Shown: positions 1 to 64,000 of the stretch, piece after piece
Layout: the number at the start of each line of letters is the position of its first letter
Position numbering within the stretch: position 1 is the stretch's first letter
Assembly (NCBI RefSeq): GCF_000190315.1
Contig: NC_015151.1
Coordinates: 558,001-622,000, forward strand
Length of the DNA: 64,000 nt
Direction: 5' to 3'
Source: Vulcanisaeta moutnovskia 768-28
GTDB taxonomy: Archaea; Thermoproteota; Thermoprotei; Thermoproteales; Thermocladiaceae
Program-made: the position numbers and the translations under genes
The notes under the pieces: generated by a model
What the model was told of the DNA's origin: nothing
The model's database searches: none
Seen by the model: the letters and a program-made list of their open reading frames with translations, nothing else

Positions 1-914
1 TCATTCCTTAACTTAATCGGCCCATTATTAACAATGACAAGCCTAGATGCACCTCCCAACTGCACATTCATTAACCTATCAACTATGGACTTATCGAAGT
101 ATTCCTTACCAACCAGGTTAATCAATGTATTTATTGGGCTGGCGGTGGATAATACGGCCCTCGCCTCAATCCTCCTTCCATCATCAGTCAACACGCCCCT
201 AACCCTACCACTATCAACAATTACCTTCTTAACGCCCAGGCCAAGCACGACCTTAGCGCCAGCCCTCAGAACAGCATTGTATAGTTCATGCGCGAAGACT
301 TGAATGCCAACCTCGCCGTTCTTGGCAGGAAACCACCAATCAGTGTCGGGGTTGTAATAACCAATCATGAAAGCCGGCTGATCCAGGTACGGCTCGAATA
401 TGAACATATCCCAAAACTCCCTGGGCAAATATTGACTAAGGAATTCCCAACCCTTTGACCTAATGAACTCGCTCAACACAGGGTCATTTAGTAGTTCCTC
501 CTTACTTGGTGGATTCAATCTGTATAGATATTTACGTAATGCCCTATGAAAGTCCATAATCTTGTTCCACATGGCCCTTAGGTTATCGCCGAGACCCCAC
601 CTATTAAATTCGCGAATCCTATCCTCAAGGCTTCTCCACCATCTGACCAACTCACTGCCCTTAACATATACCGCAATTGGCTCAGGCTTATACTGCTCAA
701 TACCTATTCCCAACTCACTCATTAGGTCATTGGGTATTAGACCAAGTACGTACGCGCCAATGGGCACCTCAATACCACTAATCACGTGATAGCCAGCCAT
801 ACCTCCTGGCCATGTTACATGGTCTATCACCAGTACGTCTAATCCTGCCTTAGCCAATACTATACTAGCAATTAATCCATTATGCCCTGCGCCAATTACT
901 ATAACATCAACCAC
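1..914 (-). CDS. FAD-dependent oxidoreductase, phytoene desaturase-like (3' end outside window)
   Basis: Reading the minus strand from a GTG at 914 gives about 304 residues that stay open to the window edge, so the C-terminus is missing. The protein opens with a Rossmann dinucleotide-binding motif, VIVIGAGHNG (GxGxxG at residues 8-13). This is followed by the WPGGMAGYH segment and a later VLSTASP segment, typical of the CrtI/amine-oxidase flavoprotein superfamily. A T/A-rich box near 931-940 lies about 25 bp upstream of the GTG, which fits a leaderless transcript. The family covers carotenoid desaturases and uncharacterised NAD(P)/FAD oxidoreductases. No carotenoid genes are in view, so the substrate cannot be assigned. 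Confidence 0.8.
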   Translation of the reverse strand, partial: MVDVIVIGAGHNGLIASIVLAKAGLDVLVIDHVTWPGGMAGYHVISGIEVPIGAYVLGLIPNDLMSELGIGIEQYKPEPIAVYVKGSELVRWWRSLEDRIREFNRWGLGDNLRAMWNKIMDFHRALRKYLYRLNPPSKEELLNDPVLSEFIRSKGWEFLSQYLPREFWDMFIFEPYLDQPAFMIGYYNPDTDWWFPAKNGEVGIQVFAHELYNAVLRAGAKVVLGLGVKKVIVDSGRVRGVLTDDGRRIEARAVLSTASPINTLINLVGKEYFDKSIVDRLMNVQLGGASRLVIVNNGPIKLRN

Positions 915-944
915 AATTTGTAGTAATTAGGATTTTTAATTAAC

Positions 945-1928
945 TTAACTAAGGAATTCCTCATAATGCCTCACATACATTCTTAATGACTCGGGTACCT
1001 TTATTGCAAGTGCTGCGGCGCCTATTATGCCAATGTCATCGCCGAATTTCGTGAAATCAATACGCGCTGGCTTAACTGCCACGTACTCCCTTAGATACTT
1101 TTCAATTCCTATTCTAAATAAATCCACATTATTAAGAGCCATAGAACCGCCTAGTACTATTAATTCCGGGTCATATGCATTCATTACATTAGCCAAACCA
1201 ACTGCATGGACTCTCATTAAGTAATTATCGATGAAATCCCTAGCAAGTTCATCACCATCATAGTATGCTTGGAATATCTCCTCAGTACTTACATGCTCAC
1301 CTCTAACGAGTTTTTCATAAATTCTTGACTTGTAGGACTTATTCTTAATGAATTCATTAATAACCCTCGGTATATTAGCGCCCGAGCCAAGGCCTTCCCA
1401 ATGGCCATATCCACCACAACCGCATTGAATCCTTGAGTTTATGTCAATAACTATATGCCCGACTTCGTGGGCATTACCATCTTTACCAACGAGTAGATGC
1501 CCATCAACTATTACGCCAGCACCAATTCCAGTGCTAAAGGTTATGTAAACCAGGTTATTAATGCCCTTCCCAATACCGAATAGGTATTCACCCCAAACAG
1601 CGGCCATAGCATCATTACCTAGAATCACCGTTACCTTAAACTCCCTAATTATTGGTTCCACAAGCTTAAACCTCTTGATGGGCGCATTGGGTGCCCAGGG
1701 AACAATGCCCTTACTTAGATCTAAAGGTCCAATTGAGCCAATGCCTATACCATCAATATGAATACCATTAGTTAGCTCCTTTATTGACTTTATAATTACG
1801 TTTGCTACAGTATTCTCATCGCCACTCACAGGTTGTCTAATCTTTACCTTATTAATGACGCTACCATCCTCGCGTATTAAACCAATTCTTATGTACGTTG
1901 CGCCAACATCAACTCCCACATAAACCAT
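945..1928 (-). CDS. ROK-family sugar kinase (archaeal ATP-dependent hexokinase/glucokinase)
   Basis: A 327-residue protein with the ROK fold: phosphate-1 motif DVGATYIRIG at residues 8-17, a second ATP motif TFSTGIGAGV, and the zinc-site stretch HEVGHIV...CGCGGYGHWE. The third Cys of the usual CxCGxxGCxE is His here, which could still bind zinc. Size and motifs match the broad-specificity hexokinases of Thermoproteus and Aeropyrum, which phosphorylate glucose at the entry to the modified Embden-Meyerhof route. GAPN of that route lies 10 kb away. The gene is monocistronic by appearance. Kinase assignment is firm; glucose as the main substrate is inferred. Confidence 0.85.
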   Translation of the reverse strand: MVYVGVDVGATYIRIGLIREDGSVINKVKIRQPVSGDENTVANVIIKSIKELTNGIHIDGIGIGSIGPLDLSKGIVPWAPNAPIKRFKLVEPIIREFKVTVILGNDAMAAVWGEYLFGIGKGINNLVYITFSTGIGAGVIVDGHLLVGKDGNAHEVGHIVIDINSRIQCGCGGYGHWEGLGSGANIPRVINEFIKNKSYKSRIYEKLVRGEHVSTEEIFQAYYDGDELARDFIDNYLMRVHAVGLANVMNAYDPELIVLGGSMALNNVDLFRIGIEKYLREYVAVKPARIDFTKFGDDIGIIGAAALAIKVPESLRMYVRHYEEFLS

Positions 1929-2023
1929 ATAAGTTCTTCGATAAAAATCTCCGTTTTTAAGTTATTATATGGATCATAATTGATGGGTTTATAAAGGGTG
2001 ATTAATTAATTCCTTAAATATTT

Positions 2024-2782
2024 ATGGTTAAATTAGTCATAAGGCCCATAGCAGATGTCGTAAGTGAAGACGAGATTAGGAGAAAAATGGAGGAGCACAT
2101 AAACGAAATGTTGAGGAGTGCCCAGGCCATTGGTGATGACTTATTTCTCATAGACAGAGCCACAGGCAGGGCTACACCCTCCTTCTTCAGTAATGATTGC
2201 TTTGTTAAGTCATTAATAAAGTTGAGGTTTGGAACCATAACCAATATGGAAGGTATAAGGAATTTGGCGAGAGGTAAAGCAATTCATGATCTTTATCAGG
2301 AGTGGTTTAAGATTGCTAATCCCAGGGTTCATGTGGAAGTTGAAAGTGGTATAGAGACCGTGGATACATCAGGTAGGGCTGACATTGTGTATATGAGGGA
2401 GTTTGATGGTGAGGAGATTTGGGGATTAATTGAGTTAAAGAGTTCGTGGAATCTAAATGAGGATAGAGAAAAAAGGTATCTTAAGCAAATAGTTTCCTAT
2501 GCATTAATGCTTGAGGAGGCGGGCATAACCATTAGGGAGGCGTACCTGGTGACCATGAAGGATGTCAAGTCACTACCTATAAATAAAATAAGGAAGGAGA
2601 ACCAAAATGTCTTGGTGGAACTCAAGACAATGGAAACATACCAGGGTTGGCCTATGGAACCTCCAGATCCATTATTATGTACTAAGTGCGAGCTAAGACC
2701 CATATGTATTACATATGCCATCTATAGGGGTAATAAAGTCATTATAGGTTCAGGTAATATTAATAATAATGTTGACCGATAA
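2024..2782 (+). CDS. Cas4-like / RecB-type PD-(D/E)XK nuclease with Fe-S cysteines
   Basis: A 252-residue protein with the Cas4 (DUF83) signature. A lone N-terminal Cys59 and a C-terminal Cys cluster (219, 222, 228) could ligate a 4Fe-4S cluster. The nuclease core is GRAD at 117-120, ELK at 137-139, and QIVSYA at 155-160 (the QhxxY motif). The family includes 5'-3' DNA exonucleases that work in CRISPR adaptation or in repair. No CRISPR array or cas1/cas2 is present in the window, so a stand-alone repair or genome-maintenance role is more likely than adaptation. A TATA-like box (ggtttataaaggg) sits about 30 bp upstream of the ATG. Confidence 0.8.
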   Translation: MVKLVIRPIADVVSEDEIRRKMEEHINEMLRSAQAIGDDLFLIDRATGRATPSFFSNDCFVKSLIKLRFGTITNMEGIRNLARGKAIHDLYQEWFKIANPRVHVEVESGIETVDTSGRADIVYMREFDGEEIWGLIELKSSWNLNEDREKRYLKQIVSYALMLEEAGITIREAYLVTMKDVKSLPINKIRKENQNVLVELKTMETYQGWPMEPPDPLLCTKCELRPICITYAIYRGNKVIIGSGNINNNVDR

Positions 2783-2815
2783 TATTTATTAATAATCATT
2801 AAGTGAGTAAAACCA

Positions 2816-3250
2816 ATGTCACTAATAACAAAGATATTGGTGGGCTTTGATGGATCGAAGGCTGGAGAAAAGGCACTGGACTACGCAATAAATATCGCGA
2901 AGACCTTCAATGCTAAGCTTTACATACTTCATGTTATTGAGGAGGGAAAAATCGCCGTAGCACCTGATTCTTCGATGTACCCTGCTTTAATAGAAACAAT
3001 GGAGAGACAGGGCAGAGATTTACTAAGTAAGGCTGTTGATCGCGCTAAAAGTCTCGGTGTTAATGCAGAGGGACTACTTGAGGTAGGTACTGATGCTGCT
3101 GACACTATAATAAGCATTGCTAATAATCTAAATGTGGATCTTATTATTGTTGGTTCGAGAGGATTAAAGGGATTGACTAGGTTCCTACTCGGCTCTGTAT
3201 CTGAAAAAGTAGTTAGGTACGCCAATAAACCTGTTCTTGTTATTCATTGA
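2816..3250 (+). CDS. Universal stress protein, UspA family
   Basis: A 144-residue single UspA domain. It begins ILVGFDGSKAGEKALDYA and ends with the ATP-binding signature G-2X-G-9X-GS, seen as GSRGLKGLTRFLLGS followed by the final strand KPVLVIH. The length is normal for one domain. It follows the Cas4-like gene by 33 bp and precedes the MscS-like gene by 47 bp on the same strand, so the three may be co-transcribed. ATP-binding UspA proteins are small cytosolic nucleotide-sensing proteins; the specific target here is unknown. Confidence 0.88.
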   Translation: MSLITKILVGFDGSKAGEKALDYAINIAKTFNAKLYILHVIEEGKIAVAPDSSMYPALIETMERQGRDLLSKAVDRAKSLGVNAEGLLEVGTDAADTIISIANNLNVDLIIVGSRGLKGLTRFLLGSVSEKVVRYANKPVLVIH

Positions 3251-3297
3251 AATAAGGTTAGGCTTAAATGCGTAATTAACACAGTGATATTGTAATT

Positions 3298-4116
3298 ATG
3301 GCAATAATAATTAATGCAGTCAATGTAAGCAATATAGGCAGTGGAGTAAGTAGGGTGGGTGGTTTAGTCCCAACTTGGGTTTGGGATACTATTGTAGTTA
3401 TTGTGGTTGCTGTAGCCATATACTTCGTACTTGATTACGTATTTGATAAGTTGGTTAGAGCTGTTGTGAAACTCTCGAGAAAGGGTGATGTTGAGAACGC
3501 GAGATTTATTTTTAGAATAATGCTGATAGTGACTATACTATCGGCCATAGCCTACGTCTATAAGCAATACCTAATAGTTGGTTCATTACTCATTGTTGTC
3601 GCGGTAATCCTAATACTAGGCACTAGGCCAATCATTGAGGAGTACTTCACGGGTAAGCTCAGTAGGCTTATTAAGGATTATTCATTAGATGTTGGGGATC
3701 ACGTCGAGGTCATGGGAATTAAGGGTTATATAATTAAGCAGACATCAATGGGCTTTATAGTTAGGAGTTCACGTAACGAGTTAATATACGTACCATACAC
3801 ACTCGTACTAAAGAACGTAATTAGAAAGGTACCACCTGCTGAGGGTATTGAGGTTAGGATACCATTTAAGGCCCCTAAGGATGGATTGCTCATTGATGAT
3901 CTACGCAAGGAACTCACCGATTACATGGAGGAACTGGGTATTGAAGATCCTCATGTTGATGTTGCTGCAATTGAGGATAAGTACGTGGAGTTAATGGCTA
4001 GGGGCACCTATAAGGACTTGAGGACTATAGATGATGTTAGGTATTCCATACTTAATAAAGCATTTGAATTATCAATGGAATTGAGAAAGAGATATAGCGT
4101 CAGAAGTAATGAATAA
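3298..4116 (+). CDS. MscS-like small-conductance mechanosensitive channel
   Basis: A 272-residue membrane protein with about three transmembrane segments (roughly residues 28-50, 70-90, 92-110). The cytoplasmic beta domain follows, recognisable from VGDHVEVMGIKGYI...TSMGFIVRS...ELIYVPYTLVLKNVI, which parallels the MscS GxVxxIxxxxT...xxxxIPN core. The canonical Asn of IPN is replaced (VPYT). The C-terminal alpha/beta tail is short. It probably acts as an osmotic safety valve or ion channel in the cytoplasmic membrane. It is adjacent to a UspA gene and converges on a TrkA-like K+ regulator, which hints at an ion/osmotic stress neighbourhood. Confidence 0.75.
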   Translation: MAIIINAVNVSNIGSGVSRVGGLVPTWVWDTIVVIVVAVAIYFVLDYVFDKLVRAVVKLSRKGDVENARFIFRIMLIVTILSAIAYVYKQYLIVGSLLIVVAVILILGTRPIIEEYFTGKLSRLIKDYSLDVGDHVEVMGIKGYIIKQTSMGFIVRSSRNELIYVPYTLVLKNVIRKVPPAEGIEVRIPFKAPKDGLLIDDLRKELTDYMEELGIEDPHVDVAAIEDKYVELMARGTYKDLRTIDDVRYSILNKAFELSMELRKRYSVRSNE

Positions 4117-4125
4117 CCTCTGGTC

Positions 4126-4788
4126 CTACTTACTCGATAGGTCATTTATTAATCTATTAACGTCCTCCAAAGAACCAACAATTACTAACTCATTATCCCC
4201 CTCAATAACATAGTCATTACTTGGCTTAATTAAGCCATTAAGCGTTATTATATATGGTATTGCAACACCGTAATTATTAACTATGTAACTAATGGATTTG
4301 CCTATTAATTGTGAATCGCCACTAACCCTAACTATTGTGAATGTAAGGTTTGTCGAAGTATCTGTAAATAGGGCTCTAGTTAGGCCTTTCATGATCAATG
4401 ATTCCACGTTCTTCGTTATTAAATCCTCAACACTTAATGTCATGCTTATATTTAACTCCTTAAATAAATCCTCATTATCCTTATTATTAACCCTGGCAAT
4501 TATTAATGGAACGCCCTTTCCCTTGGCAATACTACATGCTTTATAATTTAATTCATCATTATCTGACAAAGCCAGGAAAAGCTCAGCCTTATCAATACCA
4601 ACCTCATTTAGGACATCCTCACTACTTGGATCACCTCTATATACTAACGCTGATGATTTAAGCGCCTTAAATGCCCTTGAGCAAGCATCATCGTTTGAAT
4701 CAACGATCATCACTTCGTACTTATCCATGAGTGTTTTAGCCACGTTAATACTAACGTTGTTGGCTCCAATAATTATTGCAATCCTCAA
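4126..4788 (-). CDS. TrkA-family (RCK/KTN) K+ transport regulatory protein
   Basis: A 220-residue protein with an N-terminal Rossmann RCK domain: MRIAIIIGANNVSINVAKTL at the start, then the acidic beta2 end VDSND, and GDPSSEDVLNEVGIDKAELFLAL typical of TrkA-N. A TrkA-C-like domain follows (about residues 140-217). In the first motif the usual GxGxxG is altered (GANNVS), so nucleotide specificity is uncertain. Such proteins gate K+ channels or transporters in response to NAD(H) or ATP. No Trk membrane subunit is adjacent. It converges on the MscS-like gene with a 9-bp gap. Confidence 0.78.
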   Translation of the reverse strand: MRIAIIIGANNVSINVAKTLMDKYEVMIVDSNDDACSRAFKALKSSALVYRGDPSSEDVLNEVGIDKAELFLALSDNDELNYKACSIAKGKGVPLIIARVNNKDNEDLFKELNISMTLSVEDLITKNVESLIMKGLTRALFTDTSTNLTFTIVRVSGDSQLIGKSISYIVNNYGVAIPYIITLNGLIKPSNDYVIEGDNELVIVGSLEDVNRLINDLSSK

Positions 4789-4853
4789 TATTAATCACCG
4801 ACCACGTAACCTAAGCGAGAGCCATTTAAATTCATTATTACTTATCACAAACC

Positions 4854-5243
4854 GTGGTCTTAAGGGAGTGGGTGGAGCTTGTTAAGGATGGGTTGAAATA
4901 CTCATACGCACCATACAGCGGGGTTAAGGTAAGTGCATTGGCCATAACACCAGATGGTAAGGTATATAGAGGGGTAAACGTTGAGAACGCATCTCTTGGA
5001 CTCACGGTATGCGCAGAGAGGGTTGCCATATTCAATGCAGTGTCAAATGGCGAGAGGAAAATTAAGACGATAGTACTGACCTCAAACCTAGATAAGCCAA
5101 TATATCCCTGCGGAGCTTGTCTCCAAGTAATGAGTGAGTTCGGTGTTGAGGAGGTGATTATTGTTCATGGAGATAAGGTGATAAGGCATAACCTCAGTGA
5201 GTTGTTCCCAAATCCATTTAGTGATTGGAGAAGGCGTGATTGA
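4854..5243 (+). CDS. cdd: Cytidine deaminase
   Basis: A 129-residue homotetrameric-type cytidine deaminase of the pyrimidine salvage pathway. The catalytic zinc site is complete: CAE at residues 53-55 (Cys ligand plus proton-shuttling Glu) and PCGAC at 85-89 (two Cys ligands). NVEN at 42-45 supplies substrate-ribose contacts. The start is a GTG at 4854; no in-frame ATG precedes the conserved region. It is divergent from the TrkA-like gene and is followed by a convergent Zn-ribbon gene 16 bp downstream. Confidence 0.92.
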   Translation: MVLREWVELVKDGLKYSYAPYSGVKVSALAITPDGKVYRGVNVENASLGLTVCAERVAIFNAVSNGERKIKTIVLTSNLDKPIYPCGACLQVMSEFGVEEVIIVHGDKVIRHNLSELFPNPFSDWRRRD

Positions 5244-5259
5244 GTAATTAATTAAATAT

Positions 5260-5472
5260 TTATGGACCCTCAAAACCACAGACCGGGCATTTGTATGGGT
5301 TTCCTGTTCTTCTGCAGTGTTCACATCTCCATATCTCGGCTTTACCGCAGTTAGGACATAGGAAGTGCGATGCTCTCTCGTAGGGTTTAATAGGCTTACC
5401 ACATGAACTACATACTGGCACGGTCGGTCCATGAAGCGCTGGTCTTGGCCTCTCAACTCTAGGTATCGCCAT
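5260..5472 (-). CDS. Small Zn-ribbon protein (HVO_2753-like, translation-associated family)
   Basis: A 70-residue protein with four Cys pairs: CSSC, CPNC, CEHC and CPVC, with the family-typical run [22 protein letters not shown] at the C-terminus. This two-zinc-finger architecture is a conserved archaeal family annotated as zinc-ribbon RNA-binding protein involved in translation. Binding to RNA is family knowledge and is not proved by this sequence. Monocistronic, convergent with cdd. Confidence 0.85.
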
Positions 5473-5568
5473 TAAGTATTTCGTGGAATTACCACTAATT
5501 TAAATATTTCTATAACGTCATTAATGCGTGAGTAATCCTTAATAAATCCGGGTACTTATGACAACGAG

Positions 5569-6435
5569 ATGGACATTAATAAGGCAATAGACATTGCAAT
5601 ACTTACGCTGGTGATTGTATTGGCCGCAGTACTGACGTACTTTATGCTAGTGAAAATAATAGCACCACCATCAAGGTTACATAGTGGGGTTACAATAATA
5701 ACGTCAACCTATGAAGGTATAAATGCATGGCCACCATATTTTCAATTAATTAACTCATCAGTAGTTTATAACACGTTTAAGAATTACAGCCTAGTTTATG
5801 GACCTAACACAGCACCAATTAAGGTATTAATACTATATAATCCAGTCATGCCTCCTGCAACGAATTTCACAGTTACTAATGCTAATTATATAATTAATAC
5901 CTCAGAGGAGGGGCTTGTTCAGTATGAGATTGCGTTTAACGTATATTCATATATGAGCGCTATGTCAGCATCACCATTAACCACTGCCGAGACCAACGTA
6001 GCATCCGTAGCTTACTGCCTATACTTTAATTCAACTAATAGTGATAATGCATTGCTTTTCCTTAGTGAGGTTGGCTCAATAATAGGTTCAAATACGAGTA
6101 ATGTGGCTAATTTTACAAGTACAGCGTCAATACAGGAGATACTTAATAAACTAGGTATTAATATCAATGCCACTGAGTGCGTAAATAAGTATGAAACATA
6201 TGTTATGAATTACCAAAGACTCATTGGTTACGTCCTTGTTCTATACTATGTACCTCCGTTTTTAACGCCAACGCCTCTTACGTATGAGATTCCCATAAAC
6301 TCACCAGTACTATTCATGCTTGGTTATAATTCAATGACTGGTGCTTATGATGATACTATTAACAACATTCAATTACCAATATTCGTGCAAAACCTAATGA
6401 CCCAGAAATTCATTTATCAGAACCTAAATGGTTAG
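5569..6435 (+). CDS. Membrane-anchored extracellular protein, possible DsbA/thioredoxin-like fold without CxxC
   Basis: A 288-residue protein with one N-terminal transmembrane anchor (about residues 8-30) and an Asn/Ser/Thr-rich extracellular part with many N-x-S/T sequons. The segment APIKVLILYNPVMPPATNF (about residues 85-103) lines up with the start of DsbA-type thioredoxins (APxxIxxFxDYxCPYCxxF), but both catalytic Cys positions are lost. A long helical insert follows and then LGINI..TECV..YETYV, which resembles the DsbA C-terminal LGxDxxxFxxC region. The fold assignment is inference from pattern. It overlaps the convergent SpoIIM-like gene by 4 bp. Confidence 0.6.
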   Translation: MDINKAIDIAILTLVIVLAAVLTYFMLVKIIAPPSRLHSGVTIITSTYEGINAWPPYFQLINSSVVYNTFKNYSLVYGPNTAPIKVLILYNPVMPPATNFTVTNANYIINTSEEGLVQYEIAFNVYSYMSAMSASPLTTAETNVASVAYCLYFNSTNSDNALLFLSEVGSIIGSNTSNVANFTSTASIQEILNKLGININATECVNKYETYVMNYQRLIGYVLVLYYVPPFLTPTPLTYEIPINSPVLFMLGYNSMTGAYDDTINNIQLPIFVQNLMTQKFIYQNLNG

Positions 6436-7001
6436 CTAATAATCCTACTTATTAAGCCCTTCAATGTGATTATTTCGAAATACTCAACATTAGCTGCTAT
6501 GTAAAGTAAAACCACTGAAATTAAGTAATAAATGATCAATGCCGTAATATCACCTCTACTAATGTGCCTTCCTCTACGTAGCGCATTAATGATGTCTCTT
6601 GTAAAGGTTAGTGACCCCGTTGTGGAGAAGGCATATGCAAGGAGCTCTATAATGCCGTGTGGAAAGAACATCGTAATGAATAGAGATAGGACGAGCCCTA
6701 TTATGGAATTAATTGCATATGCAACGTAAACACCCAGTATGAAACCGGTCATTGCCAATGCAAGTACAAAGAAAAACGGACCAATCACGGGTATCGCCAT
6801 TAACGTGTCTATTTCAAGATTATGAAGAAAAATATAATTCGGTCCCAAATCTACTGTGCTTATTAATTCATTCCTTAATGACCCAATTATCGACTGACCT
6901 ATAAACAAGGGACCCACGTAAAAACCCATTATAGATAGAAATACTAATATTAGTAATTCAATTACATAGATCAAGACAACCCTCCTAATGCTTATTGCCA
7001 C
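6432..7001 (-). CDS. SpoIIM-like (DUF95) integral membrane protein
   Basis: A 189-residue protein with about five transmembrane segments. The hallmark P-H-G-x-x-E-x-x-A motif of the SpoIIM/DUF95 family is present as FPHGIIELLAYAFS near residue 115, followed by a loop with a basic patch (ALRRGRHISRGD). In bacteria SpoIIM works in peptidoglycan remodelling at the septum; archaeal homologues have no established function. Convergent and overlapping by 4 bp with the secreted DsbA-like gene. Confidence 0.75.
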   Translation of the reverse strand: MAISIRRVVLIYVIELLILVFLSIMGFYVGPLFIGQSIIGSLRNELISTVDLGPNYIFLHNLEIDTLMAIPVIGPFFFVLALAMTGFILGVYVAYAINSIIGLVLSLFITMFFPHGIIELLAYAFSTTGSLTFTRDIINALRRGRHISRGDITALIIYYLISVVLLYIAANVEYFEIITLKGLISRIIS

Positions 7002-7070
7002 AAAACATCACTTTACTAAAATGTAAGAAGAGGCCAAAAATAAGGGTTTGGGTCTGTTTAGTGCTTACTG

Positions 7071-7290
7071 TTAATTAGCGGTGCTTGAAAATACCGTCCT
7101 CATCCCTTCATTTTTGTCTCTCCCCCTTGGGTTTAACTCAGGCATACTCGTATGTGCTTGGATGGCACGTATGTGAATATTCATTGCACAAACTGTGTCA
7201 CTATTTGTAATGAATCCGCATTTTGGGTGGTGGGGCTAGTTTCATTATTCGCCTTACTTAATTCAGCATTGGCATAGAGCACCAATAAGC
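7071..7290 (-). pseudogene. tnpB (remnant): Decayed 3' end of a TnpB-type (IS200/IS605 orfB) gene
   Basis: On the minus strand, codons from 7235 to a TAA at 7071 read HHPKCGFITNSDTVCAMNIH... then MPELNPRGRD. This is the second half of the TnpB C-terminal zinc ribbon (CPKCGF.TDRDTV.AMNI) and the usual Pro/Asn/Arg tail. Upstream, the open frame is broken by a TAG at 7236-7238. The preceding stretch reads ELSKANNETSP in another frame, as expected for the linker between the two CxxC pairs. The first Cys pair and the RuvC core are gone. No element ends are visible here. It is a dead fossil. Confidence 0.6.
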
Positions 7291-7472
7291 GTAAACTCAA
7301 TAATCATAATCAGCTTAGTGCTTCCTAGCCATGAATTATTAGTTAAATTACGTAAAGGAGGGAGGGTCTATTAAAATCTGCGTTCAAATCCCTCGTCATC
7401 GTTCAGTACATCCCTCCTGTCTTCATTACATGATAAATGCCATGTATAATACTTAAGCCTTACTTATCAAAT
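7291..7472. other. Gene-free intergenic stretch with one inverted repeat
   Basis: No supportable ORF. The only structure seen is a 7-bp perfect inverted repeat, GGAGGGA at 7357-7363 and TCCCTCC at 7411-7417, separated by 47 nt. Near 7440-7470 the AT-rich DNA presumably carries the 3' flank of the ATPase subunit D gene. Confidence 0.4.
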
Positions 7473-8102
7473 TTAACGTCTGCCCAATGTCTCAAGAAGC
7501 CTACTAATCACTATTCTTCTAACAAACTCCTCACGTTCATCCTCATCAAGCTTGAGTCTGACGAATTTAGAACTCTCGACTATTCTGGGCAATAGTACAT
7601 TATCTATTGCATTTACCATTCTCTGGTACTCCCTAACCCTAGCAAGTAATGTGTAGAATAGGCTCTCTAGGTTCATCATATCTGAAATAACCTTGAAATT
7701 ACTGTAAATGCCGTATAAGGCACTATCAAGTTCAGGCGGTATTGCGAAGATTCCATAATTAGGACTTGATACACCCCTGAACTCAAGACCTCTGAATTTA
7801 AGACCCTCCATCACGATATCCATGAACTCCACATCGACTGATGGCTTTATGACCTCACTTAACTTGCCATAATCCTCAATGCTCATTTTCGATATAGCCG
7901 CCCTAAGCATTAATGACACCTTACTCAGCTCATCGTAAACACTTTTCCTAGAACTCTCGAGCTTAGGTATTATCGCCCTAATCCTCTGTATTGTTGCATT
8001 CCTCGCATCCTCCACAGTCTTCTTAATACCCCTGTACAGTCTCTCTTGATTTCTAAGTCTCAATAGGGTTAGCCTTGATGGTATTGGTCTCTCAAAGGCC
8101 AC
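7473..8102 (-). CDS. atpD: A/V-type ATP synthase subunit D
   Basis: A 209-residue protein, normal for the archaeal central-stalk subunit D. It starts with PSRLTLLRLRNQERL and forms long antiparallel coiled-coil helices at both ends. The conserved NAIDNVLLPRI near residue 163 precedes the terminal LDEDEREEFVRR helix. It rotates inside the A3B3 head, transmitting force between ATP hydrolysis/synthesis and the membrane ring. It stands alone here without other atp genes, as seen when archaeal ATPase genes are scattered. It is divergent from the GTPase operon. Confidence 0.88.
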   Translation of the reverse strand: MAFERPIPSRLTLLRLRNQERLYRGIKKTVEDARNATIQRIRAIIPKLESSRKSVYDELSKVSLMLRAAISKMSIEDYGKLSEVIKPSVDVEFMDIVMEGLKFRGLEFRGVSSPNYGIFAIPPELDSALYGIYSNFKVISDMMNLESLFYTLLARVREYQRMVNAIDNVLLPRIVESSKFVRLKLDEDEREEFVRRIVISRLLETLGRR

Positions 8103-8161
8103 GTAATTAGGGAACGTTTTATATTTTTAAACATTATTACATAGGCGTTAAGGTTTAGTAG

Positions 8162-8962
8162 ATGAGCAGGGTGAGCTGGAGCGAAGCGTGGAGGAGAGTT
8201 AGGAATGTCTTGGAAATGAGCGATTTAGTACTTGAGGTTATTGATTCTAGAGATCCCATAGAAACCAGGAATAAAAAACTCGAGAAATTACTGGACAGGT
8301 TGGGCAAACCATTAATAATTGTGATTAATAAGGCGGACTTAATTCCAATGGATATACTTAAGGAGTGGAAGAAATACCTAGAGAGGGAGTATCCCACAGT
8401 ATTCATAAGTGCCAAGAATAGGTTAGGCACTAGGAAACTCATTGTCAGTATTAAGCAATATGCACCTAGACTCCCAGTCAGGGTCTCTGTGGTTGGTTAT
8501 CCGAACGTGGGTAAATCAACAATAATTAATTACCTAAAGGGTAGGCACGTGGCTGAAACGAGCCCAGTACCTGGCTGGACCATCGGCGAACAAATTGTTA
8601 AGGCTAAGCAATGGTTAATTGTCATTGACACGCCAGGTGTCATACCACCGGAGGAGGTTAAGGACGAAGCTTTGCTAATTATTAAGGGTGCCATAGATCC
8701 ATCGAAACTTGAGGATCCTGTCTTACCAGCGGTAAAGTTAATAATGAGAATTAAGTCGTTCAACCCCAAGGCATTTATGGATAGGTATGGTGTTGATTCT
8801 GAGGATCCAATGGAACTCCTGGAATTAGTTGGTAGAAGGAGGGGATTATTATTAAAGGGTGGTAAGGTAAACATTAGGGGCGCCGCTATTGCCTTAATTA
8901 AGGATTGGATACTTGGCAAACTTATTTATTATTATAAACCTGGGGTGATTAGTAATGCCTAA
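8162..8962 (+). CDS. Circularly permuted GTPase, YlqF/MMR1-HSR1 family
   Basis: A 266-residue protein with GTPase motifs in permuted order G4-G5-G1-G3: NKAD at residues 56-59, SAK at 84-86, GYPNVGKS at 112-119, and DTPG at 156-159. It starts VSWSEAWRRVRNVLEMSDLVLEVIDSRDP, the family's N-terminal signature. Family members (YlqF/RbgA, Nog2, Lsg1) act in late large-subunit ribosome assembly, so a role in 50S maturation is likely. The stop overlaps the next gene's ATG by 8 bp, which argues for translational coupling. Confidence 0.88.
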   Translation: MSRVSWSEAWRRVRNVLEMSDLVLEVIDSRDPIETRNKKLEKLLDRLGKPLIIVINKADLIPMDILKEWKKYLEREYPTVFISAKNRLGTRKLIVSIKQYAPRLPVRVSVVGYPNVGKSTIINYLKGRHVAETSPVPGWTIGEQIVKAKQWLIVIDTPGVIPPEEVKDEALLIIKGAIDPSKLEDPVLPAVKLIMRIKSFNPKAFMDRYGVDSEDPMELLELVGRRRGLLLKGGKVNIRGAAIALIKDWILGKLIYYYKPGVISNA

Positions 8963-9863
8963 GAAGTTAATACCCATGGTACTTAAACCATCTGTTAGAC
9001 CTCTTAAGTACTATGATGTTATTGGTGATTTAATGATCAATTTCTTAACAGGTAGAAAGGCGACAATTATTAGGCAAGTTGGTGATACGGCGACATTAAT
9101 GACCAGAGCCAGGCATGAGGATGGGAGTAAATTACCAATTATTATTAATAGTAAGGATGAGTTAATTAGGTATGTTAAAATGGGTGGTATTGATTTCATG
9201 GCTTCAGTAAGTACCGCGTTGTCTAAGGGCATTGATACAGTAATAATTGATGTTAAAGGAGGCAGGAAGGTTTGGATGCTTGATAGAGGATTAGAGCTCA
9301 TGGATTTAATAGTCAGTGCTATACGTGTTACCTTTGAGTACGTAGGCTTAACGAATAATGCCATTGTATTTGATGGCATGAATGGGTTTAAGGTAATTGC
9401 ATCATTGTCTAGGGAAGTTGGGAATGAGGAAATGAAAGCTTTCATAAACCTAATAAACGAAGTCATAAATAGGAGCATGAAACCCCTTGATTTATTCCAG
9501 GCATATGGTAATGATATAATAATTGGCGGTAATACAATGCTCAAGGTTAAAATGTATAGAGTACCATTATCATTGCATTGGTCAACCAAGCTCTCCGCAA
9601 TACCAATCGCTAGAGTCTACGATTTTCTAACATTGTATGCTGACCCATCAAACGTAATAAGGCGATTAGAAACTAATAGAAAATTGCTTGAACCGTTATT
9701 TATGAAGAACCCTGTCGATTCATTACTTGATAATGTGAGCAGGTGGATTAATAATGATTATTCAATAATTTACTATATCAAGGGTGTTATTAGAAATAGG
9801 ATTAAAGGCGATGATACAGGTATGAGATTAGAAATTGATAGAGAAAACCTTAAAATAGAGTAA
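8955..9863 (+). CDS. Archaeo-eukaryotic primase (PriS)-like protein, apparently lacking catalytic residues
   Basis: A 302-residue protein not recognised by simple family words, but the order of motifs follows the small primase subunit. It has a strand ending in Asp (VIIDVKGG, D99, where PriS has DxD; the second acid is Lys101). A helix follows, then FDGMNGFKV at 139-147 (PriS has FSGxRGxHxx; the His is Lys146), then YRVPLSLHW at 201-209 (PriS has RxPxSLHxxT). Two of the usual catalytic positions are replaced, so it may be an inactive paralogue or a divergent relative. It overlaps the GTPase gene by 8 bp. Confidence 0.45.
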   Translation: MPKKLIPMVLKPSVRPLKYYDVIGDLMINFLTGRKATIIRQVGDTATLMTRARHEDGSKLPIIINSKDELIRYVKMGGIDFMASVSTALSKGIDTVIIDVKGGRKVWMLDRGLELMDLIVSAIRVTFEYVGLTNNAIVFDGMNGFKVIASLSREVGNEEMKAFINLINEVINRSMKPLDLFQAYGNDIIIGGNTMLKVKMYRVPLSLHWSTKLSAIPIARVYDFLTLYADPSNVIRRLETNRKLLEPLFMKNPVDSLLDNVSRWINNDYSIIYYIKGVIRNRIKGDDTGMRLEIDRENLKIE

Positions 9864-9884
9864 TGCCTTATTAATCGATAAGCG

Positions 9885-10505
9885 ATGAGGAAAGTCATAA
9901 TTGCGTTCATTGCTATTGGTATAATAATACTCATAATGTCAAACATAAGGATTACATTACCAATAATAGTTAGCGCATCAATACCTAGTTTAAGTGAGGT
10001 TGTTAATGTAACACCAGGATTGAAATTAATCATTAGTGATACTAACGGCTCACTAGCACTAATACCCATTAAGGGTTATTCAGCATTCATAAACATGGTT
10101 GATTATTTATCCCCAATATTCGTTTTCGTGGGAATAATAATCTCAATAGCACTCCTAGTAATTAAGAAAAATCAGAAAATCGATATCTCAGATCCATTAT
10201 TCTTCGGCATATTACTAATGCTCATAATATCATTAATATTTGCATTCCCAATACCAACACAGGTATATCTAAGTGAAGGATCATTAACAAAGACAATTCT
10301 TATCGGCATTAATGCGTACGTAGGCTTCTCATCAATAATGTACTTAATAAGCACAGTACTGCTAGTAATGAGTACCTGGCTTTACCGGGAACAAACCATC
10401 ATGGAAAACCTGTACTCAGATATTGACCAGTTAATGAGCATGACCGTTATGCTTAAGAGTGAGGAAGAAACAGAGCAATCAGAGAGTAATGAAGAAGGTC
10501 AGTAA
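9885..10505 (+). CDS. Hypothetical membrane protein, four transmembrane segments
   Basis: A 206-residue protein with hydrophobic segments at about residues 5-25, 70-92, 105-122 and 135-160. A roughly 45-residue extracytoplasmic loop lies between TM1 and TM2. The C-terminal tail is acidic (EEETEQSESNEEGQ) and probably cytoplasmic. I do not recognise the family. It lies 21 bp after the primase-like gene, and its last codons overlap the following Zn-ribbon gene, so it belongs to the same transcription unit. Confidence 0.6.
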   Translation: MRKVIIAFIAIGIIILIMSNIRITLPIIVSASIPSLSEVVNVTPGLKLIISDTNGSLALIPIKGYSAFINMVDYLSPIFVFVGIIISIALLVIKKNQKIDISDPLFFGILLMLIISLIFAFPIPTQVYLSEGSLTKTILIGINAYVGFSSIMYLISTVLLVMSTWLYREQTIMENLYSDIDQLMSMTVMLKSEEETEQSESNEEGQ

Positions 10506-10650
10506 TAAGGGCGTGATCTGCTTCTTCTGTCTAAGAAGGGTTAAGGAGTACTACATAGTTGACTATGAGGTTAAGGAGCTAGGCATAGTATTCAAGGTCT
10601 ATGCATGCCCTGAGTGCTACGCCAAAATCACATCACGCAGGGAAAAGTAG
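10489..10650 (+). CDS. Small zinc-ribbon protein, 53 residues
   Basis: Start chosen at the ATG at 10489, inside the end of the upstream membrane-protein gene (17-bp overlap); an earlier in-frame ATG at 10459 would add ten hydrophilic residues. The protein carries two CxxC pairs, CFFC and CPEC, separated by about 30 residues, consistent with one structural zinc site. It is the last gene of the GTPase cluster. The family is not identified. Its coupling to the upstream gene supports expression. Confidence 0.55.
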   Translation: MKKVSNKGVICFFCLRRVKEYYIVDYEVKELGIVFKVYACPECYAKITSRREK

Positions 10651-10684
10651 AGCACCAGGAAAAGTTAATAATCATTCATTAATA

Positions 10685-11374
10685 TCATAAACGTCTCCAG
10701 GAAACACTAAATGACCTTATACCGTCAATTATACCGTCAAACTCATTAATGAATGAATTAACCTGGTAAATACTGACCACTGGTACACCCTCGATTAACT
10801 CCGTGGATGCCCTATGCCATGTAATAACCACGGGTATTAACAATGCCTCACCCCAATTAACACCAATCCTACTCATCAAAACCTCAGGCTCCCTGGCAAC
10901 CGACCCAACCTTCTCTAGGTGTCTACCCACTATTTGCCGTATCGATGATGAAACCCTCCTCCAATGCTTAGCCTCTATCAGTAATACCCAAGGCCTCCTA
11001 TAGGCTATTACATCGAATTCAACCCTAGAACCAGCCACGGGAACCCTAAGCCTACTAACAACCCTAAACCCCCACTCCTCAAACAATAGCCTTATCAAAG
11101 CCTCAAATTCATCCCACGGTAAATACCTCGATATCGACTCAAGATCAACATAAACACCCCTATCCACAAAGTACCTAATCAACCTATGAGGCGGTATGAC
11201 AGACTTATAGCCATCACCAATCCTAACCAAAATCCCCTCATTAATTAACGAATTTATAAAATCATCAATCATAAAATCGCCAAGACCAGACTCTCTCTTA
11301 AGTGATTCACGTGTGAAGACTCCATCCTTAGAGACCATTATCAACGCCTTAACAAGCCTCTCCCTTAAGCTCAT
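10685..11374 (-). CDS. PD-(D/E)XK nuclease-like protein with N-terminal winged helix
   Basis: 229 residues from the ATG at 11374, preferred because a TATA-like box (gctataagtg, about 11399-11408) lies 26 bp upstream; an in-frame GTG at 11401 would fall inside that box. The N-terminal 60 residues look like a winged helix (VKALIMVSKDGVFTRESL...FINSLINEGILVRI). A nuclease fold follows: FEALIRLLFEEWGF, then EFDVIA...VLLIEAKHW, which matches the D-x(n)-ExK active site of Mrr/restriction-endonuclease-like proteins. It may act in DNA repair or defence. No methylase is nearby. Confidence 0.65.
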   Translation of the reverse strand: MSLRERLVKALIMVSKDGVFTRESLKRESGLGDFMIDDFINSLINEGILVRIGDGYKSVIPPHRLIRYFVDRGVYVDLESISRYLPWDEFEALIRLLFEEWGFRVVSRLRVPVAGSRVEFDVIAYRRPWVLLIEAKHWRRVSSSIRQIVGRHLEKVGSVAREPEVLMSRIGVNWGEALLIPVVITWHRASTELIEGVPVVSIYQVNSFINEFDGIIDGIRSFSVSWRRL

Positions 11375-11413
11375 TCTCAATAAATGTATTTTAACACCCA
11401 CTTATAGCATTTT

Positions 11414-11472
11414 GCGGTGATGAAACTTCAGCGGCGGATGAATACCAATGAATGGTGGGTCAGGGACTGATT
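11414..11472 (+). ncRNA. Candidate C/D box sRNA (tentative)
   Basis: A perfect C box, GTGATGA, lies at 11417-11423 and a perfect D box, CTGA, at 11467-11470, which gives a product of about 58 nt. A T/A-rich element (tgtattttaac, around 11385-11395) is about 25 bp upstream of the expected 5' end. The internal boxes are poor: possible D' near 11435-11439 and possible C' with core ATGA at 11448-11451. It abuts the stop of the convergent aldehyde dehydrogenase gene at 11471. It is supported only by box pattern and spacing. Confidence 0.4.
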
Positions 11473-12973
11473 ACTTATACGTCATGACTATAGTCTTCAG
11501 CTCAGTAACATCCTCCACACTAAATCCAACCCCCTCACGCCCGAATCCAGACTCCTTTACGCCACCGAAGGGGAATAGACCGAGTCCATGCCTTGGGAAG
11601 TCGTTTATTGTGACCTCACCCACTTCCAGAGACCTCGCTACTTTCCATAACGTGTTTAAGTCACGGCCGAATACTGCTGCGTCAAGGCCATAAACAACCT
11701 CGTTAGCTACCTCAATAGCCTCATCAATTGACATAACCCTTATAATGGGTATCACAGGTCCGAAAGTCTCCTCAAGCGCCAGCCTAGACTTCCTACTTAC
11801 GTTATCAACTACGGTAGGCTCATGATAGGTGAGCCAGTACTTACCGCCATACATTAACTTACCGCCTTTCATCAATGCATCATCAACCATTGAATGAACT
11901 CTCTCAACAGCATTGGTATCTATTAATGGACCAACCTTAACCTTTGGATCACGTGGATCACCAACAACCCACCCATTCATCTCCTTAATTATGTAATTAA
12001 TTAATTCATCAGCAATACTGCTCATGGCTATAACTCTACTAATGGCATCACAACGTTGCCCAGAGAGCCTTAATGAACCAATAACTATTTTCCTGGCCGC
12101 ATCCTTCAGATCAGCATCCTCAAGAACTATGGCTGGAGCCTTACCACCGAGCTCAAGTTGCAGTTTCTTTAATCCAGCCATCCTCATAACCCTGAGTCCG
12201 GTCTCTGTACTACCAGTTAAGGTAATAGCTCTAACTAGTGGATGTGTAATCATTGCATCACCCACGGTAGCACCAGGGCCGGTAATCATTGCGAAGTAAT
12301 TACCGAGTCCGGCATACTCAATAGCCTTAGCTATTAGCACGCCAGTTATTGGCGTATAACTTGATGGCTTAAAAATAACAGGATTACCTGCAAGTAAGGC
12401 TGTGGCTATCTTAACAATCGACGTGAATAATGGGTAATTAAATGGAGCAATAGCCGCCACTACACCGATAGGCTCCCTAACAACAATTGCATACTTATTC
12501 TCAGTACCCGCACTGTACTCACCGGGAATACCGACGTTTAATAACCTGCCAAGATCTTGGTGTATCATCCTTAACCTAGTTATTGCTGATTCAACTTCGC
12601 CCTCAGCCTCATCAATTGGCTTTCCACCTTCAATAACAAGAACATCCCTAAACAACTGCTTATATTCCTCTATGAAATCAGCTACCTTAATCAACATGTC
12701 AGCACGTTTATGCGCTGGTATTACCTTAAGTGACAACCATGAGTAATGAAGCCTCTCTATGGCTGAATTTACGTACTCAGCACCTAACTTATTAACTTGG
12801 GCAATTACCTCGCCATTTATTGGCGATTTAACAGGCATGTAATTACCAAAGTCAACCCATGAACCGGTAATGAAGACACGGAAAACACCGAACTTCGTCA
12901 TAGTATCATGAAACTCTCTTGGTAATTCTGGAAGCATTACCGGGCCGAGTAGGTTTACGTTAATTACTTGCAT
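11471..12973 (-). CDS. gapN: Non-phosphorylating glyceraldehyde-3-phosphate dehydrogenase (GAPN-type aldehyde dehydrogenase)
   Basis: A 500-residue aldehyde dehydrogenase whose length and N-terminus match GAPN of Thermoproteus tenax. Catalytic residues are visible: general base Glu274 in LELGGK and nucleophile Cys308 in SGQRCD. The cofactor site includes APFNYP and the GSTETG loop. GAPN oxidises glyceraldehyde-3-phosphate directly to 3-phosphoglycerate with NAD(P)+, bypassing substrate-level phosphorylation. In Thermoproteus it is allosterically controlled. A box near 12996-13006 sits about 27 bp upstream of the ATG. The GAPN assignment over other ALDHs is based on resemblance and genome context. 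Confidence 0.82.
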   Translation of the reverse strand: MQVINVNLLGPVMLPELPREFHDTMTKFGVFRVFITGSWVDFGNYMPVKSPINGEVIAQVNKLGAEYVNSAIERLHYSWLSLKVIPAHKRADMLIKVADFIEEYKQLFRDVLVIEGGKPIDEAEGEVESAITRLRMIHQDLGRLLNVGIPGEYSAGTENKYAIVVREPIGVVAAIAPFNYPLFTSIVKIATALLAGNPVIFKPSSYTPITGVLIAKAIEYAGLGNYFAMITGPGATVGDAMITHPLVRAITLTGSTETGLRVMRMAGLKKLQLELGGKAPAIVLEDADLKDAARKIVIGSLRLSGQRCDAISRVIAMSSIADELINYIIKEMNGWVVGDPRDPKVKVGPLIDTNAVERVHSMVDDALMKGGKLMYGGKYWLTYHEPTVVDNVSRKSRLALEETFGPVIPIIRVMSIDEAIEVANEVVYGLDAAVFGRDLNTLWKVARSLEVGEVTINDFPRHGLGLFPFGGVKESGFGREGVGFSVEDVTELKTIVMTYK

Positions 12974-13078
12974 TAACCATGTTTGGTAATTACCTCAAAT
13001 AAATCTTGTGGGTTTAATCATCCTTACGGAATTTAACGATCAGAAATACTTATCTGTAAGTAAACATAGTATTATGTA

Positions 13079-13846
13079 ATGATTGCACGTGAGTTAATGA
13101 CAGGTAATGTAGTTGCAATTAATTCCCATGAGGAATTAATAACTGCGGTACAATTAATGATTGACCATGGATTTAGGCATGTACCTATCCTAGAAGGTGG
13201 TTCATTAAAGTCCATAATAACTGCATTAGGGGCTATTAATGGTATTATTAATAATGGTGTTAATGCCCTAAAGGAACCCGTAGCTAAGCATGGTAGTGAT
13301 AAATTCATTATTGCATCTCCTGATGATGATGCAGTAATGGTGATTAAGAAAATGCTTAATAATAATGTTGATGCAGCATTAATACTCAGGGATAATGATT
13401 TAACCGGCATTATTACCGAGCGTGATGTGGTTTCTAAGATGCCCGAGCAATTATTTATCAAGTATAGAGTCCATGAAGTGGCAAATAAAAGCCCTATATG
13501 CATTAATGAGGAGGTTACATTAAGGACGGCGATGGAGACCATGATAAGCCATGGTATTCGGCACTTATTAATTACTGAACAGGATAAATTACTTGGAGTG
13601 ATCTCCGTTAAGGACATACTTAAGCACGTGATTAAGTATTATAAACTCAGGGGCCAGGTTGATCTTAATATAACAATCTCCAAATTAATGAGCCACAATC
13701 CAGTAACGATCGATAGTGGCGCATCACTAATAGATGCTATTAAGCTTATGAGAAGAAATAACATTAGTTCATTACCAATTGTCGAGATGGGTAAATTAAT
13801 GGGCCTTATTACGGAGCACGATATTGTTAAAAACATGATAAAATAA
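13079..13846 (+). CDS. Four-CBS-domain protein
   Basis: 255 residues composed almost entirely of two Bateman modules (four CBS repeats). Each repeat ends with the signature LxGIITxxDIV or a variant: LTGIITERDVVS, LLGVISVKDILK, LMGLITEHDIVK; the first repeat is diverged. No catalytic or DNA-binding domain is fused. Such proteins bind adenosine nucleotides and report energy status; the partner is unknown. It is divergent from gapN with 105 bp between them, and the ATG sits about 26 bp after a TATA-like box (aaatacttat, near 13044). Confidence 0.85.
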   Translation: MIARELMTGNVVAINSHEELITAVQLMIDHGFRHVPILEGGSLKSIITALGAINGIINNGVNALKEPVAKHGSDKFIIASPDDDAVMVIKKMLNNNVDAALILRDNDLTGIITERDVVSKMPEQLFIKYRVHEVANKSPICINEEVTLRTAMETMISHGIRHLLITEQDKLLGVISVKDILKHVIKYYKLRGQVDLNITISKLMSHNPVTIDSGASLIDAIKLMRRNNISSLPIVEMGKLMGLITEHDIVKNMIK

Positions 13847-13879
13847 AATTAAGGAAACTAAACATTTAAGAAAGAGCCA

Positions 13880-14512
13880 TCAGATCTTAATTGCATTCTT
13901 AATTACGTCCCTAACCTCCTCACTTAAGCCTGGGACCTTCTCTCTAACGTTTTTTCTTAAGTCCTCGTAATAATTATTGCCATATGAATCAATTATTACT
14001 GATAATGGCCCAAAATTCTCAACCTCAAGAACCCACATGGCCTCTGCAACACCTAAATCAAGCCAATGAACATCAATTACCCTCCTTATAGCCTGAGCCG
14101 CAAGAACTCCCGCACCTCCTGTGAATATCGCATATGCCGCCTTATACCTCTTCATAGCCTCTGTAGTCTTTGGACCCATGCCGCCCTTACCAATGACCAA
14201 CTTAACACCTAATTTCTCAATGACCTCTGGTTCGAAATCATCCATCCTGGCACTCGTTGTTGGACCCATACTTACAATTCTCCAAGTATTGCCTTGCTTA
14301 AGCGCCACGGGACCTGCATGATAAATAACACCACCCTTAAGGTCTACAGGTAGTTTTTCACCCTTATGTAGTAATTCAACCATTCTCACATGCGCCGCAT
14401 CCCTGGCACTAATTATGACCCCACTTACATATATTGTATCACCAACCCTTAATTTAGTAATGTCGTCATCCAGTATGGGCGTTTTAAGGTAGTAAGTCCC
14501 CATACGTATCAA
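13880..14512 (-). CDS. Fumarate hydratase class I, beta (C-terminal-domain) subunit
   Basis: A 210-residue protein matching the C-terminal half of class I fumarases. It has the conserved GxIxxAGPV (GGVIYHAGPVAL), SMGPTTSARMD near residue 83, and GKGGMG. It works with the alpha subunit, which supplies the 4Fe-4S cluster, to interconvert fumarate and malate in the citric acid cycle. The alpha gene is not downstream but divergent: 99 bp separate the two start codons, so they may share a bidirectional promoter region. Confidence 0.9.
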   Translation of the reverse strand: MIRMGTYYLKTPILDDDITKLRVGDTIYVSGVIISARDAAHVRMVELLHKGEKLPVDLKGGVIYHAGPVALKQGNTWRIVSMGPTTSARMDDFEPEVIEKLGVKLVIGKGGMGPKTTEAMKRYKAAYAIFTGGAGVLAAQAIRRVIDVHWLDLGVAEAMWVLEVENFGPLSVIIDSYGNNYYEDLRKNVREKVPGLSEEVRDVIKNAIKI

Positions 14513-14611
14513 TTAAGTTCCCAAGTCGGGTGTAATTAAGTATTCCTCTAAGTATTTTCCATAAGCAAACATAGGTTTAAAGTTTTAATACAAGTAAAGC
14601 GATGTTCACCC

Positions 14612-15490
14612 ATGCCGAGCCTTGAGGACGTAGTAAAGGAGGCAGCGAAGGCAATAGTGAGAATGGCTAGCGTATCCCCAGCTGAGGATGTGATTAATGC
14701 ATTGAGGAACGCTGTTAAGATTGAGGTACACGAACCAAGTAAGGTTCAGTTAAACGCTATATTAACTAATATTGAATTGGCGCAGAAGTACACAGCCGCC
14801 GTGTGCCAGGATACTGGTGTTCCAACATTCTTCATAAAGTTGGGTGATGAGTTCCCAATCAGGAGTAAATTATTCTCTATCCTTACAGAAGCCGTGAGGG
14901 AGGTTACCAAGGAATTACCACTAAGGTCTAATTCTGTGGATCCATTAACGGAAAAGAATCCAGGAGATAATTCCGGGATTGGAATACCTGTCTTTGATGT
15001 CGAGTTATTTAATGGGAATTACCTGGAATTAATCTATACGCCAAAGGGTGGTGGTACCGAGTTACCCAGTAAGGCTTTCGTAGTGCCGCCAGGTAATGCC
15101 TGGGAAAGATTACCCGAGCTCGTACTTAACGCCGTAATAGATGCAGGACCGATGCCATGTCCACCAGTCATTGTTGGTATTGGTATAGGCCCTAACCTCG
15201 ATGTTGCGGCTAAACTCGCCAAGAAGGCGGCGGTGCTAAGACCAGTTGGTTCTAGGAATAATAATCCTGATATTGCTAAGATTGAGGATGCATTACTAAA
15301 TGCCATTAATAAGTTGGGCATTGGTGCTCATGGAACTGGCGGTAAAGTAACGGCACTCGATGTCCATATTGAGTACGCCTATAGACACCCAGCAACCTTC
15401 GCGATAGGCATAGTTTTCTCCTGCTGGGCAACCAGGAGGGCTAGAGCAATCGTTTATCCTGATGGTAAGTATGAAATTAAACCACTATAA
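14612..15490 (+). CDS. Fumarate hydratase class I, alpha (Fe-S) subunit
   Basis: A 292-residue protein equal to the N-terminal half of class I fumarase. Cluster cysteines are visible in VCQDTG (near residue 70), in PMPCPP (near 188) and in the C-terminal FSCWATRR. The NNPD and GAHGTGGKVTALDVHIE stretches are family hallmarks. With the divergent beta subunit it forms the heteromeric fumarase of the citric acid cycle. A TATA box (ggtttaaag, 14571-14579) lies about 35 bp before the ATG. Confidence 0.9.
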   Translation: MPSLEDVVKEAAKAIVRMASVSPAEDVINALRNAVKIEVHEPSKVQLNAILTNIELAQKYTAAVCQDTGVPTFFIKLGDEFPIRSKLFSILTEAVREVTKELPLRSNSVDPLTEKNPGDNSGIGIPVFDVELFNGNYLELIYTPKGGGTELPSKAFVVPPGNAWERLPELVLNAVIDAGPMPCPPVIVGIGIGPNLDVAAKLAKKAAVLRPVGSRNNNPDIAKIEDALLNAINKLGIGAHGTGGKVTALDVHIEYAYRHPATFAIGIVFSCWATRRARAIVYPDGKYEIKPL

Positions 15491-15627
15491 CAAGGAATCC
15501 AATTATAGCATGACGCTTCGTTAAATAATATTTCTTAACCCTATGGTTTTTCCTAATTAAATCCATGAAATTTACAAAGTGGAATAAACTTTAAGATTAA
15601 ACTCATTAATAATCGCTTTGAGCTTTT

Positions 15628-16470
15628 ATGAGTTATGGCTTATTTAGGCTTATTGAGTTATTTATCGCAGCATTGATTATATCATTTATAACATCCCAGG
15701 GAGGAATATCCGGCGCCTACTTATTACTGCCAATACAATCATATATCCTTAATACCGTAAACCCAGTAATAAGTAGTACAAACTTATTGTATAATCTAAT
15801 CTCAATACCATTAAGCATTCATGCGTATATTCGTGAAAGAAGAATCGCAATGCCATTTGCGTTAATCCTAATCATGGGGGCGTCAGCAGGGACCGTGGTA
15901 GGGACATGGTTAAGAGAACATTACTTAACCGATGGTTATGCATTTTCCTGTTTCATGGGTTTCGTATTATTTTCATTAGCCGCGGAGCTTATCTTAAACT
16001 CCTTGTTTGTAAGGCAGATCCATACTTATGAATCAGTAATACGGTGTAGTCGTGATGGATCATCGCTGGTCATTATAACGAATAAGGGCAATGCCTATAG
16101 GGTCAACACTGCATTACTGGTGATTATTACGGTATTGGTAGGCATCGTAAGCGGTGCCTATGGTATAGGCGGTGCGTCAATACTATCACCAATATTAATA
16201 GGTCCCATGGGATTACCGACCTACATAATCTCGGGACCAACATTGGTGGTAACACTAGTCGTATCCCTTATCGGAATACTATCATATACATACCTTGGTT
16301 ACCCGCCCGATATTATTAATGGGTTATCCATAGGTCTTGGAGGAATGATTGGTATTTACCTAGGTACAATTACCCAGAGAAGGCTTTCGGAGCGCTTTAT
16401 CAAGCTCATAGTGGCTGCGGTCACGATAATCATGAGCCTCTGCTCCATGTTGTATGTGTCAAGAATTTGA
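15628..16470 (+). CDS. TauE/SafE-family membrane transporter (sulfite/anion exporter type)
   Basis: A 280-residue protein with about eight transmembrane segments in two repeats. Each repeat starts with the family's Gly-rich helix: FITSQGGISGAYLLLPIQ near residue 22 and GIVSGAYGIGGASILSPIL near 180. TauE/SafE proteins export sulfite, sulfoacetate or other small anions. In a sulfur-metabolising crenarchaeon a sulfur oxyanion is plausible, but the substrate is not shown by sequence. It is separated from the fumarase gene by 137 AT-rich bases. Confidence 0.8.
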   Translation: MSYGLFRLIELFIAALIISFITSQGGISGAYLLLPIQSYILNTVNPVISSTNLLYNLISIPLSIHAYIRERRIAMPFALILIMGASAGTVVGTWLREHYLTDGYAFSCFMGFVLFSLAAELILNSLFVRQIHTYESVIRCSRDGSSLVIITNKGNAYRVNTALLVIITVLVGIVSGAYGIGGASILSPILIGPMGLPTYIISGPTLVVTLVVSLIGILSYTYLGYPPDIINGLSIGLGGMIGIYLGTITQRRLSERFIKLIVAAVTIIMSLCSMLYVSRI

Positions 16471-16516
16471 AAACCGCCGCATACTACTTTAAATTAAGGC
16501 TGATTACGACGACATA

Positions 16517-17533
16517 ATGCGTGCTGTAGTCTTTGATAGACCAGGCATGGAAAATGTGCGTATAATGGATATTGAGGCGCCAAGGCCTGGACTGAACGAG
16601 GTGCTAGTACGTGTTAAATATGCAGGTGTTAATCCAGTGGATTACTTCACGATCAATAGGGGCGGTAAACCAATGCCACACATACCAGGTGCGGAGTTTG
16701 CCGGCGTGATTGAGGAGGTTGGTTCCAACGTTAGGGGCGTCAGTGTTGGTGATGAGATCGTGATTTACAACAGGCTATTTGATGGCAGCTGCAGGTATTG
16801 CTTAATCGGGCATGAAGAATTATGCGTGAATGGTGGTTTAATAGGCGTTGTGACTAATGGCGGGTTTGCAGAGTACGTGGTTGTGCCTGCAACTAACGTG
16901 ATAAGAATACCAAAGAGCGTCAGTCTCGAGGAGGCGGCGACACTACCCGTTGGCGCATTAACCGCCTGGCACATGGTCTTTGACAGGGCTGGCGTAAAGT
17001 CGGGAGAGTTGGTCGTTGTTTTTGGAGCTACGGGTAACGTGGGTAGTTATGCCGTTCAATTCACAAAACTAGCCGGCGCCACCGTAGTCGCGATAAGCCG
17101 TAAGGCAAGCAAGGTCAGGGACGCATTAATGGGGCTAGGCGCCGATTACGTAGTGACACCAGAGGAGGCTCAAGTACTGGTGAATGAGTTAAGCAATGGG
17201 CTTGGCGCTGACTTGGTAGTTGATGCCGTTGGTCAAGCAACCTGGAACCTAAGCTTCCAATTAGTTGCGCGCTATGGTAGGTGGGTAACCGCAGGCGCAC
17301 TGACTGGTGGAGATGCCACGCTTAGCTTACCGTCACTTTACTCAAGGGAGATTGCCGTAATAGGCTCAACAGGCGGCACCAGGGCTGAGCTCATTAAGCT
17401 ACTTGACTTACTCAGTAAACGTAGGATCAAGGCACCAATCTACTCAAAAATGAGCCTTGACAGGGTTAAGGAGGCATTTGATACCATGTTCAGGTCAGAG
17501 GATAGAGTGGGTAAGGTGTTACTCACGCCATAG
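16517..17533 (+). CDS. Medium-chain dehydrogenase/reductase (MDR), enoyl/acryloyl-CoA reductase-like
   Basis: A 338-residue MDR protein with an N-terminal GroES-like domain and a Rossmann domain (VVFGATGNVGSYAVQ, near residue 165). The catalytic-zinc Cys of true alcohol dehydrogenases is replaced (AGVNPVDYF in place of CGxCGTD) and the His-Glu pair becomes GAEFAG, so it is not a zinc-dependent ADH. Three Cys of the structural-zinc lobe remain (GSCRYCLIGHEELC). This pattern fits quinone or enoyl/acryloyl-CoA reductases that use NADPH without metal. Substrate unknown. Confidence 0.75.
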   Translation: MRAVVFDRPGMENVRIMDIEAPRPGLNEVLVRVKYAGVNPVDYFTINRGGKPMPHIPGAEFAGVIEEVGSNVRGVSVGDEIVIYNRLFDGSCRYCLIGHEELCVNGGLIGVVTNGGFAEYVVVPATNVIRIPKSVSLEEAATLPVGALTAWHMVFDRAGVKSGELVVVFGATGNVGSYAVQFTKLAGATVVAISRKASKVRDALMGLGADYVVTPEEAQVLVNELSNGLGADLVVDAVGQATWNLSFQLVARYGRWVTAGALTGGDATLSLPSLYSREIAVIGSTGGTRAELIKLLDLLSKRRIKAPIYSKMSLDRVKEAFDTMFRSEDRVGKVLLTP

Positions 17534-17698
17534 TAGGCTTTAGGTAATGTTATTTTATAATAAAGTAAAAAATCTAACGAGAATAATAGTATTTCTTCTT
17601 TGTTAATGATCGCGTTAATCAATATAAATTTTATTGGCATACTCCATCTTAAATTATAAGTACTACACCTAGGCTTACTAAGTTCTTTAAGCGCCATG
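17534..17698. other. AT-rich intergenic stretch, no supportable gene
   Basis: A minus-strand frame opens at 17697 (MALKELSKPR...) and runs into the 3' end of the MDR gene. Its composition (Ile/Leu/Tyr/Asn rich, no recognisable motif) is that of chance translation of AT-rich DNA. The first codons might be the start of a second decayed PaREP1-like copy, but that cannot be supported. Confidence 0.4.
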
Positions 17699-17872
17699 CT
17701 ATAATTCTTTGATTATGGTTCTTAATCTTTTAACTAGTTCCAGGGCTGACCACCTATGTACTTCTAACTCCTCCCTACTCATGAAGTTGTGGTAGAAGTT
17801 AGCGTATAGTCTCTCGACCATGCTGAAGTTTGTTAGGATCGATTTACCATTAGTTTCCTTATAAGTAAACAC
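17699..17872 (-). pseudogene. PaREP1/HEPN-like gene remnant (C-terminal piece)
   Basis: The minus strand reads through from a GTG at 17872, with an internal ATG at 17821, to a TAG at 17699-17701. The product includes TNFSMVERLYANFYHNFMSREE and then VKRLRTIIKEL. The ERLYANFYxxFxxxE pattern followed by a basic helix is typical of the C-terminal end of PaREP1 family proteins (HEPN-like helical bundles expanded in Thermoproteales). Family members are usually well over 100 residues, so the N-terminal two thirds is missing, replaced by the L19e promoter region. Likely a truncated fossil, though a 40-residue product could still be made. Confidence 0.5.
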
Positions 17873-17901
17873 TTAAAAACCGCGTTTGCAGCAAGCCACT
17901 G

Positions 17902-18348
17902 ATGGTTGACGTTAAGAAATTGGCTGCCGAGGTGCTTGGTGTTGGTGAGTCACGGGTTAGGATTAGCCCTGAGGCTATTGATAGGCTTGGTGAAGTTACT
18001 ACGAAGGCTGATATTAGGGCTTTGATTAAGGAGGGGTTGATATATGCTGAGTATGCCAGGGGCGTTAGTAGGGGTAGGTGGCGTGAGTTGCATGAGAAGA
18101 GGAGGAAGGGTAGGAGGAGAAATGTTGGTAGGAGGAGGGGTAGTAAGTACGCGAGGCTTGATCCTAAGGAGGCTTGGATTGGAAGAATTAGAGCTTTGAG
18201 GAGGTATTTGAATTCGCTTAAGAGGAGGGGATTAATTGATGTAAGGACTTGGAGAGAGCTTTACCTGCAGGTTAAGGGTGGTAGGTTTGATAGTGTGGCG
18301 TCGCTCAGGGCTTATTTAATTAGCAATAACATCATCAAGCAGCAGTAA
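17902..18348 (+). CDS. rpl19e: Large-subunit ribosomal protein eL19 (L19e)
   Basis: A 148-residue protein, normal for archaeal L19e. It has KKLAAEVLGVGESRVRISPEA at the start and a very basic middle (REL HEKRRKGRRRNVGRRRGSKYAR) followed by WIGRIRALRRYL. It is a primary 23S rRNA binder of the large subunit. A TATA-like box (cacttaaaaac) lies about 26 bp before the ATG. L18 follows 61 bp downstream. In most archaea L19e and L18 sit inside the spc operon with L32e and S5, but here only these two remain together. Confidence 0.95.
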   Translation: MVDVKKLAAEVLGVGESRVRISPEAIDRLGEVTTKADIRALIKEGLIYAEYARGVSRGRWRELHEKRRKGRRRNVGRRRGSKYARLDPKEAWIGRIRALRRYLNSLKRRGLIDVRTWRELYLQVKGGRFDSVASLRAYLISNNIIKQQ

Positions 18349-18409
18349 AAATGCTCATACCTCTATCCTAGAAATACTTATTAAGTAATTATCTTTTGGC
18401 TTTACGAGC

Positions 18410-19051
18410 ATGGCAAGGACCGGTCGTTATAAGGTTAAGTTTAGGCGTAGGAGGATTGGTAAGACTAATTACTACAGGCGTAGGGAGATGATTAAGAGTG
18501 GTTTGCCTAGGCTTGTTGTTAGGAGGACCAATAGGTACATAATTGCCCAGGTTATTGTGCCTAAGGTTATGGGTGATGAAGTTATTGTAAGCGCCACATC
18601 TAAGGAATTACTTAATTTTGGTTGGAAAGGTGGTACAAAGAACACAGCGAGTGCTTACCTTGTGGGCTTAATAATCGGTTATAAGGCGCTACTGAAGGGT
18701 GTTAAGAAGGCAATACTTGATATAGGACTTCATAGGCCCACCAATGGTGCTCGTATCTTTGCTGTACTTAAGGGGGCACTTGATGCTGGGCTTGAAATAC
18801 CACATGGTGAGGATGTACTTCCTGATGATGATAGAATAGAGGGTAAACACATTGCTGAATATGCCGAGAAACTTAAGAACGAGAATGAGACATTATACAA
18901 AGTCCATTTCTCGCAATATCTTGCGAAGAGTTTAGAACCAACAGAACTGCCGAAGCATTTTGAGGAGATTAGGGATAAAATTAAGAACTATTATGTTAAT
19001 TGGTTTAAGAAATTGAATATAGAATTACCACAAGAGACCGCTGAGGAATAA
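18410..19051 (+). CDS. rpl18: Large-subunit ribosomal protein uL18 (L18)
   Basis: A 213-residue archaeal/eukaryotic-type L18. It has a basic N-terminus (YKVKFRRRRIGKTNYYRRR), then RLVVRRTNRYIIAQVI and GLHRPTNGARIFAVLKGALDAGL, the 5S rRNA-binding fold. It contacts 5S rRNA in the central protuberance. The long C-terminal helical tail is usual for the archaeal form. It follows L19e on the same strand; a separate upstream AT-rich box could give it its own start. Confidence 0.95.
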   Translation: MARTGRYKVKFRRRRIGKTNYYRRREMIKSGLPRLVVRRTNRYIIAQVIVPKVMGDEVIVSATSKELLNFGWKGGTKNTASAYLVGLIIGYKALLKGVKKAILDIGLHRPTNGARIFAVLKGALDAGLEIPHGEDVLPDDDRIEGKHIAEYAEKLKNENETLYKVHFSQYLAKSLEPTELPKHFEEIRDKIKNYYVNWFKKLNIELPQETAEE

Positions 19052-19218
19052 TATAAGGATTAAGATAATGATCATAATTAATGATAACTACGAAAATATC
19101 ATTCTCTAGGAAAATCTCTCCGTAAATTATTTATTCGCAGATTGTGCATGCAGTTAAGAATCTCGAGTAATCTTTAAATATAAATTTGTTATTGATTAAT
19201 AATAACAAAGTGATTGAT

Positions 19219-20571
19219 ATGAATAAATCATCAAGAGGCCCTGGATTATCAGGGACTCATTATGTAATGTTTATGAGTTATTCCTTAACATTCTTGATAT
19301 GGGGATTCGTGACTACAAGCGGTGTAATGACCCTTTACTATTTCTCCAACCACATACCCAGATTTCTGGTACCTCTATCGGCAGCGCTCGGCCCTATATT
19401 CCTAATGATTGGTAATGTTTTCATGGGCAGATTAGCGGATATCGTTGGTAGGAGAGGTATATATGTATATACTATGGCACTATATACCATTGGATTAATT
19501 GGTATGGGTTCATCAATACTTTTAATGAATATTATATCTGTATCAAAGGCATTCATACTATTCATAATATCATACATACTGGCAGAGATTGGCGTTGGTG
19601 GTGAAGAACCTCCTGCGCTGGCTGCTACCACTGAGTTAATACCGCCTAATTATAGGGGTGCCATGCTCGTCTTAATAACGAATTTCGACAATATTGGTGC
19701 AACGATAGCATCGGCAATTTTATTATTGGCCTTGATGAGGGGTACGCAATTATCAGCTACCTGGACCATGATCAGCGCGGCTATTGTTGTTTTAATTGTG
19801 GCGATAATAATTAGGTTATTAACCCCTGAATCTGTGAGGTGGTTAGTTACTAAGGGTAAGGTTCATGAAGCTGAACGAATAGCTAAGGAGTATGGATTAT
19901 CCTATGCCCTTACGGAAAGTCCTGGTCAACTCATTAAGTTTCCATCATTATGGTTTAGGACCTTAGTGCTTTCGCTCCTTGGCGTGTCCCAATTGGTCAC
20001 GTATGGATTAATGGCATATTACATAGTGTACTTGCCGTCATTACCCTTCTCAAGTGATGAAACCCTAGCAACTCAAGTATTACTATGGGCTAATCTAGGT
20101 GCATCCATGGCAGGTCTAATTGGGTTTATTGTTGATAGGTTAAGCAGGAAAACATTCACATTATTCTCATACTTAGGCGGATTACTAACTATGATCCCTA
20201 TATTCATAATATATGGCCTAATGACCAATAGCCATCTAGGCTCGTCATTAACCATATTCTATACACTATTATTTCTGAACATGGTATTTAGTGAATTTGG
20301 ATGGGCCGTTAGAACACTTCTTGAGCCCGAACTATACCCAACAAAGAACAGAGCAACTTGGGTTGGTATGGTTAGGCTCATTGCATGGACGATATACGTA
20401 TTACTCATCTATTACCTACTTGCCTCAACCAACGCCTTCACATATTTACTATCTAACTTAATACTTTACGTCATAGGCTTCTCCGCTGCGCTGGCGTGGT
20501 TTATACACGGAACTGAAACTAGAGGATTACCAATAAATGTCCTTGATAAAGCCGCAGATAAGAGTAACTAA
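19219..20571 (+). CDS. Major facilitator superfamily transporter, sugar/metabolite porter type
   Basis: 450 residues from the ATG at 19219. An upstream TTG at 19186 is possible, but a TATA box (tctttaaata, 19171-19180) places the transcript start near 19200, which excludes it. Twelve transmembrane segments are expected. The MFS loop 2-3 motif is visible as GRLADIVGRRG, and the mid-loop PESVRWLVTKGK resembles the PESPRWLL motif of sugar porters. It is likely a proton-coupled importer in the cytoplasmic membrane. Substrate unknown. Confidence 0.82.
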   Translation: MNKSSRGPGLSGTHYVMFMSYSLTFLIWGFVTTSGVMTLYYFSNHIPRFLVPLSAALGPIFLMIGNVFMGRLADIVGRRGIYVYTMALYTIGLIGMGSSILLMNIISVSKAFILFIISYILAEIGVGGEEPPALAATTELIPPNYRGAMLVLITNFDNIGATIASAILLLALMRGTQLSATWTMISAAIVVLIVAIIIRLLTPESVRWLVTKGKVHEAERIAKEYGLSYALTESPGQLIKFPSLWFRTLVLSLLGVSQLVTYGLMAYYIVYLPSLPFSSDETLATQVLLWANLGASMAGLIGFIVDRLSRKTFTLFSYLGGLLTMIPIFIIYGLMTNSHLGSSLTIFYTLLFLNMVFSEFGWAVRTLLEPELYPTKNRATWVGMVRLIAWTIYVLLIYYLLASTNAFTYLLSNLILYVIGFSAALAWFIHGTETRGLPINVLDKAADKSN

Positions 20572-20767
20572 GGAACTATTATTTATGAATTGAATTATGA
20601 TCATTTATATGATTCGTGAAAATAATTAAATTAATAAATGTATTAGTTGTGAAAAATATACTAAAACATTAACGCACTTTCTGAGAAATTAATTTAGAAA
20701 GGTTTTTAATTACTAAGTGCGGTGAAAGTTTTGCTCTCATCAATAACTCAACTCCTTGGTGATTTCT

Positions 20768-21733
20768 ATGACCAAGCGCTACCTAGTACTGGCGATACTT
20801 GCCTCGGCCTTATGGGGAATATCATATCCAATTACTTACGTAGCCCTTAGATTCTTTGGTGCTGATGAATTAATAGCAACGAGCTATCTATTCTCCATTT
20901 TATTATTAACGGCATTATTGTATTATAATTATGACACTGAGTCAATAATTAAGGGCTTATTATTGTCACCAATAAATTACATAATTACGTATTTATATGT
21001 GGAGTTATCGAATAATGTTGGTGGCTTAACGGCTCTTGTAAGCTCAAGTTATATAATACCGTTGATAATCATTAATTACATAAATAACGAGGGAATCAAC
21101 ATTAGGCACATAATATCTGCAATCACACTGCTTAGTGCATTATACTTATTATTTCAGGGCTATGGTGATCCTATATACATAGCATTACTACTCATGGTTA
21201 TGAATCTTATTTACACAATAGTTTTGGCTAAGATTAATAATATTGATATAATAAATTTCGTATTTGGACAATCATTGGGTACGTTAGTAATAGCATACTT
21301 AACAATGCGAAAGTTCATTATGTTATCACTTATTTTTGAATTGAATTACTTCTATTATCCGTTGTTACTTGCCCTAATCGGTAATGTAATACCCTATACA
21401 CTATATGCGGTGGCGATTAGGCACGTAGGACCTGTTGAAGTATCATTAACATCCTCAGTTGAAACTATAAGTTCATTAATAACCTCAATACCAATGCAAC
21501 AACTACCGGCTAATCCAGTGGCTTGGACATTATTAATAATATCAATACTATCATTAAATATTGAGTTAAGAGAATTTGAAATGAAAGGAAGATCAATACT
21601 AATAAGCGACTATACGCCTAGCCATCAACCAATTAAGGAAGTTTCACTATGGAGTGGGAGATTCAAGGATAGTTTAGGGTTTGTTGGTTCATGTATAATA
21701 ACGAAAATACCTCGAAAGAAAAAGGTGATATAG
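20768..21733 (+). CDS. EamA/DMT-superfamily transporter
   Basis: 321 residues from the ATG at 20768, preferred over TTG/GTG codons just upstream because a GGTG Shine-Dalgarno-like element ends 7 bases before it. It has about ten short transmembrane helices in two EamA halves. It opens ILASALWGISYPITYVALR, the typical WG..P.. start of drug/metabolite transporters; the second half has GNVIPYTLYAVAIRHVGPVEVSLTSSVETI. A hydrophilic, basic tail of about 55 residues ends exactly one base before the convergent AspRS gene. Substrate unknown. Confidence 0.78.
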   Translation: MTKRYLVLAILASALWGISYPITYVALRFFGADELIATSYLFSILLLTALLYYNYDTESIIKGLLLSPINYIITYLYVELSNNVGGLTALVSSSYIIPLIIINYINNEGINIRHIISAITLLSALYLLFQGYGDPIYIALLLMVMNLIYTIVLAKINNIDIINFVFGQSLGTLVIAYLTMRKFIMLSLIFELNYFYYPLLLALIGNVIPYTLYAVAIRHVGPVEVSLTSSVETISSLITSIPMQQLPANPVAWTLLIISILSLNIELREFEMKGRSILISDYTPSHQPIKEVSLWSGRFKDSLGFVGSCIITKIPRKKKVI

Positions 21734-23035
21734 CTACGGCTCGAGCCTATATCTATCCCTTGGATAGAGTACGACTTCTCGAATATTACTCCTCTTTAAT
21801 AACACCATTAATAATCTATAAAGCCCCATACCCCATCCTGCATGTGGTGGCATGCCATAGTCGTAAATCATTAAGTGATTCTCGAAACTCTCCGGATTAA
21901 GACCTTTCTTCTTTAATGCATCCATTAATTGCTCCTTAATGTGAATTCTACTGCTTCCCGATGCTATTTCCAAACCATCTATTACTAGATCAAATGATTC
22001 ACTTATCTTGGGATCCGAGTCAAGAGGCTTTGTATAGAAAGCCCTTAAGTCCGTTGGGAAGTGTATTATAAAGAATGGTTCTACGATCTCTTCGCTTAGG
22101 ATCTCCATGCCATTTTTCGGCACATCTTCACCCCAATTAATCCTTAAACCTCTCTTACTTAGTATATCCAACGCTTCATCGTATGTAATCTTCCTAAATG
22201 GTCTCTTTGGGACCTTAACCTCTATTCCATATTTAGCTAGCTCATTACCATATAACCTACTGACTCTATCATAAACATTAACAATTACATCCTCGAGAAT
22301 CTCCATAACATCCATATAATCGGCAAAGGCCTCCTCAATGTCTACGGATATGAACTCATTAAGATGATAATTAGTATTATGCTTTTCAGCCCTATATGCA
22401 GGTGCTATCTCAAATATCCTCTCAAGGCTCGCTGTCAATTCCTCCTTATAAAGCTGCGGACTCTGGGCTAAATAGGCAATCCTCTCAAAATACTGTACAG
22501 TGAATAATTCAGCGCCTCCCTCAGTGCTTGTTACGATTATTTTCGGCGTAAACACCTCTATGAAATCACGGCCATACAGCGTCTCTCGAATGGCACGAAC
22601 AGTTTCACTTTCTACCCTAAATATTAACAAATTAAATGGCCTCTTAAGATCTATTGACCTGAACTTTAATCGAGTATCTAGATCAGTCTCCACGGAACCC
22701 CATATATCTATGGGCAAGGCTTTCGACTTAGCAATAACCTGTATTTCACTTGGAAAAACCTCAATACCAGCCTTAACTATCTTACTCGCTCTAACAACGC
22801 CCTTAACCGCTATAGCATCCTCCCTATTTAATGATGGTATCATTGACCAAACACTATCTGGAGCAACACCCCTCTTTATTGTTAATTGAATAAAGCCCTC
22901 CCTATCCCTAATTAATATGAATTTTATATTACCGAGATCTCTAATGTCCCAAACCCAACCAGTCAGTATGACCTCCTTACCATCCAGTTCAGGCGTTAAG
23001 TCTTTAGTCCAGTGAGTTTTTCTTAAAGGACCCAC
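21734..23035 (-). CDS. aspS: Aspartyl-tRNA synthetase (archaeal type)
   Basis: A 433-residue class IIb synthetase with an N-terminal OB-fold anticodon-binding domain (about 20-105) and a catalytic domain. Motif 2 is AYRAEKHNTNYHLNEF and motif 3 is GWGMGLYRLLMVLL; QSPQLYKE is the substrate loop. It lacks the bacterial GAD insertion. The OB-fold carries GWVW (Trp29). In archaeal AspRS, Trp here is associated with tRNA-Asp-specific enzymes and His with non-discriminating ones, so this copy is probably discriminating. Convergent with the DMT transporter gene, 0-bp gap. Confidence 0.93.
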   Translation of the reverse strand: MGPLRKTHWTKDLTPELDGKEVILTGWVWDIRDLGNIKFILIRDREGFIQLTIKRGVAPDSVWSMIPSLNREDAIAVKGVVRASKIVKAGIEVFPSEIQVIAKSKALPIDIWGSVETDLDTRLKFRSIDLKRPFNLLIFRVESETVRAIRETLYGRDFIEVFTPKIIVTSTEGGAELFTVQYFERIAYLAQSPQLYKEELTASLERIFEIAPAYRAEKHNTNYHLNEFISVDIEEAFADYMDVMEILEDVIVNVYDRVSRLYGNELAKYGIEVKVPKRPFRKITYDEALDILSKRGLRINWGEDVPKNGMEILSEEIVEPFFIIHFPTDLRAFYTKPLDSDPKISESFDLVIDGLEIASGSSRIHIKEQLMDALKKKGLNPESFENHLMIYDYGMPPHAGWGMGLYRLLMVLLKRSNIREVVLYPRDRYRLEP

Positions 23036-23071
23036 GATCCACTTACAGATTTGGGGATTTAAAAATTATGA

Positions 23072-23584
23072 TCACTTAGTAATCTCAACCCTTATATTTG
23101 TACCACTAATCTGACTAAGAACCTTAGCCAACTCACTCGGTCTAAATGGCAATCTCCTAAGCTCGTTCTTAGTTATCCTGACAACAGTTTCTGTGGTACC
23201 ATCAGGCAGCCAGGACGTTGATACAGTGAGTATTCGGGCGGGCGATGCCAATTGCGTAGCTAATTCATTCACATTAACACCCTTCTCAACAACCTTAACT
23301 CTCTTATTCAATGTCCTCTCAATATCATGTTCAATCTGCTGCACTATAGACCGAGGAAGCGTCTTTACACCCTTAAGTACTACAATTACCAAATCACCAA
23401 CTTCATAGGACTTAACATACTCAACATTCTTCAAAATCTCATCCATCTTGCCGGTGGCTATGTTTAGCAATGCATCGCTGACATCAACATCAAGCATAGA
23501 ATATTCCCCACTATCAAGCAAAGATTGGCACTTCTGGCAGAACACCCTAGTCTTAACGCAGAATGTACAAAACGGTATTTTCAT
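23072..23584 (-). CDS. Archaeal NusA-like KH-domain protein with N-terminal Zn finger
   Basis: A 170-residue protein. The N-terminus MKIPFCTFCVKTRVFCQKC has four Cys (6, 9, 16, 19) forming a probable zinc site. It is followed by KH-type domains (VGDLVIVVLKGVKTLPRSIV and the second part ending GTNIRVEITK). This is the archaeal NusA-related family, thought to bind RNA during transcription or antitermination; function in Crenarchaeota is not settled. It is 36 bp upstream of aspS on the same strand and probably co-transcribed. Confidence 0.8.
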   Translation of the reverse strand: MKIPFCTFCVKTRVFCQKCQSLLDSGEYSMLDVDVSDALLNIATGKMDEILKNVEYVKSYEVGDLVIVVLKGVKTLPRSIVQQIEHDIERTLNKRVKVVEKGVNVNELATQLASPARILTVSTSWLPDGTTETVVRITKNELRRLPFRPSELAKVLSQISGTNIRVEITK

Positions 23585-23706
23585 TCGACACTCATAAAAA
23601 TACCTGGCTTAATAAACCTTATGCCTTAAGATAATATGAATAGTTAATCTTCCAAAGGAGAACGCGACAAAACCTTATTATCTGGGATTGCTGCATTAAG
23701 GATTGT

Positions 23707-24630
23707 GTGAATGATGCAATAATAGCCTTAAATCTCAGGAAGAAATTCGTTAGTTATGAGCGTATTGGCTTCATAAGAAGGAGAAAAATCATAGTTGAAG
23801 CGCTGAAGGGCGTGTCCTTCAATGTTAAGTGGGGTGAGGTATATGGGTTACTGGGGCCAAATGGAGCGGGTAAGACAACAACCGTCAAGATACTGGCCAC
23901 CCTATTAATTCCTGATGATGGTTATGCCATGATTAATGGGCATGATGTAGTTAAGGAAGCAAACATTGTTAGGAGCATTATAGGCTTGATTCTTTACCCA
24001 GACAAGGGCTTTTACTCAAGACTTAGTGGGTATGAAAACCTCGTCTACTTTGGTAAGCTCTATGGGTTAAGTAAATCCATGGTCGAGACAAGGGCTAGGG
24101 AGTTAATGAGACTCGTTGGCCTTGAGAATGCAATGAATAGGCCCTATGAGGAGTACTCACTTGGTATGAGGGCTAGATTGGCCATAGCTAGGGCGTTAAT
24201 TCATGATCCGCCTGTGTTATTTCTCGATGAGCCAACCATTGGTTTAGACCCAATCTCTGCGAGGGAGGTAAGGGAATTGGTAAGGAAACTAAGAAACGAG
24301 GGCAAGGCGATACTCTTCACAAGCCATAACCTTTGGGAGGTGGAGGAGATTTGCGATAGAGTTGGTATAATAAATAATGGGAAAATGATCATTGAAGGAT
24401 CACCAAGGGATATCAAGGATATGCTTGGATTAAAATACACAATTGAGATCGAGACTCAGATTAATGGACGTGTAGAAATCATACGTGAAGAAACTACGAA
24501 TCCTATTGATACACTTCGTAAAATAATAAATGAAGCTGAATCAAGGGGCTTAAGAATAGGTAAGGTAAGGATTAATGAACCATCGTTAGAGGAAGCTTTT
24601 GTCAGGGTGGTTGAGAATGAAGGTAAGTAG
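23707..24630 (+). CDS. ABC transporter ATP-binding protein (drug/ABC-2 type)
   Basis: A 307-residue ATPase with Walker A GPNGAGKTTT, signature YSLGMRARLAIARAL, Walker B VLFLDEPTIGLD and H-loop TSHNLWEVE. A C-terminal extension typical of DrrA/CcmA-type ABC-2 exporters is present. The start is GTG at 23707. It overlaps the first permease gene by 14 bp and is followed by a second permease, so the operon encodes a complete exporter of one ATPase and two different membrane subunits. Cargo unknown (lipid, drug or polysaccharide are family options). Confidence 0.9.
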   Translation: MNDAIIALNLRKKFVSYERIGFIRRRKIIVEALKGVSFNVKWGEVYGLLGPNGAGKTTTVKILATLLIPDDGYAMINGHDVVKEANIVRSIIGLILYPDKGFYSRLSGYENLVYFGKLYGLSKSMVETRARELMRLVGLENAMNRPYEEYSLGMRARLAIARALIHDPPVLFLDEPTIGLDPISAREVRELVRKLRNEGKAILFTSHNLWEVEEICDRVGIINNGKMIIEGSPRDIKDMLGLKYTIEIETQINGRVEIIREETTNPIDTLRKIINEAESRGLRIGKVRINEPSLEEAFVRVVENEGK

Positions 24631-25387
24631 ACTAAGTATACTCTATGCAGTAATGATAAATGAGCTGAAGATAATAAGTAGGGAGCCGGGTGGCTTAGCG
24701 TTGCTAATAATACTTCCATACTTTGTTGCTGGTGGTATGGCCTTCATAGCCTCGTTTTTCGTGAAGATAACCAGTGGTGTTTTCCTTAGGCAATTTATTG
24801 GGTTCGAGGTACTAATGCTATCAATGATAATGATGCAAACAGGGGCTCGATTTCTATGGGAGGAAAAGAGGGGTGGACGGCTTGAGTTTTTGCTTGCAAC
24901 GCCAACAAGTATGTACATAGTGTTATTTGGTACGTCTATGGTAATGATAATAATGAACATAGGTGCCTTCACAATAGCTTCCTTGCCATTGTTCTATGCA
25001 GAGTATGGATTGGTCGGAACCATAAAATTAGCATTGGCGTTGCTCTTATTATTCATTGGGTTATTGCCTCTTTACGGGCTTGGCTTATTAATAGCGGGGC
25101 TTGTTATGAAATTGAATGACGCCGATACAGTAATGAACATCTTAACACCAATATTAACAATACTCTCTGGAACTACGTATCCAATATATGTATTGCCATG
25201 GTGGATCAAGGAACTTATCTACGTATTACCTATGTATATTACTTTCCACTCTATGTACCTGGAGAGTGCTAGTCATGAAAGTATCACCTTTATTGTATAT
25301 TTAATAATTGCGACAATAATTTACCTATTACTCGGTGTGACTTCGTATGCCAAGCTTGAAAGAAGCTTTAGGAGCAGGGGTATTTAG
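24617..25387 (+). CDS. ABC-2 type permease, first subunit
   Basis: 256 residues from the ATG at 24617, which overlaps the ATPase gene end by 14 bp. It has six transmembrane segments. The central VMKLNDADTVMNILTPILTILSGTTYPI and LPWWIKELIYVLPMYITF follow the ABC-2 permease pattern (the xxGxxxP..lp.wl....P). It forms the membrane path of the exporter with the ATPase and the second permease, which starts 41 bp before this gene stops. Confidence 0.82.
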   Translation: MKVSRLSILYAVMINELKIISREPGGLALLIILPYFVAGGMAFIASFFVKITSGVFLRQFIGFEVLMLSMIMMQTGARFLWEEKRGGRLEFLLATPTSMYIVLFGTSMVMIIMNIGAFTIASLPLFYAEYGLVGTIKLALALLLLFIGLLPLYGLGLLIAGLVMKLNDADTVMNILTPILTILSGTTYPIYVLPWWIKELIYVLPMYITFHSMYLESASHESITFIVYLIIATIIYLLLGVTSYAKLERSFRSRGI

Positions 25388-26165
25388 GGAACTAGGTGTT
25401 GAGGTATGGAGAGGCTTACGTCTGTTGTTCTCTAAGCCATCATCGATAATGATAAATATTGTAACGGCACCATTATGGCTCGCATTCTTCATACTAACCC
25501 TCAGGGGGTTTGGAGTGCTTACCTTAGGCATGCAGATTCTTCAATTATTTTTATGGGCGGCATATGCCTTCGCCTTATACTCAAGTTGGTTATGGGGGTT
25601 TGGTAATGGAATAATTGAGGAAGGTTATGAAGGGATCCTTGAAAACGTCATGTCCACTGTAAACAACATACTAATTCACGTAATTGGTTGGGGTATTGCA
25701 TACTCCATATATACATTGCTTGATCTTGTTGCACTCGTGGTTAGCTTCTACATAATATTTGGTTTAATAATTAGTATTAGGGATCCCATACTCCTCATTA
25801 TATCCATAGTGCTTGCATCTTTACAATTACTCTTTATATCAACCATATATGCAATGCTCGTGATTAAGCTTAGGTCTAATTGGGTTATTACAGACATAAT
25901 GCAATTCCTAATGCCCACATTGGGTGGATTAATACCGAGTGAGACGAGTAGGTACGTAACGATGATAAACGAATATTCACCAATAGCTTACCCATTCATA
26001 CTAATGCGTGAGTCAGCCCTGGGATACTTGGAGTTACCCATACCAATTATTTACCAGATAATTTACTCAATAATCACAGTGACATCTCTATTCATCATAA
26101 CGGCGATACTCGTAAGGATATTCGATAGGCGTTTAAGGGAGGAGGGTAAGTTAGGTCTTACGTGA
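25347..26165 (+). CDS. ABC-2 type permease, second subunit
   Basis: A 272-residue protein with about six transmembrane helices. An N-terminal cytoplasmic helix (VFRELGVEVWRGLRLLF) leads into the first membrane segment. It is a paralogue-like partner to the preceding permease but more diverged; FLMPTLGGLIPSETSRYV..INEYSPIAYPFILMRESAL matches the ABC-2 exit-gate region. The 41-bp overlap with the previous gene supports coupled translation. Its end overlaps the convergent metallopeptidase gene by 15 bp. Confidence 0.78.
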   Translation: MPSLKEALGAGVFRELGVEVWRGLRLLFSKPSSIMINIVTAPLWLAFFILTLRGFGVLTLGMQILQLFLWAAYAFALYSSWLWGFGNGIIEEGYEGILENVMSTVNNILIHVIGWGIAYSIYTLLDLVALVVSFYIIFGLIISIRDPILLIISIVLASLQLLFISTIYAMLVIKLRSNWVITDIMQFLMPTLGGLIPSETSRYVTMINEYSPIAYPFILMRESALGYLELPIPIIYQIIYSIITVTSLFIITAILVRIFDRRLREEGKLGLT

Positions 26166-29100
26166 CCTAGCCCTACTTACTCTGTATACCATCACTATTA
26201 TCAGTATTATTATTAATAGGAATGCTGCATAAATTATGAATTCATACTTAAGTATGGTGCTTACGAGACTTATCTTACTAATATCACCATTCATTATGGC
26301 CTGCACTAATAGGTATCTCGATAATTGAGCCAGTGGGTCGTATTGCCTTGATGATTCTTGATACTCATTAACGATCTTATTAATTAAGCCCCAATTACCG
26401 CTTGTTATTGCGTTACCTATTGTTGAGTTTAGGAATGGTGGATTCCCCAATTCATTAAGTATCTCCTCAGCTTCAAAGTACGTTGGTGGCACAACAAAGA
26501 CGTTGAGTAAGGACTCATTAGTAACGCCAAGATAATTAATACTTAGTATTAGGGTGGTTGATCCTAGGTATTCTGGTGTGAATGTACTTGTTCCATTAAT
26601 GAGCACCGTAGCTGGCACTTTCGAGTTATTTAGGAAGGTGGCGTATGCCGTTACCGTTTCATTCAGTATTAGTGGTATTCCCTCGTAATAACCAATAATG
26701 TTGCCAAGCCACATGTTTAAGTAATCCCAGTAACTAATGGCTTCACTGGTTAATGTATATGATGATGCATTAATGTATAGGGCGCATTCATTATTAAACC
26801 CTAGACTTAGTGAGGTATTAGCCATAACCGTGGTTGTTTCATTCAAACAACCTTGAAGCGTAAGGTTCACTGGCAATTCTATCGGAGGATTATCAATTAT
26901 CGTTATGTTTATTAATTCGGCACGACCAATAATCACTAAAGGTTTCACCTGTACACTTAATCCATTTATCTCCACACTTGCTGCTGTGATGTTGCTCGAA
27001 GACCATATACCGAGTTTAACGTTTATTGTGAATATACTTGGTATTGCGGGTTTAACGATTATACTTATTAACGTTGATTTGCCTGGTGGTAAATTAACCG
27101 TCATTGATGAGTATAAAGAACCATTTAAGTAAGTGTTTAGTAGCCCTCGGTAAGTAAGTGTTGGTGGCATTGTTACATTTACGACTACATTAAGTGTTTG
27201 CGGATAAATGATTATTGCTGGTGATTCAAGACTTATTATTGGTGTTGGTCTTAAAATTGTTATGTTACCGAAACCAGTATTTATGGTTAATACAGTATAA
27301 TTCATAGGTAAGGTATACATTACCTGTAATGTTGAGTTGCTTATCTCATGGCCAAGGACCACATACTTATATGGACCATATACACTTAGATTTGCAAACA
27401 CATATTCATTAGTACCCGTTATATTCCATAAGTAATTAATCACGTTTATTAATGGATACACTATACTAATCCCTGTATTAATTGTAGTATTCGTGATGGA
27501 AAGTACGATATAGTACTTTGTATAAGTCATGTTTAATAAACCCCATGTAATGCTCTCGCTATTACATGGCACCAGTACGCTGCCTACATACGTATTATTC
27601 ACATAAAGTACACCCTTATAAAATACTGGATAATTAGGGCAGGACTTCGGTGTCATTAATTCGATTGTTGCATTTATTAAGGCCCAGTGTGGCGCTAACA
27701 CTGTAATCCTTGGTAATAACTTTATCGTTGGGCTTGTTATATTTACTTTAATTACGGTTATTGTGTATGTACTATAATTAACGTAGACCGAACCAGCAAG
27801 ACCTCTTATCATTGACTGTAATACCCCTACATTAATAATGTAGGTATTAATCACTGTATAGTTATCATTTAAGTAATACGTAGCGTTAGTGATACCTACC
27901 TGTACAGGCACTACATTATACCCAAGGGTTATTGCAGTGCTTGGACTGTTGTATAGGTAAATATCACCTTGACTACTTGATACCGTGGCGTTTGTGAAGA
28001 AATAGACCCTAACTGTTGATGCACCTGGACTTAGCGTTAATGTTTCATTAGATGGCTCAAAATAAATCATTGGTTTATACATATTTGTTGGGCTTGGTGG
28101 TGATGTAATCATCACATTCGTGATTAACGTCATATTATTTGGATTGTTTACCGAAAATACTAGGTAACCAAGACTATTACTTGTTAAGTATAACGTGGAT
28201 GATGTTATTAACGACATTGTTGGCTGCATTAATGTAACGTAGGCAAGTGCTGTTGAGTTTTCATACGTCACGTTTATTGCATAGGTGCCCCAGGTAATTC
28301 CCGTAAATGCTATACTTACATAACCATTATTTGCACTTACCGATGTGCCATTAACGTATATTGTGCCTGTGATCGGCGTCGTTCCATACGTGACGTATAA
28401 CTCCAGCGTTAGTGATTGCTTCATTACGTTGTACGTGCCATTGACTATCCTAGCCATTACGCCTGGGGTATAACCAATCGTTAATGTGGCGGTTTCACTG
28501 TTGGTTGTTGGGTTGACCACTGCCATGTATAGTGTCGTGTTTGTTATCGAGAATGCGGAATTGAGTTCAATGTTACTAACAACCGAACCACCACTTGCCG
28601 TGATTTCTATGGTGCCTGTGGCAGGTAGCTGAACCTCGTAATACTGGGCACCGAGACCTTGGAGACTAACGCTAAATGAGTAAGTACTGCCGCTCATACT
28701 TATTGTTTGGAAGCTTGGGTAGTAGGTTGAACCGCATAAGTCCTGCCCATGAACTATTGAGGTTAGATATTGAACATAGTAATTATCTAGCCATGAATTA
28801 ACAACACTATTACTACTGAACACGTTTTGCTCAATCTCTGCTGGTCTAATGCTATTTGCAATCAGCCAGTATATGAAGGCTGAGTAATAGTACATGTTTA
28901 TTATTGGCTTCCCTGAGTAGTCATATGGGTCATACTCATACTGATTATATTGGAAGTAGTCCTGGGCCAACGGGCATTGATTCGTGTAGTAGCTCGCCGT
29001 GCCCTCAGCATCAGCCTCTATGTACCACGGGTAATTCTGGGGTATTGTTATGTATTGTATGTATGCCCATTGAGATACATGGACAAGCTCATGATAAGCC

Positions 29101-29507
29101 GTATGCTCAAGCCATTGACTCGATAAGCCAGCACTTATATTTATATATTCTATACAAGTACTAGTTATTTGCCCGGTACTTGTATAGGTGTACTCCCACT
29201 CAGTTATGCCTGCCTCTGACCCTGAGAGAAAAGGTACTACGTACACTATGTATTGGCTTCCATTACATGGTGGCGCCATTTTCATGCCCAAAGTAGTGGT
29301 ATATAGTGAGTATGCCTGCTCGAGGTAGTTATCTAGGGCTTGGTCATATAATGAACCTGCATTTGCTAAGTCATAAACTAGGAAGTGCGTACTATCCACG
29401 GAAGGCGTTAATGCCCTAGTGCTAATTGACATGAGAATCAAGGCAATTAACGCAATAAGTAAGAACCTTCCACTTAATGAAACCATGAAACCATTCTTGC
29501 GGCTCAC
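26151..29507 (-). CDS. Giant membrane-anchored extracellular metallopeptidase (gluzincin type)
   Basis: An 1118-residue protein with a signal peptide (residues about 12-32), an N-terminal peptidase domain, a long Asn/Thr/Ser-rich beta region of repeated Ig/CARDB-like modules, a C-terminal transmembrane helix (about 1085-1108) and a short basic tail. The zinc site is HELVH at 139-143 with the third ligand probably Glu164 in PWYIEADAE, 20 residues later, as in gluzincins. The many N-x-S/T sites suggest heavy N-glycosylation. It is likely fixed to the outside of the cell, degrading peptides or processing S-layer or other surface proteins. Confidence 0.72.
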   Translation of the reverse strand: MSRKNGFMVSLSGRFLLIALIALILMSISTRALTPSVDSTHFLVYDLANAGSLYDQALDNYLEQAYSLYTTTLGMKMAPPCNGSQYIVYVVPFLSGSEAGITEWEYTYTSTGQITSTCIEYINISAGLSSQWLEHTAYHELVHVSQWAYIQYITIPQNYPWYIEADAEGTASYYTNQCPLAQDYFQYNQYEYDPYDYSGKPIINMYYYSAFIYWLIANSIRPAEIEQNVFSSNSVVNSWLDNYYVQYLTSIVHGQDLCGSTYYPSFQTISMSGSTYSFSVSLQGLGAQYYEVQLPATGTIEITASGGSVVSNIELNSAFSITNTTLYMAVVNPTTNSETATLTIGYTPGVMARIVNGTYNVMKQSLTLELYVTYGTTPITGTIYVNGTSVSANNGYVSIAFTGITWGTYAINVTYENSTALAYVTLMQPTMSLITSSTLYLTSNSLGYLVFSVNNPNNMTLITNVMITSPPSPTNMYKPMIYFEPSNETLTLSPGASTVRVYFFTNATVSSSQGDIYLYNSPSTAITLGYNVVPVQVGITNATYYLNDNYTVINTYIINVGVLQSMIRGLAGSVYVNYSTYTITVIKVNITSPTIKLLPRITVLAPHWALINATIELMTPKSCPNYPVFYKGVLYVNNTYVGSVLVPCNSESITWGLLNMTYTKYYIVLSITNTTINTGISIVYPLINVINYLWNITGTNEYVFANLSVYGPYKYVVLGHEISNSTLQVMYTLPMNYTVLTINTGFGNITILRPTPIISLESPAIIIYPQTLNVVVNVTMPPTLTYRGLLNTYLNGSLYSSMTVNLPPGKSTLISIIVKPAIPSIFTINVKLGIWSSSNITAASVEINGLSVQVKPLVIIGRAELINITIIDNPPIELPVNLTLQGCLNETTTVMANTSLSLGFNNECALYINASSYTLTSEAISYWDYLNMWLGNIIGYYEGIPLILNETVTAYATFLNNSKVPATVLINGTSTFTPEYLGSTTLILSINYLGVTNESLLNVFVVPPTYFEAEEILNELGNPPFLNSTIGNAITSGNWGLINKIVNEYQESSRQYDPLAQLSRYLLVQAIMNGDISKISLVSTILKYEFIIYAAFLLIIILIIVMVYRVSRARSRKT

Positions 29508-29576
29508 ATTTATATTTAATAATTACCTTTATATTAAAGTTATTAAAAACTTTCAATTTTGTAATAAAAATAATAC

Positions 29577-29585
29577 TTTTTAAAT
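29577..29585 (+). promoter_or_regulatory. TATA box of the IorA-like gene
   Basis: ctttttaaat-type element centred near 29581. A transcript starting about 26 bp downstream would begin at 29607, on the GTG at 29608, so the mRNA is predicted to be leaderless and the GTG start is supported over the ATG at 29632. Confidence 0.6.
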
Positions 29586-29607
29586 CGCAGTATAATCACC
29601 GAAATTA

Positions 29608-31134
29608 GTGCATGATGTGAGAGGCAGTATCATGAGAATTACGGATGCATTAAGGAATTCATTCAATGACGTACTGATAACAGGCTCTTACTTAATAAAT
29701 AAGGTATTTAGTATTAAAACAAGTCCTGAGAACACGATTAATGAAGCCGAGGCTCTCTCAGGCATGTTTAGAGATGTAGCAGTGTTAATTGATGATATTG
29801 GCTTCCTAAACTCCCTAGGCTCCCTAGGTGTTGCTAAGGTTAGGGGCTCACTTACAGTATTCGTTTATGACATTCATGACGTGAGACCATTCTGTAATTT
29901 AATGAACTTGCCATGTCTAGAGCCCTGGGATCAAGAGAGCCTAAGTAAGGCTATTAAGGAGAGCCGAGACTATAGTGAAGCTTTTGAATTGCCGTATGTT
30001 GTGAGACTAGGGCCTTGGTTAAGTATAGGTGAGAGTGTTAGTGGCATTGGTGTTAGGCATAGAGAACCTACGTTCAATAAGAATTGGGGTGAGACTATGC
30101 GTTGGGGTCTTAATCGATTATTGGATGGTGTCCGTAGAGACATGCCTGAGGAGGTTAGGGTTAGGTCCCGTGATAACATTACTATCATTAATAAAGGCGA
30201 TGGTGTACTTGTTTCGGGTTCTGCATGGCCGTTCATTAAGGACCATATTGATAGAGTCAGTAATTACTCAATAGTACTGTCATTATACGTAAATCCACTG
30301 CCTAAGAATTCAATTAATGCTAAGTATGTGGTTGATCCTGGTGATTACCTAGTGAGAGAATTGAGCGTTAATAAGCTTATGAGCGAAGATATCGATAAGT
30401 GGTATAATGATTTAATCAATAATATAATCCAGCAATTCTTTTTTCGAGAACCAGGAGACCCATTAATGATCATTGAATGGCTCTTTTCAAAATATAGGAG
30501 GCAGGGTGAGGTACCGATCATTGCAATTGATCCAGCATATGCACATTTAATTGATATTGAGGGATTAACACCGAGCTATGACATGCTTCCCACATTCTTT
30601 GAACCAAGAAGTTTTGATCAAATAATCGATATCGTGATAAACCCATTAATGGCAGTTCTAGCATTTCTAAAGTCTGGGTATAACTATGGTAGGCTAATAG
30701 CTGTGGCTAATCCATGCACATTGATGAACCAGGAAAAAATTATACGGGAAATCATCGACATTAAGAATGAATACCTCATTATAATTCCGTTGATTAAGGA
30801 TGAATGTAAGGACGCTATTAATGTTCTTTCCCAGATAGGCGTTAATTACAAGGTCATAAACTATGACCCAAGTACTCCCTTAGCCTCGTTATCAGGTCTT
30901 TTAAGCATAATTAATTCACGGGGTATAGTCATTGTAAATATCATAACTAATTCCATGGGTAAATACATGTTTAAGATTGATGATGAGTATTGCGATAACT
31001 GTGGTGATTGTTTACGAATTAAATGCCCTGCAATTCAATTAAGTAGGAAGCCAATAATTGATACTAAGATATGTATTGGCTGTGGCATTTGCCAGTTGGT
31101 ATGTTCGAGAGGTGCTATAGTCAAGATTCCATGA
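29608..31134 (+). CDS. Divergent orphan IorA-like protein (indolepyruvate:ferredoxin oxidoreductase alpha homologue)
   Basis: A 508-residue protein, about 100 shorter than usual IorA. The C-terminus is typical of IorA: CDNCGDCLRIKCPAIQLS, then ID..ICIGCGICQLVC.RGAI, two 4Fe-4S motifs at about residues 455-505. The N-terminal pyrimidine-binding and middle domains are strongly eroded (only scattered matches such as NEAEALSGMFRDVAVLIDD), and I see no clear GDG...N thiamine diphosphate motif. No iorB partner is adjacent. It may be an altered ferredoxin-linked enzyme or a decaying paralogue; activity on arylpyruvates should not be assumed. Confidence 0.6.
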   Translation: MHDVRGSIMRITDALRNSFNDVLITGSYLINKVFSIKTSPENTINEAEALSGMFRDVAVLIDDIGFLNSLGSLGVAKVRGSLTVFVYDIHDVRPFCNLMNLPCLEPWDQESLSKAIKESRDYSEAFELPYVVRLGPWLSIGESVSGIGVRHREPTFNKNWGETMRWGLNRLLDGVRRDMPEEVRVRSRDNITIINKGDGVLVSGSAWPFIKDHIDRVSNYSIVLSLYVNPLPKNSINAKYVVDPGDYLVRELSVNKLMSEDIDKWYNDLINNIIQQFFFREPGDPLMIIEWLFSKYRRQGEVPIIAIDPAYAHLIDIEGLTPSYDMLPTFFEPRSFDQIIDIVINPLMAVLAFLKSGYNYGRLIAVANPCTLMNQEKIIREIIDIKNEYLIIIPLIKDECKDAINVLSQIGVNYKVINYDPSTPLASLSGLLSIINSRGIVIVNIITNSMGKYMFKIDDEYCDNCGDCLRIKCPAIQLSRKPIIDTKICIGCGICQLVCSRGAIVKIP

Positions 31135-31273
31135 AAAATATTAAATAACGTGTACTTGAATCTACGTAAAATATATATTATATATAGTAATTTTTTCACT
31201 ATTCTTGATATATAGCAAGTGTACTCTCCCCACCTCATAAGTATTTAAACCCTTCATAATGATTGAAAAATGT

Positions 31274-31513
31274 ATGATGAACATAAAGTCAATAATTAGA
31301 AGTATACGAGCATTTCCAATCCAGTTAAGGAAAGATACGATTACTAGCAGTTACTCGGAAAATATTGAGATTAATGCAGCCCAGTATGGTCGAAACACTG
31401 AGCATTTAATGATAATACCAACGCCATATGCATTACCAATAATAATGCCCATATACGTAAATGAGAGAGTTGCTAGAGAATTAATTAAGGATCGTTATTA
31501 CATACTACCGTAA
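31274..31513 (+). CDS. Small hypothetical protein, about 79 residues
   Basis: Start set at the ATG at 31274. A TATA box (gtatttaaac, 31241-31250) predicts a transcript start near 31272, which disfavours the upstream in-frame ATG at 31259. The product has a basic N-terminal helix (MMNIKSIIRSIRAFPIQLRKD) and ends NERVARELIKDRYYILP. No family recognised. It is kept because it has a well-placed promoter and a plausible composition. It precedes a C/D box sRNA gene. Confidence 0.45.
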   Translation: MMNIKSIIRSIRAFPIQLRKDTITSSYSENIEINAAQYGRNTEHLMIIPTPYALPIIMPIYVNERVARELIKDRYYILP

Positions 31514-31530
31514 CAAAATCATAATGCAAG

Positions 31531-31540
31531 TCTTTTAAAG
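31531..31540 (+). promoter_or_regulatory. TATA box of the C/D box sRNA gene
   Basis: tcttttaaag centred near 31536. The 25-bp archaeal spacing predicts transcription from about 31561, exactly one base before the C box of the sRNA. Confidence 0.6.
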
Positions 31541-31560
31541 CCTGTTACACATTGCTTTCT

Positions 31561-31612
31561 TGTGATGAGACGACGGTCTCTTGAACTGTGATGATGGGTA
31601 AGTAACTGAATT
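31561..31612 (+). ncRNA. C/D box sRNA (2'-O-methylation guide)
   Basis: Box layout is near ideal: C box GTGATGA (31562-31568), 12-nt guide gacgacggtctc (31569-31580), D' box TTGA (31581-31584, one base off CTGA), 3-nt spacer, C' box GTGATGA (31588-31594), 11-nt guide (31595-31605), D box CTGA (31606-31609). It has its own promoter 25 bp upstream. The first guide is complementary over 10 nt to AGACCGUCGU, which I recall from archaeal 23S rRNA next to the peptidyl transferase centre. By the D+5 rule it would methylate a C (E. coli position near 2590). The second guide's target is not identified. Confidence 0.72.
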
Positions 31613-31653
31613 TCCTGCGTTCATAACCTTTAAAAGAAGTCACGTTTATATCC

Positions 31654-32877
31654 ATGAATGAGAAGGGATCATTGTTGCGCAATATAAGAAATAACATTAG
31701 GTATTACGTAACAGGTAACGTGGGAATTCTATTACTTACTTGGTTCCTTTATGCAATTGGTAATGCATTAACAATACCTTATTTTTCAATTTACTTAAAG
31801 ATGCTTGGTGCTAATGCCATAGATATTGGATTAACATATTCCATTTCAATAATTGCTCAGTTAATCACTGTGATACCAGGTGGGTACTTAACGGATACAT
31901 TGGGCCGCAGATTATCAATAATAATAGGGACTTGGTTAATAACCATAACTTCGTTCCTAATGGTTATTGCACCCAATTGGCAATTGCTCGCAGTCTTTTA
32001 TGCCATAAACATGGCCGCTGCGTTTTATCAACCCGCACTACTTGCAATCTTGATAGATTCATTACCACGGGATAGGTACGCCAGCGGAATCTTAATCACA
32101 TCAATACTACCTCAAATACCCTGGTTAGTATTACCACCAATTGGCGGCTTTCTAATTAATAAATATGGATTGCTTGGTATTAGGTTTGCGTATTTAATCT
32201 CATCAATAATATCGACAATCGTAGCAGTAATTAGGCAATTAGCCATTAAAGAAACCTTAAACAATAAATTAAGCAAAGCATCCCTTAGGGAGTTCCTGCA
32301 TTCCTATTATCTTTTAAGGAATATCATTAATTTACCTAGTGACTTGTTGATCACTTATATCTCAGCCTTAATAATAGCAATTGCGGTGATGCCCGTTAAT
32401 ACATTACTATCTATATACGTTGTTTATAAACTAGGACTAAGTACAGTTTATTGGGGTTACTTAGTATCGATTTCATACGCAGCATACATAATAATAGGCA
32501 TTTTCTTAATGTTTTATGTCGATAAGTATAGAAATAAGTTGCTTATTTCAGGGATTATAATAAATACGGTGGGTAGCGCAATAGGATTACTTGAAAATGC
32601 ATACTCAACCATAGGATACCTACTCCTACTTCAGATCGGTACTCAGTTAGCCATGACAGCAATACAGAGCAAGTTGGGTAGCAGTATTAGTATTGATAGG
32701 AGGGGTTACGGAATGAGCATGTTAATAGTGTTTCAATTGGTTGGACAAACAATCGGTAGTTATGTAACAGGTGAATTGTATAAAGTAAGTACAGGGTCCA
32801 TATTCTTAATACCGCTTATTCTCTCACTTAGTTCGATAATGATGATTAGCCTGTATAGGATGAAACTTAATAGGTAG
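31654..32877 (+). CDS. Major facilitator superfamily transporter
   Basis: A 407-residue protein with twelve predicted transmembrane helices. Motif A is clear as GGYLTDTLGRRLSIIIG after TM2, with a basic central cytoplasmic loop (KETLNNKLSKASLREFL). It has no sugar-porter PESPR motif, so it is more like the drug/metabolite efflux branches. A TATA-like element (cctttaaaag, near 31628-31636) lies shortly upstream of the ATG. It is independent of the preceding sRNA. Substrate unknown. Confidence 0.8.
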   Translation: MNEKGSLLRNIRNNIRYYVTGNVGILLLTWFLYAIGNALTIPYFSIYLKMLGANAIDIGLTYSISIIAQLITVIPGGYLTDTLGRRLSIIIGTWLITITSFLMVIAPNWQLLAVFYAINMAAAFYQPALLAILIDSLPRDRYASGILITSILPQIPWLVLPPIGGFLINKYGLLGIRFAYLISSIISTIVAVIRQLAIKETLNNKLSKASLREFLHSYYLLRNIINLPSDLLITYISALIIAIAVMPVNTLLSIYVVYKLGLSTVYWGYLVSISYAAYIIIGIFLMFYVDKYRNKLLISGIIINTVGSAIGLLENAYSTIGYLLLLQIGTQLAMTAIQSKLGSSISIDRRGYGMSMLIVFQLVGQTIGSYVTGELYKVSTGSIFLIPLILSLSSIMMISLYRMKLNR

Positions 32878-32965
32878 TGATTGTATTACGATTTTAATGA
32901 ATCATTAGTATTTAATTATAGATTTAACGAAAAAATTATTTTCCCAGTAATTATCATTATTCTAC

Positions 32966-33958
32966 ATGATTACCATCAGAGCACCAGGTAAGGTAATATT
33001 GTATGGAGAACATGCGGTGGTTTATGGCGAGCCAGCCCTGGCAATGGCTATAAATAAGTACTTATACGTAACTGCAAGGGCTAGAGATGATAATAAGATA
33101 AACATAAATGCAAGGGATCTAAGATTGGCAGGTATTTCAGTAACAATTAGTGAGGGTGGCGACGTTGTTGCTAAGACAGATTATGGGGCTGTTATTTCCG
33201 CATTAAGTTATGTTAAGAGAGCCATTGAATTAGCCATGGAGTACTTAGATAAGAAAGTGGGTATTGACTTAGAAATACGGTCAGAAATGCCCGTAGGCGC
33301 TGGTTTAGGCACATCAGCTGCTGTGGCTGTTGCAACAATATTGGCATACGCTAAAGAACTAGGTTATGATATTGATAAACGTGAATTATCGCGATTGGCT
33401 TGGCAAGTCGAAAAAGATGTCCAGGGTTCCGCAAGCCCCACAGACACCACCATGGCCACCTTTGGCGGGATCATGTACATAAAACCCGAGGGTAATAATA
33501 CGGTGATGGAGCCCGTAAAACCTGGGGCTAATGTTCCATTGATTATTGGTTATGTACCAAGAATTAGTACTACCAAGGATTTGGTTGCTATGGTTAGGAG
33601 AAAGTATGAGATTATGAGAAACATTATTGAACCTATAATAAAATCGATAGGCTTAATCACCAAGAAGGGCAGGGAAGCCCTGGAGATGGGTGATCTAGAA
33701 TTAATGGGCACTTTAATGAATATTAATCACGGGTTATTAGATGCCCTGGGTGTATCGACTAGGCAACTGAACGATATGGTCTACGCAGCGAGACATGCAG
33801 GAGCCCTTGGCTCTAAATTAACTGGTGCAGGTGGTGGTGGATGCATGATTGCCTTATCTGATAGGATCGAGGTTGAGAAGGCTATAGAGCTTACCGGCGG
33901 CTCCGTGTTAAGGGCTGGTTTAGATACTAATGGCGCCACGATTGTTAGTAATGATTAA
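32966..33958 (+). CDS. mvk: Mevalonate kinase (GHMP kinase)
   Basis: A 330-residue GHMP kinase starting APGKVILYGEHAVVYGEPALA (motif 1). The ATP loop is MPVGAGLGTSAAVAV near residue 113, and KLTGAGGGGCMIAL (motif 3) lies near the C-terminus. The EHAVVYG and GSASPTDT stretches distinguish mevalonate kinase from other GHMP kinases. It phosphorylates mevalonate on the route to isoprenoid ether lipids. The other mevalonate-pathway enzymes are not in the window, although the thiolase at 62-63 kb could feed the pathway. Confidence 0.93.
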   Translation: MITIRAPGKVILYGEHAVVYGEPALAMAINKYLYVTARARDDNKININARDLRLAGISVTISEGGDVVAKTDYGAVISALSYVKRAIELAMEYLDKKVGIDLEIRSEMPVGAGLGTSAAVAVATILAYAKELGYDIDKRELSRLAWQVEKDVQGSASPTDTTMATFGGIMYIKPEGNNTVMEPVKPGANVPLIIGYVPRISTTKDLVAMVRRKYEIMRNIIEPIIKSIGLITKKGREALEMGDLELMGTLMNINHGLLDALGVSTRQLNDMVYAARHAGALGSKLTGAGGGGCMIALSDRIEVEKAIELTGGSVLRAGLDTNGATIVSND

Positions 33959-34025
33959 TCACACGTCTCAAGAGCAAAAGTGTTTATTAAGGGTACTTAG
34001 TATCGATTACTTAGCGATAAGTGGA

Positions 34026-35615
34026 ATGCAGGTAAGCACTATTTACATACCTGATACATCAGTGTTTTTGGATGGTAGTTTAAAGGAGGCAATATTAAGG
34101 GGCAATATTAGGGGTAGGTTACTAATACATACCGAAGTCATTAGAAGGTTTGAGAATGAAGCTAGAGCTGGAGGTGCATTGGGATGGTTAGGTATTAGGG
34201 AATTGAATTATATAATGGATTCAATAAATAAACTTGGCCTTGAGGATGTAAAGGTAGAGTATGTATCAATATTTCCTAAGTCGATTTCAAGGCCGGATCA
34301 GCATTCTGTTGATGAAATCGTTAGAGAATTAGCTAGAGAATTAGGTGCAATTTTAGTAACTAGTGATGAGATGAACTTTGAGATCTCGCGAGCAATGGGC
34401 ATTGAGACGTTGTTCATAGGTCAGCATAAGGATAGATTAGAGATAGAGAGGTTCTTCGATAATGATACTATGTCTGTGCATCTAAAGGAGGGTTCAATAC
34501 CCTATGCCAAGAAGGGTAGGCCGGGAAATTGGCAATTAGTGCCTCTTGGTAATGAACCACTCGGTAGGGAGTACCTTGAGAGAGTAGTTAGGGAGTTGAT
34601 ATCAGCATCGTTAATGGCCGATAGTAATACTAGAGTTGAGATTAGGAGGGAGAATTCATTAATAATACAACATGGTGAGTATAGGATTGTCATTGCGCTA
34701 CCCCCTGTATCTGACGGCATTGAGATAACTGCCGTAAAACCATTAATTAAGAGAAAACTTGAGGAATACGCACTTCATCCAAGGGTTCTTGACAGGTTGA
34801 GCAAACAAGCCGAGGGAATATTAATAGCCGGTCCACCTGGCGCAGGTAAGACAACCTTCGCTCAAGCATTAGCTGAGTATTACATGAGCCTTGGTAAGGT
34901 AGTTAAGACAGTTGAATCCCCAAGAGACATGATACTGCCTAATGAGATAACGCAAATATCAAAAACCTATGCCTCATCTGAGGAAGTTCATGATTTATTA
35001 TTACTATCTAGGCCTGATTTCACAATATTTGATGAAATGAGGGATACGGCTGACTTTCAATTATACATAGACCTTAGACTCGCCGGTGTCGGTATGGTTG
35101 GTGTTGTACATGCAACAAGTCCCATTGATGCCATACAGAGGTTCATAGGTAGGACAGAGCTTGGCATGCTTCCATCGATAATAGACACGGTATTGTTTAT
35201 GAAGGACGGTGAGGTTCAGAAGGTCTATAGCCTTGAACTCACCGTTAAGGTTCCTGAGGGTATGAGCGAGGAAGATTTAGCAAGACCTGTGGTTATTGTT
35301 AAGGACTTCATAAATGATGTTGTCGAGTATGAGATCTATGTATTTGGTGAGGAGATTTTTGTAACACCAATTACTAAGTCACGTAGAGTAGGCCAGGCAG
35401 TTGGTGATAAGAGATTGATTAGTAGAATTGTTAGGGTTTTGAGGAAGTACGTACCTCCTGAGGAAATATCAATAATTAAGGGCGATGATGGTTCAGTGAT
35501 TATCCAAGTCCCCGATGCATACATAGGCGCTGTTATTTCTAAGGGTCTACCTAAGCTTGAGAATATTAGGAGAAAGTTCAATGTTCAACTTAAGGTAAGA
35601 CCAAAAGAACAGTAA
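34026..35615 (+). CDS. pina: PINA-type ATPase: PIN domain + PilT/VirB11-like ATPase + KH-like C-terminus
   Basis: 529 residues from the ATG at 34026; upstream in-frame codons back to 33930 overlap mvk and precede the conserved start. A PIN domain opens the protein (YIPDTSVFLDGSL; later acidic LVTSDEMNFEIS). It is followed by a RecA-like ATPase with Walker A GPPGAGKTTF, an Asp box DFTIFDEMRDTADF and VGVVHATSPIDAIQRFI as in type II/IV secretion ATPases. The C-terminal domain resembles KH. The Sulfolobus islandicus homologue PINA forms a hexamer that drives Holliday junction migration with Hjc, so a recombination/repair role is expected. Confidence 0.85.
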   Translation: MQVSTIYIPDTSVFLDGSLKEAILRGNIRGRLLIHTEVIRRFENEARAGGALGWLGIRELNYIMDSINKLGLEDVKVEYVSIFPKSISRPDQHSVDEIVRELARELGAILVTSDEMNFEISRAMGIETLFIGQHKDRLEIERFFDNDTMSVHLKEGSIPYAKKGRPGNWQLVPLGNEPLGREYLERVVRELISASLMADSNTRVEIRRENSLIIQHGEYRIVIALPPVSDGIEITAVKPLIKRKLEEYALHPRVLDRLSKQAEGILIAGPPGAGKTTFAQALAEYYMSLGKVVKTVESPRDMILPNEITQISKTYASSEEVHDLLLLSRPDFTIFDEMRDTADFQLYIDLRLAGVGMVGVVHATSPIDAIQRFIGRTELGMLPSIIDTVLFMKDGEVQKVYSLELTVKVPEGMSEEDLARPVVIVKDFINDVVEYEIYVFGEEIFVTPITKSRRVGQAVGDKRLISRIVRVLRKYVPPEEISIIKGDDGSVIIQVPDAYIGAVISKGLPKLENIRRKFNVQLKVRPKEQ

Positions 35616-35625
35616 TGAAACGCAA

Positions 35626-35634
35626 CATATATAA
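35626..35634 (+). promoter_or_regulatory. TATA box of the KaiC-like gene
   Basis: catatataag element centred near 35630. The usual spacing puts transcription at about 35657, five bases before the ATG at 35662, and so rules out the upstream TTG at 35650 as the start. Confidence 0.6.
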
Positions 35635-35661
35635 GCACTTTTATAACTATTGACAGGTAAT

Positions 35662-36717
35662 ATGAATTCAATAAGGAAGTCAGTGACCACTGAATCGGAT
35701 GCTTATTCGAATTATAATAATTATAATTACTATGGAAATTATCAAACAGGTAATTACTATAATGATACAATGACCTATTACCAATATCCATACAATACGC
35801 AGACAATGCAGTATCCACAGGATCAATATCCATATTACTACTATTATTATGAGGATAAGGCATTAACAGGTATTAATTATTTAGATGCGTATATACTTGG
35901 TGGCGGGCTTAAAAGGGGCGAGGTTTATCTAATCGCTGGTGAGGCAGGTACAGGAAAAACAATATTCAGCCTGACATTCCTGAGGACGGGTGCTGATCTT
36001 GGTGAAGTTGGCATGTACGTAACGGTAGATGAACCATCAGAGGATGTTAAGAAGGGTGTTCGTGATGCCCTTGGTTGGGACCTTGACTCTTATGAAAGAG
36101 GAGGCAAGTTAATAGTGGCGGACTTCAGGACCTATTTTAGAATTTATGCACGTGATGAGAAGATAACCCTTGATCCGAGGGATTTGGCTAAGATGATTAT
36201 CGAGCAGGTTAAGAAGTATGATGTTAAGAGACTCGTTATCGATCCAATAGCACCATTGATAATAATGAGCCATCAAGATGTCATTTGGATAAGGGAGTAC
36301 CTTAGGGAACTCGTTTTCCAGCTTAAGAGGATGAAGGACGTGACCACAATAATGACGTCAGAGATACCTACTGGTGAGGAAAATAAGCTTAGTAGATTTG
36401 GCGTCGAGGAGTACTTAGCGAGTGGTGTAATAATGCTGTCTCTCAGAGAGATATCGATGGCTAACAGTGACTTTGGGTGTCTAGCGAGGATTATGTTCAT
36501 TAGGAAGATGAGATGGATGCCCATTAGGCCAATAAAGTTAATATATGAAATAGGGCCTGGTGGTATTTACGTAATAGGCCCCTTAAATGATGAAAATACA
36601 CTTAATTATTACAAGGGTTATTACTGCGGACAGCAATATTCACAGGGCTATTATTACTATCCACAGCAGCAATATTATACGTCCCAGTACTACGAGACGC
36701 AACAATACCCGCAATAA
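35662..36717 (+). CDS. KaiC/RecA-like ATPase flanked by Tyr/Asn/Gln-rich prion-like tails
   Basis: 351 residues. A central KaiC-type domain (about 66-315) carries Walker A GEAGTGKT (93-100), the acidic VDEPSED stretch (122-128) where KaiC has catalytic Glu, and Walker B RLVIDPIAPL (190-199). Residues about 14-63 contain some 20 tyrosines with Asn and Gln and a run of six Tyr. Residues about 315-351 are again Tyr/Gln rich. KaiC-like proteins in archaea act in signalling, motility or DNA transactions. Flanking disordered Tyr-rich tails suggest self-assembly or condensates, which is inference. It sits between PINA and SRP54, same strand. Confidence 0.8.
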   Translation: MNSIRKSVTTESDAYSNYNNYNYYGNYQTGNYYNDTMTYYQYPYNTQTMQYPQDQYPYYYYYYEDKALTGINYLDAYILGGGLKRGEVYLIAGEAGTGKTIFSLTFLRTGADLGEVGMYVTVDEPSEDVKKGVRDALGWDLDSYERGGKLIVADFRTYFRIYARDEKITLDPRDLAKMIIEQVKKYDVKRLVIDPIAPLIIMSHQDVIWIREYLRELVFQLKRMKDVTTIMTSEIPTGEENKLSRFGVEEYLASGVIMLSLREISMANSDFGCLARIMFIRKMRWMPIRPIKLIYEIGPGGIYVIGPLNDENTLNYYKGYYCGQQYSQGYYYYPQQQYYTSQYYETQQYPQ

Positions 36718-36752
36718 ATTATTTATAGGGATTAAGAAAGGACTGAACTGCA

Positions 36753-38093
36753 GTGGCGCCAAATCCATTGGTTGAGGCATTCACGAACCTGGTTAATAGG
36801 ATTAGGGGATTGAACTACATAGATGAAGCAACACTGAAGGAGATATTAAGGGAGATACAGAGGATATTATTGAGGGCTGACGTTAGTGCTGATGTCGTTT
36901 CCTCAATAACGAAAACCATTGAGGAAAGATTTAGACAAGAGAAGCCTCCACAAGGTATTACATCCAAGGAATTCTTACTATACCTTCTTTACCAAGAATT
37001 GGTTAAGGCCTTGGGTGGTGAGGAAGTACCGAGTGTTAACATTAGTAAGAGACCATATAAGTTAATGCTAATTGGCATTGAGGGTAGTGGTAAAACCACA
37101 ACAGCGGCTAAACTCGCCAGGTTCTATATCAAGAGAAATCTGAAGGTTGGTCTCATTGAAACTGACACCTATAGACCTGGCGCGTACTACCAACTTAAGC
37201 AGTTAGCTGAGAAGGTTAATGCGTTGTTTTATGGAGAGGAGGATTCGAAGGATCCTATAGCCATACTTAGGCATGGTCTTGAGTACATGCAACGAAATAA
37301 GGTTGATTTAATAATAATTGATACTGCAGGTAGGCATAGGAATGAAGAGGAATTGCTGAAGGAGGCTAAGGCAATTTATGATGAGGCTAAGCCTGATGAG
37401 GTAATGCTCGTGATCGATGCAACAATTGGTAGGCAGGCTGCTGCTCAAACCGAAGCGTTCATGAAGTATGTGCCAATACATAGCGTATTTTTGACGAAGA
37501 TGGATAGTACAGCAAAGGCTGGCGGTGCATTAACATCAGTAATAAGAAGTGGCGCGAGGATTAAGTTCATCGGTATCGGTGAGGATATTGATGAGGTAGA
37601 GATTTTCGATGCTAATAAATTCGTTTCAAGACTACTAGGCATGGGCGATCTTGAGGCATTGATTGAGAAGGTAAGGGCTATTGAGGAGGAGGATAAAATA
37701 ATGGAGGAGATTGAGGAGGGTAAGATAAATCTACTAACCATTAAGAAGCAGATTGATTCCATAATGAAGCTAGGCCCTCTAAGTAAGATAATGGAGTTAC
37801 TACCAGCAAGTATGCTACCAATGCAGTATAGGACTGTTATGCTTGATGAGGAGAAGGTAAGCAATGCCCAGGAGATGCTTAGGAGATGGAGACACATACT
37901 TGATTCAATGACTAAGGAGGAATTATTAAACCCAGAAATAATTAATGCCTCTAGAATACGTAGAATAGCCAAGGGCGCTGGTGTAACTTCCAAGGACGTT
38001 AAGGAATTACTGAATTACTACCAATTAATGAGGAAGATGGTTAACCAAATAAAGAAGTCACGTAGAAGACTAGGCAGATTAACCAGTGAGTAA
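36753..38093 (+). CDS. srp54: Signal recognition particle 54 kDa protein
   Basis: A 446-residue protein of standard size. An N-domain four-helix bundle leads to the GTPase G domain (GIEGSGKTTTAAKLA, DTAGRHR, TKMDSTAKAGG) and then a methionine-rich M domain that binds 7S RNA and signal sequences (LLPASMLPMQY..., LRRWRHILDSMT). The start is GTG at 36753 with a TATA-like element (aattatttatag) about 30 bp upstream. It targets ribosome-nascent chains to the translocon together with FtsY. Confidence 0.95.
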   Translation: MAPNPLVEAFTNLVNRIRGLNYIDEATLKEILREIQRILLRADVSADVVSSITKTIEERFRQEKPPQGITSKEFLLYLLYQELVKALGGEEVPSVNISKRPYKLMLIGIEGSGKTTTAAKLARFYIKRNLKVGLIETDTYRPGAYYQLKQLAEKVNALFYGEEDSKDPIAILRHGLEYMQRNKVDLIIIDTAGRHRNEEELLKEAKAIYDEAKPDEVMLVIDATIGRQAAAQTEAFMKYVPIHSVFLTKMDSTAKAGGALTSVIRSGARIKFIGIGEDIDEVEIFDANKFVSRLLGMGDLEALIEKVRAIEEEDKIMEEIEEGKINLLTIKKQIDSIMKLGPLSKIMELLPASMLPMQYRTVMLDEEKVSNAQEMLRRWRHILDSMTKEELLNPEIINASRIRRIAKGAGVTSKDVKELLNYYQLMRKMVNQIKKSRRRLGRLTSE

Positions 38094-38094
38094 G

Positions 38095-39243
38095 TTATAA
38101 TTGAATTAATGGGATGTACAATTCCCTTTCAGTTAAGCCACCATGTTGTCCTCTGAAAGTTAATAACTCCTCATTATCAGGCCTATACAGGTAAATAAAG
38201 GCTGAACCGCTATTTGGTATGAAAATCACGTCACTAATCCTATCAGCAATATCACTTGAGACCTCACCAAATAAGCCCATACTCATTGCCTCATCCTTAC
38301 TGAGAAAATGCCCATTTATATTATACTTATTAAGTAACGTTATTAATTCATTAGTATTTGATCCATCATTTAGCCTTAAGTAAATAGCCCTTGCATCGCC
38401 ATAAGGTGGTGTATCTAACAACTTCATTAGGCCCTGTATATCATTAGCCTTAATATTGTTCTTAATTTCATCATGACCGTGATCTGCGGTTATTAAGACC
38501 GTGAAATTAACCATGTACTTCTTAGCCATTTTAATTACTGAATCAACCGTCTCCCTAATTACAGCACCACATTCCTCAGAGTTAGGGCCATACTTATGTG
38601 ATGCAGAATCTACGGTAGTTATATAGATATGCACGAAACTCGTTTCGTATTCATTAAGGAATTTAGATGCGTTTATTATTGCGTCGTATGGTGTCGCGTA
38701 CTCCACAATTTCAGCACCAGTATAGGTGATTCTTGATAAGCCACCAGATAAACCCTTAGGTACGTAAACCCTACTCCTTATACCCATATTACTCAATTCC
38801 TCAAATATTGTCGATTTCACTGGAAAGAACTTTTTCAAGTCATAACCCATTTTATGAAGACCGTCCCTCTCACCAATTATTGGACCCATAGATAACGTGT
38901 TAATTATAGCACCAAGCTCCTTAACATATAAGTTAGGGCCTAAGACACCGTGTTGCCCGGGGCTTAGACCAGTGAATAATGTTGTTAATACCGTGGATGT
39001 TGTTGTGGGAAATACCGTGGTTATTCTATATAGCCTACTCACAGGTAATGAATCACCCATGGTGTTTACTAAATCCTGGTAACTAAGCCCATCGATTAGT
39101 ATTAGGACTACGTGGTTGTTAAGATCAAGGTCAAGCCTTAACTTAGGGCCTCTAGGCACCGCGCCGAAGTGTGACAATAACGTATTTGCCAAGTTTTGAA
39201 TACTAAGACCTGCGTAATTAGGTACTGCAAACTCATCCATCAA
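38095..39243 (-). CDS. Type I phosphodiesterase/nucleotide pyrophosphatase-family protein
   Basis: A 382-residue alkaline-phosphatase-superfamily enzyme. Metal and nucleophile positions are visible: LIDGLSY (first Asp), FPTTTSTVLTTLFTG (Thr nucleophile region), TVDSASHKYGP, ITADHGHDE and GQHGGLTERE. There is no signal peptide, so it is cytoplasmic. It probably hydrolyses phosphodiester or phosphomonoester bonds in nucleotides or related metabolites; the substrate is unknown. Convergent with srp54, 1-bp gap. Confidence 0.85.
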   Translation of the reverse strand: MMDEFAVPNYAGLSIQNLANTLLSHFGAVPRGPKLRLDLDLNNHVVLILIDGLSYQDLVNTMGDSLPVSRLYRITTVFPTTTSTVLTTLFTGLSPGQHGVLGPNLYVKELGAIINTLSMGPIIGERDGLHKMGYDLKKFFPVKSTIFEELSNMGIRSRVYVPKGLSGGLSRITYTGAEIVEYATPYDAIINASKFLNEYETSFVHIYITTVDSASHKYGPNSEECGAVIRETVDSVIKMAKKYMVNFTVLITADHGHDEIKNNIKANDIQGLMKLLDTPPYGDARAIYLRLNDGSNTNELITLLNKYNINGHFLSKDEAMSMGLFGEVSSDIADRISDVIFIPNSGSAFIYLYRPDNEELLTFRGQHGGLTERELYIPLIQL

Positions 39244-39290
39244 TCCTAATAATATAATTTATTTTTTAACAATTCCCATGAGATAATAGC

Positions 39291-40220
39291 TCAAATACTA
39301 ACCTTGATCCTATACCTAGTCCTGCCCCTAACCACTGTTAATTCAAACGCCCTATTACCCTCAATGAATTTCCTGGCTAAATGTACCTTTAGCTGAATAA
39401 TGCTTGATAATTCCTCGTCGTCTATTGCCGTAATTACATCACCCTGCCTAATACCAGCATCATCAGCTGGTGAGCCAGGTAAAACACCAACCACAAGCAC
39501 GCCCTTTTCCGTGGGTATCCTGAAGTACTTCGCCATGGGCTTACTCAAATCAATACCATATATACCTAACCTAGGTCTAACAACCCTACCAAACCTTAGT
39601 ATTTCATCGATAGTTAACTTAACCAGGTTTATAGGTACGGCAAATCCTATTCCCTGGGCACCGGCTATTATTGCGGTGTTCATACCGACAACCTCACCAT
39701 CAAGATCAAGTAAAGGACCTCCAGAGTTTCCTGGATTAATTGCGGCATCCGTCTGTATTAAACCCTCAAGTACACCCACAGGAGTTCTTATGCTTCTACT
39801 AATTGCTGAGATTACGCCTAAGGTTACCGTGGGTTCTCCAAGCAAGCCAAGCGGATAGCCAATGGCAATCACCATTTGCCCTACCTTAAGCTTATCAGAA
39901 TCACCAAGTTTAACGGACTTAATTGATTTAGCACCCTCAACCCTTATTAATGCTGCATCAAACTCGGGATCTCTACCTAATAATTCGCCCTCGTATTCAT
40001 CACCCTCTGGTGTAACTATGATTAATTCCGCAGCGTCCTGCACGACATGATTTGCCGTGACCACATGCTTGTCATCAATGAAGAAGCCCGTACCAAGCCC
40101 CCTAACTGGTGCTGCGTTTAACCATTCATCAACCATTAACCTTGTCGTTATTATACTGACAACTGACGATTTCATCTCATTAACGATATCTATAATCCTC
40201 GATTCTATATCCTTACTCAC
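39291..40220 (-). CDS. HtrA/DegP-like trypsin-fold serine protease with one PDZ domain
   Basis: 309 residues. The catalytic triad is intact: His58 in VTANHVV, Asp88 in EFDAALI, Ser166 in INPGNSGGPLLD. A single PDZ domain follows (about 215-305, with GVLPGSPADDAGIRQGDVI). There is no signal peptide or transmembrane helix at the N-terminus, so unlike bacterial DegP it appears to be a cytosolic quality-control protease. Monocistronic, divergent from the NMD3-like gene. Confidence 0.88.
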   Translation of the reverse strand: MSKDIESRIIDIVNEMKSSVVSIITTRLMVDEWLNAAPVRGLGTGFFIDDKHVVTANHVVQDAAELIIVTPEGDEYEGELLGRDPEFDAALIRVEGAKSIKSVKLGDSDKLKVGQMVIAIGYPLGLLGEPTVTLGVISAISRSIRTPVGVLEGLIQTDAAINPGNSGGPLLDLDGEVVGMNTAIIAGAQGIGFAVPINLVKLTIDEILRFGRVVRPRLGIYGIDLSKPMAKYFRIPTEKGVLVVGVLPGSPADDAGIRQGDVITAIDDEELSSIIQLKVHLARKFIEGNRAFELTVVRGRTRYRIKVSI

Positions 40221-40306
40221 AAGTACTTTGCGCCCTTAATATATTAAGTATTATGGTAATGAAAAATATGATTTATTTATCCCCTCTTTGAGGATGCTAT
40301 GGGAAA

Positions 40307-41242
40307 ATGCGTAAAATATGTGCATTATGCGGTAGGGAGACTGACATATTAATTGAGGGATTATGCCCAGACTGCTATAGAAGGACTCATCCATTGGCAA
40401 GTGTAAAGAGGGAGATTGTTGGTATCGTGAGATGCCCAAGTTGTGGTGCAATCCTTTATAAGGGAAGGTGGGTGAAGGATCCGAAGATTATTGAGAAACT
40501 GATACTAGAGTCCATAGAGTATCAAGGTAAGGTCACAAGCGTTTCTATTGAAAGCCTTGGATTAAGGCATGGATTAAACAATGCCACGGTTAAGATTAGG
40601 GGCTCTGTTCATGAACTTATTAATGACTATGATGAGTATGTACAGGTTAAGATTAGGTATAGTGAGGAATTATGCCCAAGGTGTAGAGATATGATTAATG
40701 AGAAGGAGAAGGCCATTATTCAGGTCAGGAGTGTAATCCCCATGGATGGACAATTAAAGAGGATAATTATTGATATTGTGAGGAAAGAAACTATTAAGGA
40801 TGAAAGAAGTGGCTTCTTAAAGATTGAGGATGCGTGGGAAGGACTTGATATTAAGCTCTCAGATCAGGGTCTTGCAAGATCCATAGCCTACAAAATACAT
40901 AAAACAATACCAAGCAGGGTAATTGAGAGCCAAAGTGTGGTTAGAGGTCGTGGAGATAAGGTAATCACGAAATTAAGCATTAGTGTGGTCTTGGTTCCTT
41001 TAAACCGTGGTTCAATAATCATGTACTCAAATAAGCCTTACTATGTTCTCGCCTACTCACAGAATACTATTAAGTTAATGGAATTAGCTAGTAAAGAGAT
41101 CGTGAATATTAAATTAAATGATATTATTAAGAGCGAGATCTCGATACCGAACTATGAAACCAAGTGCATTGAGAACAAAAACTCAAAGAATTTAGAGATC
41201 ACTATTGATAATGATAAGTACGTACTTAGTGGCATGTGTTAA
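40307..41242 (+). CDS. NMD3-like ribosome-associated zinc protein
   Basis: A 311-residue protein with two N-terminal zinc pairs: CALC...CPDC (residues about 5-24) and CPSC with a second CPRC later. An NMD3-type body follows (YKGRWV, VQVKIRYSEELCPRC). Eukaryotic NMD3 is the 60S export adaptor; archaeal versions lack the export tail and are presumed to act in large-subunit maturation. It is followed 44 bp later by aIF1A, forming a translation-related pair. Confidence 0.82.
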   Translation: MRKICALCGRETDILIEGLCPDCYRRTHPLASVKREIVGIVRCPSCGAILYKGRWVKDPKIIEKLILESIEYQGKVTSVSIESLGLRHGLNNATVKIRGSVHELINDYDEYVQVKIRYSEELCPRCRDMINEKEKAIIQVRSVIPMDGQLKRIIIDIVRKETIKDERSGFLKIEDAWEGLDIKLSDQGLARSIAYKIHKTIPSRVIESQSVVRGRGDKVITKLSISVVLVPLNRGSIIMYSNKPYYVLAYSQNTIKLMELASKEIVNIKLNDIIKSEISIPNYETKCIENKNSKNLEITIDNDKYVLSGMC

Positions 41243-41286
41243 TTACAAAGGTTGGGTTTATAAAGACATGAAATTAATTATCGTAA

Positions 41287-41604
41287 ATGCCCAAAGAGAA
41301 TCAACAAGGAAGTAAGGTTCGCCTACCGGAGGAGGGTGAAATGCTTGCTAAGGTAATAGAACTTGTCGGTGATGATAGGGCAAAGGCCGTTTGCCAAGAT
41401 GGTAAGATTAGACTCGTGAGAATACCAGGTAAGTATAGAAAGAAGATGTGGCTTCGAATTGGTGATTACATCCTGGTTGCACCATGGGACTTTGAACCGA
41501 ATAGGGCCGACTTAATCTATAAGTATGAAAAGGGTGAGGTCAATGAGTTAAGACAAAGTGGTTATGCCGATATTTTAAACCAATTAGACGAACTAGCGGG
41601 TTAA
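41287..41604 (+). CDS. eif1a: Translation initiation factor aIF1A
   Basis: A 105-residue OB-fold protein with typical LPEEGEMLAKVIELVGDDRAKAVCQDGKIRLVRIPGKYRKKMWLRIGDYILVAPWDFEP-like order of conserved blocks. It binds the small-subunit A site during start-codon selection. A TATA box (ggtttataaag) lies about 25 bp upstream. It converges on etfB with a 1-bp gap. Confidence 0.95.
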   Translation: MPKENQQGSKVRLPEEGEMLAKVIELVGDDRAKAVCQDGKIRLVRIPGKYRKKMWLRIGDYILVAPWDFEPNRADLIYKYEKGEVNELRQSGYADILNQLDELAG

Positions 41605-41605
41605 T

Positions 41606-42403
41606 TTATTTTAAACCAAGCCTCTTAATGAGCTCCTTAGCTATATCCTCGGGACTCCCTTCAATGAATTGGCGTAAACGTTCACGAGGCCTTAACTCCC
41701 TTAGCTCCGTCACGGCAGTTAATGAACCCTTAAAGCCAACCTCATCCTCAGTAAGGCTTAGGTCCTTAATACCCCATACTGTTGTCTTGAACTGGCTCTG
41801 GGCCCACTGCAACCTCTCAAAATCTGGAAATCTAGGTGTATTTACACCGAGTTCTACTGATATTACGGTAGGCATCTTAACCTTAACAATCTCGTATCCT
41901 CCCTTAATAGTCCTCTTGACAATTATTGAATCTTCGGTTACATCAATGACCTGAGAAACATATGTAACTGCTGGAATACCCAACCACTCAGCTATGCCAG
42001 GAGGTACTTGCCCCGTTGAACCATCCTCACTCTCCTCACCAGTAATAATAACCGAATAATCACCTATCTTTTTAATAGCGGCCGCAAGGACTCTAGAGGT
42101 TACAAAGGCATCGGAGCCACCCAATGCTTTATCACTTATTAATACCGCGTCATCGGCGCCCATGGCTATGCCCATCTTAAGGAATTGATCCCAGAATTGC
42201 GGACCCATGGACAGTATGATCACCCTACCTCCGAACTTCTCCTTTAATTGTAGGGCTAGCTCCAGGGCATTCTTATCCGCTGGATTTATCTCATTAGTCG
42301 CCTTTGATCTGTCGACAGTCTTAGTGACTGGATCAAACCTTATCTCCTCGGGCTTTGGCGTTACCTTCATTGTAACTATTATGTTCCTGAGAGAGACCAT
42401 CAC
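41606..42403 (-). CDS. etfB: Electron transfer flavoprotein beta subunit
   Basis: A 265-residue EtfB/FixA protein with the opening VTMKVTPKPEEIRFD...INPADKNALELALQL and GADDAVLISD; STGQVPPGIAEWL is in the conserved AMP/NADH-site helix. It binds AMP or, in bifurcating ETFs, a second FAD; sequence alone does not decide which. It is the last gene of the kor-hdr-etf block, and its ATG overlaps the etfA stop by 4 bp (ATGA). Its electron partner is therefore expected to be the neighbouring Hdr/Kor proteins, not an acyl-CoA dehydrogenase, none of which is present. Confidence 0.9.
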   Translation of the reverse strand: MMVSLRNIIVTMKVTPKPEEIRFDPVTKTVDRSKATNEINPADKNALELALQLKEKFGGRVIILSMGPQFWDQFLKMGIAMGADDAVLISDKALGGSDAFVTSRVLAAAIKKIGDYSVIITGEESEDGSTGQVPPGIAEWLGIPAVTYVSQVIDVTEDSIIVKRTIKGGYEIVKVKMPTVISVELGVNTPRFPDFERLQWAQSQFKTTVWGIKDLSLTEDEVGFKGSLTAVTELRELRPRERLRQFIEGSPEDIAKELIKRLGLK

Positions 42404-43389
42404 TTACCACCCCTCAACTCCTTTATCAATGCCTTAAGCAAATCGAATAAGTCAGCCACAATACAGTAATCACAGTTCTCAAATATTGGTGCCTCCCTAT
42501 CGGTATTAACCGCAACTATTGTGCCGCAATCCCTGATACCATAGATAAAGTGTGGGGCACCGCTGGCGCCAAATACGAATACTGTCTTAGCTCTTAACGA
42601 AATACCTGTAGTGCCTATTTGATAATCCCTAGGTATTATACCCATGTCTGCAAGTGGTCTCGTTACACCAACAGCAGCACCAATTAGGTTTGCGAATTCC
42701 CTAATTAACTCTAGATCACCACCAGTTCCAAGCCCAGCCACAACAACCTTCTCGGCCCTTGATAAGTCTGGCATTGGTGAGGTCTTCTTCTCTACAAGCT
42801 CTATTCTGTGACCCTTCAATACATCCTCAGGAACCGCTTCCTCGATTACGGTAGCCTCCTTATCACTTAACCTGGCTTCATAGGTTCCTGGACTTACAGT
42901 GGCCATTTCAGGCTTACCACCTGTACAAACCACAGTAGCGACTATATTACCGCCAAAACCAGGTACTGCAGTGACCAACTTCCTATCCTTTTCATCAATA
43001 TCAACCATAATTACATGAGCACTCAAACAAGCTCTAAACCTAACGGCCAGTCTACCCGCGAGATCCCTCGAATTCCTAGTAGCTGGTAATAATAAGTATC
43101 TAGGCCTGTACTTATTAACTAAGTAAGTCATGACCTCAGTATAGGCATCACTATTGTAATGCCTTAAGTCAGGGTGATCAACAATGATGAGCTTATCGGC
43201 ACCATACCTAGAGGATTCCTTGGCCATGTCCCTTAATTCATGGCCTAATAATACGCCGAGAACATCCTCATTAAATCTTCTACCCAGTTCACCTGCTCTC
43301 GTCAAAACCTCAAGTGAAGCCCTCTCCAGCTCACCGTTGTCCTGCTCAATAAATACGAATATTCCTCTCCACTCGCTCATGTTAATCAC
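42400..43389 (-). CDS. etfA: Electron transfer flavoprotein alpha subunit
   Basis: A 329-residue EtfA/FixB protein. The C-terminal FAD domain is clear: QIGTTGISLRAKTVFVFGASGAPHF, then IRDCGTIVAVNTDREAPIFENCDYCIVADLF. The N-terminal domain supplies the interface with EtfB. It overlaps the HdrCB gene by 8 bp and etfB by 4 bp. In this block ETF probably passes electrons between Hdr-type Fe-S/flavin centres and a quinone or NADH; direction is not determined by sequence. Confidence 0.92.
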   Translation of the reverse strand: MINMSEWRGIFVFIEQDNGELERASLEVLTRAGELGRRFNEDVLGVLLGHELRDMAKESSRYGADKLIIVDHPDLRHYNSDAYTEVMTYLVNKYRPRYLLLPATRNSRDLAGRLAVRFRACLSAHVIMVDIDEKDRKLVTAVPGFGGNIVATVVCTGGKPEMATVSPGTYEARLSDKEATVIEEAVPEDVLKGHRIELVEKKTSPMPDLSRAEKVVVAGLGTGGDLELIREFANLIGAAVGVTRPLADMGIIPRDYQIGTTGISLRAKTVFVFGASGAPHFIYGIRDCGTIVAVNTDREAPIFENCDYCIVADLFDLLKALIKELRGGK

Positions 43390-44515
43390 CCATAATACTG
43401 TCTAGGAACTCAACTAGGTCCATAACCTTCATGTTAGTTTTCACGACCTTATTCGCATCCTCAAGCATCCTAAAGCAATAGGTGCATGCTGTAAGCACGA
43501 TGGATGCACCAGTATCGATGGCCTCCTTCAACCTGCGCTTCGATAAATCAGTGGATACTCTAGTCTCAAGGGTTATACCCCCACCACCAGCACCGCAGCA
43601 AAGGGATTTCTCCCTTGAGTGAGCCATTTCAACAAGCCTAACACCAGGTACTGATGTGATTACTCTCCTGGGCTCCTCAATAATTCTCTGATGCTTAGAT
43701 AAGTAACACGGATCATGATAAGTCACGGTAATGTCTGCCTTCTTATCAATCTTTAACTTACCACTACGTATAAGTTCATCAAGCAATTCAACGTAATGAA
43801 CAACCTTAACACCCTTAAGATACTTCTTAAGTGAGTACTCACAGTGTGGTGATAATGTCACTATTACTGGAGCCTTAACACTACTCATTATTGAGTCCCT
43901 CAACTTTGCTGTGTACTCCTCGTAGAATACTTTGTTACCTGTATGCTCAATAATGTCACCACAGCAAGATAAACCAGTGTACATGCCTACCTTGAGGCCG
44001 GCCTTGGTCAATACCCTAATCAAGGCCTTAATGTGCTTCTGAACTCTTGGATCTCCAATTGATAAACAGCATGGATAAATAACCACATCTGGGTTTTCAT
44101 TATTAATTAGACCACTGAATTGAGCTAAGAATCTTCTTTTATCAGTGACTGTGTAACCCCAGGGATTCTGGTTCTCATAAATCTTCCAAAGTATCTCATT
44201 AATCTTTGTTGGGAATACCTTGGACTTCATCGCCATTGTTCTAATTACCTCCACAAGATTCACAATTTCAACGTTGTTAGGGCATAGGGTTTGGCAGGTG
44301 CCACAGGTTACGCAGTCCCAAATGACCTTGTAATCCTTTGGATCAACGATACCAAGCTGAGCCTTCTTAACAATTAGCCTAATATTATATGACTCATCAG
44401 TTATTGGGCAGTAAGTACTACATGTACCGCATTGATAGCAAAGGCTTAATGTGGGTACTATCTTAAGGAGCTCCTCCCTAAGACCAAAGTTAACGGTTAC
44501 TGGCATGTCTATCAC
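43382..44515 (-). CDS. HdrC-HdrB fusion, heterodisulfide reductase-like Fe-S protein
   Basis: 377 residues. The N-terminal HdrC-like part has two 4Fe-4S motifs, CYQCGTCSTYCP and CVTCGTCQTLCP (about residues 26-79). The C-terminal HdrB-like part has two CCG regions. The second is canonical (PCYLS...SLCCGAGGG...ACTYC) and could hold a non-cubane cluster. The first is degenerate (PCCLS...SCCGDI...PHCEYS). It resembles HdrD/GlpC-type electron carriers. It overlaps hdrA by 4 bp and etfA by 8 bp. It likely links HdrA to ETF; a CoM-CoB heterodisulfide substrate is not expected in a non-methanogen. Confidence 0.88.
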   Translation of the reverse strand: MIDMPVTVNFGLREELLKIVPTLSLCYQCGTCSTYCPITDESYNIRLIVKKAQLGIVDPKDYKVIWDCVTCGTCQTLCPNNVEIVNLVEVIRTMAMKSKVFPTKINEILWKIYENQNPWGYTVTDKRRFLAQFSGLINNENPDVVIYPCCLSIGDPRVQKHIKALIRVLTKAGLKVGMYTGLSCCGDIIEHTGNKVFYEEYTAKLRDSIMSSVKAPVIVTLSPHCEYSLKKYLKGVKVVHYVELLDELIRSGKLKIDKKADITVTYHDPCYLSKHQRIIEEPRRVITSVPGVRLVEMAHSREKSLCCGAGGGGITLETRVSTDLSKRRLKEAIDTGASIVLTACTYCFRMLEDANKVVKTNMKVMDLVEFLDSIMGD

Positions 44516-47500
44516 CTCAATTGCTTTATTCTTTGTTTCGTCTGCTCAATCTCCTCCTTAGTCACAGTCTTAACAACCTTCTCAGCCTCCTTCATAGTTT
44601 CGACAAGGTCAACTACATCCGGAGCACCAAATAGTCTTAATTGGAACCTCTCTTCCCTCACACCTATGTTCTTTAATCTCTTCTTCCAGTTTTCGAATCT
44701 CTTGACCGTGTTGTAGTTCGCGGTTATGTAGTGGCAGTCACCGAGCCTACAACCAGTCACGAAAACTCCAGCAGCACCAAGCTCAAAGGCATGCTTAACA
44801 TGTTTCCAAGACAACCTAGAACTGCACTGAAGTCTAATAATCCTAGCATATGGTGGGTATTGCATCTTAAATATGCCAGCATTATCGGCGGCCCAGTAGG
44901 AACAGTAGGCGCATGTGAACATGACAACCTTCTTCTCAGGCTCCTCAGCCAGGGCAGCATCAATCTGAGCCATAATAGCATCATCACTTAAAGCCTCAAG
45001 TGTTATGGCGTCCTGTGGACACTCGGCCACGCATGAACCACAGCCCTGACAAGCGGCTGGTATGTGCTCAATCCATTTACCCGGTACACCCCTAATGGCA
45101 CCATATGGACAAGCCTTAATACAGAGACCGCACTTAGTGCATTTAGACCAATCAAACTTTGGAATAAATGGCTCTTTAGTGACATAGCCCTGGGCAAGCA
45201 TCATCAACGCCCTTGATGCAGCTGCGTAACCCTCAGCTATTGTCTCAGCCACGTTCTTTGGACCCCTGGCAGCACCTGCTATGAATATTCCAGGCGTCAT
45301 CGTATCCACGGGGCCAAGTTTCGGATGAGCCTCCATTAAGAAGCCCTCCTGATCCTTGGAAAGTCTCAGTACCTTAGAGACCTCGTCCGTATCCTCACTT
45401 GGTACTAAGCCTATGTTAAGGACAATATTGTCAAATGGTACCTCAACATCATCCCCTAACTCAACATCATTAACTATCAACTTATCATTATCCATCTTTA
45501 TAGCCTCGGTTAATTCCGCCTTTCTTGGTATTCTAATGAAGAGAACGCCAGCATCCCTAGCTTTCTTGTATAGATCTTCGACCTCGGGATCAACACCCAT
45601 TATATCCCTATAAATTAGGACTACATTCTTACCCTGGTTCCTTAGTTCAATTGCCTTACTCAAACCCACGGCACAACAATACTTTGAACATCCCCTACCA
45701 CTGGTCCTAGAACCAACGCAGTTTATTACTGCCACATTCTTGCCATCAACGGTCTTCCCATTCTCAAGATCTAATGTTGTTAATACCCTGGGATCCTTAC
45801 CATAATTAAATTCACTTGGTATGTAAGGCTTAGCACCCGTAGTAACTACTATCGCACCAACATCAAATTCTGCACCATTGCTAAGAACTACATGGAAGCT
45901 TCCTGTGAATCCAGAGACATCCTTAATCGTTGCCCCAAGCATGAACTTAACACCGACCTCCTTAGCCTCCTCAACCATTTTATCGAGTAACTTCCTAGCC
46001 TCAATACCCTCAGGCTCAAGCCTATTTAGATGCCTAAGCATGCCACCGCACTCATCAGCCTTCTCGACAAGTATTGTCTCAATACCTGCACCGGCTAATC
46101 CAGTAGCTGCCGCGAGACCAGCTGGCCCACAACCAACAACCAATGCCCTCTTAATTACTGGCAGTTTTATCGTATTTAATGGTACCATGTGATGAGTCTT
46201 GGCTACCGCCATCCTTATCATGTCCTTCGCCTTCTCTGTGGCCGCCTTCCTATCGTTGTGCACCCAAGTGTCTAGGTTCCTAATGTTAGTCATCTCCACG
46301 AGGTATGGATTAAGGCCAGCCCTCTTGGCGGAGTCTTGGAAAAATCTGAGATGCGTAACTGGGGAACATGAAGCAATGACCACTCTATTCAGTTTCTTCT
46401 CCTTTATTACCTCTGTTATTCTGTCTAGTGATGACTTTGCACATGCGAATTGGAGATCCTCAGCATGGACAACGCCAGGCATTTGCTTAGCTGCTTCAAC
46501 CAAGGCTGGTACGTCGGCTACACCGGCTATATTTGTGCCGCAGTGGCATACAAATACACCTACCCTGATTGGGTATGGCTCTATAGTTTCCTCATACTTC
46601 TCCTCCTCAATCATACCAGGACCTGCATACCTAATTGCCTGTATTGCAGCGGCTAATCCAGTGACCACTGATTCGGAGATATCCCTAGGTTTACTAACTG
46701 AACCGGCAACAAAAATACCTGGTCTTGTGGTTAATGTGGGATTTGTTGACTCTGCTCTTACAAAGCCAGCCCTATTCAATGAAATGCTTAATATTTTACT
46801 TAACTTATTCATGTCGCTAACAGGTTTTATGGAAGGTGCGAGAACAACCATGTCATACTCCTTCATAGTAACTTTTTTATTCCTGGTATCCTCAAACCTA
46901 ACGATTATCTTACCATTCCTCTCACCAACTATCTCCGGTCTACCCCAAACAATGTTTACCCCTTCCTTGAGGGCTCTATCGAAGAAACTCTCGAATCCCT
47001 TACCGTACGTCCTAACATCATTCATGTACATTATAGTCACATTTTTAATGCCATGAAGTACCTTGGCGTATATACCTTGTTTAAGCAAGTATGTGCAGCA
47101 AAAACCTGAACAATAATCATTATACTTATTATTTCTTGAGCCAACACAGGACACAAGCAATACGTTCTCTGGCTCCTCGCCGGTGCTCGGTTTAACAACG
47201 ACACCACTTGATGGTCCTGACGCATTAACAAGCCTCTCAAATTCAAGTGAGGTTACAACATCCATATGCTTGCCATATCCATACTCTCCAAGGATGTCAC
47301 TCCTTTCAAGTTCGAAACCGGTTGACACGATCACGGCAGCCACGTCGCGCTCTATGACCTTTGGCATCATTGTGTATATTATGGCATTCCTATCACATGC
47401 CTTGGCGCACCTATCACATGGAAAGTAATTTGGTGGTTTATTGAGACAATGATCTATATCCAGCATGTATATACCTGGTTCCGCCTGTGGGAATGGTAGT

Positions 47501-47925
47501 GGTTCCGCCTGTGGGAATGGTAGGTATATGGCCTTCCTCGCGCCAATACCTGCCTCAAACTCACTAGGAACAACCACCGGACATACATCTTCACACTGGC
47601 CACATTTGGTGCAATCATCAGTTACGTATCTGGGTTTAACGAGTATCCTAGCCTTAAAGTCGCCTGGAGATCCTGATAAATCAAGTAGTTCGGCTGGCGA
47701 TAATAACTCGATGTATGGATGCCTAGCAACATCACTTATTAATGGACCCTCTATACATATGCTACAATCCAGTGTTGGAAATGTCTTATCGAGCATCGCC
47801 ATCTTACCGCCAATAGCTGGGGACTTCTCAACAAGCGTAACCCTATAACCCATGTTGGCTAAAGCCAGGGCAGCTTCAATACCAGCAATACCACCACCTA
47901 GAATAAGAATCCTGTTTGTGGGCAT
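44512..47925 (-). CDS. HdrA-HdrA-MvhD fusion protein
   Basis: 1137 residues. The first HdrA-type FAD unit (GGGIAGIEAALAL, residue 9 on) has ferredoxin-like cysteines CTKCGQCEDVCP and later CDRCAKACD. The second FAD unit (GCGPAGLAAATGL, about 585 on) is followed by CTKCGLCIKACP and CQGCGSCVAECP. The C-terminal MvhD-like 2Fe-2S domain reads FTCAYCSYW...LQCSS...GCRLGDCHY. The halves resemble QmoA and QmoB, respectively. A 24-bp in-frame tandem duplication (LPFPQAEP twice) lies near residue 135. It is placed between kor and hdrCB/etf genes and is predicted to be the electron hub. Confidence 0.88.
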   Translation of the reverse strand: MPTNRILILGGGIAGIEAALALANMGYRVTLVEKSPAIGGKMAMLDKTFPTLDCSICIEGPLISDVARHPYIELLSPAELLDLSGSPGDFKARILVKPRYVTDDCTKCGQCEDVCPVVVPSEFEAGIGARKAIYLPFPQAEPLPFPQAEPGIYMLDIDHCLNKPPNYFPCDRCAKACDRNAIIYTMMPKVIERDVAAVIVSTGFELERSDILGEYGYGKHMDVVTSLEFERLVNASGPSSGVVVKPSTGEEPENVLLVSCVGSRNNKYNDYCSGFCCTYLLKQGIYAKVLHGIKNVTIMYMNDVRTYGKGFESFFDRALKEGVNIVWGRPEIVGERNGKIIVRFEDTRNKKVTMKEYDMVVLAPSIKPVSDMNKLSKILSISLNRAGFVRAESTNPTLTTRPGIFVAGSVSKPRDISESVVTGLAAAIQAIRYAGPGMIEEEKYEETIEPYPIRVGVFVCHCGTNIAGVADVPALVEAAKQMPGVVHAEDLQFACAKSSLDRITEVIKEKKLNRVVIASCSPVTHLRFFQDSAKRAGLNPYLVEMTNIRNLDTWVHNDRKAATEKAKDMIRMAVAKTHHMVPLNTIKLPVIKRALVVGCGPAGLAAATGLAGAGIETILVEKADECGGMLRHLNRLEPEGIEARKLLDKMVEEAKEVGVKFMLGATIKDVSGFTGSFHVVLSNGAEFDVGAIVVTTGAKPYIPSEFNYGKDPRVLTTLDLENGKTVDGKNVAVINCVGSRTSGRGCSKYCCAVGLSKAIELRNQGKNVVLIYRDIMGVDPEVEDLYKKARDAGVLFIRIPRKAELTEAIKMDNDKLIVNDVELGDDVEVPFDNIVLNIGLVPSEDTDEVSKVLRLSKDQEGFLMEAHPKLGPVDTMTPGIFIAGAARGPKNVAETIAEGYAAASRALMMLAQGYVTKEPFIPKFDWSKCTKCGLCIKACPYGAIRGVPGKWIEHIPAACQGCGSCVAECPQDAITLEALSDDAIMAQIDAALAEEPEKKVVMFTCAYCSYWAADNAGIFKMQYPPYARIIRLQCSSRLSWKHVKHAFELGAAGVFVTGCRLGDCHYITANYNTVKRFENWKKRLKNIGVREERFQLRLFGAPDVVDLVETMKEAEKVVKTVTKEEIEQTKQRIKQLR
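47477..47524. repeat. 24-bp in-frame tandem duplication inside hdrA
   Basis: Two adjacent 24-base copies, 47477-47500 and 47501-47524, starting ggttccgcctgtgggaatgg, differ only in the final base. On the coding strand they give LPFPQAEP twice. The near identity suggests recent replication slippage or selection on a loop length. Confidence 0.85.
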
Positions 47926-47929
47926 GCAA

Positions 47930-48520
47930 TCACCTTAACCCCTGTAGGAATTTACGACCATAATCAAATCCCGCCTGGAACGCCTTTATGTTCATTTCCT
48001 GGATGGAAGTATCGAGCTTACCAGCCCTCCTCGTCACATTCCTTATTGCATTAATTATATAATCCTCCTTTAATAGTGGTTCGAGAATTGCCGTAATAAC
48101 ACCAACAAGGACTACGTTCATTGTTAATCTCCTGCCCGTTACACTTTCCGCTATTTCCGTTGCTGGTACAGGAATTATTACGTAATCATTAGTATTTGAA
48201 ATTGCTGGTTTATATATTGTACTTTCATAAATAAATATACCACCCTTACGGAGACTCTTAAACTCAAGACTAAATGCCTGTTGATTAGTTGCAAGGAATA
48301 CGTCAGCTTCATCAATAAGCGGATAATCAACCATCTCCTTAGCTATTATAAGATCAGCTCTAGACCAACCACCTCTCTGTTCAGGACTATACGTTATTGT
48401 TAGTATTGAGTCAAGACCACCCATTGCAGCTGCCATACCCAGAAGTCTGCCGGCAAAGACTATGCCATGACCGCCAAGCCCCATAAGCCTAATACGTATC
48501 TGATCGAGCTGTTGTTGCAT
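47930..48520 (-). CDS. korC: 2-oxoacid:ferredoxin oxidoreductase, gamma subunit
   Basis: A 196-residue gamma-type subunit with GLGGHGIVFAGRLLGMAAAMGG at the start, the SPEQRGGWSRADLIIAKE motif and FLATNQQAF. It completes a KorDABC set whose other genes lie just upstream. 111 bp separate it from korB, the largest gap in the block, and an AT-rich box (aaaatttattaagg, minus strand, about 48555-48568) could act as an internal promoter. It is 4 bp from hdrA. Confidence 0.9.
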   Translation of the reverse strand: MQQQLDQIRIRLMGLGGHGIVFAGRLLGMAAAMGGLDSILTITYSPEQRGGWSRADLIIAKEMVDYPLIDEADVFLATNQQAFSLEFKSLRKGGIFIYESTIYKPAISNTNDYVIIPVPATEIAESVTGRRLTMNVVLVGVITAILEPLLKEDYIINAIRNVTRRAGKLDTSIQEMNIKAFQAGFDYGRKFLQGLR

Positions 48521-48631
48521 ATTTTTCTATTGATAAATAATTATGAAACCTTAATAAATTTTATTCTAGTTTGACAAAAATTATTTTAAACTATACGTAA
48601 CAACAAGAAGAAAGTTTAAATTTTATGATCA

Positions 48632-49468
48632 CTATCCATATGAAATAGGTCTCTCTCTTTTCACAAAATTTCCCAGGATTACCTTCTTCATGCTAAAGTC
48701 TATTTCTAAATCAGCCAAGTTCGCATTATGATCTATTACCGGTCTCTCCTTCAAAACCTTCATTAAGTCGACAGCATCACCCATGGCATTTCTATCAGTA
48801 TAGATTATGCAGGGCGATAAGACCTCAACAACAGCAAAGCCCTTAACCTTAAACATATCAAGGAGGGATTGATAAAGCTCATTCTGGTGTAGGACAGTCC
48901 ACCTAGCCACATATGAAGCCCCTGCTGCATATGCTAGTAATGGTACATTGAATGGATTCTCGTAATGACCATACGGTGATGTCGTCGTCTTAGCACCCTT
49001 AGGTGTAGTTGGGCTGTATTGCCCACCAGTCATTCCATAGATAAAATTGTTTACTATTATGACATTAATATCATCATTCCTCCTAGCAGCGTGTATGAAG
49101 TGGTTACCACCAATGGCCAGTATGTCACCATCACCGCCGACTACCGTCACCTCGAGTTCTGGATTAGCCATTTTTAGACCCACGGCAAATGGTATAGCCC
49201 TACCATGAGTTACGTGATATGCATCTAACTTTAAATACCCACCAAGCCTACCCGTGCAGCCTATGCCTGTGACTATCACGTGCTTCTCAATTGGTATGCC
49301 AGAGTTCTTTATAGCCCTCGCTAATAGCTTAAGTAGTATCCCTAATCCACATCCTGGGCACCATATATGCGGTAATCTATCAATCCTTATTAAGTCCTTA
49401 ATATCCTCATAGGACTTGGGAAGCTCTACCTTAACTCCCGTGGTTGTTACTTCAGCCTCTACACTCAT
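48632..49468 (-). CDS. korB: 2-oxoacid:ferredoxin oxidoreductase, beta subunit (thiamine diphosphate binding)
   Basis: 278 residues. The thiamine diphosphate motif is GGDGDILAIGGNHFIHAARRNDDINVIIVNN. Cysteines CPGC, GIGCTG and SPCIIY provide the proximal 4Fe-4S cluster. The GQYSPTTP run and lack of a fused gamma domain favour 2-oxoglutarate oxidoreductases over pyruvate oxidoreductases. It carries out oxidative decarboxylation of 2-oxoacids to acyl-CoA with reduction of ferredoxin. It overlaps korA by 4 bp. Confidence 0.92.
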   Translation of the reverse strand: MSVEAEVTTTGVKVELPKSYEDIKDLIRIDRLPHIWCPGCGLGILLKLLARAIKNSGIPIEKHVIVTGIGCTGRLGGYLKLDAYHVTHGRAIPFAVGLKMANPELEVTVVGGDGDILAIGGNHFIHAARRNDDINVIIVNNFIYGMTGGQYSPTTPKGAKTTTSPYGHYENPFNVPLLAYAAGASYVARWTVLHQNELYQSLLDMFKVKGFAVVEVLSPCIIYTDRNAMGDAVDLMKVLKERPVIDHNANLADLEIDFSMKKVILGNFVKRERPISYG

Positions 49469-50646
49469 TTCTCGATCACCTTTCTCACATTATTTATTAC
49501 ATAATCAGGATCAGGAATATAACCAGGGGCATACGGTATATGCTCCACAGGAACCCCCTTAGAAAACTCCCTAACTACATGGTACATCTTGCCCATATTG
49601 ACCTCAACAGTTATGAGCTTCTGAATGCCCCTCGAAACCAAGTTCTCCACAACCCAACCAGGGAATGGCCAAGCCGTCTTCGGCCTAAGCATACCAACCC
49701 TATAGCCCTGTGCCCTCAATACCTTTATTGCTCTCCTTACAGAGCCTGAGGTCGAGCCATAGGAAACAATGACATACTCAGCATCATCAAGTAAGTACTC
49801 CTCCCACTCCGCTATTTCCTTCTCATTCTCCCTAATCTTACGGACGAGCCTCATGACGAGCTTAAACGAAGAATCCCTATCAGTGGTTGGATATCCCTTG
49901 TCAGTATGTGTTAATGATTCATTATTAGCCCTATAGCCAGTACCGGCAATAGCCATGGGCGGTACTAAATACCTACTATCATAGGGTAGATATTGATCTG
50001 GCGGTACCGTTGGCTTTGGTCTCTCAACGATCTCAATCTCATCAAACTCAGGAACCCTGACCTTACCATACATATGCCCAATTAATTGATCAGAAAGCAC
50101 TATTGCTACTACCCTATATTTCTCAGCCATATTGAAGGCCTTTATCGTGAAGTCAAAGGCCTCCTGAGGATTAGCCGGCAGGTAAGCCACTATTTCATAA
50201 TCGCCATGAGAACCATACTTAGCCTGAAGAATGTCACCCTGCCCTAGTAATGTTGGTATTCCTGTTGATGGACCTGCCCTCATAACATTAACAATCACAG
50301 CTGGAATCTCAAGCATTGAGCCAAGCCCAATCTCCTCCTGCATTAGGGAGAAGCCAGGACCTGATGTTGCTGTCATCGACTTAACCCCAGCAGCCGATGC
50401 GCCTAATACAGACATTATGCTACCTATCTCATCCTCCATCTGTATGAACTTACCATTAACCTGAGGTAACCTATACGACATATACTCAGCAATCTCATTT
50501 GACGGAGTTATTGGGTAACCACCGTAAAATCTACAACCGGCCGTTACCGCACCCTCAGCAACCGCAGTATTACCATCTAGAAAGTGAATACCAGGCCTCA
50601 ATAATTTATCCAGATCCTTTTTATAAAGCTCAGCCACTGTGGGCAT
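49465..50646 (-). CDS. korA: 2-oxoacid:ferredoxin oxidoreductase, alpha subunit
   Basis: A 393-residue alpha subunit with the family signature GCRFYGGYPITPSNEIAEY (YPITP loop) and ATSGPGFSLMQEEIGL. The C-terminal half has RVGMLRPKTAWPFP. With beta, gamma and the ferredoxin-like delta it forms KorABCD-type 2-oxoglutarate synthase; 2-oxoglutarate is the likely substrate but other 2-oxoacids cannot be excluded. It overlaps korD by 17 bp and korB by 4 bp. Confidence 0.9.
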   Translation of the reverse strand: MPTVAELYKKDLDKLLRPGIHFLDGNTAVAEGAVTAGCRFYGGYPITPSNEIAEYMSYRLPQVNGKFIQMEDEIGSIMSVLGASAAGVKSMTATSGPGFSLMQEEIGLGSMLEIPAVIVNVMRAGPSTGIPTLLGQGDILQAKYGSHGDYEIVAYLPANPQEAFDFTIKAFNMAEKYRVVAIVLSDQLIGHMYGKVRVPEFDEIEIVERPKPTVPPDQYLPYDSRYLVPPMAIAGTGYRANNESLTHTDKGYPTTDRDSSFKLVMRLVRKIRENEKEIAEWEEYLLDDAEYVIVSYGSTSGSVRRAIKVLRAQGYRVGMLRPKTAWPFPGWVVENLVSRGIQKLITVEVNMGKMYHVVREFSKGVPVEHIPYAPGYIPDPDYVINNVRKVIEK

Positions 50647-50968
50647 GCCTACTCACCCCATAGTATTTATCATAAGTTATGTATTCCTCTGAAACAACGG
50701 TAATGGCGAAGTCAGGGCAAACCTTCTCGCACATTCTACAAGCAACACAGTCAAGTTCCTTACCTGGTTTAACAACTGGGTAGTGATAACCCTTGATGTT
50801 GACGTCCTTAGATTCTTCAAGAACGTCATTAGGGCAAAACTCAATACAGAACCTGCAATCCTTGCAAAGATCAGGGTTAACGATAATCTTACCAATTGGT
50901 CGTTTCATCTTATGGAGATTAACGAGCCTACGCATGGACCAAACCTCGTCATGTTGAGCTAAAATCAT
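50630..50968 (-). CDS. korD: 2-oxoacid:ferredoxin oxidoreductase, delta (2[4Fe-4S]) subunit
   Basis: A 112-residue ferredoxin-like subunit with two clusters, CKDCRFCIEFCPND and CVACRMCEKVCPDF. It is the first gene of the block and takes electrons from the beta subunit cluster. The ATG at 50968 is supported by a TATA box (minus strand agatttaaaaaca, 50995-51006) about 30 bp upstream, so the N-terminal 20 residues before the conserved KRPIGKI are probably translated. Confidence 0.88.
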   Translation of the reverse strand: MILAQHDEVWSMRRLVNLHKMKRPIGKIIVNPDLCKDCRFCIEFCPNDVLEESKDVNIKGYHYPVVKPGKELDCVACRMCEKVCPDFAITVVSEEYITYDKYYGVSRHAHSG

Positions 50969-50994
50969 ATTTGCTTAATTATTTTCATTAGAAA

Positions 50995-51006
50995 TGTTTT
51001 TAAATC
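50995..51006 (-). promoter_or_regulatory. Promoter (TATA box) of the kor-hdr-etf block
   Basis: Minus-strand gatttaaaaac element. Its distance to the korD ATG (about 30 bp) fits a very short or absent leader. It is the only good promoter-like element before the eight genes apart from the weaker one in the korB-korC gap. Confidence 0.55.
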
Positions 51007-51139
51007 TTTTTTCTTCTTCAATCGTACAATACCTATTGATACTAACCTTTTGCATGCATTTTTATTTATTCTTATATATTGAATTCATTAGAATATTTCT
51101 CATGAAAGTAAGCAAAATGATCTTTACGGACTGCACTGG

Positions 51140-51149
51140 TATATAAAAT
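51140..51149 (+). promoter_or_regulatory. TATA box of the rio1 gene
   Basis: tatataaaat centred near 51145 predicts transcription at about 51172, next to the GTG start at 51173: a leaderless transcript. Confidence 0.6.
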
Positions 51150-51172
51150 GCTACTTTCATTAATTAATTTCA

Positions 51173-52045
51173 GTGAGTGTTCACGATAATATAGATAGAA
51201 TTATTCGGAATAGAGTAGAGAGTAGGAGGTTTAGAATAAAGGATATTGATCAGTTAAAGACTGTTGACGACGTATTTAATCAATACACAATAGATGCCCT
51301 AAGGGAATTAATGAATAAACACATCGTTCAGGAGGTTTACGGACCAGTTGCGCAGGGTAAAGAGGCTAAGGTGATATGGGCTAAGGCGTCTGACGGCACG
51401 GATATTGCACTGAAGATATTCTACACATCTACAGCACAATTCATTAGGGGTAGGTATAAGTACCTGCTTGGTGATCCACGATTTGCCAATGCAAGGATCA
51501 CGAATACGAGAAAGCTTATTGAGTATTGGTGCAAGAAGGAGTTTAGCAATTTAAGCGATGCATATAATGCAGGGGTTAGGGTACCTAAGCCGATAACCTT
51601 CAATAGGAATATCCTGGTCATGGAATTCATAAGCTATGAGGGATATAGTGGCGTGCCAGCACCATTAATTAAGGATGCACCGCCTAAAGACCCTGAAATA
51701 GCCTATCTCACAATTATTAGGTATATCGAGAGAGCGTTTATTCTGGGTAAAATAATTCATTCAGACTTAAGTGAATTCAATATTGTAAACACAGGAAATG
51801 AGTTAGTAATAATTGATTGGGGTAGCGCCGTAAAGGCTAATCACCCTAACGCGACTGAGTTCCTGCTTAGAGACATTGAAAATGTAAGTAGGTACTTTAG
51901 TAAGGAATTTCGCCTTAAGGTGTTTGATGGTAAGGCATTGCTCGGTGCCTTACTACGTAGATATGAAATTAAGGGTGAAGTAATAGGCGATAGGGAGGGT
52001 TGGTTATTAATAAACGGTAAGAGATTAATCGATGATTTGACCTAG
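51173..52045 (+). CDS. rio1: RIO1-family atypical protein kinase
   Basis: A 290-residue RIO kinase. The P-loop region is VYGPVAQGKEAKVIWA. The RIO1 flexible-loop signature shows as YTSTAQFIRGRYKYLLGDPR. The catalytic loop is HSDLSEFNIV and the metal-binding loop IIDWGSAV. It starts with GTG (51173). RIO1 ATPase/kinases act in late 40S/30S subunit maturation. It is divergent from the kor block. Confidence 0.92.
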   Translation: MSVHDNIDRIIRNRVESRRFRIKDIDQLKTVDDVFNQYTIDALRELMNKHIVQEVYGPVAQGKEAKVIWAKASDGTDIALKIFYTSTAQFIRGRYKYLLGDPRFANARITNTRKLIEYWCKKEFSNLSDAYNAGVRVPKPITFNRNILVMEFISYEGYSGVPAPLIKDAPPKDPEIAYLTIIRYIERAFILGKIIHSDLSEFNIVNTGNELVIIDWGSAVKANHPNATEFLLRDIENVSRYFSKEFRLKVFDGKALLGALLRRYEIKGEVIGDREGWLLINGKRLIDDLT

Positions 52046-52125
52046 CATTTCACAACTACATGGAGGAACCTAGTATATTACCTAGGCGGTAGCTTAATAT
52101 AATACTTCAGGGTATTTTACTTGTA

Positions 52126-52464
52126 ATGTTACCAATACCACCTGAACCTAAGGACATTAAGGATAGAATAGTAAAAAGGAGGAGTGTGTGTAATGGCCCT
52201 AGTTGTGACTCATTCTCTGTATGGTTTGGTAATGAAATTGCAAAGTACCTATGGAACCACTGGAACCGGGAATTAGCCAGGGCAGGTATTAATTGGCAGA
52301 AATTCCTTTCGATACTTAGTAATCATACCCAGGAATTAATTGATTGGGCCATTAAAGACACACTTACCTGGAATGACTTAATAAGGATATTAACAAATGA
52401 TGTGCTACCTGGTACGACGGCCATGACCGTAAGCAGAAAAGGCGGGATTTTGGACTATTTATAA
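52126..52464 (+). CDS. Hypothetical protein, 112 residues
   Basis: Not recognised. It opens LPIPPEPKDIKDRIVKRRSVCNGPSC (two Cys in a CxxxxC arrangement), then has a Trp-rich helical body (VWFGNEIAKYLWNHWNREL, INWQKFL, IDWAIKDTLTW). Charge distribution and codon use look like a real soluble protein. It may lie downstream of rio1 (80-bp gap, same strand). A 43-residue tail ends in GGILDYL. No function assigned. Confidence 0.55.
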   Translation: MLPIPPEPKDIKDRIVKRRSVCNGPSCDSFSVWFGNEIAKYLWNHWNRELARAGINWQKFLSILSNHTQELIDWAIKDTLTWNDLIRILTNDVLPGTTAMTVSRKGGILDYL

Positions 52465-52536
52465 TATGCTGAAATTAATGATCCCGCACCTTAATTACTT
52501 TGTGTTAGCTTCTACATTTCTTGCATTACGGTTAGG

Positions 52537-52911
52537 TTATTGGGCTTTAGTGCTCTTTTCACCATGTTTTATCAATGACTCGCTGATTATACGAATTAAT
52601 GCACATATCTCTTCACAAATACTTGATGGCTTTATACCTGCGTTTATATACTCGATTATCATTATTGGCGTTGCATATGTACTAATCCAAAATTCAGCAA
52701 AAAGTCTCTCACCTCTATCCACTAAATGAACCTCCATGTTATTATTATCACTAAACCTAATCATGTACCTAGAGCCATCCATGAATGACTGCCTCTCCAC
52801 TGAACTAGCATTGCAAGTCCTCATGAGCAAATCAGCGACTAAACCAGCAACTCGCATACTCATTATTTCTTCCCTTACAGTGTCTGCTTTAAAATCAGTT
52901 GTTTCATACAC
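52537..52911 (-). CDS. Hypothetical protein, 124 residues
   Basis: Not recognised. Chosen over the overlapping plus-strand frame because its composition is that of a soluble protein. It has an N-terminal helix (TVREEIMSMRVAGLVADLLMRT), a beta-rich middle with paired charges (SRYMIRFSDNNNMEVHLVDRGERLFAEFWI) and C-terminal helices (ICEEICALIRIISESLIKHGEK). It is flanked by two other unknown genes. Function unknown. Confidence 0.5.
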   Translation of the reverse strand: MYETTDFKADTVREEIMSMRVAGLVADLLMRTCNASSVERQSFMDGSRYMIRFSDNNNMEVHLVDRGERLFAEFWISTYATPIMIIEYINAGIKPSSICEEICALIRIISESLIKHGEKSTKAQ

Positions 52912-52946
52912 ATGCTATTAAATTACGCTATAAACTAAGGGTAATA

Positions 52947-53489
52947 TTATTTAATGGTTATGGTACCATCGTCATCATCATTTCCATGAGACTTAAACAT
53001 CATAATGAAAAACTTGTATAATGATGATAGTTTATTATTTAATAAATCCTCAACTAATTGCCATGATGTTGTTAGTAACCCCGCATCATAAAGCGCAAGT
53101 CCAAAGCCCAGGTAATGATCTCCAGTTAATTGTGGGTCTGAAATCGTAAGTCCTAGGCCAGCGTAATGAATTATTGATATGTATGTGAAGTATATGAGAG
53201 CTATCATGAAGAATGTAATGTAGGTAATCATTAATGCCTTAGCCTTAGAGGACATCTTACCAAAGTTACCCTTTAACTGCTTGATCATTGTTATTGATGA
53301 TATCACGAGCATAGAGAACATGAACATGAACACAGGCGTTATCACAAGTATTGTTAAGTCAGCAGCACCATATATCCACAACTCAGTCAATACGTAGTCC
53401 ACAGCGATAGCCATTGCTAGGGCAGACACCAATGACATTATGTATACGTATCGCACATAATCCTGAATGCCACCCGTATTAACCGACAT
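52947..53489 (-). CDS. Hypothetical membrane protein, four transmembrane segments
   Basis: Start placed at the ATG at 53489 (MSVNTGGIQDYV), which gives 180 residues; an in-frame ATG at 53519 would add a short, unlikely WYC-containing leader. Hydrophobic segments lie at about residues 14-35, 42-72, 88-112 and 125-150. The C-terminal tail is Asp-rich (HGNDDDDGTITIK). No family recognised. Divergent from the reverse gyrase gene. Confidence 0.55.
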   Translation of the reverse strand: MSVNTGGIQDYVRYVYIMSLVSALAMAIAVDYVLTELWIYGAADLTILVITPVFMFMFSMLVISSITMIKQLKGNFGKMSSKAKALMITYITFFMIALIYFTYISIIHYAGLGLTISDPQLTGDHYLGFGLALYDAGLLTTSWQLVEDLLNNKLSSLYKFFIMMFKSHGNDDDDGTITIK

Positions 53490-53597
53490 ACTACTCAAGC
53501 AATACCAATGTAATATCAATATTTAATACTAACAATTAAGAAACCGCGTTGGCGACGAATATTTATTAAGGGGTTTCTCATAATGTGAGAAGATTAA

Positions 53598-56500
53598 ATG
53601 GAGAAACAACCAATAGTAATATATCGAAAAGCATGCCCAAACTGTGGGGGAGACATAACATCGGATAGATTGGGCGCTGGATTACCATGTTATAAGTGCT
53701 TACCTGAGGTGGCAAAGAAGGTGGCAAACACAATTGAGGTATTAAATACATTAGAGAAGCTCGGTACAATTAACAGGCTTAAATCATTGTCGAACTTAAT
53801 CAATGAATATAACGAATTCATGAACATGTTTAAGAAAGTAGTTGGAACAAATATGTGGGGTGCCCAAAGACTATGGACAAGGAGACTCATTAAAGGCAAG
53901 AGCTTCGCAATAGTTGCACCAACGGGTAGTGGAAAGACAACATTTGGTATGATGGCATCACTATACATTGCCTTAAGAAAAAGGAGTAAGGTATTAATAG
54001 TCGTTCCAACATCAACACTGGCTTACGACGTCCATAGAAGGTTAAGTGAATATTCAGGGAAAATGAATAGCAACATAAGGATTATTATGGCTTCATCTAT
54101 ACTATACAAACAGGAGTTGATAGATGCAATGAACGCCATTGAAAATGGCGACTTCGATATATTGATAATAACAAACGCCTTTTTACCAAGACACATGGAT
54201 TTACTCAGAAAGTATAGGTTTTCGCTGATTTTCGTTGATGATGTAGATAGCGTATTAAAAGCATCCAGCAAAAACATTGATAGATTATTACTACTGCTTG
54301 GTATTAATGAGGAGGCCCTCCATAAGGCCTTGACCGTTGTTGATTTAATGAAGAAGCTTAGGAAGGCTATTAGATTCAGGGCAAGTGATGAGGAAATTAA
54401 TAAACTTAAGGAAGATATTAAGAAACTAAGTACTGAACTAAGTAATTATGTAAAGAGCAATAATATAGGCATATTGATAGCCTCAGGAGCATTAACAAGA
54501 ATTAGAAGAACGGCTAGGTTGTTCCTGTTTAGGGAATTCCTTGGTTTCGAAACTGGTGGCAGAGCCGAGGGATTAAGAAATGTAGTTGATGCTTATACTA
54601 GACCTAAGGACTCCTTGGTGAGTGCAGCGGTTGAGATAGTAAAGAGACTAGGCGGTGGAGGAATAATATATGTACCACCCGATCTGAGGGAAATTATCGA
54701 TGAATTAAGTGAAAAATTGAATAATAATGGAATAAAGGCTGCAGCATACCTTAAGCCAAGTAAGTCATTACTTAATGATTTTGTTGATGGAAAGATCGAC
54801 GTACTCATTGGTCTTGCAACATCTAGGTCCTCCTTGGTTAGGGGTATTGATTTACCTCAGAGAATAGCTTATGTGGTTTTTGTCGGGGTTCCGCGCATGA
54901 AGTTTAGGATAAAACTTGAGGAGTTCACACCAATGAGATATTTAATGTTTCTATTTAATATTAGAAATATTGTGCCTCAATACTTGAGGAACGATGTTGA
55001 TAGAGTCATTGCAAGACTTAGAAATTTAACGGCACTTAATCAGGAGCAGGTGAATAATTTATTGATGGCAATTGAGGAAAATAGAGAATTGAGTGGATTT
55101 GATAAATACGCGGCTGATGTGATTAAGGATGCTGTCGATCTTGTGAATAAGTTATTAAGTGATCCAGGTATTAGAAGAGCAATTGAACAATCTAATGAGG
55201 TTGGTCTTGAGTATAGGGGTAATGATCTTTACGTAATTATTCCTGACCTAACAACGTATATTCAGGGAAGTGGTAGAACATCAAGGTTATACGTTGGTGG
55301 CGTATCCCTAGGATTATCAGTATTAATAGTAGACAATGAGAAGGTATTCAACGGCTTAGTTAGAAATCTTAGGTATAGGCTTGAGGATGTTAAGGTCCAG
55401 GACATTAATGAGATAAATATTGATGAGCTAATGAAGAAGATTAGGAATGAGAGAGAATTAATAAGGAATATAATGCTTGGGAGAATCCCCAATCAATTCC
55501 TTGAGAAAGATCCACTAAGAACCGCATTTGTTATTGTGGAATCACCAACGAAAGCAAGAACCATTGCGAACTTCTTTGGTGTACCTACAAGGAGGGAGAC
55601 AGGCCCATTAGTTATTTATGAAGCCACTTTAGGTAACCTATACCTATTAATAACCGCCACTAAGGGCCATATGTGGGATTTAATACCCGCTGCTCCAGCA
55701 GACGTTAAGAGCTTCTCTTCATTTTTAAGGTCAGAAAAACTCCTTGATTATTATGGAATACTTAGAGCTGGTAATAATTTCGTACCAATTTATGGCACGA
55801 TAAAGAGATGCCCCGTTGGTGGTGAGACGTATACTGAGGATATCAATGTTTGCAAGATACATGGTGCTGAGCTCATTGACGCCATGGACATAGTTAACGC
55901 GGTAAGGGATATCGCTACTGAGGTTGATCAAGTAATGATTGGCACTGATCCTGACGCCGAAGGTGAGAAAATAGCCTGGGATGTATATATGATGTTGAGA
56001 CCCTATGTGGGTAATATTGCTAGGATTGAGTTCCATGAGGTCACTAAGAAAGCCATTATTGATGCGATAATGAACCCAAGAACCATAAGCCTCAGTATGG
56101 TTGGTGCTCAGTTAGTAAGGAGGATTGAGGATAGGTGGATAGGATTCGGACTTAGCCAAATAGTCCAGGAAAAGTTCGGTAGGAGGACCCTATCGGCAGG
56201 TAGGGTTCAAACACCAGTCCTTGGCTGGATAATAGAAAGATATGATGAGAGCAGGAAAGATAAGATTTACACGGTTACCATGACATTAAGCAACGGCATA
56301 AAGATAAGGCTAGGTATACCACCTGATAAGGAGGAGTTGGTAAAGACCCTCAAGGCTCTGCATAGAAATAAAGCCGTTGATGCGGTGATTAAGGTTGCAG
56401 TAACAAAGGTCGGGGAAACTGAGGAAGAATTGAACCCACCACCACCATATACCACGGATGCCCTATTAAGGGATTCGGCGAATATACTTGGTTTAAGCGT

Positions 56501-57389
56501 TGAACAAACAATGGCAATTGCGCAGGAATTATTTGAGTCAGGTCTCATAACATATCATAGAACCGACAGCACCAGAGTATCTAGTGTGGGTATTGGCATT
56601 GCTAAGGAGTACATAAGCGAGAAAGTCAGTTCTGATTACTTCGTAGGCAGGACTTGGGGTGGTAAGGAAATTGGCGCCCACGAGTGCATAAGACCAACGA
56701 GACCCATTGATAGTGATGATTTAAGGAACCTACTTAATACTGGGTTACTTCAGTTAGCAATTAAGGTTACAGCAAATCACTTAAGGGTTTACGACTTAAT
56801 ATTTAAGAGATTCATCGCAAGCCAGATGAAGAGTGCTAAAGTTATGAAGGAGAAGTTAAGAATAAGTGTTTATTTTAATGGTGTTGATACTCATGACGAG
56901 GAAATTGAGAGAATCTCAAAAATACTAGAGCCAGGCTTTACGAGATTTTGGGGCTATCTTGAGGGTAAGGAATACCAAGAACTTACACCAGGTGAATATA
57001 ACGTGACTAGTATTGATTACATTAAGAAGGTGAGTAGAACATTACCACTTAGGGAGGGTGATATAATCGCCATGATGAAGGAGAGAGGTATTGGTAGACC
57101 AAGCACCTATGCCAAGATTGTTGATGTAATACTGAAGAGACGTTATGCCTTAGTTGTCGGCAGGAGGACTAGGTATGTTGTACCTACGAATCTTGGCCGT
57201 CAAGTCTATAAGTTCTTGACTGAGGATAATAAGGAATTCAGCGACTTAGTTAGTGAGGAGAGGACTAGGATGGTTGAGAAGCATATGGATGATGTTGAGG
57301 TTGGTGAAAGGGATTACATGGATGTGCTTAATGAGTTATTTAACGAGGCGATAAGTAAGGGAATACTTAAGGAGAACGTTATTAGTTAA
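53598..57389 (+). CDS. rgy: Reverse gyrase
   Basis: 1263 residues, full length. The N-terminal Zn finger has Cys13, 16, 31 and 34. The SF2 helicase-like half has Gln90, Walker A APTGSGKT (107-114) and the VDDVDS box. A second, partial zinc motif is CPVGG...CKIHG. The type IA topoisomerase half has the TOPRIM start ESPTKARTIANFFG and GTDPDAEGEKIAWD, with active-site Tyr986 in LITYHRTDSTR. It introduces positive supercoils using ATP and is the hallmark enzyme of hyperthermophiles. No intein or split is seen. Confidence 0.97.
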   Translation: MEKQPIVIYRKACPNCGGDITSDRLGAGLPCYKCLPEVAKKVANTIEVLNTLEKLGTINRLKSLSNLINEYNEFMNMFKKVVGTNMWGAQRLWTRRLIKGKSFAIVAPTGSGKTTFGMMASLYIALRKRSKVLIVVPTSTLAYDVHRRLSEYSGKMNSNIRIIMASSILYKQELIDAMNAIENGDFDILIITNAFLPRHMDLLRKYRFSLIFVDDVDSVLKASSKNIDRLLLLLGINEEALHKALTVVDLMKKLRKAIRFRASDEEINKLKEDIKKLSTELSNYVKSNNIGILIASGALTRIRRTARLFLFREFLGFETGGRAEGLRNVVDAYTRPKDSLVSAAVEIVKRLGGGGIIYVPPDLREIIDELSEKLNNNGIKAAAYLKPSKSLLNDFVDGKIDVLIGLATSRSSLVRGIDLPQRIAYVVFVGVPRMKFRIKLEEFTPMRYLMFLFNIRNIVPQYLRNDVDRVIARLRNLTALNQEQVNNLLMAIEENRELSGFDKYAADVIKDAVDLVNKLLSDPGIRRAIEQSNEVGLEYRGNDLYVIIPDLTTYIQGSGRTSRLYVGGVSLGLSVLIVDNEKVFNGLVRNLRYRLEDVKVQDINEINIDELMKKIRNERELIRNIMLGRIPNQFLEKDPLRTAFVIVESPTKARTIANFFGVPTRRETGPLVIYEATLGNLYLLITATKGHMWDLIPAAPADVKSFSSFLRSEKLLDYYGILRAGNNFVPIYGTIKRCPVGGETYTEDINVCKIHGAELIDAMDIVNAVRDIATEVDQVMIGTDPDAEGEKIAWDVYMMLRPYVGNIARIEFHEVTKKAIIDAIMNPRTISLSMVGAQLVRRIEDRWIGFGLSQIVQEKFGRRTLSAGRVQTPVLGWIIERYDESRKDKIYTVTMTLSNGIKIRLGIPPDKEELVKTLKALHRNKAVDAVIKVAVTKVGETEEELNPPPPYTTDALLRDSANILGLSVEQTMAIAQELFESGLITYHRTDSTRVSSVGIGIAKEYISEKVSSDYFVGRTWGGKEIGAHECIRPTRPIDSDDLRNLLNTGLLQLAIKVTANHLRVYDLIFKRFIASQMKSAKVMKEKLRISVYFNGVDTHDEEIERISKILEPGFTRFWGYLEGKEYQELTPGEYNVTSIDYIKKVSRTLPLREGDIIAMMKERGIGRPSTYAKIVDVILKRRYALVVGRRTRYVVPTNLGRQVYKFLTEDNKEFSDLVSEERTRMVEKHMDDVEVGERDYMDVLNELFNEAISKGILKENVIS

Positions 57390-57391
57390 AC

Positions 57392-60300
57392 TTAACCGCA
57401 TGACCCTGTCTTGCAGTATGGATCATCAGTCTCCCCAAGTTCCTCCTGCATCTCCTCCTCAATACTCTCGCCGCCATTACCCTTAATTCTAATCAATTTA
57501 TCCTTAAGCGCAGATAGGGACGTGTAACTAGCCTTGGCCTCAACCTTAGGTTTTGTCTCTACCTTAACCTCCTTAACTTCTACAGACGGCTTAGCCTCAG
57601 CACCCTTAACACCTGTGTATATCACCTGAACGGACTTACTCTTATCCCTATACACCGTTATTCCAAAGGCATTAAGCAGCCAAGCTAATCTATAGGCTTG
57701 CTCAACATCCTCGATAGGGGTATCGCTCGGCATATTTATCGTCTTACTAACACCTGAGTCATTCCATCTAGCCCAAGTCACTTGCATGTAGACGTGCCAC
57801 TTCCAGTGAATCTCATGCGCAGTCCTAAGCAGATTGGCTAATGGATGGTCTCTTGGTAATATTCCGTACTCCTCGACAAAACTCCTCGTCGCCTCATCAA
57901 GTGCCTTTGTCTGCATTAACAGTTTAAGTGCTGTATAGTTATACTCAATGAGCTTACCAATTGATAAATTCCTAATATAAGCGATAGCGAAGAGGGGCTC
58001 AATACTCGAGTTCACACCAGCAATGAGACTTCTCGATCCCTCAGGCGCTATGCTCATTATTGAACCATTCCTAATGCCTATAGTACTTACATCTATTGAC
58101 AGGTCACTATCTGAGGCCTTATACCCCCTAAGTACTGTTGTTGCTCCATCAATTATTGCCTTAACCTTGATATCGCCATAACCAACATCCAGCGTCTTTA
58201 AGTATTCATCAACTGCATCCTTATCGATAGCACTTGAGAACTTCTCAAGCCTTTCCCTATGTTTTGTCCACGGCAATACCCCCTCAGCCCAATCACTATG
58301 CTTATACGCTGGGTAAACACCCTTCTCCTTAGCCAACTCAATACTTGCTCTAACAGCCATCCTAGCAATGAAGCTAGCCAACTCATTAGAGACGGCAAGC
58401 GCCTGCGGTGAGTCATACTTAAGACCAAGGGCTATTAAAGTATCAGCAAGTCCATTAGCACCAAGTCCAATTCTTCTAGTCTCAAGAACCCTCTTCCTAA
58501 GCCTATCATGCGGTAACTTATTAACATCAATAACATCATCTAGGAACCTAACGGCTAACTGAACATCCCTAGCCAGGGAATCCCAATCAATCCTTCCATC
58601 ATAAACATATTTCACTAAATTAATGCTACCTAAATTACAACTCTCAAAATCATAAAGCGACTCCTCAGAACAATTGTGGCTTACAAACCCGCCAGCCACA
58701 TAGTAGTGATAACCAGGTACTGTGGTATCAAAAACCTCCTCCTCACCCATGTACTCTATGTCCTTAACCGTTACTAATGGCGGATCCACCTTAACCTTCT
58801 TAAGAGAAACCCTAGCGCTTTTGGCAGGGTCAGCAAACCCTATCTTTTCCATGAACAACTTCCTGCTATAATTCTTAATCACTAATTCGTGGAAGGTATT
58901 CGATCTGTAAACTCTGACATCGCCAGACTTAGTTACGTATACGAAGCCACGTTCGGCCTTTGACGTTTCGGTCCTAGCCCTATCCTCGTATATTGTAGAC
59001 ATTATTCCAAATAACAGGAGTAACTCCTGAACCTGCTTGAGTAGTCTTAAAGATGCTGATGCTAATCTTATTGCTGAGTCGCGATCTACCGTACCATCTG
59101 CCGTGAACAATCCCCTAAGGAACGCCCTAATCTCACTTGGCTTTAGTGTATAGACTATCTCTGGCACAACCCTCATCGTAGAATCTGCATTTACTAATTC
59201 AGACGCTATTCTCTTGAAGTATGTTCGTACATCCTTGGACGTGGCCATGACCTTTATCTCATTTCCTTCATAGTAAACATGGATTATTGCACGTGGGAAT
59301 CTATTCCTTAAGATATCGATGACCATCTGTGCAATACCCTCCTCCTTCTCAGCATTGAAGTACCACGCAACATACCCATTATGTCTCTCCTTATTTTCAC
59401 GTAAGAATCCATCACCGACCAATAAGCCCAGTAAGAATGCCATGTCCTCACCAATGCTATTACTGCCAAAGTCCTTGCTGAATCTGTCTATGTCCATCCT
59501 GGACATGTATATCAAGTCACCGGGCTTTAATTGATCAACTCTCTTCCAGACAATCCAGTAATCATATGCTTTATTGCCTAACGAAGCCCTGATTACCTGC
59601 TGTACCTCAAGTGGTGCATCGTCGCATTCCTCACATGGATCTTTAGTTGCAACGATTAACCTATGGTCAGGGGTTGCCTTTAATTCATAGCCCTCCTTAG
59701 TAATCACCTTATATACAGGCTTAACGCCTTGGCTAAAGACCTTGGACCTCATTACGACAGGTTCACTAACCTTAACTGCTTTGTATCCATGACTGGTAAC
59801 TGCATGCAATACTACTGCTTTGCCAGGCACTACTAAATCAACCTCGTTAATTCCCTGCTTAACTAATCTCCCAATCTGTAAATACCCATACTTAGTGAGT
59901 ATCCTCGTATCACCAGTAACACATGGGTTAGTGGCATTTATGACCTCGCCTGGTATTTTTTCATTATTTATGTAATTAGCTAGGTCCCTATTCCATAGCC
60001 CTGGATCACCGCTGTCCCATGCTGATTTGACTATCTTGTCCCAAAGCTCCTTGGCGTTAATTCTTCTCCAAATCCTTATCTTACCAGCCTTTATTGCCTC
60101 AATACAGCCCTCATAGCATTTAATGAATTCCTCACCCCAGGTCTTATATAGGCATGGACACTCCCTTGGGTTTACTAGGTAAATGTCCTCTCCCTTAAGT
60201 GCCTTCTGCATGAAGTGGTCGTCTATGGCAACGCTAATGTTGAAGTTCTGGAGCTGAATGTCCTTAAGCTCACCGCTCTTTGAGGTTATGAACTTCTCAA

Positions 60301-61330
60301 TGTCAGGGTGCCACCAGAAGAGCATGCCCATCTGGGCACCACGCCTCTTACCACCCTGCTTAATTGTGTCCACCAACGTATCAAAGAGCTTCATGAAGCT
60401 AAGCGGCCCAGAGGCAATACCAGTCGTACTCCTAACTATATCACCCTCAGGCCTTAACTTACCGAAGTTATAACCAACACCACCACCTGACTGGAATATT
60501 AACGCGGCGAGCCTTAGGGCATCCATTATTCCGAAGTTGCACTCTGGATCCTCCCTATTCGTGTCGCTCTCTCTGGATAGGCAGTCATCAATGGGTACAA
60601 CGAAGCATGCAGAAAGTTGTCCAAGCCTTGTCATTGCGTTATAAAGCGTTGGTGAGTTGGGCATTAATTTCAATTGACTCATTAGGTCGTAAAACCTCCT
60701 CGTCCACGTTATTGGATCACCACCGTACTTAAGCTCCGCATAGGCTACGCCCATTGCCGTCCTCATCCATAGGTACTGGGGCGCTTCGAAAAATGAACCG
60801 TCAAGTCTCTTTAACAGATACCTACTCATTAGCGTTCTAACTCCATTGTAGGTAAGTAGTAAATCCCTACTTGGGTCAAGGTATTTAGCCAACTCATCAA
60901 TGTGCTGGGCATACCAGGCACTCATCTCTGAGTCCCAAATCCTAAGCTCAAGCCCTGTCCTAAACCAAGCCCTAAAGCCCTCCCTATACGCATCCTCGAA
61001 TCTAGTTCTTCCATCATTAATTGCCTTAACAACGTCCTTACCCCAAACCTGCTTATACATGCTCCAAAGTAGGTAGTTCCTAGCCGCATCATGCCACTTC
61101 AAGTCATCAGTGACCATGTTAAGCATGATTAATTGAACTCTATCTGACAATTCACTGCTAGGCAGTGTGCCCTTAATATCGAGGGCATTAATTACTAGGT
61201 CAGGGTCTGGGACACCCGCAAGTTTAAGAGAGCGGACTAACTTCTCCCTTGAGAAGTCCTCAGTGTTCCCATTCCTCTTTAATATCCTTATTCTAACCAC
61301 CTTACTTATTGCTTCAGTACTTAATTGCAC
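57392..61330 (-). CDS. nrdJ: Class II (adenosylcobalamin-dependent) ribonucleotide reductase with intein
   Basis: 1312 codons from a GTG start; 895 residues after removal of a 417-residue intein. An N-terminal ATP-cone (about 12-95, KRNGNTEDFSREKLVRSLKLAG) precedes the catalytic barrel with Cys242 (LSACFVVP), NPCSE split by the intein, ESCNLGSINL (radical Cys) and the C-terminal redox tail CKTGSCG. It reduces ribonucleotides for DNA synthesis. Class II is inferred from the single long chain with no NrdB or glycyl-radical motif. Convergent with reverse gyrase, 2-bp gap. Confidence 0.92.
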   Translation of the reverse strand: MQLSTEAISKVVRIRILKRNGNTEDFSREKLVRSLKLAGVPDPDLVINALDIKGTLPSSELSDRVQLIMLNMVTDDLKWHDAARNYLLWSMYKQVWGKDVVKAINDGRTRFEDAYREGFRAWFRTGLELRIWDSEMSAWYAQHIDELAKYLDPSRDLLLTYNGVRTLMSRYLLKRLDGSFFEAPQYLWMRTAMGVAYAELKYGGDPITWTRRFYDLMSQLKLMPNSPTLYNAMTRLGQLSACFVVPIDDCLSRESDTNREDPECNFGIMDALRLAALIFQSGGGVGYNFGKLRPEGDIVRSTTGIASGPLSFMKLFDTLVDTIKQGGKRRGAQMGMLFWWHPDIEKFITSKSGELKDIQLQNFNISVAIDDHFMQKALKGEDIYLVNPRECPCLYKTWGEEFIKCYEGCIEAIKAGKIRIWRRINAKELWDKIVKSAWDSGDPGLWNRDLANYINNEKIPGEVINATNPCVTGDTRILTKYGYLQIGRLVKQGINEVDLVVPGKAVVLHAVTSHGYKAVKVSEPVVMRSKVFSQGVKPVYKVITKEGYELKATPDHRLIVATKDPCEECDDAPLEVQQVIRASLGNKAYDYWIVWKRVDQLKPGDLIYMSRMDIDRFSKDFGSNSIGEDMAFLLGLLVGDGFLRENKERHNGYVAWYFNAEKEEGIAQMVIDILRNRFPRAIIHVYYEGNEIKVMATSKDVRTYFKRIASELVNADSTMRVVPEIVYTLKPSEIRAFLRGLFTADGTVDRDSAIRLASASLRLLKQVQELLLLFGIMSTIYEDRARTETSKAERGFVYVTKSGDVRVYRSNTFHELVIKNYSRKLFMEKIGFADPAKSARVSLKKVKVDPPLVTVKDIEYMGEEEVFDTTVPGYHYYVAGGFVSHNCSEESLYDFESCNLGSINLVKYVYDGRIDWDSLARDVQLAVRFLDDVIDVNKLPHDRLRKRVLETRRIGLGANGLADTLIALGLKYDSPQALAVSNELASFIARMAVRASIELAKEKGVYPAYKHSDWAEGVLPWTKHRERLEKFSSAIDKDAVDEYLKTLDVGYGDIKVKAIIDGATTVLRGYKASDSDLSIDVSTIGIRNGSIMSIAPEGSRSLIAGVNSSIEPLFAIAYIRNLSIGKLIEYNYTALKLLMQTKALDEATRSFVEEYGILPRDHPLANLLRTAHEIHWKWHVYMQVTWARWNDSGVSKTINMPSDTPIEDVEQAYRLAWLLNAFGITVYRDKSKSVQVIYTGVKGAEAKPSVEVKEVKVETKPKVEAKASYTSLSALKDKLIRIKGNGGESIEEEMQEELGETDDPYCKTGSCG
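58673..59923 (-). other. LAGLIDADG intein in ribonucleotide reductase
   Basis: Residues 470-886 (417 aa) of the precursor. Splice block A begins Cys470 (CVTGDTRILTKYG), block B has ATPDHRL, and the end is GYHYYVAGGFVSHN followed by extein Cys887. Both nucleophiles (Cys1, Cys+1) and the terminal His-Asn are intact, so splicing should work. Two LAGLIDADG helices, AFLLGLLVGDGFL (631-643) and AFLRGLFTADGTV (736-748), keep their acidic residues, so homing activity is possible. Insertion is exactly at TNP|CSE. Confidence 0.92.
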
Positions 61331-61484
61331 ACAGGAAATTTAAATTACTTTTATTAGGGGGCAGCGGACAAAATAAGTTAACACGAACCTAAGTGAAGAG
61401 AATATATATTGCTTTCACTCACCTCAACTGTAATTGCTGAAACCCAAAAAGCAATTTATTCCCTGTAATATATAGCATAGGACT

Positions 61485-61682
61485 ATGTATCTAGTCGTGG
61501 CATGCCCTAAGTGTGGGAATTACTCAATTACCCGCGATACTACTAAAACGCATCAATGTCCATACTGCGGCTATGTAATGCGTATTGAGGAAGTAACAAT
61601 AATTGCGCGAGCCAAGAATGGCAAAGAAGCCAGAGAAATAATTTTGAAGCTAAAGACTCCCAAGGAATTAAGAAGACCTTAA
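61485..61682 (+). CDS. DUF1922-type small zinc-ribbon protein
   Basis: A 65-residue protein with two Cys pairs, CPKC at 8-11 and CPYC at 25-28, and the opening MYLVVACPKCGNY common to archaeal DUF1922 proteins. The C-terminal half is a basic helix (AKNGKEAREIILKL). The function of the family is unknown. Divergent from nrdJ. Confidence 0.75.
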   Translation: MYLVVACPKCGNYSITRDTTKTHQCPYCGYVMRIEEVTIIARAKNGKEAREIILKLKTPKELRRP

Positions 61683-61735
61683 TGCACTAGTTCTGGTATA
61701 ATTAACCACTTAATGACCCAATTACAATGTACATA

Positions 61736-61770
61736 AAGCCTCGTCCTTTAGGGCAGGGAAGAGGTCAACG
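61736..61770 (+). mobile_element. Isolated IS200/IS605-like right-end (omega-RNA-type) hairpin remnant
   Basis: The stretch around cctcgtcctttagggcaggg (starting 61739), followed by aagaggtcaa, matches the GC-rich hairpin plus GAGGTCA tail commonly found after tnpB in IS200/IS605 elements of hot-spring archaea. The stem is about eight bp with one mismatch and a short loop. No transposase coding remains beside it. It lies about 170 bp from tRNA-Gly. Confidence 0.55.
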
Positions 61771-61931
61771 TACCGAACAAGGTATAAATTGACCATGCTA
61801 ATATTTAATATGGCATAGCCCAGTTTTAATCCTAAATGCAACATTACCTAATTAACTCATACATTAATGGACATTAGGATGACGTAAACGATCATGACAA
61901 TAATATACGGTTAATTTAATTATTGATTAGT

Positions 61932-62022
61932 GCGGCCGCCGGGATTCGAACCCGGGTTCTGCGGCTCTCTACGTTCATTGCTCGGAAGGCCGCCATCCTA
62001 GACCAGGCTAGACTACGGCCGC
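61932..62022 (-). tRNA. tRNA-Gly (anticodon TCC) with 16-nt intron
   Basis: Minus-strand cloverleaf: acceptor GCGGCCG paired with CGGCCGC, anticodon arm GCGGC CTTCCGA GCCGC (anticodon TCC), T arm CCGGG TTCGAAT CCCGG. The 91-bp gene yields a 75-nt tRNA after removal of the intron. CCA is not encoded. Confidence 0.92.
61967..61982 (-). other. tRNA-Gly intron
   Basis: Sixteen extra bases (agcaatgaacgtagag on the RNA strand) sit between positions 37 and 38, the canonical archaeal site cut by the bulge-helix-bulge endonuclease. The AG repeated at both ends leaves the exact boundary ambiguous by a base or two. Confidence 0.85.
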
Positions 62023-62041
62023 GGGTTCTGTTTATTCATTG

Positions 62042-62052
62042 CTTATTTAAAA
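62042..62052 (-). promoter_or_regulatory. TATA box of tRNA-Gly
   Basis: Minus-strand ttttaaataag, centred 25 bp upstream of the first tRNA base at 62022. Confidence 0.65.
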
Positions 62053-62236
62053 GCGTTTTCCGTCATTCATGACGCATCAATGAACGCCATAAGAACTAGG
62101 AAGTATGTACTAAACCTTGATAAAAAACTGAATAGTACCCGGAGAGAAACAATGCTTTGAGACCAAGCAAACTTGTTTTAGATATACTTAGTAAGTTGTT
62201 ATTTTAAACTTCGAAGCTATTAAGAAGAAAGTTGAT
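62053..62236. other. Intergenic stretch between tRNA-Gly and the thiolase gene
   Basis: No RNA or convincing coding feature seen beyond the tRNA promoter. A 26-codon plus-strand frame exists near 62100 but has no support. Confidence 0.4.
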
Positions 62237-63430
62237 TTATGCCCTTTGAATTATTATTGCATAGCCCTGTCCACCACCAACACATGCCGTTGCTAATCCA
62301 TACTCCTTACCCATTAACTGCAATTGCCTGGCCAATGTACCGGTGAGCCTGGCTCCAGTTGCGCCGAGTGGGTGACCTATTGCCACGGCACCTCCTTTAA
62401 TGTTTACCTTATTTTCATCAATGCCTAACTCCTTAATTGCATTTAATGTGACCACTGCAAATGCCTCATTTATCTCCCATAGGTCTATATCATCAACCTT
62501 AAGTCCTGCCTTAGCCAATGCCTTCTTTGATGCTGGTACTGGGCCTTCACCCATTATTGACGGGTCAACAGCAGCCCAGCCAAGAGATACGACCCTAGCC
62601 AATGGCTTCAAACCGAGTTCCTTAACCATCTTACCTGACATTAGTACGACTAGTGATGCGCCAGAGTTGAGGGGTGCTGAATTACCAGCCGTTATTATAC
62701 CACCAGGTTTAAAGGCAGGCGGTAACTTAGCTAATGCCTCTATTGACGTATTGGGTCTAACGCTTAGATCCTTGTCAACCACAGTCTTCTGACCATCCTT
62801 AACAACCTCTATTGGAAGTATCTCATCCCTGAAGTAACCCTCCTCATAGGCCTTAGTAGCAAGCATATGGCTTCTGTAGGACCACCTATCCATTTCCTCC
62901 CTGCTTATTTTCTTGAGAGTAGCTAACTTCTCGGCGGTTAATCCCATTACGTATCCCGTAGCCATGTCATACATGGCGTATTCAGGATTTGTGGCTAATT
63001 CAAGGTGTGGAACTATGTATGGATTATTGTACATTGGTACTCTCGATAGGTGCTCATAACCACCGGCAAACACTATGTCAGCCTGTCCCGTCCATATTTC
63101 CATTGCACCGATACCTATTGCATCGAAGGAAGAGGCACACTGCATATCCACAGCCATGGCCGGTATGGTGACCGGAAACTTCGCTAAGAACACGGGTATT
63201 CTACCACCCATGCTCCAATTATCACCGCCCTGAAGTGCATTACCAACTATTACATGGTCTATCTGCTCAGGCTTTATGCCAATATCCTGAACTGCCTTGA
63301 CAAGTAACTTCGAGAATAGTGTTGGCCCACTTATTTCATAAAATACATCGAACTTTGGATCCTCCCTCTTAACCCTGGAGAATGCAGTCCTCTTAAAGTA
63401 AACCATGTATACTTCCTTGTCCTCGCCCAT
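62237..63430 (-). CDS. Acetyl-CoA C-acetyltransferase (thiolase)
   Basis: A 397-residue thiolase-superfamily enzyme. Catalytic residues: nucleophile Cys98 in DMQCASSFD, His in GHPLGATGA and Cys in CVGGGQG near the C-terminus, plus the INEAFAV motif. Two acetyl-CoA condense to acetoacetyl-CoA (first mevalonate-pathway step) or the reverse in fatty-acid or acyl-CoA degradation. No HMG-CoA synthase or DUF35 partner is adjacent, so direction is undecided. All residues needed for degradative/biosynthetic thiolase are present, unlike SCP2-type archaeal paralogues, which lack the second Cys. Confidence 0.9.
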   Translation of the reverse strand: MGEDKEVYMVYFKRTAFSRVKREDPKFDVFYEISGPTLFSKLLVKAVQDIGIKPEQIDHVIVGNALQGGDNWSMGGRIPVFLAKFPVTIPAMAVDMQCASSFDAIGIGAMEIWTGQADIVFAGGYEHLSRVPMYNNPYIVPHLELATNPEYAMYDMATGYVMGLTAEKLATLKKISREEMDRWSYRSHMLATKAYEEGYFRDEILPIEVVKDGQKTVVDKDLSVRPNTSIEALAKLPPAFKPGGIITAGNSAPLNSGASLVVLMSGKMVKELGLKPLARVVSLGWAAVDPSIMGEGPVPASKKALAKAGLKVDDIDLWEINEAFAVVTLNAIKELGIDENKVNIKGGAVAIGHPLGATGARLTGTLARQLQLMGKEYGLATACVGGGQGYAIIIQRA

Positions 63431-63477
63431 TCTAATCGGGCTTTAGTACTCTCAGCGTATTAATATTGCTTATTCAC

Positions 63478-63486
63478 ATATAAACT
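63478..63486 (+). promoter_or_regulatory. TATA box of the Fur-family gene
   Basis: catataaac element centred near 63481, about 26 bp before the GTG at 63507. It supports a leaderless transcript and the GTG start over the internal ATG at 63552. Confidence 0.55.
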
Positions 63487-63506
63487 ATATAGGGTTTAGC
63501 CAGGAC

Positions 63507-63980
63507 GTGAGTTCAGAAAGATTTTTATCCAGAAATAATTATTATCTCGAAATGAATGAAACAGATGAAATAGTAAGATTACTAAGGAGTAGGGGGCTTA
63601 AGGTAACGCCGCAAAGAATTGCAATACTAAGATTACTGAAGAACGGTGGGCATTTTAATATTGAACAGGTGCTTAATGAGTTAAGGAAGATTGAACCTAA
63701 CATTAGCATATCTACCGTGTACAATGCATTAAATACCTTCGTAGAGCTGGGCATACTGAGATCCTTCGAGGTTGATGGTAAGACTTGGTATGAGATTCGT
63801 AAGAAACCGCATATTAATGTTGTCTGTGAAGATACAGGTCAGATAATTGATGTTAATGTTGATGTTTCCACAATAGAGAGGAAGATAAGGAGTATGGGTA
63901 TAATGATTAGGGATCTTACCATTGTAGTTCGCGGCAATTGTATAAGTCCCTCTCTTTCAGGTGGTAATTCTCAGAAGTAA
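63507..63980 (+). CDS. Fur-family metal- or peroxide-responsive repressor
   Basis: 157 residues. The winged-helix DNA-binding domain is clear: LRSRGLKVTPQRIAILRLL, then the recognition region ISISTVYNALNTFVELGIL. The C-terminal dimerisation domain is KPHINVVCEDTGQIIDV. The usual CxxC that holds structural zinc is reduced to one Cys (VCEDTG), so metal binding may be altered. Fur, PerR and Zur branches cannot be separated here. Divergent from the thiolase gene, 76-bp gap. It ends just before the window edge. Confidence 0.85.
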   Translation: MSSERFLSRNNYYLEMNETDEIVRLLRSRGLKVTPQRIAILRLLKNGGHFNIEQVLNELRKIEPNISISTVYNALNTFVELGILRSFEVDGKTWYEIRKKPHINVVCEDTGQIIDVNVDVSTIERKIRSMGIMIRDLTIVVRGNCISPSLSGGNSQK

Positions 63981-64000
63981 GTTCTAACTCGAAATATTTA

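Follow-up and report, generated by a model that had tools for sequence, protein, structure and literature searches.

A conserved eight-gene archaeal locus predicted to link a 2-oxoacid oxidoreductase to ETF through soluble HdrA and EtfD-like proteins

Among the main routes by which anaerobes achieve flavin-based energy coupling, two are Hdr complexes and ETFs, which are usually treated apart. In Pad, the NADH-dependent phenylglyoxylate oxidoreductase, a Kor-type enzyme passes its electrons to a flavoprotein of its own, a principle that would recur in the locus described here, although Pad employs another flavoprotein and involves neither Hdr nor ETF. The MvhADG-HdrABC and FdhAB-HdrABC complexes of methanogens (5ODC, 7BKB) are organized around an FAD hub in HdrA with inserted and C-terminal ferredoxins and MvhD, and their HdrC-type cubane clusters feed CCG clusters. 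HdrA-HdrA-MvhD fusions are described as frequent in TACK archaea (PMC11237513), and two bifurcation sites have been proposed for the type II HdrA of methane-metabolising archaea (PMC12054007); in the available text of these two papers, such proteins occur with HdrBC and FdhB/molybdopterin proteins, and a Kor-Etf context is not mentioned. On the ETF side, EtfD/DUF224-type ETF:menaquinone oxidoreductase (9OJN) links ETF to menaquinone via an FeS chain. The ligands of its cluster D2 are Cys637, 672, 673, 709, 712 and His583, the His ligation rendering the cluster non-catalytic (PMC13083937). FadF and DgcB, which lack the D1 ligands, are also thought to accept electrons from ETF (PMC13083937).

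The locus studied here lies in a 64,000-nucleotide window of the genome of the heat-loving archaeon Vulcanisaeta moutnovskia, which consists of one contig of 2,298,983 bases. Eight ORFs occupy positions 41606-50968 of the window in the order korD-A-B-C, hdrAA, hdrCB and etfA-etfB (Table 1), their junctions being overlaps of 17, 4, 4, 8 and 4 bp, apart from two gaps, one of 111 bp between korB and korC and one of 4 bp between korC and hdrAA. The family of each ORF is backed by Pfam and NCBIfam. The eight genes, coordinates, strand and junctions given in an earlier note on this DNA were all matched exactly, and its description of the block as membrane-free was borne out, since no subunit has a membrane-spanning look. 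Its family assignments stood for KorD-A-B-C, HdrAA-MvhD and EtfA-EtfB but not for the "HdrC-HdrB fusion", which is EtfD-like and not HdrB-like. Unlike the methanogen complexes, the block thus combines two fused HdrA units with an EtfD-like CCG protein in place of HdrB, and has Kor and ETF as neighbours without a hydrogenase or formate dehydrogenase. We consider it probable that these genes encode a soluble Kor-HdrA-EtfD-like-ETF electron-transfer module, the path, physical complex, substrate and direction of which we infer.

Table 1. Features of the Kor-Hdr-Etf locus, with positions counted in the window
Feature	Position	Strand	Description
korD	50630..50968	-	2x[4Fe-4S] ferredoxin subunit of 2-oxoacid oxidoreductase; two CxxCxxCxxxC motifs
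korA	49465..50646	-	alpha subunit; POR_N and PFOR_II
korB	48632..49468	-	beta subunit; TPP_enzyme_C
korB-korC spacer	48521..48631	-	111 bp; AT-rich; possible internal promoter (inferred)
korC	47930..48520	-	gamma subunit; POR domain
hdrAA	44512..47925	-	type II HdrA, HdrA-HdrA-MvhD fusion, 1137 aa
tandem duplication in hdrAA	47476..47523	-	exact 24-bp repeat, LPFPQAEP twice
hdrCB	43382..44515	-	soluble EtfD-like Fe-S protein; HdrC-type 2x[4Fe-4S] and two CCG domains
etfA	42400..43389	-	ETF alpha; Val in place of N5-contacting Arg
etfB	41606..42403	-	ETF beta; bifurcating ETFs are nearest solved relatives

A search of related genomes for this gene order, as the earlier note had proposed, was carried out in a sample of 398 Thermoproteota genomes and recovered it, near gap-free, in 11 genomes that belong to four families besides that of Vulcanisaeta (f23, f25, f27 and f40); this count includes two loci at contig ends, one stopping before etfB (L082) and the other within it (L086). 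Full-length HdrAA identity in these distant genomes is 47-54% in the sample search and 46-53% by BLAST over the ORFs. The Vulcanisaeta genomes that were checked, several of which are fragmented, have HdrAA orthologues that are 86-94% identical where complete and have the same neighbours, and the named relatives with HdrAA about 90% or more identical are all Vulcanisaeta. The corresponding KorD identities are 47-59% in the distant modules and 88-93% in Vulcanisaeta. Families f23, f27 and f40 fall in a single class, in which 10 of the 44 sampled genomes carry the module; f25 and Vulcanisaeta lie outside it, and in the class of Vulcanisaeta no such HdrAA orthologue was found outside that genus. 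EtfA of the module type (E<=1e-66) is present across the 398 genomes solely in module genomes, with every match in the block. Chance adjacency was rejected as an explanation, given that module EtfA and HdrAA coincide in all 11 genomes outside Vulcanisaeta. HdrAA relatives at <=44% identity, by comparison, stand without a kor-etf context in all nine loci read (L088-L096), and among the neighbours examined, no gene flanking the eight is common to all families. In the literature library searched, there is no account of an eight-gene Kor-Hdr-Etf module.

Judged by its residues and predicted fold, HdrCB resembles ETF-oxidising EtfD and not a disulfide reductase. Its best PDB sequence match is mycobacterial EtfD at 155 bits, with HdrB and HdrC chains at 65 bits or below. 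EtfD is likewise the top fold match of its single-chain AlphaFold2 model (mean pLDDT 89; TM 0.81 by query length), a ranking that favours EtfD partly because no HdrB or HdrC chain spans the whole of HdrCB; the residues are a stronger argument than the TM score. With EtfD, FadF and DgcB, the protein shares HdrC-like clusters and a CCG pair. Equivalents of the D2 ligands (five Cys and one His) are kept in all module HdrCB copies, CCG2 is intact, and the HDPC and CCGxGG signatures of EtfD are present, as is an ETF partner, here by gene adjacency. CCG1, unlike that of EtfD, is degenerate: it keeps CC but loses the first Cys of CxxC, and in 15 of 15 module copies the motif is replaced by SPHC or SPHS, with one or both Cys missing. 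An invariant His (His224) stands where HdrB has its CxxC motif, and one noncubane site is intact. Eight HdrBs of the same phylum, in contrast, have the CxxC and lack the EtfD-type His. HdrCB also departs from EtfD in lacking a transmembrane domain, as no segment of its 377 residues exceeds the hydrophobicity threshold (the genome's own 680-aa EtfD-like protein has five such segments), and in having HdrA and Kor as neighbours where EtfD has a heme b and quinone domain.

These residues bear directly on the usual annotation, according to which HdrCB reduces some disulfide and the ETF is incidental. The family names speak for it, and so do NCBIfam matches to the TfrB-like HdrC-HdrB fusion model (166 bits against a cut-off of 385, compared by score) and to the HdrC model, both of which fall below cut-off. 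Nevertheless, disulfide-reductase function was rejected for HdrCB in view of the lost CxxC in CCG1 and of a His capping like that of the non-catalytic EtfD cluster (PMC13083937), and the restriction of module EtfA to the block also argues against it; we regard such a function as very improbable. What the earlier note called an HdrC-HdrB fusion is instead a protein whose EtfD signature and single intact noncubane site would explain the ETF genes in the block.

The module ETF is itself distinctive. Its closest solved relatives are the bifurcating ETFs (EtfABCX, 7KOE; Bcd-Etf, 5OL2; CarDE, 6FAH; LctBC, 7QH2): EtfA scores 139-198 bits against bifurcating and 79-96 against canonical ETFs in full-length matches, and EtfB scores 133-160 and 61-85 bits, respectively. 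In Clostridioides difficile EtfA, R136 touches N5 of the beta-FAD, and its conservation is described as strict (PMC5691135). Arg is found at this position in the four solved bifurcating ETFs and in the genome's own EtfABCX-like EtfA, whereas all 15 module EtfA copies examined carry Val. The module also differs from the bifurcating systems in having no dehydrogenase or EtfCX alongside. V. moutnovskia encodes three ETF pairs, namely that of the module, an EtfABCX-like one with a FixC-like gene and a small gene of FixX size alongside, and one adjoining the gene for the 680-aa EtfD-like protein. The absence of an acyl-CoA dehydrogenase, stressed in the earlier note, holds at the locus but not genome-wide: besides the two other ETF pairs, there are seven acyl-CoA dehydrogenase-family genes, none of which adjoins an ETF pair by its coordinates. 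Other module genomes carry further ETF pairs as well, and in four of them (g67) one lies directly beside an acyl-CoA dehydrogenase gene; thus, the module ETF probably has a different task. In the three f40 genomes, a divergent cluster beside the module, within a few kb of korD, encodes an AMP-forming acyl-CoA synthetase together with an acyl-CoA dehydrogenase.

With two TrxR/FAD domains in one chain, HdrAA is a type II HdrA, and it shares with the proteins described under that name the double TrxR-domain architecture, MvhD and N-half bifurcation residues (PMC12054007). The N-half comprises an HdrA FAD domain and an inserted ferredoxin, and the C-half an N-terminal FeS domain, the second FAD domain, a C-terminal ferredoxin and the MvhD [2Fe-2S] domain. 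In the N-half, the K409 equivalent is kept in all module copies and E356 in all except those of f25, which have Asp; the Vulcanisaeta copies contain both residues and the cluster cysteines C386/C399/C403/C404. The Vulcanisaeta C-half keeps its cluster cysteines, but its K409 position is Ser, which makes two bifurcation sites unlikely there; the same position is His in f25, Tyr in f27 and f40, and Lys in f23. A stronger form of the soluble link would make the module a bifurcating or confurcating supercomplex, in which the HdrAA flavin would be the meeting point of low-potential electrons from Kor (or ferredoxin) with high-potential ones from ETF, all of them exiting at mid potential via MvhD, or which, run in reverse, drives reductive carboxylation. 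The conserved N-half residues, the inserted ferredoxin, the second FAD domain, MvhD and the two sites proposed for type II HdrA (PMC12054007) are consistent with this stronger form. The loss of the C-half Lys in Vulcanisaeta, f25, f27 and f40, the lack within the block of a gene for a mid-potential partner of MvhD, and the loss of the conserved N5 Arg from EtfA speak against it, and we rate it as less likely than not.

KorABCD contains all four subunits of the 2-oxoglutarate:ferredoxin oxidoreductase type. The broad 2-oxoacid:acceptor alpha model NF006412 is the only one whose cut-off KorA passes (489 against 411 bits); its score lies below the cut-off for 2-oxoglutarate synthase alpha. Whether kor and hdr-etf are conserved together, as the earlier note expected, has a divided answer: the block is kept as a unit, but four f23/g39 genomes have the kor genes and lack hdr-etf, so Kor can do without that part. 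The kor-only genomes, in which hdr-etf is missing as a whole unit, fit an arrangement in which Kor acts on free ferredoxin while HdrAA-HdrCB-EtfAB forms a ferredoxin:ETF oxidoreductase of its own that is only co-regulated with Kor. So does the spacer between korB and korC, which measures 106-111 bp in Vulcanisaeta and is partly conserved, with a well-conserved korC-proximal half. As no such gap is present in the module loci outside this genus, an internal promoter is possible in Vulcanisaeta, where the spacer may be a split point of transcription. Against such mere co-regulation stand the single clade formed by module KorA, its near-zero spacing to the block outside Vulcanisaeta, and the related kor genes that several families also place next to Hdr or Mvh modules; we think co-regulation alone rather unlikely. 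Related kor clusters adjoin hdrA-mvhD and a fusion of HdrC with a pyridine nucleotide (NAD(P)H) oxidoreductase-like protein in f15, f45 and f49, hdrA, hdrC and hdrB in G005 and G212, and mvhD with hydrogenase-like genes in G289 (and, by position and size only, in G135), and in Vulcanisaeta relatives another POR is accompanied by a second type II HdrA. Such varied acceptor modules suggest a general modular design in which Hdr/Mvh proteins would adapt Kor-type enzymes to various partners.

Under the favored soluble Kor-to-ETF link, low-potential electrons from a 2-oxoacid would pass through the TPP and FeS centers of Kor to KorD and from there to the flavin hub of HdrAA, with the FAD of the N-half as the candidate site of bifurcation. 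HdrAA would then feed the HdrC-type clusters and the His-capped noncubane cluster of HdrCB, an EtfD-like iron-sulfur wire that would exchange electrons with the alpha-FAD of the dedicated EtfAB. The ETF in turn could trade electrons with a partner encoded elsewhere, such as an acyl-CoA dehydrogenase, EtfCX or an EtfD-type quinone reductase. We think net 2-oxoacid oxidation towards ETF somewhat more likely than the reverse. Because the drop from Kor to ETF would waste energy without a third partner, a role in bifurcation or confurcation is appealing, although the mid-potential partner is not encoded in the block. The direct Kor-Hdr-ETF coupling proposed in the earlier note therefore survives in part: the joint module is real and kept as a unit, with coupling as the best explanation, but its Hdr is not of the disulfide type. 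A bolder and rather doubtful extension would see here an undescribed class of soluble flavin-based bifurcating/confurcating complexes that connects 2-oxoacid oxidation or reductive carboxylation with the ETF pool, with HdrA as a general adaptor for NAD(P)H, H2, disulfide and ETF modules, and with the bifurcating chemistry of ETF ceded to HdrA. A conserved operon joining Hdr, ETF and a 2-oxoacid oxidoreductase would give non-methanogenic archaea a defined use of HdrA and would account for "HdrCB" annotations without a disulfide substrate; cultured Vulcanisaeta strains permit a sharp test of the wiring.

The five component trees (KorA, KorB, EtfA, HdrAA and HdrCB) largely agree when compared by reading. 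Those of HdrAA, KorA, KorB and EtfA place Vulcanisaeta with f25 and f27 with f40, some deep EtfA/KorB branches being weak and the f23 branches weaker in some trees; the midpoint-rooted HdrCB tree differs in grouping f25 with the others. The module KorA copies form a clade with 100/100 support that contains the four kor-only g39 genomes. This position and the agreement among the trees suggest that the block is old and mostly co-inherited, and that its hdr-etf part was lost in g39. The tandem duplication in hdrAA, which lies in the inserted-ferredoxin region, is not shared by the other module HdrAA copies aligned. Base composition is not informative alone; the GC content of the module is 0.438, against 0.39-0.405 in the flanks.

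Besides the HdrA-HdrA-MvhD fusion of the module, other Vulcanisaeta carry a second type II HdrA paralogue, and the C-half of this second protein has lost cluster Cys. It is adjoined by hdrC and a POR cluster, and at locus L045 its surroundings also include citrate synthase pieces, an acetolactate synthase-type TPP enzyme and KARI. The V. moutnovskia genome gave no match to this paralogue; it encodes a QmoA/QmoB-like pair, 36-40% against the HdrAA halves, close to a DsrE-family gene.

Coordinates of the module features and related loci
Feature	Position	Remark
Second type II HdrA paralogue	L044:8646-12413; L045:7550-11230	other Vulcanisaeta
QmoA/QmoB-like pair	L039:8112-11448	own genome
hdrAA tandem duplication	window 47476-47523	24 bp, exact
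korB-korC spacer	window 48521-48631	106-111 bp across Vulcanisaeta
Genes divergent from korD	L078:3717-4703; L085:3967-5034; L106:8778-9824	326-355 aa, mutually homologous
kor neighbours, MvhD and hydrogenase-like proteins	L112:3183-6467	Pfam matches

The duplication within hdrAA, absent from the other module copies aligned, encodes LPFPQAEP twice in the inserted-ferredoxin region.

The AT-rich korB-korC spacer of Vulcanisaeta, conserved in part and of a kind not found in modules outside the genus, possibly holds an internal promoter. The genes divergent from korD, which lack Pfam matches, occur in genomes of families f23 and f40, including ones that keep kor without hdr-etf, and perhaps encode a regulator. 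At locus L112, kor is adjoined by MvhD and by proteins that match the Pfam families NADH dehydrogenase 20-kDa (hydrogenase small subunit type) and NiFe-hydrogenase large subunit.
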